DNA of 64,000 nt from Owenia fusiformis (Eukaryota; Annelida; Polychaeta; Sabellida; Oweniidae): positions 9,453,278 to 9,517,277 of the forward strand of contig CAIIXF020000008.1 in assembly GCA_903813345.2 (NCBI GenBank), given 5' to 3'. The notes under the pieces were generated by a model, which was given only the letters and a program-made list of their open reading frames with translations, was not told the origin of the DNA and made no database searches. A program made the position numbers and the translations under genes. Shown piece after piece: positions 1 through 64,000 of the stretch. The first letter of the stretch is position 1, and each line of letters opens with the position of its first letter.

Positions 1-219
1 GGCTCTTTAGCATTTTGGCTAAAGAGCCTTAAATTTTAAGGTACTCCAGACACTTCGAAAATCATATGAAATCATCCATGTAGCTCACTGGTACCCCCAT
101 AAATGAGTGGTCGAATTGGCGTTTTTTCTTATTCTTATATTTTATCATTCTTGTGCCAAATCTCCCCCACATTTAGTCTACATCCAATAGACTGAATTTC
201 CTGAGAATTCAGTCTATTG
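1..219. repeat. Two short perfect hairpins at the left edge
   Basis: Positions 1-10 (GGCTCTTTAG) pair perfectly with 19-28 across an 8-nt loop. Positions 185-198 (CAATAGACTGAATT) pair perfectly with 206-219 across a 7-nt loop. The first hairpin sits at the window edge, so the full repeat may extend to the left. It does not match the animal histone 3' stem-loop consensus. They look like parts of mobile or foldback DNA and not like RNA genes. Confidence 0.6.
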
Positions 220-321
220 ATCATTATGTCCCTCCCGTGGGAAAAAACAGGAAATTTCCTGCACACAATTATCAATTTTAGGAAACTTCACTTCTCAAAA
301 ATAAGCATTATAACAATTCAA

Positions 322-1086
322 TTAAGGTCTCATGGAAGTAAACAGGAAATGATAAAACAAAAAATGACAAAGCCATGCTGGATTTTGAAAATTTTTTGAA
401 CCAAGATAAATGAGTTCTGTTTGGACCTCCAGTCAGTTTAACTAGTTCCACGTATCATTTACATGACCAGGAACACAATTGAAATGGTCAGAATGACCAT
501 AAACATGATAGAATAACCTTTTCAGCCTTCTGAAAATGTGACTAAAAAATAGCTAAGAGTCTGTGCTCAGGAAAGGTCACTGAACAGAATCTTTTGACTT
601 TTTCAGAAAATGTGCCCAATATATTGCTCTAAATGATTCAATTTAAACAAATTTGATATCATTCTTAGAAAAAGAAAAAATTTAAAAAAACTGAATTGAA
701 AATCGATCTATTTTCCTTTTTACTACAGCCATTATTGTTTCAGACAATTTTTTTAAATTTCAAAGATTGTGTCATTTAGAGCAATATATTGGACACATTT
801 TCTGAAAAAATCAAAAGATTCTGTTGATTGACCTTTCCTGAGCACCTACTTTTAGCTATTTTTCAGTCACATTTTCAGAGGGCTGAAAAGGTTATTTTAT
901 CATGTTTATGGTCATTCTGACCATTTCAATTGTGTTCCCAGTCATGTAAATGATATGTGGAACTAGTTAAACTGACTGGAGGTCCAAACAGAACTCTGTT
1001 ATCTTGGTTCAAAAAATTTTCAAAATCCAGCATGGCTTTGTCATTTTTTGTTTTGTCATTTCCTGTTAACTTCCATGAGACCTTAA
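322..1086. mobile_element. Foldback element with two 315-bp arms
   Basis: Positions 322-636 are the inverted copy of 772-1086, with only scattered mismatches and a 135-bp spacer. The arms begin TTAAGGTCTCATGG and end with its complement. No coding sequence is present; the short open frames on both strands here are mirror images of each other. The structure fits a foldback or MITE-type non-autonomous DNA element. Confidence 0.85.
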
Positions 1087-1124
1087 GTAGTAAGGTACAA
1101 TTAAATGCTACAAAAAGTAACATA

Positions 1125-1361
1125 CAGTTGGGGACATAAATAAATGACAGGTGGATTTGCTGAAGTGAGGATTTCCCATGTTAAAAATAAGAGAATTTAC
1201 AAGAGGCCATACATCAGTGGATGAGATTATACAAAATGTAAAATATACAAATTTTAAGGGATATGTATCTAGACAATATTGGAAATTATGGGCTTTCAGA
1301 CCACCATAATTAGGAAATGGTGATCGAAAATCGACCTGTCATTTATTTTTGTCCCCAACTG
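1125..1361. mobile_element. Tc1/mariner-type MITE, TA target duplication
   Basis: A 237-bp element with terminal inverted repeats: the left end reads CAGTTGGGGACATAAATAAA, and the right end is its complement with one difference. It is flanked on both sides by TA (1123-1124 and 1362-1363), the target duplication typical of the Tc1/mariner superfamily. It is too short to encode a transposase, so it is non-autonomous. Confidence 0.85.
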
Positions 1362-1751
1362 TAGCTTATTGTCAAATGGAGATAAAGCTAGGAAAAGTAA
1401 CAAATATCCAAATTAATTTATCCAATTGGCCATTTTGAATGGCACTTCCTATGTAAACAAATACTTTTCAATCCCAAATTTTAACATATGTGGGCTATAG
1501 TCTGAATATTTTCATTCCAAATTTCAAAAAAATTTCAGACTAGAGGATATAGTCTACCCCACACTTGCAATCTATTCCTTATCGTGTATCTCGGAGGAAT
1601 TTCAAAGCAAGTTGAAAGTTGAAGTTATTGATAAATAATTAGGTATTACTCACGTTTTTACGATGTTCGTTTCCACAAATGATTCTTCATCAATATGATA
1701 CTATTTAAAGCCTTAAGTATATTATATTTAGTCTTTTATCGAAGATTTACT

Positions 1752-4700
1752 ATGGATAACGAGATAATTTTTCCATTTTTATCAAAAGTTTTACATTTAC
1801 CCAGCTTCAGCTTAATCGTTAATAACTTCATGGAAAGTGTTTTGTCAAAAAAGTCAAGAGAAGAGGTAAGGAAACTGCCTATTTATATTTGAATTTTCTA
1901 CTTGAATTACCAAGGTACCCAGGTACACGATAAGGAATAGTTTTCATGTGTGGGGGAGTATTGGCACAAGAATGATAAAATATAAGAAAAAACGCCAATT
2001 CTACCCCACATTTATGGGGGTACCCACTGGCGGATCCCCTTGGGTGGGCCCAGAAAAAAATCTTCTCAAAGTCCAAGAAATATCAAGGAAAGACCAAATA
2101 TTAAAGAATAAATTTGAAAAATTAGAACTGCCAAAAAAATCAAGTTACAAAATACAAAGTTAAGTTACATTACATTTACTTTACATTGACCAATTCACCA
2201 CTACCAAGCTCATCCATCCGCAGAAAGTTATCCCAAATATTTTACCGATCACTGTTATGTTCACATGTTTCCCAGTTATTCTGGGCTTTATATGTCTGCA
2301 AATTAGAGTATTCTAATTCTATGAGTAAGGATAGTACACTGTAATAGGGTCACGGTTTGTTGAATATCCATGCTGTTTAACATTTGAATGTTAGGGGTTT
2401 TCAGTCCAATCCCTTTAGCCTTTTAGATTTTATAGGGTTCTTCTGACCCCTGGGGTCATCATATTTTGTCATACTTAATTCAAGTCTGAAAGTGGTTATT
2501 TTCTCATAACTTATTTGGGAAATGTTCAGTATAATTTGTGTTATCCACAGTACTTATATTCTGTGCAATGTTAAATGCACCAATACAGGAGAAATCAGTC
2601 AGCTGTGAGCATGCAAAATTCCATTTTCTGAACAATTTTGGGGGTTTTGAAATAAGGATAAGGACATGAGGACACTAAGGATATAATATATGTCTCTCTG
2701 TGTTTCTAGGACTCTAATGCAGACAAGCAAAAAACTGGAAAGCAAAAAGCTAACAAGCAAAAAGCTAACAAGCAAATGGCTGACAGACAAAAGACAGACA
2801 ATAGTTTCATCACAGACCATAGGATTTTCAACCCAGACCTTAAGTACACTGAGGGTGAGGGTGAAAGCCTAGATAAACATATCCAAGAATTAATGCCAAC
2901 TCTTGAAGAGGACGAGGCATATGTTCAGCTCTATAGCAAATACTTCACCCAATTAAAGCAGGGCAGGAGGGCTTCTGAGTACCAGGTATGTACTATTAGA
3001 GTCTCAATGTTACAAACTAATGAAGAATAAAAGTCAATAGAATGCAAAGGGTAGTACAACTTTACTCAATAGATGCGGCTTGTAATAGATAGAGATATAG
3101 GTAATGCTTAAATGTTTTTTGACATATCTCTGCAAAATGCAAAACATTTAATATATTATAATAACCCTACAGTACTACACAAAGCATAAAGATGGCCTTG
3201 GTAAGAGCTCTTAAAAAATTTAGGGGGGTTTACATTACTCGTATCAAGATGTCTTACAAATAATGTTTGAGTTTACACTCGTTTTTTTAAGACATCTAGG
3301 TAGATATCAATGAAAAATGGAAGAGTTATCAGTTCAGTACTGGCTGAAGGGCTGTGAAGCCATAGTTTAAAGTATTGATGGTCCTGTTTCGAGGTCCGTA
3401 TCAAGGAAATATAATAACTCCATAAAACATGAACAAAAACAGAAATGTGTGGTATGGTTTGCAGCTTATAAAAGATAGATAGAAGAAAGATCTACCAAAA
3501 CAAGATAATTTCCTTTGATGATCTGCTTTGAATGCAGTATTTTAATCATCACAATTACACATACATTTAAAACCTGGGTAAGAGCGCTTAGCTAAAACAG
3601 ATGGATTAACACTTGACTTTATGGTCCCAAAACATTTTGACTGAGACATCTTATTCAAGACATCTTAAGAAACTGGATTTACATTACAATCTTAAGACGT
3701 CTTAAAATGTGCATATGCCTAGTATTTTCACTCACAATATTTAATTTGTTTTTCCAGCGTAATGAATTGAAAGAGATGTGGCTAAAAGCACTCAATGATG
3801 AAAGTGATGCAGACAAACAATTCTTGACAGCCAGGCAACTACTCCTCATTCAGACAGAAAAGCTCAATCACGGCACAAACCCAATTTTAACTCATTCCGA
3901 TCTCGAAGAAATTGGCATCAATAGGACCATTGATCTACTAGATGTTGTTAATCCATTTTTCATCCATTGTGTTCCATGGAAACATGTGGCTCAGAAAATT
4001 CAGAGAATTTGGGAAAAGTTGGAAAATGAGAGTCATCTACGAGATGTATTTCAAGAGGAGGTGAGAATAATTTGGGTTCAGACAAAAAAAGATCTGCTTT
4101 TTTGAAAACAGTGATTTTTACCAGAAAAAAATTCTTTGATTTTTACTAGTTTACTATGCGTGTGCCTGTCATCTCAGAATTGAGCAAATGGTAGCAAACG
4201 CGAGTGACAATAAATGGATGCTGATATTCGAAATCCCTTGTTGTTTTGGGGGCTTTTATTTTAACTGTTCTGATATATAAGTATGGATGAAAATATTTCT
4301 ATGTACAGTATTAAAGGAATTATTGTGATTGTATTTGTAGTTGAAAAAGCGATGGATTTTCTATAGAAACAAATCAGAGATGAAGCCTAGATTTTGGAAT
4401 AGAGCAATAGATATGATAGTGACTACCACACCTTACAGCTTTGACTTTCCACCTTATGTGCCGCTTGTTGTAAGTCTTTGTTCCAGTTTTGGCCAATATT
4501 TAATTAGGTTGATGTTTGGAAATATTTATAGATACCATTGCTCTGTATATTGGCAGAGATTAGGATTTGAGATCTTATATTATACATTTATGGCAGCCAT
4601 CTTGGAAAATGGCAGCCGTAAGACGCTATTTTGTTAATTTTTGCTATTACTTCAAAAGCAGTGGAGCGATTTTGTTCTTCTTAAATATGTGATGATTTTT

Positions 4701-6133
4701 ATTAGGAGAAGAAGACAGCTGGTCAGGATATAGGTGACATCAAGCTTTTGAACCCTGCCAATGTCCCCTCCGTCAAGCTGTTTCCTTTGCGTATTAAACC
4801 TGACCAGGACATTACCAAGACATTGATGGGTTTCAAGGAAAAGTTCAAGCTGAATGCTGCTGTTGTATTAACATGTTGTGGAAGTGTCACTGAGGCTTCA
4901 TTGAGGCTTGACTCTCATCCTGATGAGGTAATATACATGATATAAACACCAATATTGAAAATTAAAAGTTAAAAATCCTCTAGATGAAGGAAAAGAAGCT
5001 TCAGAATAATTTCCAACTCTTTCAGCCCAGTGTTTAAAAATTTGCAATGTGATGTTACATTTCCAGTAAAAACAAAAAAATATGAATAAATGGTGCATAC
5101 TTATCATAATATAAGAAATAGAATGATTTTAAAAAACTTTTTTTCAATCGAGCATTTATTCTTTGTTTTTGTTGTCTGTAACTATTAAAACAACACTGTG
5201 GTCATTATCTGAAAAGCTGAGATCTAGTTTGTCAGATCATGTTAATACGTTTGTTAATGGGCAGAAAAAGGACAAACACTATTAAACAGTTCTCGTACCA
5301 TTATTTCCTTTTACTTTTAGGTGAAAACATTTGAGCAGGATTTTGAAATAGTCTCTATGCAAGGAACCTTGTATGGCGACAAAGCACATTTACACATCTC
5401 ATTGAGTGACAAAGAAGGTCATGTGATCAGTGGCCATGTTGATGGGGACCTTACTGTATTTACAACCGCAGAGATTGTTCTCGGTGACTTCTCTCAGGAT
5501 TGGATCATAGAAGAACTGAAGACGAACAAAGATGGCGCTGCAATGCTAAAAACTTCCAAAGAAGTGATTGAATTCCTTCAGTGTGATGACCCTGCTAAAG
5601 CAAAGCATCCAGAGAATCAAGACAACACTAAGGAAGCTGCTGATGAAGCTATTGATGATGTTGAAGAATGGAATGTAATTGATTCTGCTGATCTAGATGA
5701 CGATGTTTATAAACATGAAATAATAGAAGACAAAGAACATAACATTGTGATAACAGTTGGTGGCGTTGGGGGTGAATGGGATGATGCTATTACTCCCAAT
5801 GAGAAGAAAGATGATGACTCTAAAGTGGATGAAGAAATCCATGAACTTAGTAAACCAGATGACGTTGTTATTGTACTTGATGATGATACAAAGATTGATG
5901 TAAACGACACAGATGCTGATAAAGCTGAGAAGAAAGAAGGGATTGGAAAGGAAGATGATGTTAAATGTGATGAAAAGGACAATGCAGGAAATGCTGTCCT
6001 TGATGATGGATCTGTGAGACAGATGCAGATGGGAGATGATATTTATGAAGTTGTTGATGAGCTCCCAGGAGAGGATGGTGTGGGAAGTGGTGAGCCTTTG
6101 GAAAACTATGGTAAGATTCTAAATGAAGTGTAA
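1752..6133 (+). CDS. Gene A: PPC/DUF296 (COG1661-type) protein with acidic tail
   Basis: Six-exon model, all introns phase 0: 1752-1865, 2710-2985, 3758-4060, 4341-4469, 4706-4927, 5321-6133 (TAA); about 618 aa. The start ATG has A at -3 and G at +4. Residues 1-290 are mostly helical-looking and lysine-rich early on, and I do not recognise them. Residues about 295-411 form a PPC/DUF296 domain, known from bacterial COG1661 proteins and plant AHL proteins. It keeps AHLHISLSDKEG, then SGH (His371, His373, His387), the probable metal-binding histidines of the bacterial type. The family is predicted to bind DNA and to trimerise. Residues about 430-618 are strongly Asp/Glu-rich. No AT-hook is seen. 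Gene B downstream is a tandem paralogue. The first exon is the least certain because it lies between inverted-repeat arms. The exact biochemical role is unknown. Confidence 0.82.
4470..4705 (+). repeat. Dispersed repeat fragment in gene A intron 4
   Basis: The intron contains a variant of a motif seen in five tandem units at 54.9-55.4 kb: ATGGCAGCC, then CTATTACTTCAAAAGCAGTG, then GAGCGATTTTGTTC. The copy is partial and diverged. It shows that the dispersed family at 34.7, 54.6 and 60.0 kb has also inserted inside this gene. Confidence 0.55.
4763..5511 (+). other. PPC/DUF296 domain of gene A (two exons)
   Basis: The first half of the domain is in exon 5 (VKLFPLRIKPDQD, then VVLTCCGSVTEASLRL), ending ...HPDE. 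A phase-0 intron (4928-5320) follows. The second half begins VKTFEQDFEIVSMQGTL and runs through HLHISLSDKEG...SGH to TTAEIVLGD. Gene B is interrupted at the equivalent point, also phase 0 and also after a Glu. The middle GGH of the family is SGH here, so the histidine is kept. Confidence 0.85.
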
Positions 6134-7469
6134 CCATTCATAAATTTAAAAAATGATCTTTTGTGCACTTTCAACTCTTAAAGTCCCCGTCTAAAGTTTG
6201 AAAATATTTTTTTATCATTCATTTACTATTTGTCAGGACTTAAAAAGTGATTTTAGGGATTTTTGAACAAAAGATTTTTTTTGAAAAAAAAGTTGTGAGC
6301 ATTTCATTTCTCAAATATTCAAATTTCCCGGCACTTTACAAAAAAAGTTGAAATTTCTTAATCATCAAATATTTCTTAATGCATTTCAAAAAAGATTATC
6401 TTTTTAACACCAATGCAAAGATTGAACAAAAGACACACTATTTCAATAATAAAATGTCATATTTAATGGGCCACTTAAATGTTTTAGCTTATCAAAAATA
6501 TTTTGAAACATTAGTGATGTCACTAAGGTAACAAAAACTTTTTGAAAAAAATTGAATTTTTTTTTTCGATGTCAATCTTTTCTAAATATGCTAGACTTTC
6601 ATAAAAAAAAACAATGTTGATTGTCTAACCAGGTTAAAAGGAAGAATAAATTATGTTTTAGATATCATTGTACCATTGGTTCCTATGAGAACTAAAATTT
6701 TGAAATGCATTTTTCTCAGAACCATTTTCATGCACTGATAAGTTCATTTCTCGCTTGTTTATCAACCGATGTTCTTAATTTTTTCGGCAAAAAACATGGG
6801 AGGATGAATGCTATGCATTGGTATGAATTGTGGCTGATTAGAAGATATGAGTGACCTCTAAAAGTTGGTTTTAAATAAATTCACAAATTTTGGAACAAAA
6901 AGTCTATCAAAAACCACTTTTTGAAATTTTAAAATACATATCACACTTTGATAACATTGGGTAAGACTACAATATAAGCTACATGATTGCCTTAAATGAT
7001 TTCATCTATGGGCTGCTCTGTAATTCGACGTCAGAGAAAATTGGCTTTGTGTTTTTTGCTCGAAAAGAAACAGTAATTTTGTTTATTTTATATGGAGAAA
7101 AGTACTTATTAGCATGGGCCATTCTTTCAAGTTACTCACTAAGTTGGTCATTTTAAAAGACCCATTACATGTATCATATTACATTTTTGTGAAAATTGAA
7201 AGAGAAGTACAATGATTTTGTTGATATTTTATGTGTGAATGTAAGAATGACAAGTTTGGTAATTCATCTTGTATCGTGGCCATTTTGAGAAATGATTTCT
7301 AGCAGTTTTGTCTGACACTTATTAGATCATTCAATGGGATTTGCTGCACCATGGTATTGTTGATCTACTTAATACTAATCATACTGTCAAAATTGTGGAA
7401 TTGAAAACAAAACCAAACAACCACTTTAATGTGCACAATAAAAAGTGTGCAAAACTAAGAGATACTTGA
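6134..7469. other. AT-rich interval between genes A and B
   Basis: There is no coding potential beyond chance. The interval is rich in A and T runs and would contain the 3' UTR of gene A and the promoter of gene B. I see no TATA box or CpG-rich stretch that would fix the gene B start site. Confidence 0.5.
6448..6650 (+). promoter_or_regulatory. Candidate polyadenylation signals of gene A
   Basis: AATAAA hexamers lie at 6448-6453 and 6645-6650, 315 and 512 bases after the gene A stop codon. The sequence is AT-rich, so chance matches are possible. Position and strand fit a short 3' UTR. Confidence 0.4.
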
Positions 7470-10400
7470 ATGGTATCTAGTCCAACAGACAGCTTGGATT
7501 CTGATGTTGACGATTTGAAAAAAATTTCAGATTTTTCCAAGGTGGATGTAGAACGTGTTCCTAAGTATATCTGCCATGCTCTGATCCAGTTCTACTTGGA
7601 TGAAAGTGAGACTTCCCAGTGGTGGGCAGCTAATTTTAATCACATCCAAAGTGCTTTAAACAGCGAGGGTCTCCTTTACAAGCCAGATGCCAAGATCAGA
7701 TACTTGAAACAGGTAAGCTATGTACTGAAAGCCACACAAACTACATTGTGTTACACATTGTTCAGTTAGTGTGAAGCAGGTAAGGCATCCCATGATTCAA
7801 CTGTGAGAAGTTGTCATTTGATTGGTCTAAATGTTGACACTTGTGATCTGTTTTATCCATTGATGCAGGCAAGACTGTCTTGTCTCATGTGTTATAGCAT
7901 GAGTTCAAGTTGGATATGACATTACAAGTGTTTATAGCTGATATAAATCTCCATGTGTCTATGTAGACGTACAGAGGGGTCCGGCGGTATGCATACATTG
8001 ACCTAATTAATGTTATTCAATGCATTATGGGGTACTGTCTGATGCATCATGGATCTGTGGTATTTTGACTGGGGCATTACTGGCCCTTTAAGCTCTGGAT
8101 GAAAATGGCAAAAGGACTTGTGTTATAACTGAATTTTCAGGACCCTGTTTGTTAATTAAGTGGATGCCCAGGATATGGTCACTGAAACCACTGGTGAATC
8201 TCAGACCAGATCCTAATATTGCATGCATACTACAATGGTATGTTACTGGTCTGGGGTGGTCCTCATGTGTGCATATATGACATGGCAGGCCATACCAACA
8301 TGTTTGTCAGGTGGATCTCATTTTTAGGCCAAACCAAGTGCTCTATCTGTTTGGTGGGATTATTCCCTAGGCCAAGCTAGCAATATACTCTGGTTTGTAT
8401 GACACTATTGATCAGGCTTAATCTGATTTTTTATTGCTATCTGCAGCTCTCTCAATCCCGGTTGAGTAAAGAGTGTATATGTAGAGAATCAAGATTGATC
8501 TGGTCATCCATATTATAGTGCAACTTTATACACCAGAGTAACTATTCTGGCCTTTTCAATTTCAATGTCATATTTTATTTGGTTTGTATGATACAAGAAT
8601 ACCGCATAAAGACTATGCCAGCTACATGTCTGTCAGTATTTAATCAGGTAAGAATTCTGGAATTCATGAATGGCAACTTGTTAATTCCTTTACTGATCAG
8701 AAAAAATAAAGGTGGGTCACTCCAGGTCTTTTTGAACAGGTATGTATAAAGGAACTAGAACTATAAATGCCAGATAAAACTATTAATCATCTTCTTATTT
8801 TTACAGGGTTTCACACAGATGACAATGGAAAAGGAAAGCACATTGACTTGATGACTTGGCGTTTAAATTATATCTTTTCTTACTGATAATTTTCAAAAAT
8901 ATTGTAAATTAGATAAATGTTATGATCACATGTATTCAAAGTCTATATTTTCATTGTCTAATATGCTAATGAGTGTGTGTCTGTGCGGTTGGACTAATCT
9001 TGTCATCAGAATTTCAGATGCAAGAGCAGACTACTGCTAAGATTTGATTAGGTTTTCAGGCATGCTGGGTAAATTACTTGGGGCCAATTTGAGATCAATC
9101 ATATGCATGTATTTTAATCCCAGGGGAGTACTCCCATATATTGGCTATAAGGGGACGTGCCGCTAAAGTGGGTCGCCAAAAAATCCCTAGATGTGGGTCC
9201 CATTTTGAAAAAAAACCTAGATATGGGTCCCATTTTGATGAAAAAATCCCTAGAACTGGGTCTACTTTTTGAAAAATCCCCAAACTGGGTACTGTTTTTG
9301 AAAAAGATCGCCGGAAGTGGGTCTTGTTTTTAAAAAAAATAATAATACCATGAAGTTGGTCTATTTTTGATGTGGGTTATTTTTAGAGAAAAAGATCCCT
9401 AGATGTGGGTAGATATTTTGAGTCTCAGCGGCACTCCCCTGTACAAAAATTTGACAAGTACCCCCCCCCCACAAAACAAAATTGAATTCATTATGATTTT
9501 GGCAATAATGAAAGTTTGTATTCGCACACAGATTATGTTTTAATTTGAATGTGTTCCTGAATAATTACCCGCAATGCAATACTCCAGGAGGAAATTTTTA
9601 TACATCTTCTTCTTATTGGTTGTTTTTGCTTACTTTTAACTGAGTTTAATATATTTTATACTTTAATTATATTTTAAATTAATTTTAATTTCTTCAAGAT
9701 AAAACATATTCATAGATTTATTCAGTACTCCATGAAAATATGATCAAAAAGGAAAGTGTGACAATACTCATTTTGAAGTTTTCATGTTTGCAACACATAG
9801 TTCCATACTGTACCCTTCTCTTGAAAGATCATGGCAGAAATCATGTCATATCAGCCTCAAAGTCACTCTGCATATCATTAATGCATCCTATATGGAAGCA
9901 TGTGATGCAGACCCCTTCTGTGTATTGTACAGAATTCATATGCTTTCAGTTGAAAAGTAGATGGCTGGGGACTCAATTCCAAGATGTGAACAATCTAATA
10001 CACCATTTTAAGACATGCTTGTTGATTCAACACAAGCTTGGCCTTGAGGAGGACATCGTCACACTAGAGGAATGCAACAGGGCTATACATAAGGCTATGG
10101 TGGCCAAAGGCAATCATTTTCTGACATTCCCTAATTTGGTAAGACATATGCTCCATCTCATGTTTGTGCTACATTCTACATTTTTCTAAGAACCGTTAAA
10201 ATGAATATTAAACCATGAATCTAAGACTATTTCAACAGTTACACTTATTCTAAATCTTGTAAAATAGTTATGCCGATTCTAAATCTTTGAATTGCTGACT
10301 TGTCCTCTAGACTACTAAAGATGATATTCAATTACAGTGTCATAATTTTTTTTATTATGCACCTCATTAAAATACTCAAATCTGATTGGTTCTTAGATGC

Positions 10401-13400
10401 TTGTAATTTGGCAATACTCTGCTCTTTTCTGAAAACTGCCGGATATTTTTTTAATATCTGACCCTTTCGAGAAAAAGGGTTGGATATTTTTTCAATGTTT
10501 TTGCAACATTCCCACTTCAGAGTTTTATTTCTTAATAACTGGAGTACTACTTAAAGCTGACATCTGAAACTGGCGGAAATTAGAAGAAGAAAATGCACTT
10601 AATCAATCACAATTACCCTTATCATTCAAAAGTTACATGTAATTCTGCAAGAACATCTCGAATTAATAAAGATTAAATTCCCGGGGCAAATATTTTCGTC
10701 CAGTCGTAGCGAATAAACTGGCCGGAAGTCGTCTGAGTTTTGAAAGAAAAAATAAATAAATGTCAAAATAATGTCAACTAAACTGTAAGTACTCCACTTA
10801 ACTTTGATTGGGAGGTGCATAATAAAACAAATAATGGATGATCAGAAGCTGGATATGGCCAGAATACCTATTCGAGAAAAAATATTGGGCTTGGCTGCCG
10901 CCTCGCCCAATATTTTTTCTCGAATAGGTATTCTGCCATATCCAGCTCCTGATCATCCAGTATTTGTTTAATATTGAGTTAGTAGTTTAATATTTCATGA
11001 TTTCATTTCTGATTTTCAGCTTGGAACAGAATATCCCAGAGGTGAGTTCATATTACTAACCTTTATGGTGGTGGGCTAAATGCAAATACAAAGATTTAAG
11101 TTAATGTTAAGTTAAATCAACACGTCTTTAAATTATAAAATAGGTTGGTAAAAAAGTTATAAGTTACAAGTCAGGTGACCCAGGGCTATTTGGAGGCTAT
11201 CCCAGAATTCATCTGGTAAGATGAATGATCTCCATATTTACTCTTATCGTAACCAAATGTGACTTTCTGAAAGAGAAAGTTTATGAAGGAGTGAGGTACA
11301 ACTTGACAAATAAGGTGTTGAAGGACAGGATAATTATTATTTTATATGAGCCTGGCGATATCATTGAAGAGAAATTCGAAACATTACTGCTCAGGAAAGA
11401 TGTTTCATATATTTTTTTACATGTTTTTTTGAGTTTGACAATACTTGCATAATTTCAACTGATCTCTAGTATATTTCTCAGATGTGTTTATGATAACCTT
11501 CTGCTACTCAGTAAGAATTTTCAATTAATTCAGTTCATCCATTCCTGAGAAAATACTTGATGAAAAGTGGTTCACCTTTCTTGGACACCTTATATACTTC
11601 ACTCACAATGTGCTTTGTTTACAATATGTTTACTGTATTTGTTTTGTAGCTGTAAAGGTGCCTCTGTCAAATGAAATAATCAAAGAAAAAGAAAAAACAT
11701 TGCTAGATGATGTGGCACGCCCAACTAAACAGAAACGTTTTCACCGCAATAAGGCATTGCTTGAGAAACTAGATGACAAACAGAGAAAGGAATTCTTAGA
11801 ATCTGTAAGTTATGTTTTCTGCTAGATTTTTAACCAGTTTTTTTCCCCAATTATCTATTTCTCATTCTTGTAGGGACAAAGTCAAAAGATGGGTTTGATA
11901 GTATGTTATGTATAAAAGATCTGTATTCCAAATATAATTAATTGCCTACTATTGTAGCAATACATTCTAATCAAAGTACTCTTACCATAGAGACCAGTTA
12001 TAAAGTAATCTCTGAACAGTTATTTTTCTATGGGAGCCACTGATTGGCTCGGTTGAGTTCAAAGGTTTCTCTTAAACTGAAAGATTGAAGACAATAAGCT
12101 ATCTAAGAAGCTAGGCCAAATCAATGTAAAGTTTATTATCTAATGTGGCATCAATCTGACATCATCCAAAAACGTTTTTTACAAAGCCTACCCCAAGTGG
12201 GTGGAACCCTTAAGTTTTGTTCATTGTCTTTCTCTGTGGTCTTTTCATAAAAACTGAATAAAAAGTGGCGACATATTGTTATGGTCTCCATTTTTTGTGA
12301 CAGCGGATATTGGATGGCGGTTGGTGGATCGCGGTTAGTGATCGGTGTCTGTAACAAATTCTTACAACTTCCATAACTTAACAAATACTGTTTAGATTTG
12401 ACCTTCAATGACCTTGTCGATGTCAAAAAAGATTTTGGTGATTTTGATTTCACTTTCAATGGCCTTAAGGTCAAAAAAGTCAAAGGGGTTTTTTATCAAC
12501 TTGCTTCAAGTTGACCAAATTCTTACAAGTTCTTAAAAGTTCAAATCTGACGATAGATTTGAGAGTTGACCTTTAATGACCTTCTCAAGGTCAAAAGGGA
12601 TTTATAATATTGTGAGCCACTAGGTGGTGACATTTTGTCATGTAATGCCTTGTCTCCATATGAAATGGCCTTCATACTTTTCTAGTGAAATTTTCACTGG
12701 ATTATCCTGTTACCAGCAGTGTTTTGCATTGTCAACTGATCATTGTATTGATCACCTCCACCACCAATCAGAATCAAGGAATTTTATATGAGGTACAATT
12801 AATTTGTAAAACCTTCTCTTGTTTCAGTTGAAACTTGGATTCATGATGCAGTTGGATCATTCTACGAAACCAAAATTGAAGGCAGCAAAAAGAGTGAGAA
12901 ACATGAGGCAAGTGTTCAATGAGATCTCTCTACTGGACTTGAAACCTACAGAATGTATACTTACAACAGCAGAAGTGAACTATTTACATAATTTCATTGA
13001 AAGACAAGCAATTAAGAAGAGGAGGGATCAAAAGGAGCAGAGGAGGGTAAGAAACATATTACTGATATAACTGATACTTTAACCCTGAATTTTTTTTCAC
13101 ACTAAAGATAAAAGAGTTTTTATGCTGATCTCAATCTCTTGAATACCAAACCTTTTTTCATTATTTTTGTTGCTTTTTCATATTTCTATGCATAGTTTTT
13201 ATTTTTGTTACTTTCCGAACATTCCAACTAATATTTTCCCTTTCTTCCCAACGTATGATACTTTACCCAGTCTCAAATGAGTATGAAAATCTCAAACTGG
13301 CTGGTTTTTGGGCATGCTGGACACACTTTTATGTGGCCATTTTTGATTTTTTTGTCACCACCAGAAGTGCTTACATATTGGTAGTCTCCAACTTTTTTTG

Positions 13401-15462
13401 GATAGTGGTTAGTGCTTGGAGTTAGGCATCTGTAGCAATTTGGAATAACTTACAAGATGGTGACATTTTGTCATGTTAATGCCTTGTATGGGTATTATAT
13501 AGCTCACCATATGGCTTGTAATTTGAATAACCAATATTATTATATGTCTTGTTTTTTCCAGTGGAAGGAACCTATGAAGGTGGTGACAGTGCATCTAGAG
13601 GAAGGTTCAGGCATCATTCATGCTCTTAAGAAGATTCAGAATATATTTAGTATGTCAGCCCCCTTTATCCTCTCGTGTACAGGACATGTTGGACAAGGCA
13701 AGCTGAGACTCGCATACAGCCATGAACATTCCGTTGAGGTATGTGTAATGTACTTTTTGTCAGCCTTGATTGAAACTAAAAGCATAAGGGTAGGAGGGAT
13801 GTGAAAACAAAACCCATAAAGCATTATATATGTAATATTGACATTTTTATTTTGTATTTGATAAAGAGTATTACTCATTTATTTTTAGATACCATCAGGT
13901 TATTAAAACATTATGAGATTTTCAATTATCTTGCAGTTATTTTTTCTTTACAGCGCTATGTTGACTTTGCAAAAAGATATGAGATCACAAGCCTAGTGGG
14001 AACTATGGGAAGAGATGGTCTCCATCTTCACACCTCCCTCAAAGATGACTCTGGTGATATACTTGGGGGTCACGTCATGAGTGACAATGACCTGATTGTC
14101 ACTGGGACTGTTGATATTGCCGTCCTTGATTGCTGTAACTTCCAATTCCGTCGTGAACATGATGCGGGAACTGGCTATGAAGAGCTGTTGATTGTGCCCA
14201 AGAAAAGCATGAAGAAAGCAGACCCTGAAATGATTGAAATTATATCTGACACAGACTCTGAGAAAATGGAATCTAAATATTCTTGGTCTAATAGTAAGAA
14301 GCAGAATGTTGCTTTAAAACGGAAACAACAAGAACAACAGGAACAAATGAATAAGAAACGAGCAATACAAGGCCATGATAAACAACCAAGTAAGAAGAAG
14401 AATGAGTCAAATAAGGCTAGAGGTAAATCCAGAGATTCTAGCAGTGATCATCAAAAGAATGAAGAGGATAGAAAAAGGAGAGAAGCAAGAGAGAGACGTC
14501 ATAGATTGAAGGAAGACATAAGGCGTAAAAATGATTCACGAAGTAGGAGCAGAACTGATGATAGGCGCAATTCCAGATCAGCAAGACAGCAAGACAGACG
14601 TGATTGCTATTTGAGTGATCAGCGAAGTCCTAGAGGCCAGAGAAACAGAAAAGACAATGATGCTTCATTGTATTCAGGGTACTCAAATTCTGGGAGTCAT
14701 GGTCAAAGTCGGAATTATAGCACTGATGTTTCGATGGGGTCTGCTGGGTCAATGCAGAATATGGGCATGATGAACCAAAATATGGGCATGATGAACCAAA
14801 GTATGGGCATGAACCAATCTACGGGTGGTATGAATTGGAATATGGGTATGAATCAAGGTGGTATGGGTATGGCCAATCAGATGGGTATGAGCAACCAATT
14901 AATGGGTATGAATAACCAAATAATGGGGATGAATAACCAAACAATGGGAATGAACAACCAAACAATGGGAATGAATAACCAAGTAATGGGTATGAATAAT
15001 CCAATGATGGGGACCAGTTCGAATATGGGGGTGAACCAACCTATAAGCCAAGCCATGGGTTTGATGCAAAGTATAGCTTTGGGGCAACCTGGTAATTCCA
15101 AGGATCTTGCTGAGTCTCTACGTAAAATGGCGGAACAACTTGAGAAAACTTCAGCCCCTCAGCAAACGCCATCAAATATTGGGGGTTCAGTGGGAGGTAT
15201 TGGTACTTCTGGTTTTTGGTCTGGAGGATCCTTAACTGATCAAATGTTTTCCTCTTCTGTTCAAAATTCTTCAACTACTCAAGATTCAATCTCAGGTCAG
15301 AATTTGAATACCAGTAATTCAAGTCAAAATTGGGGTCTCGATTATTCTGGAAATTCAAGTCAAAATATGAGTGGAAACAATACGAGAAAACGTGAGAGAC
15401 GCAGATTCAAGAATCAAAGAAACTCATCTGGGAGTAGGAGAGACGGAGGATTTCCTAACTAA
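7470..15462 (+). CDS. Gene B: PPC/DUF296 protein with RS-like and MGMNNQ-repeat tail
   Basis: Model: 7470-7712, 9950-10138, 11020-11041 (22-nt microexon), 11650-11804, 12828-13046, 13562-13738, 13954-15462 (TAA); about 837 aa. Phases match at every junction, and the microexon carries phase 0 to 1. The start ATG follows an in-frame TGA directly; an acceptor at 7480 or 7492 joining an unseen upstream exon is the alternative. Residues 1-276 are helical and lysine-rich and parallel gene A (LKSRWLG/LKEMWLK; LLIQHKL/LLIQTEKL). Residues about 281-400 form a PPC domain with GLHLHTSLKDDSGDILGGH (His359, His361, His375). Residues about 480-570 are RS/basic, about 600-698 are MGMNNQ repeats, and the C-terminus is RKRERRRFKNQR-like. 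The tail suggests a nuclear, RNA-associated or condensate-forming protein. This is inference. An exon could be missing in the 2.2-kb first intron. Confidence 0.82.
8807..8851 (+). other. Possible alternative terminal exon of gene B
   Basis: A strong acceptor (pyrimidine-rich CTTCTTATTTTTACAG) ends at 8806. Joined to the phase-0 donor at 7712, it reads GFTQMTMEKESTLT and stops at TGA (8849-8851). This would give a short isoform of about 95 aa with no PPC domain. No expression evidence is available, so it could also be an unused acceptor. Confidence 0.3.
9119..9448. repeat. Degenerate tandem repeat element in gene B intron 1
   Basis: Roughly seven diverged units of 35-45 bp carry the motif TCCCTAGATGTGGGTCCCAT followed by A-rich runs. 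They are bounded by GGGGAGTACTCCC / GGGGACGTGCCGC on the left and GCGGCACTCCCC on the right, which are partly inverted. It looks like a non-autonomous repeat of animal genomes. It has no coding content. Confidence 0.65.
10351..10969. repeat. Inverted repeat plus 65-bp-arm palindrome in gene B intron 2
   Basis: TTTATTATGCACCTC at 10351-10365 is repeated inverted at 10812-10826. Next to it is a nearly perfect palindrome: 10826-10890 pairs with 10905-10969 across a 14-nt loop, with GAGAAAAAATATTGGGC meeting its complement. The intron would fold into a long hairpin in pre-mRNA. A similar hairpin lies at 38.6 kb. Confidence 0.85.
12258..12634 (+). mobile_element. ATGTCACCACC-family repeat copy, gene B intron 4
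   Basis: It shares AGTGGCGACATATTGTTATG and TCTGTAACAAATTCTTA with copies at 33.6 and 51.7 kb. It ends ACTAGGTGGTGACATTTTG, complementary to the family's left end ATGTCACCACC. It contains TGACCT half-sites spaced by four bases (12399-12414 and 12567-12582). Confidence 0.7.
13352..13466 (+). mobile_element. Internally deleted ATGTCACCACC-family copy, gene B intron 5
   Basis: It starts TGTCACCACCAGAAGTGC and ends GATGGTGACATTTTG, matching both termini of the family at 51.7 kb. Most of the interior is missing, leaving about 115 bp. This retention of both ends with loss of the middle is typical of MITE derivation. Confidence 0.6.
13574..14140 (+). other. PPC/DUF296 domain of gene B (two exons)
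   Basis: Exon 6 carries MKVVTVHLEEGSGIIHAL and ILSCTGHVGQGKLRLAY and ends HSVE. Exon 7 begins RYVDFAKRYEITSLVGTMG and continues with HLHTSLKDDSGDILGGH. This is a closer match to the bacterial consensus than gene A, with a complete HLH plus GGH set. Confidence 0.9.
14380..14665 (+). other. RS-like basic region of gene B
   Basis: The translated stretch is dominated by Arg, Ser, Lys and Asp/Glu, with SRSRSRT, RRNSRSARQQDRRD and EDRKRREARERRHRLKED. This composition is known from splicing and RNA-binding nuclear proteins, where serines are phosphorylated. The role here is inferred from composition only. Confidence 0.75.
14751..15038 (+). repeat. Coding MGMNNQ repeat of gene B
   Basis: About a dozen in-frame units of 7-8 residues follow the pattern MGMNNQ plus one variable residue (Q, N, I, T, V, L). 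The DNA units are about 21-24 bp (ATGGGAATGAACAACCAA). The unit carries no stop on the complementary strand, which produces long antisense open frames without biological meaning. The Met/Asn/Gln/Gly composition is prion-like. Confidence 0.9.
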
Positions 15463-15483
15463 TATAAAAAATGATCAATGATC

Positions 15484-15583
15484 AATAAACTATAACGTTA
15501 AGGTTGTTCAAAAAAAACATTACATTGAATAAATAGACAAAGGGCAAACAGATTAATTTTCTTTTTATCCCATTTATTGAATA
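15484..15583 (+). promoter_or_regulatory. Candidate polyadenylation signals of gene B
   Basis: AATAAA is at 15484-15489, 22 bases after the stop, with further copies at 15528-15533 and near 15578. Several closely spaced signals in the right place support the 3' end of gene B here. Confidence 0.5.
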
Positions 15584-15599
15584 AAATCTGATTGACATT

Positions 15600-16850
15600 G
15601 TCCTGTGAGTGACATCATAATGAAATGTGGCCATACATTGATCTCTTAACCTTGCTAGGACTACATAAAGATATACACATTTATATCTACAAGCAATGTA
15701 AACATTAATACCTTTGGACACAATTTCCTCAATATTAGTTGATAAAATGCTTTATTATATTTATGTAAAGGTTTAGTGATGTATTTCCCTCACTGAACTC
15801 ATGCCTTGCTACTCCTATGCAGTAATATAAAATCAAATATTTTTTGGGGAAATAACCAAATCGACTCGGTCCTACTAGTCAACACTACAGTTAAACCTTA
15901 TTTCTGTTTTCAACTTTTCATTTCATATTGACATGGGCTTTCAACTAGAAGGGTAGGCAACTTACCCATATTTCATATACAAGCATTGCCTTTGGGTTTT
16001 TAAAATTGGAGCATTTTATGGATGATTTTAAGAAATAACTCAGAAATAAAAACATGATTATCTGATTCAAAATAATACTCAAACATATTCATTTATCTAA
16101 TACTTTTTGAAACATTACCATAAAAAGGGAAACATGGCATCGTCATTTTGAAGGTCTCATGTTTATTACACAGAGTTGCATACCCTTCTAATTGAAAGCC
16201 CATGATATTGATAAAGTATGATTTTATGATATGATTTGTTTATTTTATTCTATTGTTAGTCATACTAAATGTATTTTGTATGATATTCAGTCATTTTGCA
16301 TATTTTTGTTTTTCTGTAACCTGGAACCAACTAGGCCTATATGAAACTGAAGTCTAATGATTGGTGTTTTATAGTTTATGTATTTGGGGATTTTAAAGTA
16401 AATCATGCTTCCAGACAGTGTGCTTAGGTGAAATAAAAGTGTAGATACACCATATTGAGGAAATCAATATATAGATATTCCCTGAAAGAGAATTATGTTG
16501 TTAGGGACGAAAGTTTGTTTTATAATTGATGATAATGTTGTAGGAAGAATAAAATTATGAGGAACATTAAGATTTATCTCTAAATATAAAATCCCTTTAA
16601 AAGCTTTCATACATAGTTTTAAATGATGCAGTTCTTTACTATTATTAAATTGCAGAAAAGTAAATTGTTTAAAATAATAATTATTATTTATAAAAAGAGC
16701 TTTGGATCTTTGTCATGTTTTAGCTAATAGGTATGACATTGCTTGCTTTGGCAGAAAAAAAGATAATGAAATTGAATCAATTTACAGAAATCTTGCTCTT
16801 TATCTCAGATTTCACCTTTGATTAAGCTTCTTGTGGTTATCGTACTGCGG
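15600..16850. other. AT-rich intergenic sequence downstream of gene B
   Basis: No open frame of interest and no obvious repeat. It could include an extended 3' UTR, as another AATAAA lies near 16432. Confidence 0.4.
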
Positions 16851-16853
16851 GAT

Positions 16854-17034
16854 GATTTCATATGAATCATTAAAAGAGGATAGAATGATAAATAATTTGT
16901 TACATGACATTTGATTTCATATGAAACATTAAAAGAGGATAGAATGATAAATAATTTGTTACATGACATTTGATTTCATTTATGAAACATCAAAAAAGGA
17001 AAGAATGATAAATAATTTGTTACATGACATTTGA
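16854..17034. repeat. Three tandem copies of a 60-bp unit
   Basis: The unit ATTTCATATGAAACATTAAA...GACATTTG occurs at about 16854, 16913 and 16973 with few changes. The third copy carries two extra bases and several substitutions. It lies directly before a second, unrelated minisatellite. Confidence 0.9.
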
Positions 17035-17054
17035 GAAGTCAGTTCTCAAAATTC

Positions 17055-17690
17055 ACATTGAAATAACCCTTTTAATACTGTAATGAACATAACATTTGAA
17101 ATAACCCTTTTTATACTGTATTGAATACAACATTTGAAATAACCCTTTTAATACTGTAATGAACATAACATTTGAAATAACCCTTTTTATACTGTATGAA
17201 TACAACATTTGAAATAACCCTTTTAATACTGTATGAATACAACATTTGAAATAACCCTTTTAATACTGTATGAATACAACATTTGAAATAACCCTTTTAA
17301 TACTGTATGAATACAACATTTGAAATAACCCTTTTTATACTGTATGAATACAACATTTGAAATAACCCTTTTAATACTGTATGAATACAACATTTGAAAT
17401 AACCCTTTTTATACTGTATGAATACAACATTTGAAATAACCCTTTTAATACTGTATGAATACAACATTTGAAATAACCCTTTTAATACTGTATGAATACA
17501 ACATTTGAAATAACCCTTTTTATACTGTATGAATACAACATTTGAAATAACCCTTTTAATACTGTATGAATACAACATTTGAAATAACCCTTTTAATACT
17601 GTATGAATACAACATTTGAAATAACCCTTTTTATACTGTATGAATACAACATTTGAAATAACCCTTTTAATACTGTATGGATACAACATT
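17055..17690. repeat. 37-bp minisatellite, about 17 copies
   Basis: The unit AACATTTGAAATAACCCTTT plus TAATACTGTATGAATAC is repeated about 17 times. Two variants alternate (CCCTTTTAATAC = A, CCCTTTTTATAC = B) in the order A B A B A A A B A B A A B A A B A, so the right part approaches an A-A-B higher-order unit. The first copies carry an extra base (38-40 bp). Confidence 0.92.
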
Positions 17691-17699
17691 TTATGTTTT

Positions 17700-20050
17700 A
17701 TAAAACACAAAAGGACAGTAGTAAAGAACACATTCATAGTCTATAATTTATGAAAGGATATGGGTGAAAATATACTCTGTAAGTTATTATCCACCTCATC
17801 ATAGGTGTAAAATATTGATAACTATATTGAATAAGTAATGTAATTGCATCCAAGGATGCAACAACAGAAGTAGAACACTTCATGCTTGTAATTATATTGA
17901 TAAAGAGAAATAAAGAATACACTGATACATGACAACACAATACATGTTTGTTATTCTTTTTGTCAGATTTGACTTAAAAAGCAGGCGCAATGGACCAGTC
18001 CATTATTAAGTGTTGTCCAAAACATACTAGTAATTAAAGGCAGAATCAGATCATGGGCATGGGTGTAGCGCTATATTTCTAAGTAGTACGCCACCGCGGG
18101 AACAAGAGTTGAGTGAAGCAAAAACAGCGTTTAGAGTGGGTCTGGGGTTCTCCCCAAGGAAAATTTTGTAATTTGGAGCGAATTTGGAACAGTCTGGTAC
18201 GCCTATGATCATGGGGGTGACAAAATTACAAGCAACATGTACAATTGACCTACCAATCTATTCCTTACAATCTCAAATACCATATCTCCCAAAAGATTCA
18301 CGATATGTTATAAATTGGTTAAGTTTCCTGCAATAAAGTGTGCACTTTTGGGATTTTTAGAAAATAGACATGAAAAGGAATGACATAAGCCAGAAATATT
18401 CTAAAATTGAAACAATTTTTTGTTAGGCTGCTTGCTAGATCTGATTCTCTCTTTAATTATCCCCTCCCACTCTCAAAAAATGTAATAGAAGGTGCAGAGA
18501 CTTCACTAGCAAATAGCTGAGCAAATGAGAGCTTAAAGTGAAAAAAATGACGGCATTTGTCAAGATTCCAATATCTGAGTGTACCATTTGAAGGCAGAGT
18601 GTCATCTTCAAACTTACTTTCATCTGTCCATTGGATTTAAATGCTTTCATCTCTGGCCTAGTGCCGGGCCTATACATGGACCAAGTTACATGTACCTATA
18701 TAAATTACATTTGTCTCACAAATTTTCTGATCCTGTCTATGTCCTGTATAGATTAATCATATAGTGATGAAATTGCCAATTTATTAGAAAAGTTATAACC
18801 AGTGGACATCCGTAAGCATGTCAGACAGTGGTACAAATGCGTTCATATATTTTTGAAATGTGTCCGTGCAATAGAAGAGATTTTCAGCTCCTTTTGGTCA
18901 CTAAACGTTAAAGTGTGTCCATGTAATCTAGCAGTGATTTTCAGTTCGAAGTGGTCATTGAGCCTATATATTGTTTTGATTGGAAGCTTGTCTAAGATTA
19001 CAGTTGCAGAACATTGATATGAAGTTGAATTGAAAGTAAGTATATTATAATTTGTCTTATTCAAAAGAAACTTGTAATATGAAATTTGCGCAAAAAAGAA
19101 GTATGTCAAATCTGCGTAGACTATATAGCTAAATAAAACTAGGTCAGCTAAAACACGATTTGTAAACAACATTACGTGTGACTGCGGCAGAATTATACAC
19201 ACATTGAGTATCGAGTGAGTATTGGTATTATCTATTATGTAAACATATTGACTATGTCTTCTTACTCGGAACGCCTGTTTCTTGTAACAATGCAAAAATC
19301 ACATTTTAGACGTCTAGATTTTTATTTCTCGGCCACTCATTTTTTCTCAGGACACACTGAGGTCAGATTGTTTCCAGTTGAATCAGTACACGGGGACTTA
19401 TAAACGGGGATGGAGTAAATCACACCTTCTCCATATATCCTTTAGAGATCACCCCTTCTCATACTCCGAACGCAGGGTTCCAGATGTCATCCAATAAGTT
19501 CCTTCTGGGTTCCTTCTTCCAAGAAGGAGGTACAAATTCTTGAGGCCTGTGTTTGGTGGATCAGGTCGCCTTACCTTCTTCTAAGGCCAAGTTATTCTAA
19601 GGCCACTGTATCGTGGCCTTCGTCCAAAGATAAATTACTGCATGTATAACGAGTCATGTCGTAATCGTAAAATTTTTCCACATCACAATTTGAATTGCGA
19701 GTTTTGTTCTTATTTCCTCACCAAAAATTCTAAAACACACATGAAGTGATCAATGTATTAGTTCATATCTTCTGGATTGCCAACTTAGAATATACAGCCA
19801 GCTATACACACATTTCACAGTTTTCGAATATCGCCATTTTTCTTGGAGCCATTTTGTTTTAGTTTTAGTCGAAATCATGCAATATCTCATCAAGGAGCTG
19901 AGCTGGTCCCATTTTAATTAATAATGATTTATTTATCTGGCGATTTTTAGAATATTCAATAAATTTATGACACCCCGGCCAGCTTTTTTCAAATGGAGTT
20001 CACAGTATTCCAGATGAAATTACCTTTAGCCAAGAAATCGGCTAGAGACT
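17700..20050. other. Intergenic sequence without recognisable genes
   Basis: Open frames here, including a 150-codon one on the minus strand at 18843-19295, have no recognisable domain and a composition expected of AT-rich noise. A weak 55-bp duplication (GTGTCCGTGCAAT / GTGTCCATGTAAT) lies at 18859-18957. Confidence 0.4.
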
Positions 20051-20056
20051 CTAGTA

Positions 20057-20150
20057 AAGGTCACCCCTTCTCTTTTAGACCCTATACAGGTCACCCCTTC
20101 TTTATAATACCTTGTACAAGTAACCCCTTCTCTATTACACCCTGTACATT
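20057..20150. repeat. Three 30-bp tandem repeats (GGTCACCCCTTCT)
   Basis: The units start with AGGTCACCCCTTCTCTTTTA and end in CCCTATAC / CCTTGTAC / CCCTGTAC. Related words (ATCACCCCTTCT) occur singly near 19448, suggesting a longer decayed array. A (TTTGA)n microsatellite follows at about 20226-20250. Confidence 0.75.
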
Positions 20151-21491
20151 CTCTACTATAATTCTAATTGAAAGCCCATGACCCTTAGTATGTATTCAAC
20201 AGACCGAATATAATATTCGGTCAGTTTTGATTTGATTTGATTTGATTTGAAAACTATATTTATTCTGGGTAGCTCTATCAGTACAAAAACTGGTCTTCCT
20301 AGAGGCCCAGTATGATACCCTTCGCATGGAAACCGCGGCAATATTTTGTGCACATTAATTTCTTGTTTATTACAAGAATGTTCACCTTGAAAATTGGTGA
20401 ATATGTTGAAGAGATGTTCATCTTACACCAGAAGCAAAAATATTTGGTCTGCTTTCGCGTAATTGTAAAAGTTGTGATTCAGCTCGAACAAAAATTAACA
20501 AAGATCAGCTGATCGGCAAATCAATCGAAAAATCTGTATACATGTAACTTCACATGGAGAGTAGTTACTTGAGGTACTACTGAAGTTACATGTAGCTAGT
20601 TGGAGGAATTTACAAGTAGTGTTTTTGGAAAAACAGGTAGCAAATCACTACCTTAGCAATGCTAATTTCGAGGCCTGCTGTTCCATGACTAGATCCAAAC
20701 CTGGAATAAGTAATTAACGCGTTTGAAGCAATTTGGAAGATCTGAATAAAGCAGGATAATTATCAAAATTTATCAACGTATTTGAAAACCCCTTTTTGTT
20801 GATTTGATCAAAATTAGAGCATCAAAGTATATGGTCAAATCTCAAAGATATAAGATACCATACGCATTATCGTAATTGTTATGTCCATATCTATTTTCTA
20901 TATATCCATTACGTTATATGATGAGGTCCTAGACACATGATTTGGTTTCGACGATGTTACAGAGTTACCTTTCGTGGAATATTTCCTGCATCACATGCTG
21001 AAACATGTGATAACCTCCGGGTCCTCTAGAATATCATATTATTGTTTTGAGGAATAAGCCCATATTGAATACCGACCAGTGAATAAGCTTTTTTATTATT
21101 ATCTAATGATATTCATAACTCTTGACATTTTGAATGTAACACAAAAATCAACACATTAACATAAAAGAAATCAACAATACATGTTCATCATTGGGCATTC
21201 TCTATGATTTCTATGATGTTCACTGCATTCCTGTGTCAAAGCATGATAATGAAATTACAATTCACCTATTTGTAGTGGGCTTTCATAAAAACAAACTAAA
21301 ATATACAAAAGTTAGGATAAATATAAATGTTTCTATTTTTACATAAACTGTTTCAATTTGGTCATTTGATTGCTTATTTTTTAAATTCAAAGTACTCACA
21401 AACATTTAAAATTTTACTGTACACTTGTGCAAGACATAAGTGCGCCAAAATGCAAATCGATTTACATTGAACAGACGGTAGTCGAAGAAAC

Positions 21492-21682
21492 ATGTCGAGG
21501 GCAAGGAATTGGACAAATGATGAACAAGAATTATTAGTATCTCTCATTGAGAAGGATGCAAATATTCTTTTGGCACCACTTAGCTGTCAAATAACAATAC
21601 AGTCACAGGATAGTTGCTGGGCAAGGGTAGCTGAAAAAATAAGTTCACTTGGTGTGGAAATGAGGACTAGAAAAAATGTTAT
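21492..21682 (+). CDS. Myb/SANT-like DNA-binding domain exon (partial gene)
   Basis: ATG at 21492 begins MSRARNWTNDEQELLVSLI; later come SCWARVAEKISSLGVEMRTR and KNV. The spacing of the aromatic residues (W7, W at about residue 42) and the final RTRKNV fit the Myb/SANT-like (Harbinger/MSANTD-type) DNA-binding fold. A consensus donor (AT|GTAAGT) at 21683 would join further exons, which I could not identify. It may be a host gene derived from a PIF/Harbinger transposon or a stray transposon exon. A nested transposon begins 0.6 kb downstream. Confidence 0.55.
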
Positions 21683-23038
21683 GTAAGTCACACATCACTG
21701 AAAATAAAGGGGGCCCCAATAAATAACTGTTAAAACGGGAAGTTGTCATGTTACTGAAACTAACTGAAATAAAATGAACTTTTGGTCGTTGTTGTATGTG
21801 TTCTACAATGCTTCTATCTAAAATCTGTCAACATAATTTTTCAACAGACAATGAAACGATAACAGCTAATGAGTTTTCTATTTGGTGGTGTATATTTTAC
21901 ATTTTATACACATGCAAGAAAATTGCAAGTTGTGGGTTCCATATCGATATATGTTTAAATATGTCTCCAGTGTATTCCTGGTCACCAAATCCTGGCTACG
22001 CCACTGAGAACAGTATGTTTGTCATTAACTTCCATTAATTGAAACATTTACATTACCTTGTTTATAAATGATTACTGAAAACATATATTGGTTGTTTGTT
22101 ATAGGTCTTTATTACAGTCATAAATTATTAGCCTCCTGTTCTGGGGTTAGCTTGACTTGATCAAGTTGGTAACAGCAGGAACTCTCTCTACATATCAGTT
22201 CATATCAGGCAAATCCCTTATTTGTAAGAATGTCATTGTGGAAAGTTCCCAACTTTACCTTCTTCTAGGGCTGACGAGGAATGGAATTATTGTTCCAACC
22301 ATTTGATTTTACCTTCCGAACCAGATGAACTGCTGTCTCATGTTCAGATATTTTTGGAATTCATTGTTTCCTGTAAAGAACACTTGCAAACTCGTTATAA
22401 GTGAACTGAAATGAAACAAAATCAATAGATATATTATATTAATATAGATATTTAAAAGTTGTTTAATATGCGATAAATAATATAAATAAATGATTCACAC
22501 CCTTTTGAATTATGTATTATGCCAATTGTTAAAAGCTAATATAAAAGCTATATAAACTAGGGGTGGGACGGATAACCGAAATACCGAAAAACCGCGGTTC
22601 ATAGCCTTCGGATCGGTTTTCGGATCACGGCCCTACTTTCGGATCAGCTTTTCGGATCGTTTTCGGATTAATATTTCATTGGTCAAGTATCAATAAAACA
22701 GTTAAAAACACTGTTTTACAGCAACATTTTTGATATTCCTAGTCCCTACCTTGTCTGTCTGTGTCTGTTGCTAGCTCACTCGTTTACTAGATTCGTTTCG
22801 TATCCACGTATTCGTATCCCTCGGTAATCAATCATGTGGTCCCTCGTACTATATTCTTTAGTCGTGTATTCTAAATAATATGTATTGTTCATGAAATACT
22901 ATAACATAAAATTCCATCTATAAAATATTGTTATAACGTGGCATAATTGATACAAAGATTTGCGCAAATTTATATTTCCGCAGGTTCGATATAGGGTATT
23001 ATTTTGTGCGCACCCACAATACATTCAAATATGGCGTC

Positions 23039-25047
23039 TGAGGCCCGATTCATGAAAGCTCCGCAAGCTTGCGGAATTCCGCAACTCCCTGCGGTACCGC
23101 TATTTCCAATTCACAAAAGGGCCGCAAAATCAGCATCACCGCAGATATCTTGCGGTACCGCGAGAATTACGTCATTATCGTGCGGTACCTCTGTACTTAC
23201 CGCAAGTCACTCTCTGGAAATTCAGTGTAATCAATCCCCTTGAGAACACATTTAACATTAGCTTTTATCGATGGAAATACGTACATGTGTATTTCATATA
23301 TCGTCCTTTCATCAGGACAATTTTCTAAATAAATAAAATAAAAATTAGAAAGTGATATAGACGTTCAAATATGGATGTAAAAGCAATGTGTTATGAGTAG
23401 TTTTTAAGGTTTTCAATGTTGCGGAACACCGCAACTTCAATTATGTACATTTTGAATATGAATAATAAGTACCCTCTGGTAGCTATTTGTCATCGTCAAT
23501 CCATGAACACAAGAACGGTTGCCAAACTTATGGAGGGGAGTGTATCATATCTAATATCCATATCATCCTGCTAATTTCAATATCACCCGGGGATATATTT
23601 TGAAGTAGATTTCGCTCTCGATTATGTTATAACTTTTATCATTATTCACCTCTCTAGATGGTATACAACTCTGTAGCCACCGGGGGTTCGAGGGTTCCCC
23701 GGTCTAACTTTCCGAAAATTTCCCTGATGGCCATTTCAGAAGTATATGGTGAGTTTACGGTATTAAAAGATCGCTAAAATTAACAAATATATAAACAACA
23801 CTGTAAAATCCCCAGAGGATCCCCCGAATTGAAGGACTCGTTTTCCCCGAATATTTTCATTAGAAATTGTTAGTTATCGATCTAAACAAAGTATATTAAT
23901 TTAATGATATCTAGATCAGATTAAGGAGAAATGTTAAAAAGAAACAGAGATTTACGTGCGAAGAAAACCAGAAGATTTTTCTTGAATATTTCTTTCAATC
24001 ATTATTAACTGTTTTGAAATGATATTATATTAGTAATGGTGTGGAAAGCATCGATTGACAGATATTTATTGGGGGATGCCGGGAATTACAAAATGCGTCT
24101 CTTTTACCGCAATTTAGAGTAAATAATGATGAACTTATCATTCTAGATCCTAGGACGAAGAACAACCAGACATGAAGCAAGCGTCGCTCGAATTTTTACA
24201 GATTTTTTTGTTTCCAGTGTTTTTATGAATAACTGTGTAGAAACAATTGAAGTCATTTGGGGTCGCCTTTGTATATACTGGTTCCGTGGTTGTGGGTTTA
24301 TCTATTACCATCTCGAATGCGAAAGTGACGGCAGTTACCTTCGCTTGATATCGACCAGTGAGGAATTAAATCAGTGCAAATATTGTTTGAGATACACCCG
24401 GGGAGATACAACAGTACAATGGAATACAATATGTTACTTTATTCCGATACTATAAGAAATTACAGTTTAGATAAATTGACTGTAGGTCAATAAGATAATT
24501 TTATTTACAACTTTACTCAATTTAACGCATATCAGCAACAAATTCTAAATATATTATCTAACGGGACGTAAAATTATGGGTTCAAGACGCCGATAGGCCT
24601 ACTGGTGATCTAAGCTTACCTCCCTCACAATGCAATCCCATGCCTCATTCTTTTTTTAAGCGTTAACAGATCACTAACATGACTTAGAGAATGCGTCAAC
24701 ACATCATACTTTTTTTCTTTGATGTCCATCATAACTTCTAATTGAATACTGGAGAAAGCCTCCGAGCGTTGTTTTCCGACCTCGTCTGCCATTTTTTGAA
24801 GCAGAATGTCAACCCGAGGTCAAAATTTACAAGGGTCGCTATAAGGGGTCTAACTGACATAGGTGTCTTAATTAGTGACACTGGTAAAGGAGATGGCTTG
24901 CGGACACAGAGATAACATGCGGACACGCCCTGGATTTGCGGATAGCTTTGTGAATACGACGTAACGCAATAAATTGCGGACACGCAATAGGTCCGCAATT
25001 ACATTGCGGACACGCAAGCTTGCGGAGCTTTCATGAATTAGGCCTCA
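23039..25047. mobile_element. Inner element with GGCC..ATTCATGAAAGC inverted termini
   Basis: TGAGGCCCGATTCATGAAAG at 23039 is mirrored at 25047, with CTCCGCAAGCTTGCGG following in both arms (about 34 bp in all). Sub-terminal GCGGACACGC words repeat at the right end and GCGGTACCGC words at the left. It carries a Myb/SANT-like remnant on the minus strand, so a PIF/Harbinger origin is likely. Target duplications could not be resolved. Confidence 0.7.
24620..24792 (-). pseudogene. Frameshifted Myb/SANT-like (Harbinger-type) fragment
   Basis: On the minus strand, ATG at 24792 gives MADEVGKQRSEAFSSIQLEV and later DIKEKKYDVL. In a shifted frame after a run of seven A (T7 at 24651-24657 on the plus strand) it continues KNEAWDCIVRE and meets a consensus donor (GAG|GTAAGC). 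The pieces together match the pattern of Harbinger Myb/SANT proteins; unshifted, the frame ends in a stop. It is read as a broken copy. No DDE nuclease was found in the element. Confidence 0.6.
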
Positions 25048-25399
25048 GGATCTCAAATTCCCGTTTTCCCAAAAGAAATGAAGATTATTGCAGCCCCCAC
25101 AAAGCTAAAATCAGCCGTTTGGATAAAAGAAAGTGACAGTCAGCAGTGAAGTCAGAGACAAAGCAGCTAATCATGTCAATCAATACAAATCCTTAAAATG
25201 AATGAACCGAACCGAAAAAACCGAACAGACGGCTGATGATCCGAAAAACCGAACCGAACCGAAACGAACCGTCCCATCCCTAATATAAACTAAACATTAT
25301 AAACATTTGGTTCCGAAATTACAAAAGTTTTGAATTCTGAAGGCAAGTTCCAAAATCTGTTCTGATTCCATTCTATTCTTTGCCAGCCCTCAGCCAATA

Positions 25400-28300
25400 C
25401 ATCATTGTTTTTCACCCAACTCGGCTCAGCTATTGCAGACAGTGAACAGGAGGTTTACAGTCACACGGGGGTGAGGGCTCAGAGTCAGATTATGCCAACA
25501 AGTGCTTCTGAGATGTTCTATGTTTATTACAAACACATTAATTTTGAAAGAAGTGAAGTCAAATCCAAAGTGTAGGTTATTAGGACCTAGAAGAACATCA
25601 ACTGTTATTGAACTTTGATTTTATTGATAAGTCTTAAATAGTTGCATTTTTATTGATTCTTGATAATTTATTGATAATTGATAATTGTTTTACTAAATTG
25701 TACACACGAGTTACTGGATCCAGATCCAGAAGCTAACAAGGGGGGGGGTTAGTTATTGATTTATAAGAATTTGCTATATACATGTACCAGTAATGCTAAC
25801 CTGCATCAGTTTTTTAGCAAGATTCAGGCATTGATAGCATGAATTCTAGAGGACCTATGATCCCAAAAATTACAAATGCATCAGATTAGGCAATCAGGTC
25901 TCACCTTTTAAAAGTCCAGGACCTTATGTGTTCTAAATATATAGTTATGGCCCCCTAAAAATGGCAAAAATTCAACGGAGGATCGAACCATCGCAAGAGA
26001 TTTTGTCACAAATCAAAGCGGCCATGTATTGTTCTGCAAGGAAAGTTTGATGAAAATCTCAAAAGTGCCTTGAAAGAACATAGGTCTCAAATATGATGAA
26101 AATGACATTTTCTGCAATTTTCAGACAATTATTTACATGGTAGTGAATAGGCGTCAGGAAATTGTGTAGCAGGAGGTCTAAACGTCAACGGATTTAACTG
26201 AATTTTTTTGTGCTTGCTTTCCTCTACCATTCCATCTTGAGACGGAAAAAAAGTTGAAAAGTGAAACACCCTAGGTGTACTATCCTTATTGGATGATATA
26301 CATGCAAGACAATTGAGTTGTAATATTAGGTTTCATTTACATCACCATGAATCTGCACTAGCGTCATCCTAATTAAAGGTGTTTTCTTTGAAATGCTCTC
26401 ACTTTTAGGTGTTTGAGCTTGTCTACAAATGTGGGTACTGATATATGTTTATAATAGAGAAGTTTCTATATAGCTTTGATATCTCACTAATTCTCGTTTT
26501 TTCATGAGGTTTTAAGAGATTTGCATATTAAACCTCTAATGACTTACCTTTTCTTAATGGCATATTTGAATCCAGTGAAACGTTTTCTACAATAATAACA
26601 TTGAACTATACAGATATGTCATTTAAATCATCCTCCATAACTTTTTTTTAAAAAATCTCCATTGATGCAATGCTAAAATTCTTTAAATCTTTGTTAGTTC
26701 GTTTGACAATTTTTCCAAAGTTTTCATGATTAATCACATTATGCACATTGATATGATCATCCTATAGTATGTCATTAGAGTTTTAGACAGATTCAACCAA
26801 CACTTTGTCATAAATCATTAAATTAAGTGACTTTAATTGCAAGTTTATAACGTATAAGTCAATGGCAGTCTGGCCCAAGCAAAACAAAAATTAAACATTA
26901 TGATATCAGCTTATTCAGCCATATAGAAACTCCCTTTACTTATTGACAAACTATGTGGCATCAAGATTCAGTGAAGTTACTGAAATCAATATCAAAAACA
27001 TTTGATGGTGATAGGAGCGTGTGAAATGTGTTCTGATGGCTTCTGAACAATATCTTGCAATAAGGTATATACACCTTAAAGGGTGACACATATCGTTAAG
27101 CAAATCGAACGCTTGTTTCTGGTGTTGCTCACCATTAAGTATAAAAGGCCCGATTGCGGAATAATGCTCCAGGGTTCACAGGCTCGAAGTCATTGTGTCA
27201 ACACCTGTAACTGTTATATAGCATTAGTATATTAAAGATCATCACACATTTATAAAAGAGAGATTTTCATTTTGACAAATCAATTTCTCATTTATGGTGA
27301 ATTTTCGGGATCTTCTATTTGTGTATACTAAGGGAAAATTTGACATATAAATTTCTATAACATATTAGTACATAGCTTGGCATATGAAATATCCTCCAAA
27401 TGAAACAAAGCAGTTCTAATACAAGGATTTATATTGGCTGTTGTACATTCTTTGAACACTTACTCTCTCAATAATGTTTTCAGAATTATTAAAAACAGAT
27501 TACTTTATCTCCAAGACAATTTACTTGACCGAAATAGAGCCTCCAAGTACGAAATAGAGCCTCCAAGTGCGCTCCTTAGTGATTTTTATCAGCTTTCTAA
27601 CGGTGTATTGGTACTACACACTATTTTCAAATATCAAATCTCTTTTCGACAGAAAACAAAAATTCTGAAGCATTTTGTAGCATAATGGGGCCACTGCACT
27701 TAATGATGTATAATTTGACATTGAATTAGTTATTGTAAACCTAAAAATAATCCATTCTGGCCACAAGGGTATTTGTCATTTTGAAATTGATTTTCATAAA
27801 ATTAATAAATGACCCCTAGGGGATGAAAGGGTTAATATCTAATTTTGCATTCACTAAAAATTCAAATGGAGGTCAGATTATTATAGCTGACCCTTTCAGC
27901 TTTCCAATGGTATATTGGAACCTTAGTTCAGAGGTGGTCATTTATATCACCCTCTACTTATTTCAGTTGACTGGATTTTACAAAACTCATCTTATTTCTT
28001 GAAATTGGACTGATCCAGTTGACTTGCCTGGAGCCGCCATATTGTTTTTTTTATATTGGAAGCTTATTGGAACCCTATAAAGGTATCCTGTATGAATATT
28101 TTTCTAGTGATACTTCCAATTCTAATATTAAACCTTAATATAGTGTTTTGCCCCGAGATACAATATACGATTTTTTCAATATCCGTCTCTTGTTATTGTT
28201 TGGCTTCACTATCTACAAACATTTCTTTGGCAAGGCCTCTGGTAAGCTCTAACCTTTTCAAATGTTGGTGGAATTTTAATAAATGTATGTCATACTGAAT

Positions 28301-29330
28301 CAGCATTTCAGTGTGATATATATTTAATTAATTGATAATTTTGCATCTTTTTGTCTGGTGGAAATGTTATAATTTTGAAATTGCAGGGGTTTCACTAGAA
28401 TTTCTCACAACAGGCTAAATAAATGTAAACAACAGGTAAAAGTAATGGCAATCATAAATTTAACATGGGAAAGTTTAAAAGTCCTTAAAAACAACAGGCG
28501 ATTTTGTGAAAACAACCAGTGAAAATCGCCTGTTGCCTGCTGCTAATGAAACACATATTTTGGGAAACTATGTCAATGCTGTTACAGGCTCATTGCATTC
28601 TACATTATCATCAATTACTCACAATAAAGGTGTTTGTACAAGTATCTAAACATAAATTGAATAATCCTAGATTTATTACTGTGTTCATTTGGACAAAAGT
28701 TGAAGCATTGAAAATGATTAAACATGACTGACAGTTGATAGCCAATTTTTTAAGGTAGAAGTAAATATAAGTTGTAGGTCCGATTTTGTTCATATTTTTT
28801 TACATGTATTATTTTACGCTATTTACTATAACCCAAAAAAGAGTGATTTTGATCATTGTATATACATCAGGCGATTTTTTTATTACCTTTATTTACAAAC
28901 AGTAATAGAACTTTTATCAAGGCAGTATCCTTGTATTTGTGATTCAATGATACATGTACTTTTAAATGTCTCTTTTTGTTTGTTTTACAGTATATATATA
29001 CAAAGGCAGCCAGTGACATTGTATTTGTATGCGCTGCAGAACCAGATAGCAATCAGAAAATAAAAGCGCTTGAGACTTCCTGAAACCTTTTAAACAGCAG
29101 GAAGGAGTGACAGGCAAAATTGCAGACTTGCAAATAGATGACGTAGAAGTGTAAAACAACATAATTGATTCTCAACTTTATGGTAAGTTATGTTTTTATT
29201 TTATTGTTCCCAATTTTATATTAACAGCTTATTAAAGTGGCATAACACCATCAAATCCATTTGTATTTTGTCTTGAATGAATTTTCTAAATGATACTACT
29301 TGATTCATTATTGAGTATGTCAGAATATGT
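25400..29330. other. Intergenic sequence, no gene recognised
   Basis: Only short AT-rich open frames. A G-run of ten lies at about 25741. A TATA-box-like site at 27140 is listed separately. Confidence 0.35.
27138..27175 (+). promoter_or_regulatory. Candidate TATA-box promoter
   Basis: AGTATAAAAGGCCCG at 27138-27152 is an almost ideal animal TATA box with the GC-rich 3' flank. A transcription start would fall near 27170. The 500 bases downstream hold no convincing ORF, so the product would be a non-coding first exon, a transposon promoter, or nothing. Confidence 0.35.
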
Positions 29331-29339
29331 TAAGGAACC

Positions 29340-29493
29340 AGGGGCGGATCCAGGATTTTGTGTTAGGGGGGGCGTGTGATAATAACTGTGTGCGAAGAGT
29401 CAAATTTTGTAAAAAGCGATGAGGCAAAACACAAATTTTTCGACTTTAGGGGGGGCGTGCGCCCCCCACACCCCGTCTAGATCCGCTGGTGGG
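29340..29493. mobile_element. Short G/C-rich terminal-repeat MITE
   Basis: GGGGCGGATCCAGGATTT at the left end mirrors TCTAGATCCGC at the right end. Inside each end are GGGGGGGCGTG tracts, with CGCCCCCC on the inner right. About 150 bp, non-coding. A related end (CCCAGATCCGCCCCTG) occurs near 35111-35126. Confidence 0.65.
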
Positions 29494-29499
29494 GACAAA

Positions 29500-32030
29500 T
29501 TTTACTGAGTCATTCTTGGGTTGCAATATGGTGACCTTGATGCAAGATGGCTATCTTTAACAACTATGACAGTCAGTCGATTGATATTATTTTTTTCAAA
29601 ATAATCACTTTACCTAATATATTTTTTAAAAAGTTTTATTTTTATTTCTTCAATTACATATAAAGTTACATATTGAGATGACCTGAGAGCTAACCATTAG
29701 TTCACTAGTTGAGAGTTTCATCCAAGACATCCCTTTTACTGAAAATGCTTGCAAAGTGTTCTTAAACGCCATTTATTAAGAACATCCTTCCTGACTCCAA
29801 GACCATATTTAGCTAAAGGTGAAAAATCATACACTGTTAACCTGACTGGTTATAGATGCGTTCAGAAAAAATCTAGAATCGAAAAGATTGAATTGAATAT
29901 TTAATTGATAACCTTCCATCTGATGAAAGCTAGCGCCACCTATATACCCTGATTAATATGAAGCTAGAAACTTATAATCTAAAATGACTTTCAATTGATA
30001 TTGATTTTGAAAATGGTATTTATTGATTAATTTGTCACCTTCAGATGATATTCATTCAACCTTGCAGTTGGATAGACGTGACATGAGTTCTAAAGATCTG
30101 TTACATTTATACTGCAAAAATATGTAGATGTGCATGTGCAGAATGGGCCAATTGACATAACATGTTATGAGACACACAAAAAATCAAATTGTCAGATTAG
30201 GTTAATGTGGCTGATGCAGAGTGTCACATTAACGGATACATTAGGGAATACCATTAGATTTGATTTTCTTTCAAGAATAAGTAAGAGGACACTGTCAGAG
30301 ACATACATGGACTCATAAAGTGCATGGCCAAGGTGTTATATCTGCATAAAGAATATATAGGTAGTATTGTAAAGGTAAAACATGGTCACTGTTGAAGATC
30401 ATCCGCAATCTGGTTGCAAGAAGAGCTTGCGGACAGAGAATAACACTACGATAAATTGAGATGTTACTTATGAAAAGATAGCTATATCCCACTGTATAAA
30501 TTATCAAACAAGGGCAACAGGGGTATGGAACAGATCAATGAATAGTTGACAATGACTGGAAGATGCGTTTGATCTGCTTAAAATAGGTACCGAGGAATGA
30601 TTAAATTAACATATTTATCTATTTTAGACGTTATAATTTAACTGACCTGCCTACCCTAAATACAGGTTACCATGGCAACCTTATTTCAAAATTAATTTAA
30701 GATACAGCTAAAATATTTTAGCATCGTATGTGTAATTACATAATCTACATGTTCTGAAAAAATGAAAAGGATATGTGAAAAAATCACAAAATGAGAGCAT
30801 TTTTATCAGAATATATGGATCGCCCCTTGTATATTCCTCTGTAGATATAATATTGAAATAGATTTAGTTACTTGGTTTTTTAGTGAGTAGTCTTATTAGC
30901 AAAGAACCTCCATTCAATTATGCCTTGTCGATATGGCCACCCAAAAATATCATCTTTGATAACTCAAATACTAGTTGACTGATTTGGTTCAAAATCTATA
31001 TGCTTATGCCTTTGGGACATTGGATTTTACTTAAGAAGACATTTTCAAAATGACTGCCTAATTCAAAATGGCCACCATCTTCCATGAAAGAATGTTAGTT
31101 TTAATAACTTAATTACAAGTTATAAGATTTTTGAAATACCAGGTGACGGATTTTGTTCAAAGTTTATATGCTGATTTTTTGAACACCTGTTTGAAGTGAA
31201 CACCTCAAATTGTTTTTCTTTAATTTTCATATTTTGAATATTATATCTCATGGACTCCTGTTGTAACTTAAAACCTATTCATAATTATTAAGTATTGTTC
31301 ACTCTAGAGAGGTTATATATTAGTATGTGTCCTAGAAACAGTTCACTTTCACCCTCATTAAAATGATGTGCTTTGCTTGCTTATATTGGCGGTCTGTGGA
31401 TCCATCTGGGTTGTTTTGCTTGTCAAAGACTGCCCTACCAGTATACCCAGTATGATTGCCCAATTTACCCAATGTACATTCAATTAACAGATAATAAACA
31501 GCCCCCCCCCCCCTAATTCAGAATTTCCTCTTTACTACAGAATGTCAGTTTCTTAACAGGGCATATTATTGTACTAGTTTACAAACAGTTACTAACCTTT
31601 TAATGAATAAAAGATGTGTGGAGGCTGATAACTAGAATTGTACATGAATCTTGCCAGGCATAGAAATAGAGGATACTAGGGGTGAAAAGGCTATATGAGA
31701 CATTTGGCAGAAGGGATCTATATTATGTTGAAATATAAGGAAATGATACGCCTAAGTTGATGAAATGTATATAAGAAGCCTGACCTCATCTACTTTGGAT
31801 ATACTTCTTTCTTTACTTATTCTACTTATAGTACAAATACATTGCTAAAATAAAGCATAAGAGTATATGCAGTCCATAGGATATTTATGAAATTTTGGGG
31901 ATATTTTTCATCAATATTCTTGAATATTCCTCAAAAATTACATAGGAATACACAGATACAGTTATAAGTACACATTTATATTTTTGCTGAAGAAAAACAT
32001 AGTAATTAATATCAATAAACCTTAAGTCAG
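29500..32030. other. Intergenic sequence, no gene recognised
   Basis: Short AT-rich open frames only. A run of 12 C lies at 31501-31515. Confidence 0.35.
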
Positions 32031-32049
32031 ACATATTATGTTGATTATA

Positions 32050-32600
32050 AGAAGGCCCTTAGTCTGGGGCCTTCTATTTTTTGTCAATATCGTTATCATT
32101 TAGTTTTATTATTAGGAGGCCTGTCTTTTGGCCTATGGTTTTGTATTTATACTTTATATTGTTATTCCTAACAGTCCTAGCTTCTAGCTAGGCATCAGTA
32201 ATAGTCATGCTATATGCTCCTACTGGGGAACTAGATGGACTTGCTGGGAAAATATTTTGTATGTAGGTCAAGAACAACATTTTACGTCAGGTCAAAGTTC
32301 CTAGAGGTTTGGCCTTAAACTTCAACATTTCTTGCAATTAATTTAATCGTAACTTCCAAAAAGCATTACCTCCAACCAATAAATGTTTCACCATTTTTTG
32401 AGATGTTAAAAACTGACACTTTCAGCTTGCTTCAGATTTGAGTGCCAATTGTTTTGGAAAATCATATATAATATAAGTAAGTTGACTGGAGGTCATATCT
32501 GACCTTTACTTGACCTTCAAATCTTAAAGCCCAGTGGTCAAGGTCATAGAATTAGGTCATTACATTTTAAAAGTTCTTCACTGCTAAACTTGACAACTAA
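32050..32600. repeat. Hairpin and AGGTCA-containing repeat remnants
   Basis: GAAGGCCCTTAGTCTGGGGCCTTC at about 32051-32074 forms a hairpin like those bordering the repeat at 54.6-55.6 kb, followed by a GGAGGCC variant. At 32490-32560, TGACCTTTACTTGACC and AAGGTCA words belong to the same half-site-rich repeat class as 51.7 kb. Confidence 0.45.
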
Positions 32601-33568
32601 AATTGAAGGACTATTCATTCCATTTTTGCATGATAGAGGGGTAGCAGTTTAGAAAGGAGGGCAAATTTCTTTTTTGTGCTTCATTCAGGGGAAACAGATT
32701 AGTGTATACATGCCTGAGACAGGGGTAACAGTTTTAAGAGGGAGAATTTCTTTATTTGGCGCTTGATACAGTGGATAAAGGTGTTAGAAGGCTCAAGAAA
32801 AGTGAAATATTGCCAACTTTTCCAGGATAGATGTAGCTATGGAATGAAATGATCACCCCATTGTCGGTTCAGGCTATTTGAATCCCTTGGTTGAACAAAT
32901 AACCTGAACCTCAAGTTCTGTATAATTTAATTTCACTATTATTAGCCTATGTCTTCGTTACCACTTTTGTAAAAGGTTGCATTTCCCAAGGCCAGGCTTG
33001 GGGTGGAGTGAGAAAATGTTGATAGTTGCTTCACAATGGAGCTATGCTGTAATAGGCTTAAAGTTTGTATACTTACTGCTATAAATCGCTTCATTTTTCC
33101 AGACGATCAGTAAGGGTATGTGACTTAGTTTCTTGGAAATTAGGTCAAATTTTTATCTAGGTCAAAGTTCTTCAAATCCATCGAGATACGTGTCATTTTC
33201 ATAGGAAAATCAGGATTCCTAATCTGAAATTGATTGGACTTCCAGTTGACCTTCTATGACCTTTTAAAGTTAAAAAATGTCAAATTTTTGATATCTTCAT
33301 TTCGACTTAAAAGACCTTAAAAAATTGGTAAACTCAAAATTTTTAGTGTAAAGGTCAAGATCTAAATTTAGGTCATTTTTCTAATTTTTGCTTTTATCAC
33401 ACTAAAGTTCAATATTTTGGTTTTAAATTTGGTAAGAATAGAGCATATAAATGTACATTTTCTTTCTCATTTTCTCATCAATATCAGATGTCAAAATTAC
33501 TTTTTAAATTAAAATCTGGAATCTGGAATCTTGAATTGAACTTGTTCAATTTCACCAATCTAGTTATT

Positions 33569-33800
33569 ATGTCACCACCAAAAAGTGGTAACATATTGTT
33601 ATGGTCTCCATTTTTTTGACGGCGGTTGGTGGTTGGTGTCTGTAACAAATTTGTAACAAATTCTTAAAACTTCTGATAACTTAACAAATACTGTTTAGAC
33701 TGACTTCAATCGGTCAGGTCTTTCGCTTCAAATTAACCATTTTTTCAAAATCATCTACAAGTTCTCAATGATATTGTGAATAACTAGTTGGTTACATTTT
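33569..33800 (+). mobile_element. ATGTCACCACC-family repeat copy
   Basis: It begins ATGTCACCACCAAAAAGTGG and shares TAACATATTGTTATGGTCTC and TCTGTAACAAATT with the copies at 12.3 and 51.7 kb. It ends TTGGTTACATTTTGTCATG. Just upstream (33247-33262) is another TGACCT-N4-TGACCT site in related sequence. Confidence 0.7.
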
Positions 33801-34727
33801 GTCATGTTAATAAAGTTATTTTGAGATATGTTTTCAGAATGGCCAGTTTTCAACTTGCTTCAAATTGACCCAATATTTTTCAAAATCATAGCTACAATAT
33901 CTCAGAAGTTAAAATCTATTTTGAGATTTGACCAGTCTACAAATTCAATTTATCTTTTCATAACCATTTACTTCCTACCAGAAGTCTACTTATTATTGAA
34001 AATTACCTGCAACGACCTTCAAAATCGACCTGCACAAATTAACCTCACAATAATGGTGAACATATGGGACACAGTGATCTATATTATTATTGTATTGAAC
34101 TGATGGCTTCGGGGAAAAACCTAGATGTCAGTTCCAATCTCCTTGAACAAGTACTATCTAGTGTTGTATCTAATAGTCCAGTATAGACAATTCACTATTA
34201 ACATCTCATTCCGCAAGCAAGTTTACCAGACACACTAAAATTGTCTTAAAACATGATAAGAATTTTTATGGATACAACATCATTGCAAGCAAAAGAAGAC
34301 CATATCCTTCAAGGTCAATGCTAGAATAAAAAAAGAATGTTGACTGGATATGCAACTCATGTTGTTTTTCAGTACAGTATCAATATAAAAAGTCTGCATA
34401 CTGAATGCAATATGGCAATAGCAGAATAAAAGGAATTATTAAAAGCAGTAGTGAATAAACATTATATGCTGCATTAGCATGCCTCTATCAGCTGGTGGAC
34501 ATTTGAAGTCTGTCTAAAGAAGACTGCAAATGTAAATACTAAACATACAAGAATGAAGGTCAATGCATTAAGGTGAGATATATTTCATCATTAGGTTACT
34601 CAAATACAACAAATTTATGATCACTACATCATGGTTACTTATACAAAAAGTGCCATATTTGTGTGTTAATTAAACCTAAAAATTAAGATTTAATTGATAA
34701 GATATGCATGTGTGTGTGCACAGCTAA

Positions 34728-35130
34728 TTATCCCATTGAATGAAGTTCGGAGGGATATAGGGAACGCCTCCATCCATCCGTCTGTCCATCTGTCTGTCCG
34801 TCCGTCTGTCCGTTCGTCTGTCCGTTCGTCTGTCCGTTCGTCTGTCTGTCCATTCGTCCGTCTGTCCATCCATCCGTTCGTACGTATGTACCTGCGTACA
34901 AACGTCCGTCCGTCCAGGCAATAATTAAAATACCGTTGGCCAGATTTTGTTCATATTTTGTACACATACCCTATATTGGTAGAAGTTCTGCTCGAAAGTG
35001 GATTTTCAAAATGGCAGCCATATACAGAGCTGGCAAGTTTTGGTTAAGGGGCCCAAAATTTTTTATCATACTTGAAATTTGCCTCCCCCCCCCCCGCTTG
35101 TTGGTTCCCAGATCCGCCCCTGCATGTATA
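34728..35130 (+). repeat. Dispersed repeat with TCCG/TCTG microsatellite
   Basis: ATTGAATGAAGTTCGGAGGG leads into a 130-bp pyrimidine-rich array of CCGT/CTGT/CATC tetramers (about 34770-34917), then AATACCGTTGGCCAGATTTT. The same order of blocks recurs at 54.7 and 60.0 kb, so the microsatellite is part of a mobile family. Open frames over the array are artefacts on both strands. Confidence 0.8.
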
Positions 35131-35464
35131 TTCGATTTTTCAGTCGTTAAAAAGTTTTATTCTCGTAGAAATGACATTAAAATAATAACAATAGCTTGCC
35201 AGTTGTGTGCTTAAATCTCGATTGCTGTTTTAAATCATCATGAAGACATGCGCTTAACATCATCTGTCTGTAAAATCGCTTCGCAATCTTTTTAAAGTAA
35301 AATAAGTTTGATTTCACCAGATGTTACAAGACCAATTTATTTTTTCTGATAATAGCTTCCTAATCAGAACTATATGGCTAATAGCTTTCCAAATATGCAC
35401 ATAATAATAACTAGACTTTGGAAATTGAACGAAGTTCAATTTCAGACTCCAGATCTAGACTTTT

Positions 35465-35716
35465 TTAAGCCCAGTCATCTAAAATAAGCTGAGTCATCCA
35501 GAATAAGCTGAGTCATCCAGAATAAGATGGATGGATAAAATAGGAAGGTAGGATAGGATAGAATGGGAAGGAACGATAGGATAGAATAAGAAAGAAGGAT
35601 AGGATAGAACAGAATAGGAAGAAAGGATACGATAGGAGAGGATAGGAAGGATAGGAAGGAAGGATAGATAGGAAGGATAGGATAGGATAGGATCAGATAG
35701 GAAGGATGGATGAATA
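35465..35716. repeat. 20-bp repeats followed by GGATA microsatellite
   Basis: AAGCTGAGTCATCCAGAAT is repeated about three times (35470-35530). It runs into a purine-rich GGATA/GGAAG array of about 190 bp that is imperfect throughout. Confidence 0.85.
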
Positions 35717-35719
35717 TTT

Positions 35720-36470
35720 CAATATTTTCTTCTCTACTCTTGACTTTCTATCAGGATACCATCAGATCGATTTCCCGAAATTTCAAAACGCCATAACTTC
35801 CGAAGCGGAAGTCGGGTCGAAATTTGATTTAAAGATTCGGATTCCTGACAAAATTCTACCCCTAATTCATAACTCATACGTTAAATTTGGCGAATTTTTA
35901 TTTTGACCTACTTTTTGGACACGCCATAACTTCGGAACCGGAAGTCGGATCAAAATTTTGTTTGCAGATTTGGATTTCTGAGAAAATACTATTCTTAATT
36001 CATAACTCAAACATTAAATTTTGAGAACTTTTTATTTTGACCTACTTTTCGGACACCATATCTCAAAAGTGGGTCAAAATACTTTCTGACGGCAAAAGGC
36101 TAACACTATTAGCACACTCTAGGCTACACGTATACAAAATTTCGAACAATATAATTAAAGTGTAGTGTCAGAATCGTAAAAATAAGGAAAACTATGAATT
36201 TGACCTAGATTTTGACCTTTGACCTAGATAAAAATTTGACCTAATTTCCCAGAAACTAGGTCTCATCTCCTTACTGACCCTGTAAGTAGATTTGAGTAAG
36301 TTCTTCTAGTTGCTGAGAAAACGTGACAAGAGAGAATAATAATAAGAAAACTGGCAAAAGCAATAGACTCCAGATTTTCAATCTGGAGTCTAATAATAAG
36401 AATAAGAATACTGGCAAAAACAATAGACTCCAGATTGACATATGGAGTCTAATAATCATTCAACCTCCTC
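35720..36470. repeat. Tandem unit with AGACTCCAGATT hairpins
   Basis: A 60-bp unit, ACTGGCAAAAGCAATAGACT followed by an inverted CCAGATT/AATCTGG pair, occurs at about 36353 and 36412. The first hairpin (36365-36376 with 36380-36391) is perfect. Upstream, two diverged copies of a unit containing CGCCATAACTTCCGAAGCGG (near 35790 and 35921) form another repeat. No gene. Confidence 0.7.
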
Positions 36471-37977
36471 CCTCCCCACCCTCCCATATAGTATGGTAAT
36501 GTTTCCTTTACACCTCTTATTTTTGTTGTCAAAAAAGAATACATGAAAAAAAGACTCGATCAAATATGCAAGTTATTGAATATTTAAAATGTCTAAATTC
36601 TTCAGATTTGTAATAGGAAACCTTAACAAGAATGATTTCATGATAAACTTTAAGATTAAAGCATTATCATGATATAAACCCAGAACTGTTGGAATATTTA
36701 TAAAGATATAGACATGTCAAATTCGGGAATTGAAATAGGAAACTTAGAAATGATTACTATATAACCTTAGAAATCAAAGTATATCATAACATCAAAACTA
36801 TCAGTCTCATAGTGATAGACATGACATTGAATGTTATAATGAGCAAAAAGACCAGTTTTGAAAAAGTAAGTCTCTACTCATCTCCTGTCTTCAACAAAAT
36901 ACCATTCACTTACTCTGTAAGTCTCCAGTTTCTGTAGAATTAGAAATATAAGGATGATATTCATTTCAGTTTTGACCTCAAGCAATATCATGTTATTTAT
37001 TACATAAATGGTTTTTATGACATAGCTTGAAATGGTGCAGAGTTGTCATGTAATTTAATAGTATTATTGCTAGAAAAACAACAATTCATTTTTAACCTTA
37101 AGCAATATCATATTTATTATGTAAATGGTTACCATGGCATAGCTTGAACTGATGCAGTTGTCTGTAATTTAATACTTTTATTACTAGAAAGAAAGAAACT
37201 CCTCAGAGTGTGATCCTACTGAACAAAACATATTATCCAATCATTTCAAACATTTTAAGAATAACCAGGCAGTTAAGTCTGGTATTGTTATGTCACCACC
37301 ACCATATTTATCATTTTTAGGGGTTTTAAATTATAGAGAAATTGTTGGTATGTCTCCTTGATAGGCTAATGACTTAAGACAATAAGGTATTGAGTTTCAG
37401 AAGAAATTTTTAATATGGGTGCTAAATTCAAAGGATTCAAGAATGAATGATAGGCGTAATATTAATATTATCGCCATCTTTCATTTAACATGGCAAAAAA
37501 ACTTCACATAAAAATTTGAAAGAATAGATGGCATTTTTGGTTGACGCATAGACCAAAAATGAATGATTGCATATTATGAATTTTATTGCATGCCGTCTGT
37601 CATTATAAAATAAATGGTCTGGGTTAAAAGTGCAGATTTTTTTTCAAAATACCATTTCTGTAACTTGAGTGAGGAATTAAATTGACAATTCTGTTGTCTT
37701 CTGAACTATTTGTTCGCAAATATGTATATTTTCTTAAACATATGATACTGATACACGTTTGTGATAAAGATGTCGTGAGAATTCTACCTACAACGTGTGA
37801 AATAAGGAAAAAATAAAAATCGTGCCTTCGATGATCCAACATCTGGGTAATTATTAGACTTCTGAAATGGCAATTAACATTGAAATTTGACATATAAAGA
37901 TCAGCGAATTGTGTTCACTGACAAGCCTACATTTATATCGTATATCTTAAATGACACTTCAGAATAACAATTACCTT

Positions 37978-38190
37978 ACTTCCCTAATATTCATTGTCAA
38001 TTCCCACGCTCAATAAGTATGTTTTTCAAGATCTTACACTTGGAAAAAGTATGGATTAGAATAAGACACTTTGGTATATGTAGGATGTATACATCTTACT
38101 TCCCTAATACTCATTGTCAGTTCTCGCGCTCAATAAGTATGTGTTTTTAACTATTTATACTTGGAAAAAGTATGGATTAGAATAAAAAAA
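37978..38190. repeat. Direct tandem duplication, 118-bp period
   Basis: CTTACTTCCCTAATATTCAT...GGAAAAAGTATGGATTAGAATAA occurs twice, starting near 37978 and 38096, with few differences. It lies inside the larger inverted repeat. Confidence 0.85.
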
Positions 38191-38407
38191 TCATTGATTA
38201 GAAATGATGTCAGTCAAGCAGTCCCTCGACAGATTTATGTCTTACAGGCATTTAGTTTCTTTTTGTTCTTCCAAATGGTAAAGCCTTTCACAAAGGAGAA
38301 GATGTGTTTATTATAAGGAAAACTTGGTACGTATAATTGCTAATGTTTACTTGTACCAATTAAATTATTTTTGTTGTAATGGTAGATGGCGAGTTGACAG
38401 CAAAAAC

Positions 38408-39046
38408 CAAGGAGGATTGGCTCCCAGAGTGCAACATCGATATTCTGTCCCATATATGGAGATGTCATAATTCAAAATTCGAATTCAAACAGCTGCCATT
38501 TTGTTCACTTCAACATTTGAATCGTGAATTTTGGTCTTATTTCTAAACGAAAAATTCCAAAATGCTCAATAAATGATCGAGATACTGGTTTGAATCTATT
38601 TATTTCTGTTTATTTTGAATTAATAGTACAATAACGTCATTTCTGCGGGCAATATAGTGAGATATTGGACCAAGGGCCGCAGGCTCAAGGCCCAAGGTCC
38701 AATATTTCACTATTTTGCCCGCAGAAATGACGTTTTTACTATTATAACCACCGTTAATGACCAAGGCTGAAATAGCAAATTTGAAATAGAAAATCTTACG
38801 CACTGAACGATATCACTTTTCCCGAGAAACATAGCCGGGCGGATAATGTCATTATTGCCCGACTAAAGTCATTATCGCCCGACACAATATTGCTCACGTC
38901 AATATAGCAATTTAAATGCCTTCTCAACTAGTACTAAAACCCCTAGAAGTAATAATAGTCGGTTATTATTTCAGAAAATAACGACATTTCAACGTTTTCA
39001 TTGTTGGAAAATATTGAGTTTCGATCCTGGAAGCCAATCCTCCTTG
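38408..39046. mobile_element. TIR element with exact 9-bp target duplication
   Basis: AGCAAAAAC lies at 38399-38407 and 39047-39055, directly flanking inverted termini CAAGGAGGATTGGCTYCCAG. A 9-bp duplication is typical of Mutator-like elements; 8 bp would be hAT. The element is 639 bp, non-coding, and carries a long internal hairpin (38621-38745; ACGTCATTTCTGCGGGCAA meets its complement). It also holds repeated TTATYGCCCGAC words at about 38850-38882. Confidence 0.8.
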
Positions 39047-41002
39047 AGCAAAAACTATATTTATATTAAAAATAGTGACCATTTTGAATTGAAATTTTGG
39101 TCATTTAAGTCCAAAAGTATTTTTATCAATTTGCCTGAAATTGAGTACACTTTAAGTAATGAGTTTACAACTTTGGTAAATAAATCATTAAAAAATTGCA
39201 TTATCTGTCCTGAATGTTCAAAATGAAGGCTATTTTAGAAATACACTGGTGATCCACTCGATTACGCTGGTTACCGAAACGGTTCCTTATTTCACACGTT
39301 GTAGGCAGAATTCCCACGACATTATGTAACACAAACGTGTATCAGTATCATATGTTTAAGAAAATGTACATATGTGCAAACAAACCCTTAAGAAAAAACG
39401 CTTGTTTTCTTCTCATGTGGTTTAAAGATGACCTTTTTAACCTCATTTTTGCCACTCAAGATATGTTTAAGTGTGGTTGTGGTCACCTGTTTTGACACTC
39501 ATAAAAGTGTGGCCCCTGCTGGTATTTCTTCCACAATTCCAAGAAATATCTCCCCATAGTTTCTCCTCATAATGAGAAAGTGTGGTTAATGTGTTCCTGA
39601 AACTATGGAGGAGCAGGACATTAACTTTGATATGATTTAAGGTTACCATATTGTTAATAGGGGTTAAAAGGCTTAATGCTTGTTAAATATATTTTTTGAT
39701 TTACTGTACATGATAAGTCGTTATACTTGTTATTCTGGTATCTAAATTGTTTCATGCATCTTTTTGATCATCAAACAAATATTTCATTAAACATATGTGA
39801 CACAAATGAGAATGTTGTATGATTGAAGAATGAATTATTTGTCTCAATTATTATTGATTTATTGGTGTATATTTTAATCTTTGATTATCCCAGAGCCGCG
39901 ATTTGTGGAAACTGGTGACCTATGAAAGTGGACTGTTGACAATACCAATCAATCAAATTTCAATATGCTCCCATACCAATTAATTTGTACAATATTATTG
40001 GCAGTTACATGTAAATAATACTACAAAGCCACACCAAATGTCAAATAGGGACCCAAATACCAAATTAAATGTCAAAATATAGGACCAAATATCTGGGAAA
40101 CAATCAAAATCAACCTCAATTTTTATTCACTATCAAAGAGGATGATGTTTGAATATGACTATTCACTGTTCATTGAAGGCTGCTCGGCACCTTTCACCTT
40201 AGTGTGACCAATGACAATTCTGCAATAAACTTTGTAAAATATATAAAAAGTGTAAGCACTGGAGAAAGTAAATAAAAAAATGAGTATTTGCTATTCATAC
40301 CAAGGTTAAGATTGAGTCTATTGCCAAAGTAGGTTGGGTTGTTCTATTATGAGAAATCTAACAATTTTAAGCAGTGTAAAAACTAAATTGAATTTAAAGA
40401 ATTCCATTATATATAAAAACCACTGACCATAAAATTCAAAGGTGTGGGTCGGGTGTGGTATTAAAATTAACATAGATGTCATTCAAATAATTTCACTAAC
40501 TTCAGGTATAACTTATTCTCTTGACTCTACAAGCCTTTGATGTCTAAGAAATAATAAAATCATGTATGGACTATATTTTAACGTATTGATTACATGTATT
40601 TGTACAGCAGACACCTCCTGTTATTAGTCTTATAATAAGATTAGTCAGTTCAGTCAAAATAAGCTTCCCTTTAGAATAACTAATACTTTGTTTTATATTC
40701 ATGCAAACTTCTGATCTACCTAAATAGAAAAGTCAAGCATCATTCATTTGACTCTAACCCTTACATGTATGTCATTTTACTGAAATATTTTGTAAAGATT
40801 AAACTGTTTAACCTCAGTCAGAGTATAAAATGTATATGTGATCAAATTATGTTTCAATCATACAACATTCTCATAGTTGCCACATGCCTAATGGAATATT
40901 TGATAGAAGATGCATAAAACAATTTAGATACCAGAATAGAGAGATTTCGCACCTAGTGAAAGTACAACTTATAACGTATACTTATACTTATAGGTAAACG
41001 TA

Positions 41003-43236
41003 CAAGGTGTTTCATAATGTGGGCTTTTCGTCAGGAAAGATCTTCTCGGACTGTAATAAATACAGGTCAAAGGGATGCCATTTGTACTTTCTTGAATTGT
41101 AGCATGTTTAGTTGATCCAAATGTCTTTGTCTAGAATAAAATAGGCTCATATATAGTACATATTGTGACGGAATTCACAATTTCACAATTTCATTGGTGA
41201 AAGGATTTTGTTGTGTTGATTTTAATTATATCGTTATGCCACTGATATAACATGCATAAAATAACAGAATGACAAGGGAAATACACAATGAATAACTTTA
41301 ATAAATGTGAAATGAATAAGTCAATTTAGAGGGATGTGTAAATGGAATTAATTATGATAAAGATTCTGGCCAATATCTATTTATACACTCTAGCTCCTTT
41401 GATGATGGCTCATGAGCAAAATGAACGGAGCAATCGGTACATTTGGCTCCAATCAATTTCGGCTCGGGAGGAAAATACAATACTCAAATAGCTTAGCAAA
41501 ACTTCATACACAAAATGGAGCCGTCAAAATGCTCCTTATCAACGACTCAATATAAAGCAGGAGCAACTCAATGGGCTCCGGAGCAAAATGTAATGCTCTC
41601 AATAATCAGTGAGTCTCTAAACAAAGCATAAAGTTTCAATAGGCTCCGGAGGAAAATGCAAGACTCCGAATAAATAGCTGAACAAGTGGGAGCAACTCAA
41701 CGGGCTCCAGAGCAAAGTGCAATGCTCCCAAATCAATAGCTAAACAAGCAGTAACTTTGAGAGCAATTAAGTACCTATTGCATATGAATTTCTACTACCT
41801 TGGTTATACCAATTAAGTCACATAGCAATAGTCTTACACTACCTTGCCTCTTTGGAATAAACTCTTTGCTCCACACTAGTGAAATCGGCTCCGGAGCAAA
41901 ACGTAAGGAGCAGTTTTGGTAAGAGCAATTTGGTCAAGATATGGCCAATCTTTATGGTTGTGAATGAAATTGAAATAATTGACAAGTTGACAGAAATACT
42001 GAGAATAAAAGATAAGAAAATAATGAATGTGTGAACTCTTAAAGGGGAATAAAGGATTGGAAATAACAAATGGCAGGTGGAACGTTTCACAAAGAATGGA
42101 ATGTAAAAGATTGAATGAAGGAAAGGATATGGATTTGAACTTATTTCCCTTATCACTCTTGGATTGCAAAGTGGAATTAAAACGGTTATGTAAACTAGAT
42201 TCTCTCACTCTGACTTCACTTTACAGATCTAACAGAAATAGTGAATTCAAAGAACAAATAACAAGACTTTATTATAATTACCTTATGCATAATACATGTT
42301 CACAACAGCACTGAACGACTTTCAGTATGACAACGCATCTCCGTGTAACGCAAAAAATATCCAGTTCAAGTTCGTTATAAATCCACAATATAACACTATC
42401 AATAGCACAAATATCTGACGTTACGTTACTCAATGCAGCAATATAAATCCACAATCTGTTACGAATCTGTTATAAATCCAAAAGATACAATTTTGTTATA
42501 ATTCCAAAATGCGATCGCAGCTCCTTACTCTTCAACGATTCAAAACTAGACTGACCATTCCTCGAATGATCGTGAGAACACTAAGATTACGGAACATCTC
42601 TTTCCATATAAGGAAATGCTATTATGACAACAGGTTTGTCAGCTTGCTACAATGTCAAAATAGCTGTCACATCAAAGACTAATAAACCTAGCGCTAGCCT
42701 GTCAATCAATTTGCTATGTGAGAAAGTTTTTGAAAGTGACGGCAAAATGCCGTAAGAAATATAAATCTTGACTGAAAATCACTCTTTTTAAATTACAATA
42801 TCTCCTAAAGTATGAGATCAAATTCAAAGTTTAATACACCGTTTTAAAACTCAATTCACCCTTAATTTAAGAAATAATTATTATAATTTATGGACAAATA
42901 CTCTTCTCTATATTTGATGAGAAAGAACATGAGTAGTTAAGAACTGAAATCATGTGTGCCAAGCGACCGGTAATTAATAAACTCACATGTTTACACTAGT
43001 TATTTAAACTCATCTTACTCAAAAACCAGGAGACATTTTTGCATAACATAAAAACTACAATGCTGGCAAAAGACTGTTCTTTTTAACCATATATAAAACA
43101 TAATTTGATCTTGATCAGAAAAGCATGAAAATAAAACTTGAAAATAAATAAGAAAAATGCGCTCCCGCTACAATATGTTACAGACCCATCTCTTCTCAAA
43201 TTGACTTTTTGGAGATGCTCGTTATGAAACACCCTG
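41003..43236. mobile_element. TA-flanked mariner-like element, non-coding
   Basis: The left end CAAGGTGTTTCATAATG and right end CGTTATGAAACACCCTG are inverted, and TA lies immediately outside both (41001-41002 and 43237-43238). It is inserted between the arms of the composite inverted repeat. The interior is 2.2 kb without a recognisable transposase. Confidence 0.7.
41400..41912. repeat. GGCTCCGGAGC tandem array
   Basis: Diverged units contain the short palindrome GGCTCCGGAGC followed by AAAATGCAA and an AATAGCTNAACAAG block, at about 41571, 41641, 41702 and 41888. Weaker copies lie from 41440. The spacing of the clear units is 60-70 bp. Confidence 0.65.
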
Positions 43237-44685
43237 TATGTCATATGTTGAGCTACTGAATTTACTGTTTCCAGGAATTGCTAGAACCTACTGGTTTGAT
43301 TGGTGTTTCAAATTGATGGTTAAAGTATTTGATTGGATACTGTTCCCACTCAGCCAATTAATTTCAAAAAATGCTTGCGGTCAATTGTTCCACACACGTG
43401 TAGGCAAATCTTTATACGGAGATCCAACTGTATACGTTATCATCTACGTAAATATACCGTTTTGTAAGTTCATTGAACTTATACTGATCATGAAAACATT
43501 GAAATAATCAACTTGTTTATGTAATGACTCACTTAAAGAATCATGACTCACTTTAAAGGATCGTGTTTATAATACACTACAACTACAAGGACACAGAAGC
43601 GAGCATTTAATCATAATGTGCATAATCTACACATGCAGATGACAGTGCATTCACAGTCTCTAGTTGATGGAGCTTTTCTATAACGGGAATAGTTATGTTC
43701 TATTAAGTACAATTTAAAATTGATTTTAGTAAATATAATAGTTCGTCATGACCCTTTAAACTATACGTATACGTATAAGTTGTACTTTCACTTATGTGCG
43801 AAATCTCTCTGATAACAGGTATAATAGACTTATCATGTACAGTAAATCCAAAAATATATTTAACAAGCATTAACCCTTTTAACCCCTATTAACAATATGG
43901 TAACCTTAAATCATATTAAAGTTAATGTCCTGCTCCTCCATAGTTTCAGGAACACCTTAACCACACTTTCTCATTATGAGGAGAAACTATAGGGAGATAT
44001 TTCTTGGAATTGTGGAAGAAATACCAGCGGGGGCCACACTTTTATGAGTGTCAAAACAGGTGACCACAACCACACTTAAATATATCTTGAGTGGTAAAAA
44101 TGTGGTTAAAAAAGGTAATCTTTTAACCACATGAGGAGAAAACAAGCATTTTTTTCTTAAGGGTATAGTTCAGAAGACAACAGAATCGTCGATTTAATTC
44201 TTCACTTAAGTTACAAAAATGAATACTGATACTTGATACTGATATACGTTTTTGAGAAAAAATGTTGTGGGGATTCTACATACAACGCGTGAAATAAGGA
44301 AAAAAGAAAAATCGTACCTTCGACGTTCCGACATTTTGTTACCAAAACGGTTCGTAACCGTTTTGGTAACCAGCTTAATCGAGTTGATCACCTGTGAAAT
44401 AACCCTTATGATTTAGAAAGATACATTTTATTGTAATATGCTACTTAATTGATTTGCTTAAGCTATACTAGGACATCTTTATTTAAAATAATGGTAAAAT
44501 GTCAGTTTATTTCATTATTTGAATTTTTTATATAAATGGCATGCCAATCGCCTTTATGGCATAAACATCAAATAAATCATTAAAAATTGACATTGCTTTT
44601 GACTCAATATCTGAGAATCTGTCTTTGACTGTGGTTTAGTTTTATAAATAACTACCTACTACAGTAAAACCTGTGAAGTAGAGCA

Positions 44686-44740
44686 CCTCTATAAGTTGAA
44701 CACCTCTGTAAGTGGAACACCTCTGTAAGTGGAACAAGTT
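44686..44740. repeat. 17-bp triplicate (ACCTCTGTAAGTGGAAC)
   Basis: Three consecutive 17-bp units, the first slightly diverged, follow CAGTAAAACCTGTGAAG, a word of the kind found at transposon ends. Non-coding. Confidence 0.75.
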
Positions 44741-44759
44741 GGACACGTTGAACAAGTTA

Positions 44760-47700
44760 GAAAATGAAAGATTGTACAGATATGGTGATTACCTTTTTAT
44801 TAGTGCTTTGGGAGAGCAATATGATGGTTATTCAGATTGCATATTTTGGAAGGGATATGTTGTTTGTTACAGCATCATAGCTAAGGCTAATGACCTTCAA
44901 AGCTAGATGCACTCTTATGATAAATATGTGTGAAAACATTTATACAAGTATATTGCAAAACAGAACAGTCATTCTGCTACTTTTCACATCGTTCTGTTTT
45001 AGCAATATCCACTACAAGATCATGATGTACAAACTTCCTCACAGAAATACCAATAGGCATAGATATAAAGACATTTACCAACATATTGTGCTACTATTCA
45101 TTGACTTATACTAATTGACAAAGTTTAGGGAAACCAAGGCTACTAGATTGTCTCCCAAACCCCTATAACAAGACCTCTCACAAACTGTTCACAGATAGCA
45201 TGATTGTATGTACATAGCAGGTGATACCCTGCCTTCACTTCTTTCTTGATATAAATATTAGAAGGCCATGGTTTCGCATGATGTTTTCATGTTGATTTGT
45301 GATGTTATTGTTTCACAAAATATCTTATACAGGTTTTCTGATTGATCAGAGCCCCAATGTTTGTGTATTCCAAAGAATCAGTGTCAAGATTTAGGGACAA
45401 AAATTTGTGCCATTGACATATATATTTCCAAGGGATAGTAAAAGCTGTATATCCCACAATGTTATATAGGGCATCAAACTTGAAGTTGACCTGAAATTGA
45501 CTGAAATAGAATCTACATCAGTCAAATCAATCAGAAAGCTGTTTCATCAGGGATGTAGAGAACCTGCTTGTCTGTCCTTCTATTTACAGCTCTACATCTG
45601 TCCAGATAAAAACTTAAATATTTTTCATTCTCACATTTACGACCAAAATATGTGCCGATTTTTGATGGTAACAATTTATCTACTTTTCTGTCCATTAATC
45701 TGTCCAACAGTTACTATTTGAGCAATTTTATATTTCTTTTGCAAACGGCTGGCTTCGTTTGGAACTGCAGATTTAGAATCTACAAGACAAGACTCAGGAC
45801 ATTAGGAACTGTTTCACTAAGCTAAATATGTGCCCATGAATATATTACATCTTCCTGAGCAAGTGTCCAGATTCTGTGTATGGAGGATGATATATTATGA
45901 AATGAAACGTTGTAATGGTCCTGAATGGGATTTTTAACTGCAAACTTGACCCTCTCTAAAATGGAAACACCTGTGGCCAGCTTTTGCCAAGGGTGTTCAC
46001 CTTTCAAAAATTCCCAAATCGCTTGAAAGGTGCTCAGAGGAATGGTTAAAAACTGGATTTATTGAAACATTTTGTTATTTTACAGTTTAAATCTATTTTT
46101 TTGTAAAGAATTATCCCAGAGATCAAGAGTTTAATATAAGTTAAGAATTGTGTCACAGTAGCCTCGTCTCTGTATTAACCTTCATACCCAAAAGGTTACC
46201 AATGGACCAATAGAATAGATGCTTTCATTTTATGGAAGAGTACGAGGAACCATGCCAAAAGTTTTTTTGTCATTGCGTGTTATTACATTTTTATTTCATG
46301 TTTGACATATAGATGCATACATTTGACTTTTCGTATGTGTATAACTACTAAGTTATGACCTGATATAATTCAGCATAATATATTATTATGCACTATTATA
46401 TGAATTTTGTAATAACAAACCACTTGTTATTTTTTCGTGCAGGTTAACGATCAGATCACAGCGACTTAACTTTTCAGTACAAATCAATATAACTGTTTTA
46501 ACCTATCTTTGGATGATATATCAGTCAGAGTTGCTCACATGATGATGTGTATATAACACACCACGAGGCGTTCGCAAAGAAGTCTTAAAACGTCCCTGCG
46601 AATTAACAGCTAAAATATTCTGGAATTTTAGGATTTAGGATATAAAGTAGACATAGTGTAAGATAATATTGCAAGTGCAAGTGGATCGTTTACATGTTGA
46701 TATACCCATCATGATTTTGGACTTAAGTCTAAGTAAGTACATTGAGACTCAACCAACACTTTATATAGTCTTGAATTGGTTTTGAAGTTGTTTTGTTAGT
46801 TAACATATTGTTTCATCTAAGTCGAGTGATCTTGATTTTATAAGTAAGATATAAAAAGGACTTATTAATTTGGAACATAGTATTTTTTTAACAATCAAGA
46901 ACAATCAGTTACTATTGCAGGGCTTTTAGTAACGCATCCTTAACATTAGGAGGACCCGGATTTTGATGAAGGGACTCCAAAACATTTAATGATCCATCCC
47001 TTGGATGCAAAGTCCTGTGTTTTCATTAACAAAATTGATAGACTCGGAAAAAGATCTTACCTTCAGTCTTTTATATAGACGAAATCTGCTAAATAAATAA
47101 AGGATATTCTATTTCTAAAAGAAATACAATATTTTCTTTCGAAGTTGATTTCTGATCGAAATAGTACGAGGCCTGTAATGGGACAATCACTTAAGTAGTT
47201 GCTACAGTACCGAGCGGTCATCGGTACGAGTCCCTATGATTGGCCATGATTATAAAATCAAATTACTGGATTGGTTGCGCGTAAAACGGAAGTAATAAAT
47301 GGAACCTCGCGGAGATTGCCCCTAGTGCAAATTGCTCCGAAATACGAAAAAGAAAATGCATATTTTATGGTTGAATATTAGTTATCTCTTTCAAGTGAAG
47401 GTACCTGTATCATTAAGTGACCTTCCAGATGTTTGTAGAACACTGATTTATGCCGATAAATAACAAAACTGGTTAGAAACTTTACAACAATTTTTTTGTT
47501 CGGTGTAAAAATGTGACTTTGAATTCCCGGAGACCTTTTTTCACGGGACATACTTTTTTAAGGGGGGACTCACTTTTTGAAAATCAATCCGTCCCAGGGA
47601 CGAATTCTTGGATAGACCTACTGAAAGTACTGCATGGTAAAAAATATTAGATAATCATGTTTTCATGGTAATATGTTTATGGAATTTATGATCACTCATA

Positions 47701-48100
47701 TTTTTTAAAATGCATAGATTTTCATAGGGTATTGTTTTAATCTATTGACCTTAATATATGTGGGGATATCAACACAAGATGATTTTGATATGTAATACTA
47801 AAACTATGCTCATTAAAATTAGTTTCACCATATTAATGGCCTATTGTGTTTCATTTGGATTCGAACAAAAATTGAAGAAATATGTTATTCCAAGACCCAA
47901 AGAACCAAGTTGCTGTCATTCTATCTCGCATCAAAATTAGCTACTGGCCATCCCCAGACAGAGCCCTAGATGTGATGTCACAATACAATGCAGATAAGAT
48001 TCCCAGGTGCAGATTGCATAATAATGGTTGTGCAATTATAAAGAATTAGAGTATGGTTATGCTGCAAGATGAGAGACTTTAATAGAGCACAGTCATGTTT
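44760..48100. other. Intergenic sequence, no gene recognised
   Basis: Short open frames lack recognisable domains. No strong repeat structure was seen by eye. Confidence 0.35.
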
Positions 48101-48110
48101 GAATAAACAT

Positions 48111-48606
48111 TTAAACCTGCACAACGCTCCAAAACGCAATCTTGGGTTGTTTCAAGGGTGAACTTTATCATTTTGAGCTTAATGAAAGATTATAGAATGA
48201 TGAACAAATGGGGCAAATCTTGTGTACAAATACTCACGATAAATGTGTCATTACAACGATTATTCATTGAATTGCTTCGATTGTCGACGACAATATGATT
48301 TTTGGAAGGTTTCTAAATTAAGAACGTGACGTCACTTCCGAATTATAGCATTCAAGTTAGTAGCGTTTAATTACACCCAACATTCATAATGAATTGGTAG
48401 CCCAGCGGTAGAATGCTCGCTCAGCACGCAGGCGGCCCAGGTTCGAATCCCGCTTGCACATTTCTTTTCTTTTTTTACTAAATGATAGTTCTTTGAAATT
48501 ACACAGAAAAACAATTTTTATTTACAGAAACTTTTATTTTAGAGCTTGAAAATGTAACAACAATATATGTCAAAATATTGCGTTTTGGAGCGATGTGCAG
48601 GTTTAA
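48111..48606. mobile_element. TIR element carrying a tRNA-like insert
   Basis: TTAAACCTGCACAACGCTCC (48111) continuing AAAACGCAAT is mirrored at 48577-48606 with one mismatch in 30 bases. Element length is about 496 bp. A tRNA-like sequence with A and B boxes lies inside. The terminal TTA/TAA may be part of the inverted repeat or of the target site. Confidence 0.8.
48391..48460 (+). pseudogene. tRNA-Ala(AGC)-like pseudogene / SINE head
   Basis: A box TAGCCCAGCGGTA (48398-48410) and B box GGTTCGAATCC (48440-48450) are well formed, and the loop TCAGCAC would present anticodon AGC. The acceptor stem does not pair, the T stem has two mismatches and position 33 is C, so it is not a functional tRNA. 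A T-rich tract follows, as in RNA polymerase III units. Confidence 0.65.
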
Positions 48607-48639
48607 GTTTTTGAATGCTTTATAGATTTTATTACGAAG

Positions 48640-51600
48640 TTATAATGGCTATTTTAGAATGTCTGAGTAATATTTTAAAATCTGTAGGATATGATATCCT
48701 CTATCCTTTTTTAACCACTCATCCAGGCCTCCTAGACTTTAGACTCATGCGGTCATCAGTTTCAGCCTCGCTGACCTCGTTCCTTCTACCTAAACCAAGT
48801 TTTTCACGCTTTGTGGTCGCCATGTGGGAACTAGATGCGCGATTTGAGAAATAAGTTAGGGAGAGAGGAACTGCTAGTTCACGACTAAAGAACAAACATT
48901 CACGTTGTGAGAAAGTGGTTCAGGTGGAAGGAATGAGGTCAGTGAGGACTGAACTTACAACTGCGTGAGTCAAAGTAGGAAGCCTGTCATGGACATCTCC
49001 CATCATCGATATCAACTCAAAATAAAAAAAATCTATTGGAACAGTCAGATCAAGGATAAATATATTCTAAGATTCCTTTAATATGATTTATGTTGTAATT
49101 CTTCAAACTTAGAGGACTGGCCAAAGATTTCTTTAACTCTCGAAATCAATCTTTGGTTTGAAAATTGTTACATATCAATCCAGTTAAGGTGTTATGTTTT
49201 GTAACGATTTTTAAGAAGTTTTAGAGTATCCGAAAAGAATTTTTTTAAATTGAGCAGAAAAAATGAACAATCTACTTGTCACGGGGTACATGTATTATAT
49301 AACAATATATTTTGTTTCTAAATGTGTCTGGATCTACATTGGGATTTATAGTACTGCACTTTAAAGTACATTCAGGAGGATGAGGGTTAAAGCCCCTGGG
49401 TTAAAGCAACTTTTAAGTATTTTAGAGGCAGAAAATTTTGATTAATACTGTATGTCTGGATAGAACAAAGGCTTATTTAATACCCGGAGCTTAGTTGTGT
49501 ACCAAACGAAACGAGAAATGACACAAGATCCGGGGCTAATTGTTTGGTCTTCATTAGACAATGGTAATAGGGGGGTAGGTTTTCTCAGACCTAGGTACCT
49601 TTTTCTGTACCGTTTTGCGGTTATTTTACTCTATAGCATTGGAATCTGTTCACATCATGAGCTAGATAATTGATTAACTTAAATATATGACATGTAAAAA
49701 CGGCTTTTTACGAACAGAATAAACAGGGAAATTTAATTTAAGTGGCGATTGTGTTTTGTGCGATTGTCTATATTTGGCTTAGAATATTTACCAGACATAC
49801 ATTCTTATATTATTGGTATGATTATTGACTATTTTCTAATAATTGTAGTGCAGTGATACAACTTTTTCTAAAAACATTTATATATTTAAAAAAATTCTTC
49901 AGCATAATCAACTGGTATGGTGTCCTTGAAGTGGTCATGTTGGTCTTTTATTCAATTTTTGCACAACAGTGATCTTTTTATATAACACATAGTCACATTT
50001 ATAACTTTTAAGGATTTAATATTATTGATAAAATGATTGTAAGTCCATTTAATAGAACATGTACTTTAAAGGGGGAACAAGGACTAAAGAGAGAAAATTC
50101 AAAATTTTATTTTTTCTGAGCTATCGGGTCAATATTTGGCTTAACATCTTCTTTGACATACCTATTTTCTTAAAATGTATGGATCAACTATCAATTTCAG
50201 CGCATTAAGAACTGTAAATTCAGTTCAAAGCTTCTATAAAGGGAGTCCCACTTCCCACAAGAGGAATATCAGCTGAAATAATGTTCATCCAGGGGGTGTC
50301 TTTGTAGATAATAGAAATGTATGTTAGTCTTGATGAAATATCCAAACTTAAATATATTTTGACTCTGGTCGATGATCATTGAATGGCCTTCTGCAGTAAT
50401 GTTGCACTTTAATAGTGCATATGTGTTATTAAGTCACAAATTGGAACATCATAGATTTTCCACTGGTCAGGGTGAACTGACATAATAAATCTGCTAACAC
50501 ATGATTTATATACAGGTTCATGGTTTTATTGAAATGCTATGCCATTTTTGTGATAGGGAGATGATAGGTTGCTATAGTGATGTTTTGAGATAAAAGGCTG
50601 TTTGACAAAATAGAATGTTATGTGATCTTTTCTCCACCTTTCACAGTTGTTATGTATTATTTTGCTTACCTGAGAAATGTCTAAAAAGTTTGTATTTGCA
50701 TTTTTAAAGGAGATTCATCTCTGTTCATAGTTCCTTGATCTAGTTTTTCTAACCAGGAGGTTCAGAATATGTACAAAAATCTAATTTTTCAAATCTTATT
50801 GGTTAACATGATTTGAATCATGACCAAGTAATCTGCCTTATCATCCATTTAACATCCATTTTATTTTAAACTATAATAAAATGCTCTAAAAGTCACTTTG
50901 AATGGTCAAAAAGATTTTATTTGTAAAAAATCATATAATGTTATTAGTGTTTCTCAGAGGGTAGAATTTCACTGACTGCTTTGGGTTTCAGGGTATCTGA
51001 AGTAGTATGCAATTCTTTAGGTAGGAATATTAAAAATGAATTGCAAAAAATAAATGCTTATTTCAACATCAAGCCTAAAATATCTGCACTGAAAGGAGCA
51101 TTTTTTATGAAATGATCAGTAATATTCTGCAGTAATGTAAACAAATCCAGTGCCACGCAGTGATCAAAAAGACAGGTTGTTTATGACTTGAGACTTTTAT
51201 CCAACCAATTACAGAATGTGAAGCATGATAGTGATAATAACAGATTTGTGATTTCCAGATCGTATTGTCATTTAGGCTCTAATTTTTCAGGGCAATATCA
51301 TCGATCAGATCAACTGAACCTCAATTAAACATTAATAAATTAATCAAAACATTGTCAAATACTTATATCTATCTATCTGATTTTCAAATGTTGCTCTTCT
51401 GGCACTTTTTGCAGAGAAAAATTGATTTGTCTAAAAGCTGTTTATTAAAGAATACAGAAAATGTCCGTCATTAACCTGATATAATGGGAGTAAAACAAAG
51501 CTTGTTTATATACCCCATGGGAGAATTCCTGTGACATAGCACTGTTATGATAAAGCTACTAACTGTTTGAATTTCTGTTATTTTGGTAATGTCTTGCTCA

Positions 51601-51700
51601 GAGGCATCAATATTGATCTTGTTGGTTCATGAATGATCGATTTTAATATGTATTCAGATTTCATTGTCAAAGTTATTTCATTGTCTTACCTGATGTGTCA
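48640..51700. other. Sequence upstream of the receptor gene, no exon recognised
   Basis: AT-rich, with short open frames only. It may contain 5' exons or an intron of the receptor gene, since the exon at 52433 begins with a splice acceptor. Confidence 0.35.
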
Positions 51701-51705
51701 TTGTT

Positions 51706-52331
51706 ATGTCACCACCAAGAAGTGGTAACATATTGTTATGGTTTCTGTTTTTTTTTGTGGCAGAGGTTGGTGGTTGGTAATCGGTGGGCGGCGGTTGGCA
51801 TCTGTAACAAATTCTTAAATCTTCCAATAACTTCACAAATACTGTTTAGACTGACTTTTAATTTTTTTCCAAATCATCTACAAGTTTTCAGAAGTTCAGA
51901 TCTGACTTTACATTTAAGATTTGACCTTCAATGACCTTATCAAGGTCAAAAAAGGTCAAAAAGGTATTTTTTCAATATGCTTCAAATTGACCAAATTTTC
52001 TTTCAAAATCATCTACAAGTTACCATGAGTTCAAATCTGAGTTTAGATTTAAGATTTGACCTTCAGTGACCTTCTCAAGGTCATAGAAAGGTCAAATAGA
52101 TCTTTTTCAGCTTGCTTCAAATTGACCAATTTTTTTTCAAAATCATCTACAAGTTCTCAGAAGTTCAAATCTGACTTTAGATTTGAGATTTCACCTTCAA
52201 TGACATTCTCAGAGTCAAAAATCTTGCTCAAATTGACCAATTTGTTTTCAAAATCATCTACAGAGTTCTCAGAAATTCAAATCTGACTTAAGATTGAACT
52301 AATTACATTGTGAGCAACTAGGTGCTGACAT
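51706..52331 (+). mobile_element. ATGTCACCACC-family repeat with AGGTCA half-site clusters
   Basis: The left end ATGTCACCACCAAGAAGTGG is mirrored by the right end ACTAGGTGCTGACAT. Between them are about four tandem units of 100-130 bp (CTTGCTTCAAATTGACCAA; AAATCATCTACAAGTT; TTGACCTTCAATGACCTT). Clusters at 51922-51958 and 52057-52094 contain four AGGTCA/TGACCT half-sites each, in DR4, everted-5 and DR4 or DR5 arrangement. It lies 100 bp upstream of the receptor exon. Confidence 0.8.
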
Positions 52332-52432
52332 TTTGTCATGTTAATGCCTTGTTCTACCTGATGTTTATAACTGTAAGTTCAATTATTTGTTTGTTACATT
52401 ATTAATTTGTTTATTTTGTTATGTATTTACAG

Positions 52433-55400
52433 ATGGATTGAGGAAACCTGGCATGGATAACTCTGGACCAGCCAACCATTATGACAATTCTTCATCTCAG
52501 TCATCAGGATCATCTCCTTTCAGGAATTACCCCCCAGCTGGGTCTCCATCAAAGCCTCATTACCCTTCACAAGCATCTCCTTCAAGGTCTCAGTACGCCC
52601 CAGCCGGGTCCCCCTCCAGGTCTCAATACTCCTTACCTGAGTCACCTTCTAGATCGCAATATCCCCCACCTGAGTCCCCCTCAAGATCACAATATCCCCC
52701 ACCTGAGTCCCCCTCAAGATTGCAGTATCCCACACCTGAATCGCCATCAAGATTGCAAAGCCACTCTGAGCTGCATTCTAAACATCAGTATATTCATCCA
52801 AAGAAGACTTACATTGCACAAATGGGATATAAGTCACCATCTGTCACCACAGAACAGGAGTTAGTAGTTAGTCAGTCTTCACCAAGACCATACCATAAAG
52901 GAAAAGCATTATTTGAAAAGGACAGCATTGACTGGGACAAAGATAAAGGTGTATCCATAGAAACACAGACAATGTGGTCAATCCCTCCTTCCATTTGTTT
53001 AGACTTTGATAAAACACTTGCAACATGTACCCGGCCAGCAGTTTTAAAAACTAGCATTAAACCAGAGTTTAACTCTGAAATTAGTAATTGCTTACACAGT
53101 AGGCCATCTAATGTTGATGCTGGAACGCTAGGGTGTCAGCCATCAAATGATACGGGAAGAGCTATTCCGGCACCAAGCCAGGTATATGATAATTACGCAA
53201 AAGTGGACAATTCACCAAAAGCCCATATGTCCCCGAAAGATCAAAGTCTCCCTGGGAAGATAGTGAATCCAAATAAAAGGCCATCCTTTGAAAATCAAGA
53301 TGAAACTTTATTAAAGCGTAGACTTCGAGAACCTGGTTTCCAAACATGGGACATAGCACAAAAACAGTTACCTCAGAAAAATACATTCAAAGCACCCCAA
53401 ACTCAACCGTCATATGTTGTGCCTACAAATGGCGAAAGCAACCGCAATCTATCGTATACACCTCAACGGGAAGCTTCAGATGACAACAGTAGACAAAGTA
53501 TGAATGATATATCTGAAATATCACTGAAAAAGTTGAGCCCAAGTATTCTTCCTCCTCCCCCTTCCCCCTCAAATTATAACTTCATTCCAGATTCTCCATT
53601 TTATCAACCACCATCCCCATCTACTGAGTTCTTGAATCCAAACTCTCCACTGTCAGCATTAGCAAAAATTTTCACGTCACCCTCTTTGTCACGGCCTCTT
53701 AACATGATGACGCCTTCTCCTCTAAACAGGACAGACTATGAAGATAAACCAATTGACATGTCCCCAAAATCATCAGAATCTCACCTGAATTTTAGCAGAT
53801 CAAATTCCTACCAGGATTTGTACCATAGTGATAAAAATGTACCCAACTACAGACATCAAAGCGAGGGAAGTGCAAGGTATGATCAGGATACTCATACTTT
53901 CAGTGGAAACCCAGCCATGCACCAGCAGGTGAATGTAAACAGAAGCGATTACTCTGAAGCACCAATACAGAGCTCTGATGGCAACTCCAGTCAGTATCTA
54001 CCTCCCAGGCAAATCTCTGAACCTAGAAATCAAGATATGATACCTAAGTGTATAACTCAGTGGAGCGCTGATGGTTCTTTAGATACATCTCAAGAAGTTT
54101 TTGATATCACAGAAGCTCAGAGTCCAGACCAAGGGACAATTTCATCAACATCATGTTCATCTCCACGTAGAGGCCCACAGACCCCTGGAACTGGTGAATT
54201 CAAATTGCCCTATATAAAAACAGAGCCTTCAGACGTAGCAATGCATCCAATTATATCGTCCACACCAGCTGTTCGAAAGACACGTACAGATTCAAAGAAC
54301 TTCATCTGCCAAGTCTGCAATGATATGGCTGCTGGATTCCACTGTGGTGCCTATGTATGCGAGGCATGTAAGGTATGTATATATGAGATTATCTCATGTG
54401 AGGTTAAGGATATCTGGATTATTCCGCAGGGAACATTATAAATCTGCACAAGGCCAAGGTTGAGAATCCCAAAAATTTGATGTTTTGTTGAAAAATGGAG
54501 CAGAGAGGATAGATATAGTTTGTATATGTTCTAAGGACAGGGTGAATTGACCTAATAAATCTGCTCACACATGATTTTTACAGGTTCATAAATGCTTATA
54601 GAATGAATATACTTAAAGTTATTAAGTAGCTCTGGGCATCACACTTATAAGGAGGCCCCATCGGGAGGGCCTCCTATTATTTTTGTAGATATTATTATCC
54701 CATCGAACGAAGTTCGGAGGGATATAAGGAACGCCTCCGTCTGTCCGTCCGTCTCTCTGTTCGTACGTCCGTCTGTCGGGGCAATAACTCAAATACCGTT
54801 GGCCCGATTTTGTTCATATTTTGTATACATATACCCTATGGGGATAGAAGTTCTGCTCGATAAATGGCGGCCTTTACTCATTATTTTACGATTTTTGCTG
54901 TAACTCGAAAAGTAGTGGAGAGATTTTGTTCATATTTGGTATGTGAATACTATAAGCATGGCACACTGTCTAATGACACTTTTGGTAGAAGGTGGCCATT
55001 TTGAAAAATGGTCATTTTAACGTATTTTACTATAACTCGAAAAGTAGTGGAGCAATTCTGTTCATATTTGGTATGTGAATACTATAAGCATGGCACACGG
55101 TCTAATGACACTTTTGGTAGAAGGCGGCCATTTTGAAAAATGGCCATTTTAACGTATTTTACTATAACTCGAAAAGTAGTGGAGCGATTCTGTTCATATT
55201 TGGTATGTGAATACTATAAGCATGGCACACTTTCTAATGACACTTTTGGTAGAAGGCGGCCATTTTTCAAAATGGCCGCCATTTTAACGTTTTTTTACTA
55301 TAACTGGAAAAGTAGTGGAGAGAATTTGTTCATATTTGGTATGTGAATACTATAAGCATGGCACATTGTCTAATGACACTTTTGGTAGAAAGTGGCCATT

Positions 55401-58400
55401 TTGAAAAATGGCTGCTATTTTGCTATATACTTTGTAAAAATACCAGCCATGGCTGTTCATTGGGATTTGCTACACTTTGGCATTGCTGTTGTCTAGTTAT
55501 TATTATTATTAGGAGGCACCATCGGGGGACCTCCTATTAATTTTGTAGATATTAGCATTATTATTATTTATTCTTCCTAACCCCTTTTTTCCTTCTTCCA
55601 ACTTACTACCTTTCAAGTATTTTTACTGTATAGTCCTACAAGGGACATGGGCTGAACTTGGGGAAAGGAATTTTTATCTAGGTCAAGGTCAAAGGTCAAA
55701 ATCTAAATACTTCATTACTTCTTGCGATGAATTAAAATGTAACTAGATATAAGTATTCCCTATAAATTGCTCACTATATGTTCGCATTAATTTTTCATCA
55801 TTTTTCAACTTGCTTCAAATTGACCTAATTTTTATCAAAAATCATCCACAAGATCTCAGGAACTCAAATTTTACCTTACTTTTGACCTTCAACCTTTGGA
55901 CATTTGGTTGGTTGACCTTCGAAAGGTAAAAAAGTTGATTTTTCAAATTGATTTTCTGGATTCAAATATAGTTATATTGAATCACAAAAGACCTACTGAT
56001 GTCTAAAAAAGTCAAATTTGCAAGGTCAGGGTCATCTAACTAAATCACAAACTGTGTTTTCTAAGTTTCTCAAAGTTGATGACTACAAATCAATATATAT
56101 TCATCTAAAGGTTCTTCACATATTAGCAATTGACTATCTATTAAAATTATGCACCAGTTTTGAGATATTAGAACTCAAAAACTGAAAAAGGTCAAACTTC
56201 AAAAGTTTTCAAGACTAAATTTCAACTTGCTTCAAATTGACCAAACTTTTTTTTTAAATCATCTACAAGATCTCAGAAACCAAATCTGACCTTACTTTTG
56301 ACCTCTGACCTTTGGTTGACCTTCAGTGACCTTCGAAGGTAAAAAAGTTACAAATTGTTTTTTTTATTCAAATTTAGGCACATTTAATCACAAAAACCTA
56401 CTGAGGTCTAAAAAAGTAAAATTTGCAAGGTCAAAGGTCAAGATCATAGAAATAAATCACAAACTGTATTTTCTCAAAATTGGTGGCTACAAATCTATAT
56501 TTTTGGATGAAAGTCAGGATATTTGTTCCTCTAAAGATTTTTCATATACAGGGTAGGCCAAAAAAATGCCACTTTTTTTTCAAAATGCTATTATACTTTT
56601 TTAATTTTTGATAAAAAATCATAATTTGCATACCAAATGAAACTTGGGGTTGTTATCTAGCCATGGATCATGAATTATACACTTTTATTTTAATAAAATA
56701 TGTCACCAGCGTCTCTCTTAAACATGTGGGGTGCCATGAGAAATAAGCATAATTTGCAAAATGTTCCTAAACTGATGACCGCCAAACTAATAGCCCTAAT
56801 GCAAACCTCAGTGAGTATAGGGTATGGGAAGGTCTCCAGGAGATTGTATGAAGGCACCCAATCTAAAAAATTGCTCAACTAAAGCTGGCAATTCAGACAT
56901 GTTGAAAAAAATAGCTAACATTTCATTGATACTGCTATATCAGCAAGGCGACTAAAACTAAAATCTATCATCAAATAGGGTGGCGTACCAATTGAACTCG
57001 TTGGACAGAATGTTAGTACAAATGCACTCACCTTCGGTTCGTGCTTTGTACAACATTCTGTCCAACTCGTGCTGAATTTCACCATATTGAATGGCCTATC
57101 ATTATTTATTCCTTAAATATAATAGTATAATCTTTGGTTTTACAAACTTGTATGATATTTGATAAGTGTAAAAGTTGTTTTTGGAGCATTTTTCTATAGC
57201 CATTTTGAAGGGAAAAAAATGATGAAAAAAAGTACAATCTTTTAATTTTAAGTATGACCTGAATCGATTGCAAACTTCATATTTGCACATTTGATGAGAT
57301 AAACCATTTGTGTCGTATTGTGAAATTATTAAGTTTGCAATCGATTCAGGTCATATTGTATTTTTGGTATTTCTGCGATAATCAATGGAAACCAATGGCC
57401 TCTATTGGGATCTGCTGATATCCTCATGTTAAGTCAATGGTGCACAGCCCCATGTAAGTCAATACAACCTTACTGAACGAAATGATCCCTATCTCAGCTT
57501 ATGTGTGTCCAAGCACTTTAATATTTTCCAAAGTATTAAATGACATTTTATTCTTCATGTTACACCTACGAATGATTCATTTTGACTATAGGGATATTTG
57601 CCAATAATTGCACCTTGTCCTTTCTAAGAATACTTCTTGATTTGAAATCTACAACTGATTTGTTTTTGGCCATACTGGATAAATCCTGAAAAACCTTTAT
57701 AGGATCACCTATTGGGGACATGTTATTATTATTATTATATCTTGGTTACCGCCATATTTGGCGAGCAATACCTCATTGGTATATTCCGTGTTTTACGTAT
57801 TTTACACTCGAAGATAGAGCCAGAAACCCCTCCTTGGAGGAGCCCTGTTTTCACAGGAGTCGTGAACCACTCAGTCAAACACCCAGAATTACATAACGCA
57901 CAAACAAACTTGTCTGAACCGGGAATCGAACCCGGGGCCAAGCGATATTGGTAACCTTGACTCTCTCTGCCACTGAGCCATAGCGGGTGTTGTACATGCA
58001 TACATGTGTCCTTGACTTTAAAATAAGCTGAGATTAGCATTCTATTTTCATCCCAGAAAACATATGATAAGGTATTGATATTAAATATATATTTTTTTTT
58101 TTTTTTCATTTCTCATTTATTCCAAATATAACATAAAATACATTACAATATTATTGCCTACGTTTTTCAACATTGTCGGCAATATACAAAACATATAAAA
58201 ATGGAAACAATGAAAATACAATAGATAAGGTACATAATATTAATGGCAGGGAATGTTAGAGGCTTTCGGGGGGGGGTTAATCTAAAATATCAAGAGCCTG
58301 GCAGATGTAATGGCTAACTATATGAATAATTTGTTCATTATCAGTTACAGTGAGATTTCTGTCTCCAAATAATAAAAATTGAATTTTTTCATGAGAGTTT

Positions 58401-61400
58401 AAATTTTGGAAACGATTGAAAAATCCTAAGGTTTTTAGTCCTGCTAGGAGAGTGCATCTTTCTTGTTGCAGCAGAGGGCAGTTTAATAAAAAGTGATGCG
58501 TTGTTTGTTGTATGTCACCACATACGCAGAAAGGGTCATTTACTGTCACAAAGTTATGGGAATATAACTGTGCTTTTAGAATCAGTCCAGCTCTAAATCT
58601 ATTGAACAGAATTTCAATTTTCCTTGGCATTGTCATATTCATTTTAGTAGTGGATACTCTGGAGTCAGGGCTCATATTTCCTCTTACTAACCTTTTAAAT
58701 CTAGATATTGGTTGGCCTTTCCTGTCCTCATATGGTATGTCATCCCACAGGGTCATAGCCCTGATAATGGTTGACTTTTTGAACGAATTACTGATTGGAA
58801 AGGGTATTCTATAATGCCTTGGTTGTCTTAGGGGCCGATTTGGAATATTCTCGTATGAACTAACTAAATCACAAATGAAAGGAGGGAAACAATGGTATCT
58901 AGTCTTGAAAGCAAAAATTTTAAGATGTTCTTCTCTCCTGGAAGCTAACGTTTTCCAGTTGAGTAATGATAAAACTTTCGATGTGTTTGAACCGTGTATT
59001 GCTCCTGACACATGGCAAGCTGCTTGATAATGAAGTCTATCCAATGTCAATAGTTTTGAAGTTGATGCCTTATCATATATTGTATCACAGTAGTCGAAAT
59101 GTGGTAGTATAAATGAATTATATATATTCTCTAGGTATTTACTGTTTAGCATTTTAGTTAACTTTTTCAATGGTCTCATGAGAGAGATTACTCTCTCTAT
59201 GAGTTGGTCAACATGTGAATTAAAGTTTAGATTTTGATCAAGTACTAAGCCCAGGTGTTTGTGTTTGGTGCAACTAGGAATCACATCTCCTCCTAGTTTT
59301 AAAGGGACTGGCTCTTGTAATAGTCTTCTATTAAATATATCTGACGTCTGATTTTATTTGGATAGATTGTAAAATAACATGGCATTTGAATCAGCTTGCA
59401 AAAACATCATTGAAGGACTCTTTTCATAAAATGGGAAGTAGAAATATCAAACAAATTGAAGTCAAAACCTCTAAATAACTCCTAATTTTTGTGTCATGTG
59501 ACCCAGATTTGAACAATTACACATGTGGTAAGAAATTTTAAGGTGGTAGTTAAAGGTGCATGTGCAGTATGGCAAGTGATTTTAGATGGTCATATCTTTC
59601 ACCATGAGTACTTTCTGGGCATAAATACAGTAGTTTTTATTAAAACAATATGTTTTCTTTCAAGTGAAGTCCCCATGATGATAAAAATATCAATCGAACA
59701 ATTTGAAAAAATTTATAAATAGGGACCCCACATCAACATTTTTTCCAATATGTTGAACTTATTTGCTCAAAAGAGGATCTTCTTTTTTCTGATTTTTATT
59801 GCATGAAAACATTATTCAACAAGGGGTCTAAAACATCTTCAAAAGTATAATGGTATTGAAAGTCTAGTTTTGAAGATATCAATGTTCGATGACCAAAATC
59901 ATGCTGAAAACAATGGATAGCATGAGTTTTCCCTATGGGAAAATAACATGGGAAATGTGGTTTTTAACTTTATCGCATTTCAATACCCATCCCCTTTTCA
60001 GAAGTTATTATCCCAACGAACGAAGTTCTGTAGGGATATAGTGAAGCCCTCCGTCCATCTGTCCATCAGTCAGTCAGTCAGTCAGTCCGTACGTCTGTCC
60101 GGAAGATAACTCGAATACTAGTCGACAGATTTTCTTCATATTTGCTGGAAAGATGTATATTGATGAAAAGTTTTATGCAAAAAAAAATTTTTTCAAGATG
60201 GCCACCAGTTTAAAAATAGCGGGAATTTTCTGCAAAAATCTTATGTTTTTCATTTTAAACCAAAATAATAAATATTATTATTTGAAATTTTGGTAGTATA
60301 TTTACAACATCTATCTATTTCACATATATCCTGGGTTTTTCATCCTGATCCTCAGGGGCCGTAAATGGGGGATTGGGAAAACAGGAATTTGCGTTAATTT
60401 TGAGATATTTTTGAAGTATAGCTTTATTATACTCAAATGAAAAGCAATTTAGAGTAGATTGCAAATATTGTAACGTTTTTCACAACTATCGCATTGTTTT
60501 TCTGATTTGCGCCTCTGAAAATTCAAAATGGCTGACTAGAGCAGAAATTCACCATTACTTAGAGTTATCTTGAAAGTATGGTTACATGATACTGCAATGA
60601 TTTAAAAATTTTATTGAAGGTAAGAGTAGATGGTAAATATTACATATGTACAATGTGACTGTACAGATTGATGATTTATATAGTGTTCGTTGGGATTTGC
60701 TACTTCGTGGAGTTGCCATTTTCTAGTTAATATAGTGCTGAAGAAACTTGAGAAAAACAAGATCCTCTTTTTAGAAAATAAGCCTTGCATTTTTAAAAAA
60801 GTGACAAGGTGGGGTCCTAATCCATAATTTTTCAGAGAGTGGGATTGATATTTTGATATCATGGGGACGTAACTTTAAAGAAAACATATTGTTTTAATAA
60901 AAAACACTTTATTTATACCCAGAAAATACTCATTGTGAAAGATATGACTGTCAAAAATCACTTGCCATACTGCACATGGACCTTTACAAATGGTAACCAT
61001 TTTTAATGAAAAGAGTAATTTTTGATATACAGTGCATATCAAATAAAACGCAACAGATTGTTATCTCGGAAAAGCACAAAACCAGTGATAACAGCATTGA
61101 TTTCATTCAATGTACCATAAAGCCACGTGTCTCCTCTTTACAATGATATATCATTCATTGATATTTGATCATGGTTGAGCAAGTAATCATTCCATTTGCA
61201 AAGTGGGCCAAAATTAGCTTGGGACCAAGTTATAAAAATCTCAAAAGTCAGTGTACGGAGCCCGGTGCAATATTGGAAGAAAATATAGAACCAATACTGA
61301 CTGCATCCTTTTCATTCAATGTACCAAAAAGCCAAATTACTCCTCTTTGCAATGGAATATCATTCATTCACAGGGAGTCATGATTGGCTGAATAATCATT

Positions 61401-62597
61401 AATTTTGCAAAGTGGGGCAAAATTCAGCTCCAATCTAAGTTTTAAACATTGCAAAAGTCAGTACAAGGGGCATAGGGGCTATTGGAAGAAGGTGTGACAG
61501 GTGTGGCATAGACAGTAAAGTGTTCATACTCATGCTCTTGCAAGAATACATCCTATAATCCCTCCAAAAGCCACCACCTCCTTGCACATAAAGATGCGCT
61601 CATCTGTCCATGTCATGCACGGTTCAGCATGAGTCATCTGTGGGTTAAAGCAGAGAAAAGCAGCCCATGGGCAATTCTTTCTCGAGGTTTTGCAATATCT
61701 GGTGGAGGAATTGTGAGCACAGATGCTCCTGAGATAGCTCCAAAAGAAAAAGTCACAACAATTCAAGTCACTGGAACTTCCATTGGCACTTAGCCCTTGT
61801 ACTGATTTTTGCAATATCTAAAACTTGGAGCAGAGCCGATTTTGACCCACTGTGCAAATGGAAGGATTTCTCACCCAACCATTACCACATGTGAATTAAT
61901 GACATATCATTGCAAAGAGGAGAGACGTGGCTTTATGGTACATTGAATGAAATTGATGTAGTCATCATTAGTTTTGTGATTTTACGAGATAACTGCTTGT
62001 TGCGTTTTTTTTGATACGCCCTGTATTGAATATAAGTTATCCGAATTAGACCTAATTTATAGAATAATGTCTTTATGGTCAAAGGACCTCTACTAGAGAA
62101 AGAATTTCTGACATGGTGTGACGTCATGTCATGGGTATAGATTTTGCTAAAAAGAGATAATACTGGTACCTGGTTATTTCTTCATATATTGATCAAAATG
62201 ACAGTGATTTGTAATATGAAGATATATGAGGGCTATATTATGGGAGGTTTTAAATATAGGGTATATCCTCAGGGAAATATAGATATCCTATTCCTACCGA
62301 GGGTACAAGGTAAGATATTATTTTTCTTGAGGGATATAGCCCATATTCAAAACTAAGCATCATATGACTGAGGATGATTTTACTTCAAATGCTGACAAAT
62401 AACAAAATCTTTATCTTCTGTATTACCTTCAAATTTAATGCTATACTTTCAGAAATTTTTCCTGAGATGTACCAAGCAAGATGTTGTTAAGTACATGTGT
62501 GGGAAGCAGGGAAGTTGTATCATAACCAGAGAAACGCGAACACAGTGTCAGAGCTGCCGATATGAGAAGTGCCTATTTCTTGGCATGCATAAGCCAG
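52433..62597 (+). CDS. Nuclear receptor, probable two-DBD type (partial)
   Basis: Exons 52433-54372 and 62453-62597 join in phase 0 to give one complete C4-C4 nuclear-receptor DNA-binding domain. The acceptor at 52432 leaves one base to be supplied by an upstream exon; the first in-frame ATG is 52453 (MDNSGPANHY), giving at least 688 aa in the window. Finger 1: CQVC...CEAC; finger 2: C-x5-C-x9-C-x2-C with RYEKCLFLGMHKPG after it. The P-box CEACKK is, from my knowledge of the family, the signature of the first domain in two-DBD receptors, whose second DBD has CEGCKG. The 640-residue A/B region is Ser/Pro-rich with SPSRSQY repeats, a PIDMS motif and IKTE/IKPE sumoylation-type sites. The gene ends beyond the window at a donor (62598, phase 1), so the second DBD and ligand-binding domain are not seen. 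Confidence 0.85.
52576..52773 (+). repeat. Coding 33-bp repeat (SPSRSQYPPPE)
   Basis: Six tandem 33-bp units encode SPSRSQYAPAG, SPSRSQYSLPE, SPSRSQYPPPE twice, SPSRLQYPTPE and a decayed last unit. Each unit has an S-P pair, a possible proline-directed phosphorylation site. It lies near the N-terminus of the receptor A/B region. Confidence 0.92.
53749..53763 (+). other. PIDMS motif, CtBP-binding-like
   Basis: The receptor A/B region contains KPIDMSPK. The known CtBP co-repressor docking motif is PxDLS; Met for Leu is a conservative change. Functional binding is inference. Confidence 0.35.
54214..54225 (+). other. Sumoylation-type motif IKTE before the DBD
   Basis: YIKTEPSD fits the psi-K-x-E consensus and lies 27 residues before finger 1. 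A second site, IKPE, is at 53056-53067. Such sites in receptor A/B regions often limit activation. Confidence 0.45.
54295..54372 (+). other. Receptor zinc finger 1 and start of P-box
   Basis: NFICQVCNDMAAGFHCGAYV then CEACK. Four cysteines are spaced C-x2-C-x13-C-x2-C exactly as in the family. The exon ends after the P-box lysine, a common intron position in receptor genes. His in GFHCG replaces the usual tyrosine-containing GxHYG. Confidence 0.93.
54640..55560 (+). repeat. Hairpin-bordered dispersed repeat with 130-bp tandem units
   Basis: Both borders carry a hairpin-like GGAGGC...ATCGGG...CCTCCTATTA block followed by TTTGTAGATATTA (about 54650 and 55510). Inside: ATCGAACGAAGTTCGGAGGG, a CCGT/CTGT array, AATACCGTTGGCCCGATTTT, then about four tandem units of 130 bp (TAACTCGAAAAGTAGTGGAG; ACTATAAGCATGGCACAC; AGAAGGCGGCCATTTT). 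Related copies are at 34.7 and 60.0 kb. Open frames inside are artefacts. Confidence 0.85.
55670..56545 (+). repeat. Two large tandem units with TGACCTT half-sites
   Basis: CAACTTGCTTCAAATTGACC, ATCATCTACAAGATCTCAG and a TGACCTTC-rich block occur in two successive units (about 55800-56130 and 56220-56530). The sequence is related to the interior of the 51.7-kb repeat. TGACCT-TCAG-TGACCT (DR4) is at 56317-56332. Confidence 0.7.
56997..57353. repeat. Two separate inverted repeats in the receptor intron
   Basis: CGTTGGACAGAATGTT at 57000-57015 is mirrored at about 57053-57068. TGACCTGAATCGATTGCAAACTT (23 bp) at 57255-57277 is perfectly mirrored at 57331-57353, with a 53-bp loop. Both are MITE-like. 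Confidence 0.8.
57722..57997 (-). mobile_element. tRNA-derived SINE
   Basis: On the minus strand, the A box TGGCTCAGTGGCAGA (complement of 57966-57980) and B box GGTTCGATTCC (complement of 57922-57932) form a polymerase III promoter 34 bases apart. The body continues to an (ATA)n tail at about 57722-57738. tRNA-like head, body and simple-repeat tail define a SINE. Its parental tRNA cannot be named reliably. Confidence 0.8.
58092..59355 (-). mobile_element. 5'-truncated non-LTR retrotransposon (LINE) with poly(A)
   Basis: The minus-strand frame from about 59355 to 58277 encodes the C-terminal end of a reverse transcriptase protein: KHLGLVLDQNLNFNSHVDQL, then LPHFDYCDTIYD, ending with a CVCGDIQQTTHHFLLNCPLL cysteine/histidine motif typical of the C-termini of Jockey/CR1-like elements. 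The catalytic part is absent, as in dead-on-arrival copies. A poly(A) tail appears as poly(T) at 58092-58106. The frame of more than 350 codons has no internal stops, so the insertion is recent. Confidence 0.85.
58277..59355 (-). pseudogene. Partial reverse transcriptase ORF (C-terminal end)
   Basis: Open from just after a stop near 59356 to TAA at 58277. The part before the first in-frame start-like codon reads FNRRLLQEPVPLKLGGD, which also fits the reverse transcriptase thumb region, showing that the coding homology begins at the truncation point. It has no YxDD active site and is not a functional enzyme. Confidence 0.8.
59551..60986. mobile_element. Foldback element with a nested dispersed repeat
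   Basis: Arms of about 255 bp: 59551-59805 (TAAAGGTGCATGTGCAGTAT...) is mirrored at 60735-60986. A copy of the AACGAAGTTCTGTAGGGATA repeat family, with GTCAGTCAGTCA and CTGTCCG words, occupies about 60010-60727 between them. Other copies of this family are at 34.7 and 54.6 kb. Confidence 0.8.
61030..62023. mobile_element. TA-flanked DNA transposon with 130-bp TIRs
   Basis: The left end CAGTGCATATCAAATAAAAC and right end GTTTTTTTTGATACGCCCTG are inverted, with homology continuing for about 130 bp. TA flanks both (61028-61029 and 62024-62025). A diverged internal duplication of about 220 bp lies at 61090-61300 / 61315-61480. On the minus strand, 61814-61530 reads SSSDLNCCDFFFWSYLRS, resembling the SPDLNPxDFFLWGYLK region of mariner-like transposases, so this is a decayed element. 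Confidence 0.8.
61530..61814 (-). pseudogene. Transposase remnant (mariner-like)
   Basis: A 94-codon frame within the TA-flanked element. Only the DLNCCDFFFWSYLRS segment is recognisable; it matches the stretch around the last catalytic acidic residue of mariner-like transposases. The rest of the enzyme is absent. Confidence 0.5.
62453..62597 (+). CDS. Receptor zinc finger 2 exon
   Basis: The 145-bp exon starts after TACTTTCAG and reads KFFLRCTKQDVVKYMCGKQG, then SCIITRETRTQCQSCRYEKC, then LFLGMHKP, ending before GTAAGT in phase 1. It completes the DBD begun at 54372. It is too short to show up as a long open frame but has every cysteine of finger 2 and the QxCRxxKC signature. Confidence 0.93.
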
Positions 62598-63630
62598 GTA
62601 AGTATTAGGTGTTGTCATGATTCACACCTAATTCTACATTTAATAAGACATGTTTGTTGGTTCTGTTGATTAAAATGTGCAGAAATCATCTTTTTCGATT
62701 ACCAATTTTTTATATCAATTTGTTTTCAAGTATGATGATTTCTCGTCACCTTAGAAATGACCTTGGAACCAAGAGTGAGAATCAAGAAACCAAGAATGAC
62801 AAGAAAATCAGTTACAAAATTTTTCATTTTGACAATTTCCAAAGAAATATAGTGGGCTTTAATAGAGTACTTACACTGAAATGCAGAAAACATGACGCAT
62901 TTTGTAAATCGATGCATCCTCCCGATGAATATCTATCAGTGGGTGCTTCCCACATCATACTAAGCTTATATTATCTCAAATAGTCTATAATGAATGAAGA
63001 AAATGATCACGTTTCAGAGATTTGTGATCAGGGATCGTCAAGGTCATGAACTTTCTTGTTTATTTTTAAGATTTCTGAACTTTTGCATGACTTTAACACA
63101 AAAAATTATGATCTGTCATCAAATTGAAAATTCAAGGTATAACTTTAGATTGATATCTAACAGTTTATAGTGGAAATATTTAAGATAATCGTGGAAAACA
63201 ATTCCTTCACCTCGAGGGGCTCTGTCAATATAATTAGATTCTTGCTTTATTTTAGCGATCTTTACCCTATTCTCTCCAATAACGATAGATATCATTATTG
63301 TAAAAATATGCTGTCACTTTTGTTGCAAATAAGGCATTTCTGGCAAGAAAAATACCCATACAGGAAATTCTTGGGGATTTTTGACTTCTCTCTTTGTAAT
63401 GGGTTACAATGGGAGCTTGTTACGGCGAATACAGTATATGTCGTAAAACGTTAAAGGCTGGCAAAACTTTATAGTATAAATTGTGGGTTGTTGTAATTCT
63501 TTTATTCGGTTGTTTAATGGTACAGCAACTTTAAAATATGAGAAACTATATAGAATGTTCAAGTATTGGAATTTGGGAAATATAAATTTTTTCTTGATAA
63601 AGTGTGTGTCTAAATTATTGTTGCACTCGC
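62598..63630. other. Receptor intron sequence, no further exon seen
   Basis: I searched by eye for a second zinc-finger pair (CxxC...CEGCK) and found none before the window ends. Short AT-rich open frames only. Confidence 0.4.
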
Positions 63631-63639
63631 CCATCTTAA

Positions 63640-64000
63640 ATAATTTATACACTATCATTGACATTAGATTGTCCCACTCTGTCCACCTTGAATGATTTAT
63701 GGACTATAATTGACATTATATGGTCTCTGTCCACTTTAAATGATATAATCTGCACAATCATTAGGATTAGATTGTCCCACTCTGTCCATGTTAAATGATT
63801 TAATTGACATTAGATTGTCCCACTCTGTCTACCTTAAATGATTTATGCACTTTAATTGACATTATATGGTCTCTGTCCACTTTAAATGATATAATCTGCA
63901 CAATCATTAGGATTAGATTGTCCCACTCTGTCCATGTTAAATGATTTAATTGACATTAGATTGTCCCACTCTGTCTACCTTAAATGATTTATGCACTTTA
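63640..64000. repeat. Higher-order minisatellite, 146-bp period, runs off edge
   Basis: The words ATTGTCCCACTCTGTCCA, TTAAATGATTTA and ATTGACATTA alternate in sub-units of roughly 35-50 bp. A larger unit repeats exactly every 146 bp (TGGTCTCTGTCCACTTTAAA at 63721 and 63867). The array continues past the right edge. Confidence 0.9.

Follow-up and report, generated by a model that had tools for sequence, protein, structure and literature searches.

What is known of the proteins that this locus most closely resembles? The PPC family takes its name from "plants and prokaryotes conserved", and nearly all work on the domain concerns bacteria and plants. In the open full-text literature, at the level of titles, abstract openings and passages, no animal PPC protein appears under that name. 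Animal PPC entries already exist in the protein databases; the presence of the domain in animals is therefore probably not new. Short fish proteins labelled GlmU-like are probably PPC-domain proteins under a misleading database name. One such protein, the "bifunctional protein GlmU-like" G3PDP5, is listed in a liver proteomics table under "metabolic pathway" with a theoretical mass of 15.7 kDa (PMC6308192). Literature leads from Hydra and MAST have DUF2961, not DUF296, in the passages concerned, and a glutaredoxin lead has a bacterial subject in its relevant passage; these were set aside. Passages of two papers report trimers for prokaryotic PPC proteins and describe the plant AHL proteins as forming homo- or heterotrimers through the PPC domain and binding other factors (PMC4209074, PMC8096963). 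In LmiA, residues His85, His87 and His101 apparently form a zinc site, according to a passage by the authors of that study (PMC7667037).

The window analyzed here is a 64,000-nucleotide stretch of Owenia fusiformis DNA on contig 8 of an assembly of 498 Mb in 525 contigs, with a GC fraction ranging from 0.26 to 0.40 in 2-kb steps. The genome had been taken for that of an animal, and since a whole-genome family search returns 42 Wnt and 34 innexin matches, it is one. COX1 found no match genome-wide at E 0.001, and the mitochondrial genome may for this reason lie outside the assembly; a missing match need not mean absence. Searches for mollusc haemocyanin and cuticle families were likewise negative, with the same reservation. 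Two neighboring genes had been proposed near the start of the window, and both read as spliced. Hand-built from open frames and splice signals, gene 1 comprises six exons at 1752-6133 (+) and encodes 618 residues, and gene 2 comprises seven exons at 7470-15462 (+) and encodes 837 residues (Table 1). The genes lie on the same strand with their coding parts 1.3 kb apart. GT-AG ends are found at 11 of 11 introns, phase 0 at 10 of 11, and every exon join keeps the frame open. AATAAA/ATTAAA words follow both genes, four of them between the genes (the first at 6448) and three downstream of gene 2 (15484, 15528 and 15580).

Table 1. Exons of the two hand-built gene models, in window coordinates
Exon	Position	Strand	Content	Supporting features
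Gene 1 exon 1	1752..1865	+	38 codons; start uncertain	Open frame, GT donor
Gene 1 exon 2	2710..2985	+	92 codons	AG/GT ends, phase 0
Gene 1 exon 3	3758..4060	+	101 codons, N-terminal region	AG/GT ends, phase 0
Gene 1 exon 4	4341..4469	+	43 codons, N-terminal region	AG/GT ends, phase 0
Gene 1 exon 5	4706..4927	+	74 codons, PPC first half, ends in SHPDE	PF03479 match of spliced protein
Gene 1 exon 6	5321..6133	+	PPC second half with HLH...GH, acidic tail, stop	PF03479 exon match
Gene 2 exon 1	7470..7712	+	81 codons, right after in-frame TGA	Open frame, GT donor
Gene 2 exon 2	9950..10138	+	63 codons, starts LKSRW	AG/GT ends, phase 0
Gene 2 exon 3	11020..11041	+	22 nt, doubtful	AG/GT ends and frame
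Gene 2 exon 4	11650..11804	+	Entered in phase 1	
Gene 2 exon 5	12828..13046	+	73 codons, starts LKLGF, basic	AG/GT ends, phase 0
Gene 2 exon 6	13562..13738	+	59 codons, PPC first half, ends in HSVE	PF03479 match of spliced protein
Gene 2 exon 7	13954..15462	+	PPC second half with HLH...GH	PF03479 exon match

Several features of the surrounding DNA deserve mention. A second in-frame ATG is available to gene 1 at 1695, and its first exon is flanked by inverted-repeat arms (1554-1594 and 1918-1958, 85%); enclosed in this way, the exon may be part of a mobile element or border on one. At 10822-10972, in the second intron of gene 2, one inverted-repeat pair is nested in another (complementarity 92% and 94%), and together they make up one long palindrome resembling a small mobile element of the non-autonomous kind. 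A short way beyond gene 2, at 17058-17691, a 37-bp unit is repeated in tandem (17.1 copies, 95% matches); as 37 is no multiple of 3 and all frames are open, the array carries a 147-codon open frame on the minus strand. Farther along, a large Pro/Ser-rich open frame occupies 52345-54438 (+), and its end encodes the initial part of a zinc finger of nuclear-receptor type (FICQVCNDMAAGFHCGAYVCEACK). This part matches zf-C4 profile positions 2-25 at E 0.0022 with 18.8 bits, below the 21.1 cut-off, and a simple plus-strand motif scan beyond 54000 found no remainder of the finger. Lastly, a 358-codon open frame at 58280-59353 (-) looks like the C-terminal portion of a polyprotein from a non-LTR retrotransposon; Pfam gives no match for it at E 0.1.

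Do both genes encode the PPC domain, as an earlier note on this DNA had claimed? Against the PF03479 profile the gene 1 protein scores 86 bits (E 3e-24, residues 300-406 against positions 3-116) and the gene 2 protein scores 57.6 bits (E 2e-15, residues 283-392 against positions 2-112). Both scores exceed the Pfam cut-off of 25, both alignments cover nearly all of the 117 profile positions, and PF03479 is the sole Pfam family in either protein at E up to 1. When the whole genome is searched with PF03479, two exons match, one per gene, and none elsewhere; a protein query with the gene 2 domain recovers from the genome both exons that encode it, plus one gene 1 exon. Identity between the two domains is 34% (39 of 114 positions, E 6e-15 by BLAST). 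The solved structures 2hx0, 2nmu and 2p6y match both proteins by sequence and 2dt4 does so weakly, with E values of 1.2e-15 for gene 1 against 2hx0 and 4.1e-10 for gene 2 against 2p6y. The locus almost certainly holds two animal PPC-domain genes.

The residues that characterize the domain are largely in place. The histidines of the HLH and GH motifs, which the earlier note had listed as kept, are found at positions 371, 373 and 387 in gene 1 and at positions 359, 361 and 375 in gene 2, and all 24 prokaryotic rows, which comprise 23 loci and a PDB stretch, likewise have His at the three equivalent columns. Their spacing is that of LmiA His85, His87 and His101, and by this likeness they could form a metal site in both window proteins. 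Conservation reaches 80% or more of the prokaryotic rows at 21 columns, of which 15 are retained by gene 1 and 16 by gene 2. Gene 1 deviates at six, for example with Ser385 where GGH has its first Gly and with Glu413 in place of an Arg of the C-terminal segment; gene 2 deviates at five, among them Tyr344 for Phe, Asp389 for Glu, and His287 for Arg. The C-terminal segment altered in gene 1 at Glu413 is retained in gene 2 (FRREHDAGTGYEELLI).

The N-terminal regions present a different picture. A 280-residue module common to both proteins had been proposed, and this proposal is not borne out by sequence: 215 of 500 shuffles score at least as high as the best local alignment between the two regions. 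In structure, the regions may still have a fold in common. Twelve anchored local comparisons gave z values from -0.79 to 2.79, and the two best of them (shuffle fractions 0.02 and 0.029) both concern pairs that had not been proposed, one lying within gene 1. Divided into five pieces and searched against Pfam with E values allowed up to 10, the N-termini give 0.017 as the best E (16.4 bits, where the cut-off is 27.8); against PDB sequences the best E values are 0.13 for gene 2 and 0.3 for gene 1 (182 residues), none of them convincing. Assignment of the LK..W segments as Myb/SANT-like or trihelix likewise finds no support in the Pfam and PDB scans. In the genome, a 144-residue N-terminal query from gene 1 finds its own two exons alone at E up to 1, and a 125-residue query from gene 2 finds its own two exons and a match on contig 3 that is no better than chance (E 0.33, one internal stop). 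Because the Pfam and PDB matches are unconvincing, the N-terminal regions may possibly represent a new domain. N-termini that resemble neither each other nor known families would also be expected if the gene models were partly wrong, with some N-terminal exons belonging to other genes or not spliced to the PPC exons. The repeat context of gene 1 exon 1 and the doubtful 22-nt exon of gene 2, which can be skipped in frame if the acceptor is the AG ending at 11657, lend themselves to the same view. Set against this are the phase 0 of all introns except one, the canonical ends, and the frames that stay open across all joins, and we regard such an error as quite unlikely.

How are the two genes related? 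The intron within the domain follows Glu348 in gene 1 (between SHPDE and VKTF) and Glu335 in gene 2 (between HSVE and RYVDF). Both are in phase 0 and fall in the same gapped loop, one or two codons apart depending on the alignment. Hence the claim that a mid-domain intron occupies about the same place in both genes holds, and on moderate evidence this would be a shared ancestral intron. Two further introns had been described as equivalent, and here the claims fare less well. The intron said to precede LK..W in both genes lies directly before LK in gene 2; in gene 1, three codons separate the two. Intron flanks were compared for 16 pairs at five window sizes, with raw p values; comparisons ending at gene 2 residue 276 were set aside because they run off the N-terminal segment and their p values are not comparable. 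The proposed pair of gene 1 residue 130 and gene 2 residue 81 never falls below p 0.05 at any of the five sizes. The proposed pair 231/203, before LK....(K/H)..KP(R/K), does so in the +/-10 window only, the narrowest two-sided one (raw p 0.0031), and in that window the unproposed pair 231/81 does better (raw p 0.001). By these values the gene 1 site before LKKRW is more like the LKSRW site of gene 2 than its proposed LKLGF partner. Since the N-termini have no detectable sequence similarity, sharing of the two N-terminal introns is unproven.

Local duplication, also claimed earlier, is the simplest reading of the locus because the genes are adjacent, share a strand and an intron, and have no third match in the genome; what this reading does not receive is branch support in a tree. 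We propose that gene 1 and gene 2 are probably paralogues, which arose when an ancestor that already had introns was duplicated locally, and that they have probably diverged strongly outside the PPC domain since. Relatives for the tree came from genome contigs, where a single-protein query found none and a two-sequence alignment query found 23 prokaryotic loci, which were picked by their pattern and are no fair sample of prokaryotes; viral contigs yielded no PPC relatives. The resulting tree has 26 rows (the two window domains, the 23 loci cut to 150 residues, and one PDB stretch), with archaeal, plant and other animal rows missing. In it the two window domains occupy separate positions, each on a long branch (3.55 and 3.88) and with no supported neighbor. 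Two domains left ungrouped in this way, together with N-termini that lack detectable similarity, would fit a locus in which adjacency arose by another route, for example if two PPC domains had been fused to N-terminal genes of unrelated origin. A tree constrained to unite the domains is worse by 1.40 log-likelihood units (p-AU 0.368), so that their joint grouping, absent from the best tree, is not rejected; the common domain intron, the adjacency and the common strand also tell against such a route, and we find it decidedly improbable.

The same comparison bears on the origin of the domain. The best prokaryotic match of gene 1 is a Bdellovibrio protein, with 45% identity in the best segment and 38% in the alignment behind the tree (136 columns), which exceeds the identity of gene 1 to gene 2 by BLAST. 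The PPC domain might thus have been acquired from a bacterium, with introns gained later, instead of being inherited from a PPC gene of early eukaryotes. The very long branches, attached to no supported neighbor in a tree without plant or further animal rows, make this unlikely, as do the many introns of both genes and the domain intron they have in common. Given these introns, any transfer must be old.

The tails of the paralogues differ in character. Behind the PPC domain, exon 7 of gene 2 encodes a SUMO-binding-like motif, a basic stretch and an M/N/Q/G-rich tail that runs to the stop codon. Residues 431-837 have a Q/N/S/G/M fraction of 0.56 and a net charge of +25, and the protein contains the basic clusters KRVR, KKRR and KRER. 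The motif IEIISDTDSE, of the SUMO-interacting type, lies at residue 429, shortly behind the PPC domain; at least one such motif occurs in 8 of 2000 tail shuffles, in a test made after the motif had been spotted. We consider it a candidate SUMO-interacting motif, specific to gene 2 and of value as a lead. Reading the gene 2 tail as an RS domain was rejected, as RS dipeptides number 10 against 8.8 expected and 37% of shuffles reach this count. In the gene 1 tail (residues 431-618), Asp and Glu make up 61 of 188 residues, for a net charge of -43. The rule applied to gene 2 finds no SUMO-type motif in gene 1; VVIVLDDD fails the rule, and 434 of 2000 shuffles of the acidic tail yield a motif anyway. 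Basic clusters combined with a low-complexity tail are usual in nuclear proteins. The gene 1 protein offers just one basic cluster of the kind looked for, and a nuclear location is for that reason unsupported for it.

What might such a pair of proteins do? We tentatively propose that the PPC domains of both genes would trimerize like those of their prokaryotic and plant relatives, that mixed trimers of the two products could form, and that the trimer would serve as a scaffold gathering other nuclear proteins. The gene 2 product, with its basic clusters, its M/N/Q/G-rich low-complexity tail and its IEIISDTDSE motif, would be the nuclear, assembly-forming member, and the gene 1 product would act as an acidic-tailed partner or modulator. 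This mechanism is inferred, and in our estimation it has somewhat less than an even chance of being right. The RGR and GRP cores of the plant AT-hook are found in neither protein, as the earlier note had stated, and the absence of this core, the DNA-binding part of the plant AHL proteins, weighs against the mechanism. So do the lone basic cluster of gene 1 and its lack of a SUMO-type motif, the conserved columns that each protein fails, and the RS dipeptide count of gene 2, which does not rise above composition. The missing AT-hook core would suit a pair of non-nuclear proteins with metal-binding or metabolic roles and a PPC domain that takes no part in gene regulation, as would the conserved histidine site and the filing of the sole animal lead, the fish GlmU-like protein, under "metabolic pathway" in the table that mentions it (PMC6308192). 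The basic clusters and low-complexity tail of gene 2 speak against this alternative, which strikes us as rather unlikely. The nuclear trimer scaffold could be carried one step further: tandem partners with acidic and basic low-complexity tails might use mixed PPC trimers to join one another in nuclear condensates, as an AT-hook-free counterpart of the plant AHL complexes with new N-terminal domains. We offer this extension as a long shot.

The multidomain architecture and the pairing, not the domain in animals, are probably the undescribed part of this system. Two divergent animal copies with tails of opposite charge provide a natural contrast for the role of a PPC domain that has no plant DNA-binding hook, and the gene pair makes a little-studied animal branch of the family testable.

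Finally, how do the window proteins compare with described members of the family? Like the prokaryotic PPC/DUF296 proteins (2hx0, 2p6y, 2dt4, which is PH0802, and LmiA of EHEC), both contain a nearly full-length domain with three equally spaced histidines, and EI and GT motifs are common to all. The open frames of the 23 prokaryotic loci are 93-162 residues long, whereas the window genes, at 618 and 837 residues, have introns, N-terminal regions and long tails. The fish protein G3PDP5 is also far smaller, its listed theoretical mass of 15.7 kDa being that of a single domain (PMC6308192). As in the plant AHL proteins, the PPC domain lies C-terminal to another region of a eukaryotic protein. Where the AHL proteins have the six-residue motif GRFEIL, as given in a passage on these proteins (PMC8096963), gene 1 would read QDFEIV and gene 2 KRYEIT, in a placement made by way of the prokaryotic rows. 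Unlike the AHL proteins, both window proteins combine the domain with a different N-terminal region and a very long tail, and dispense with the AT-hook core.
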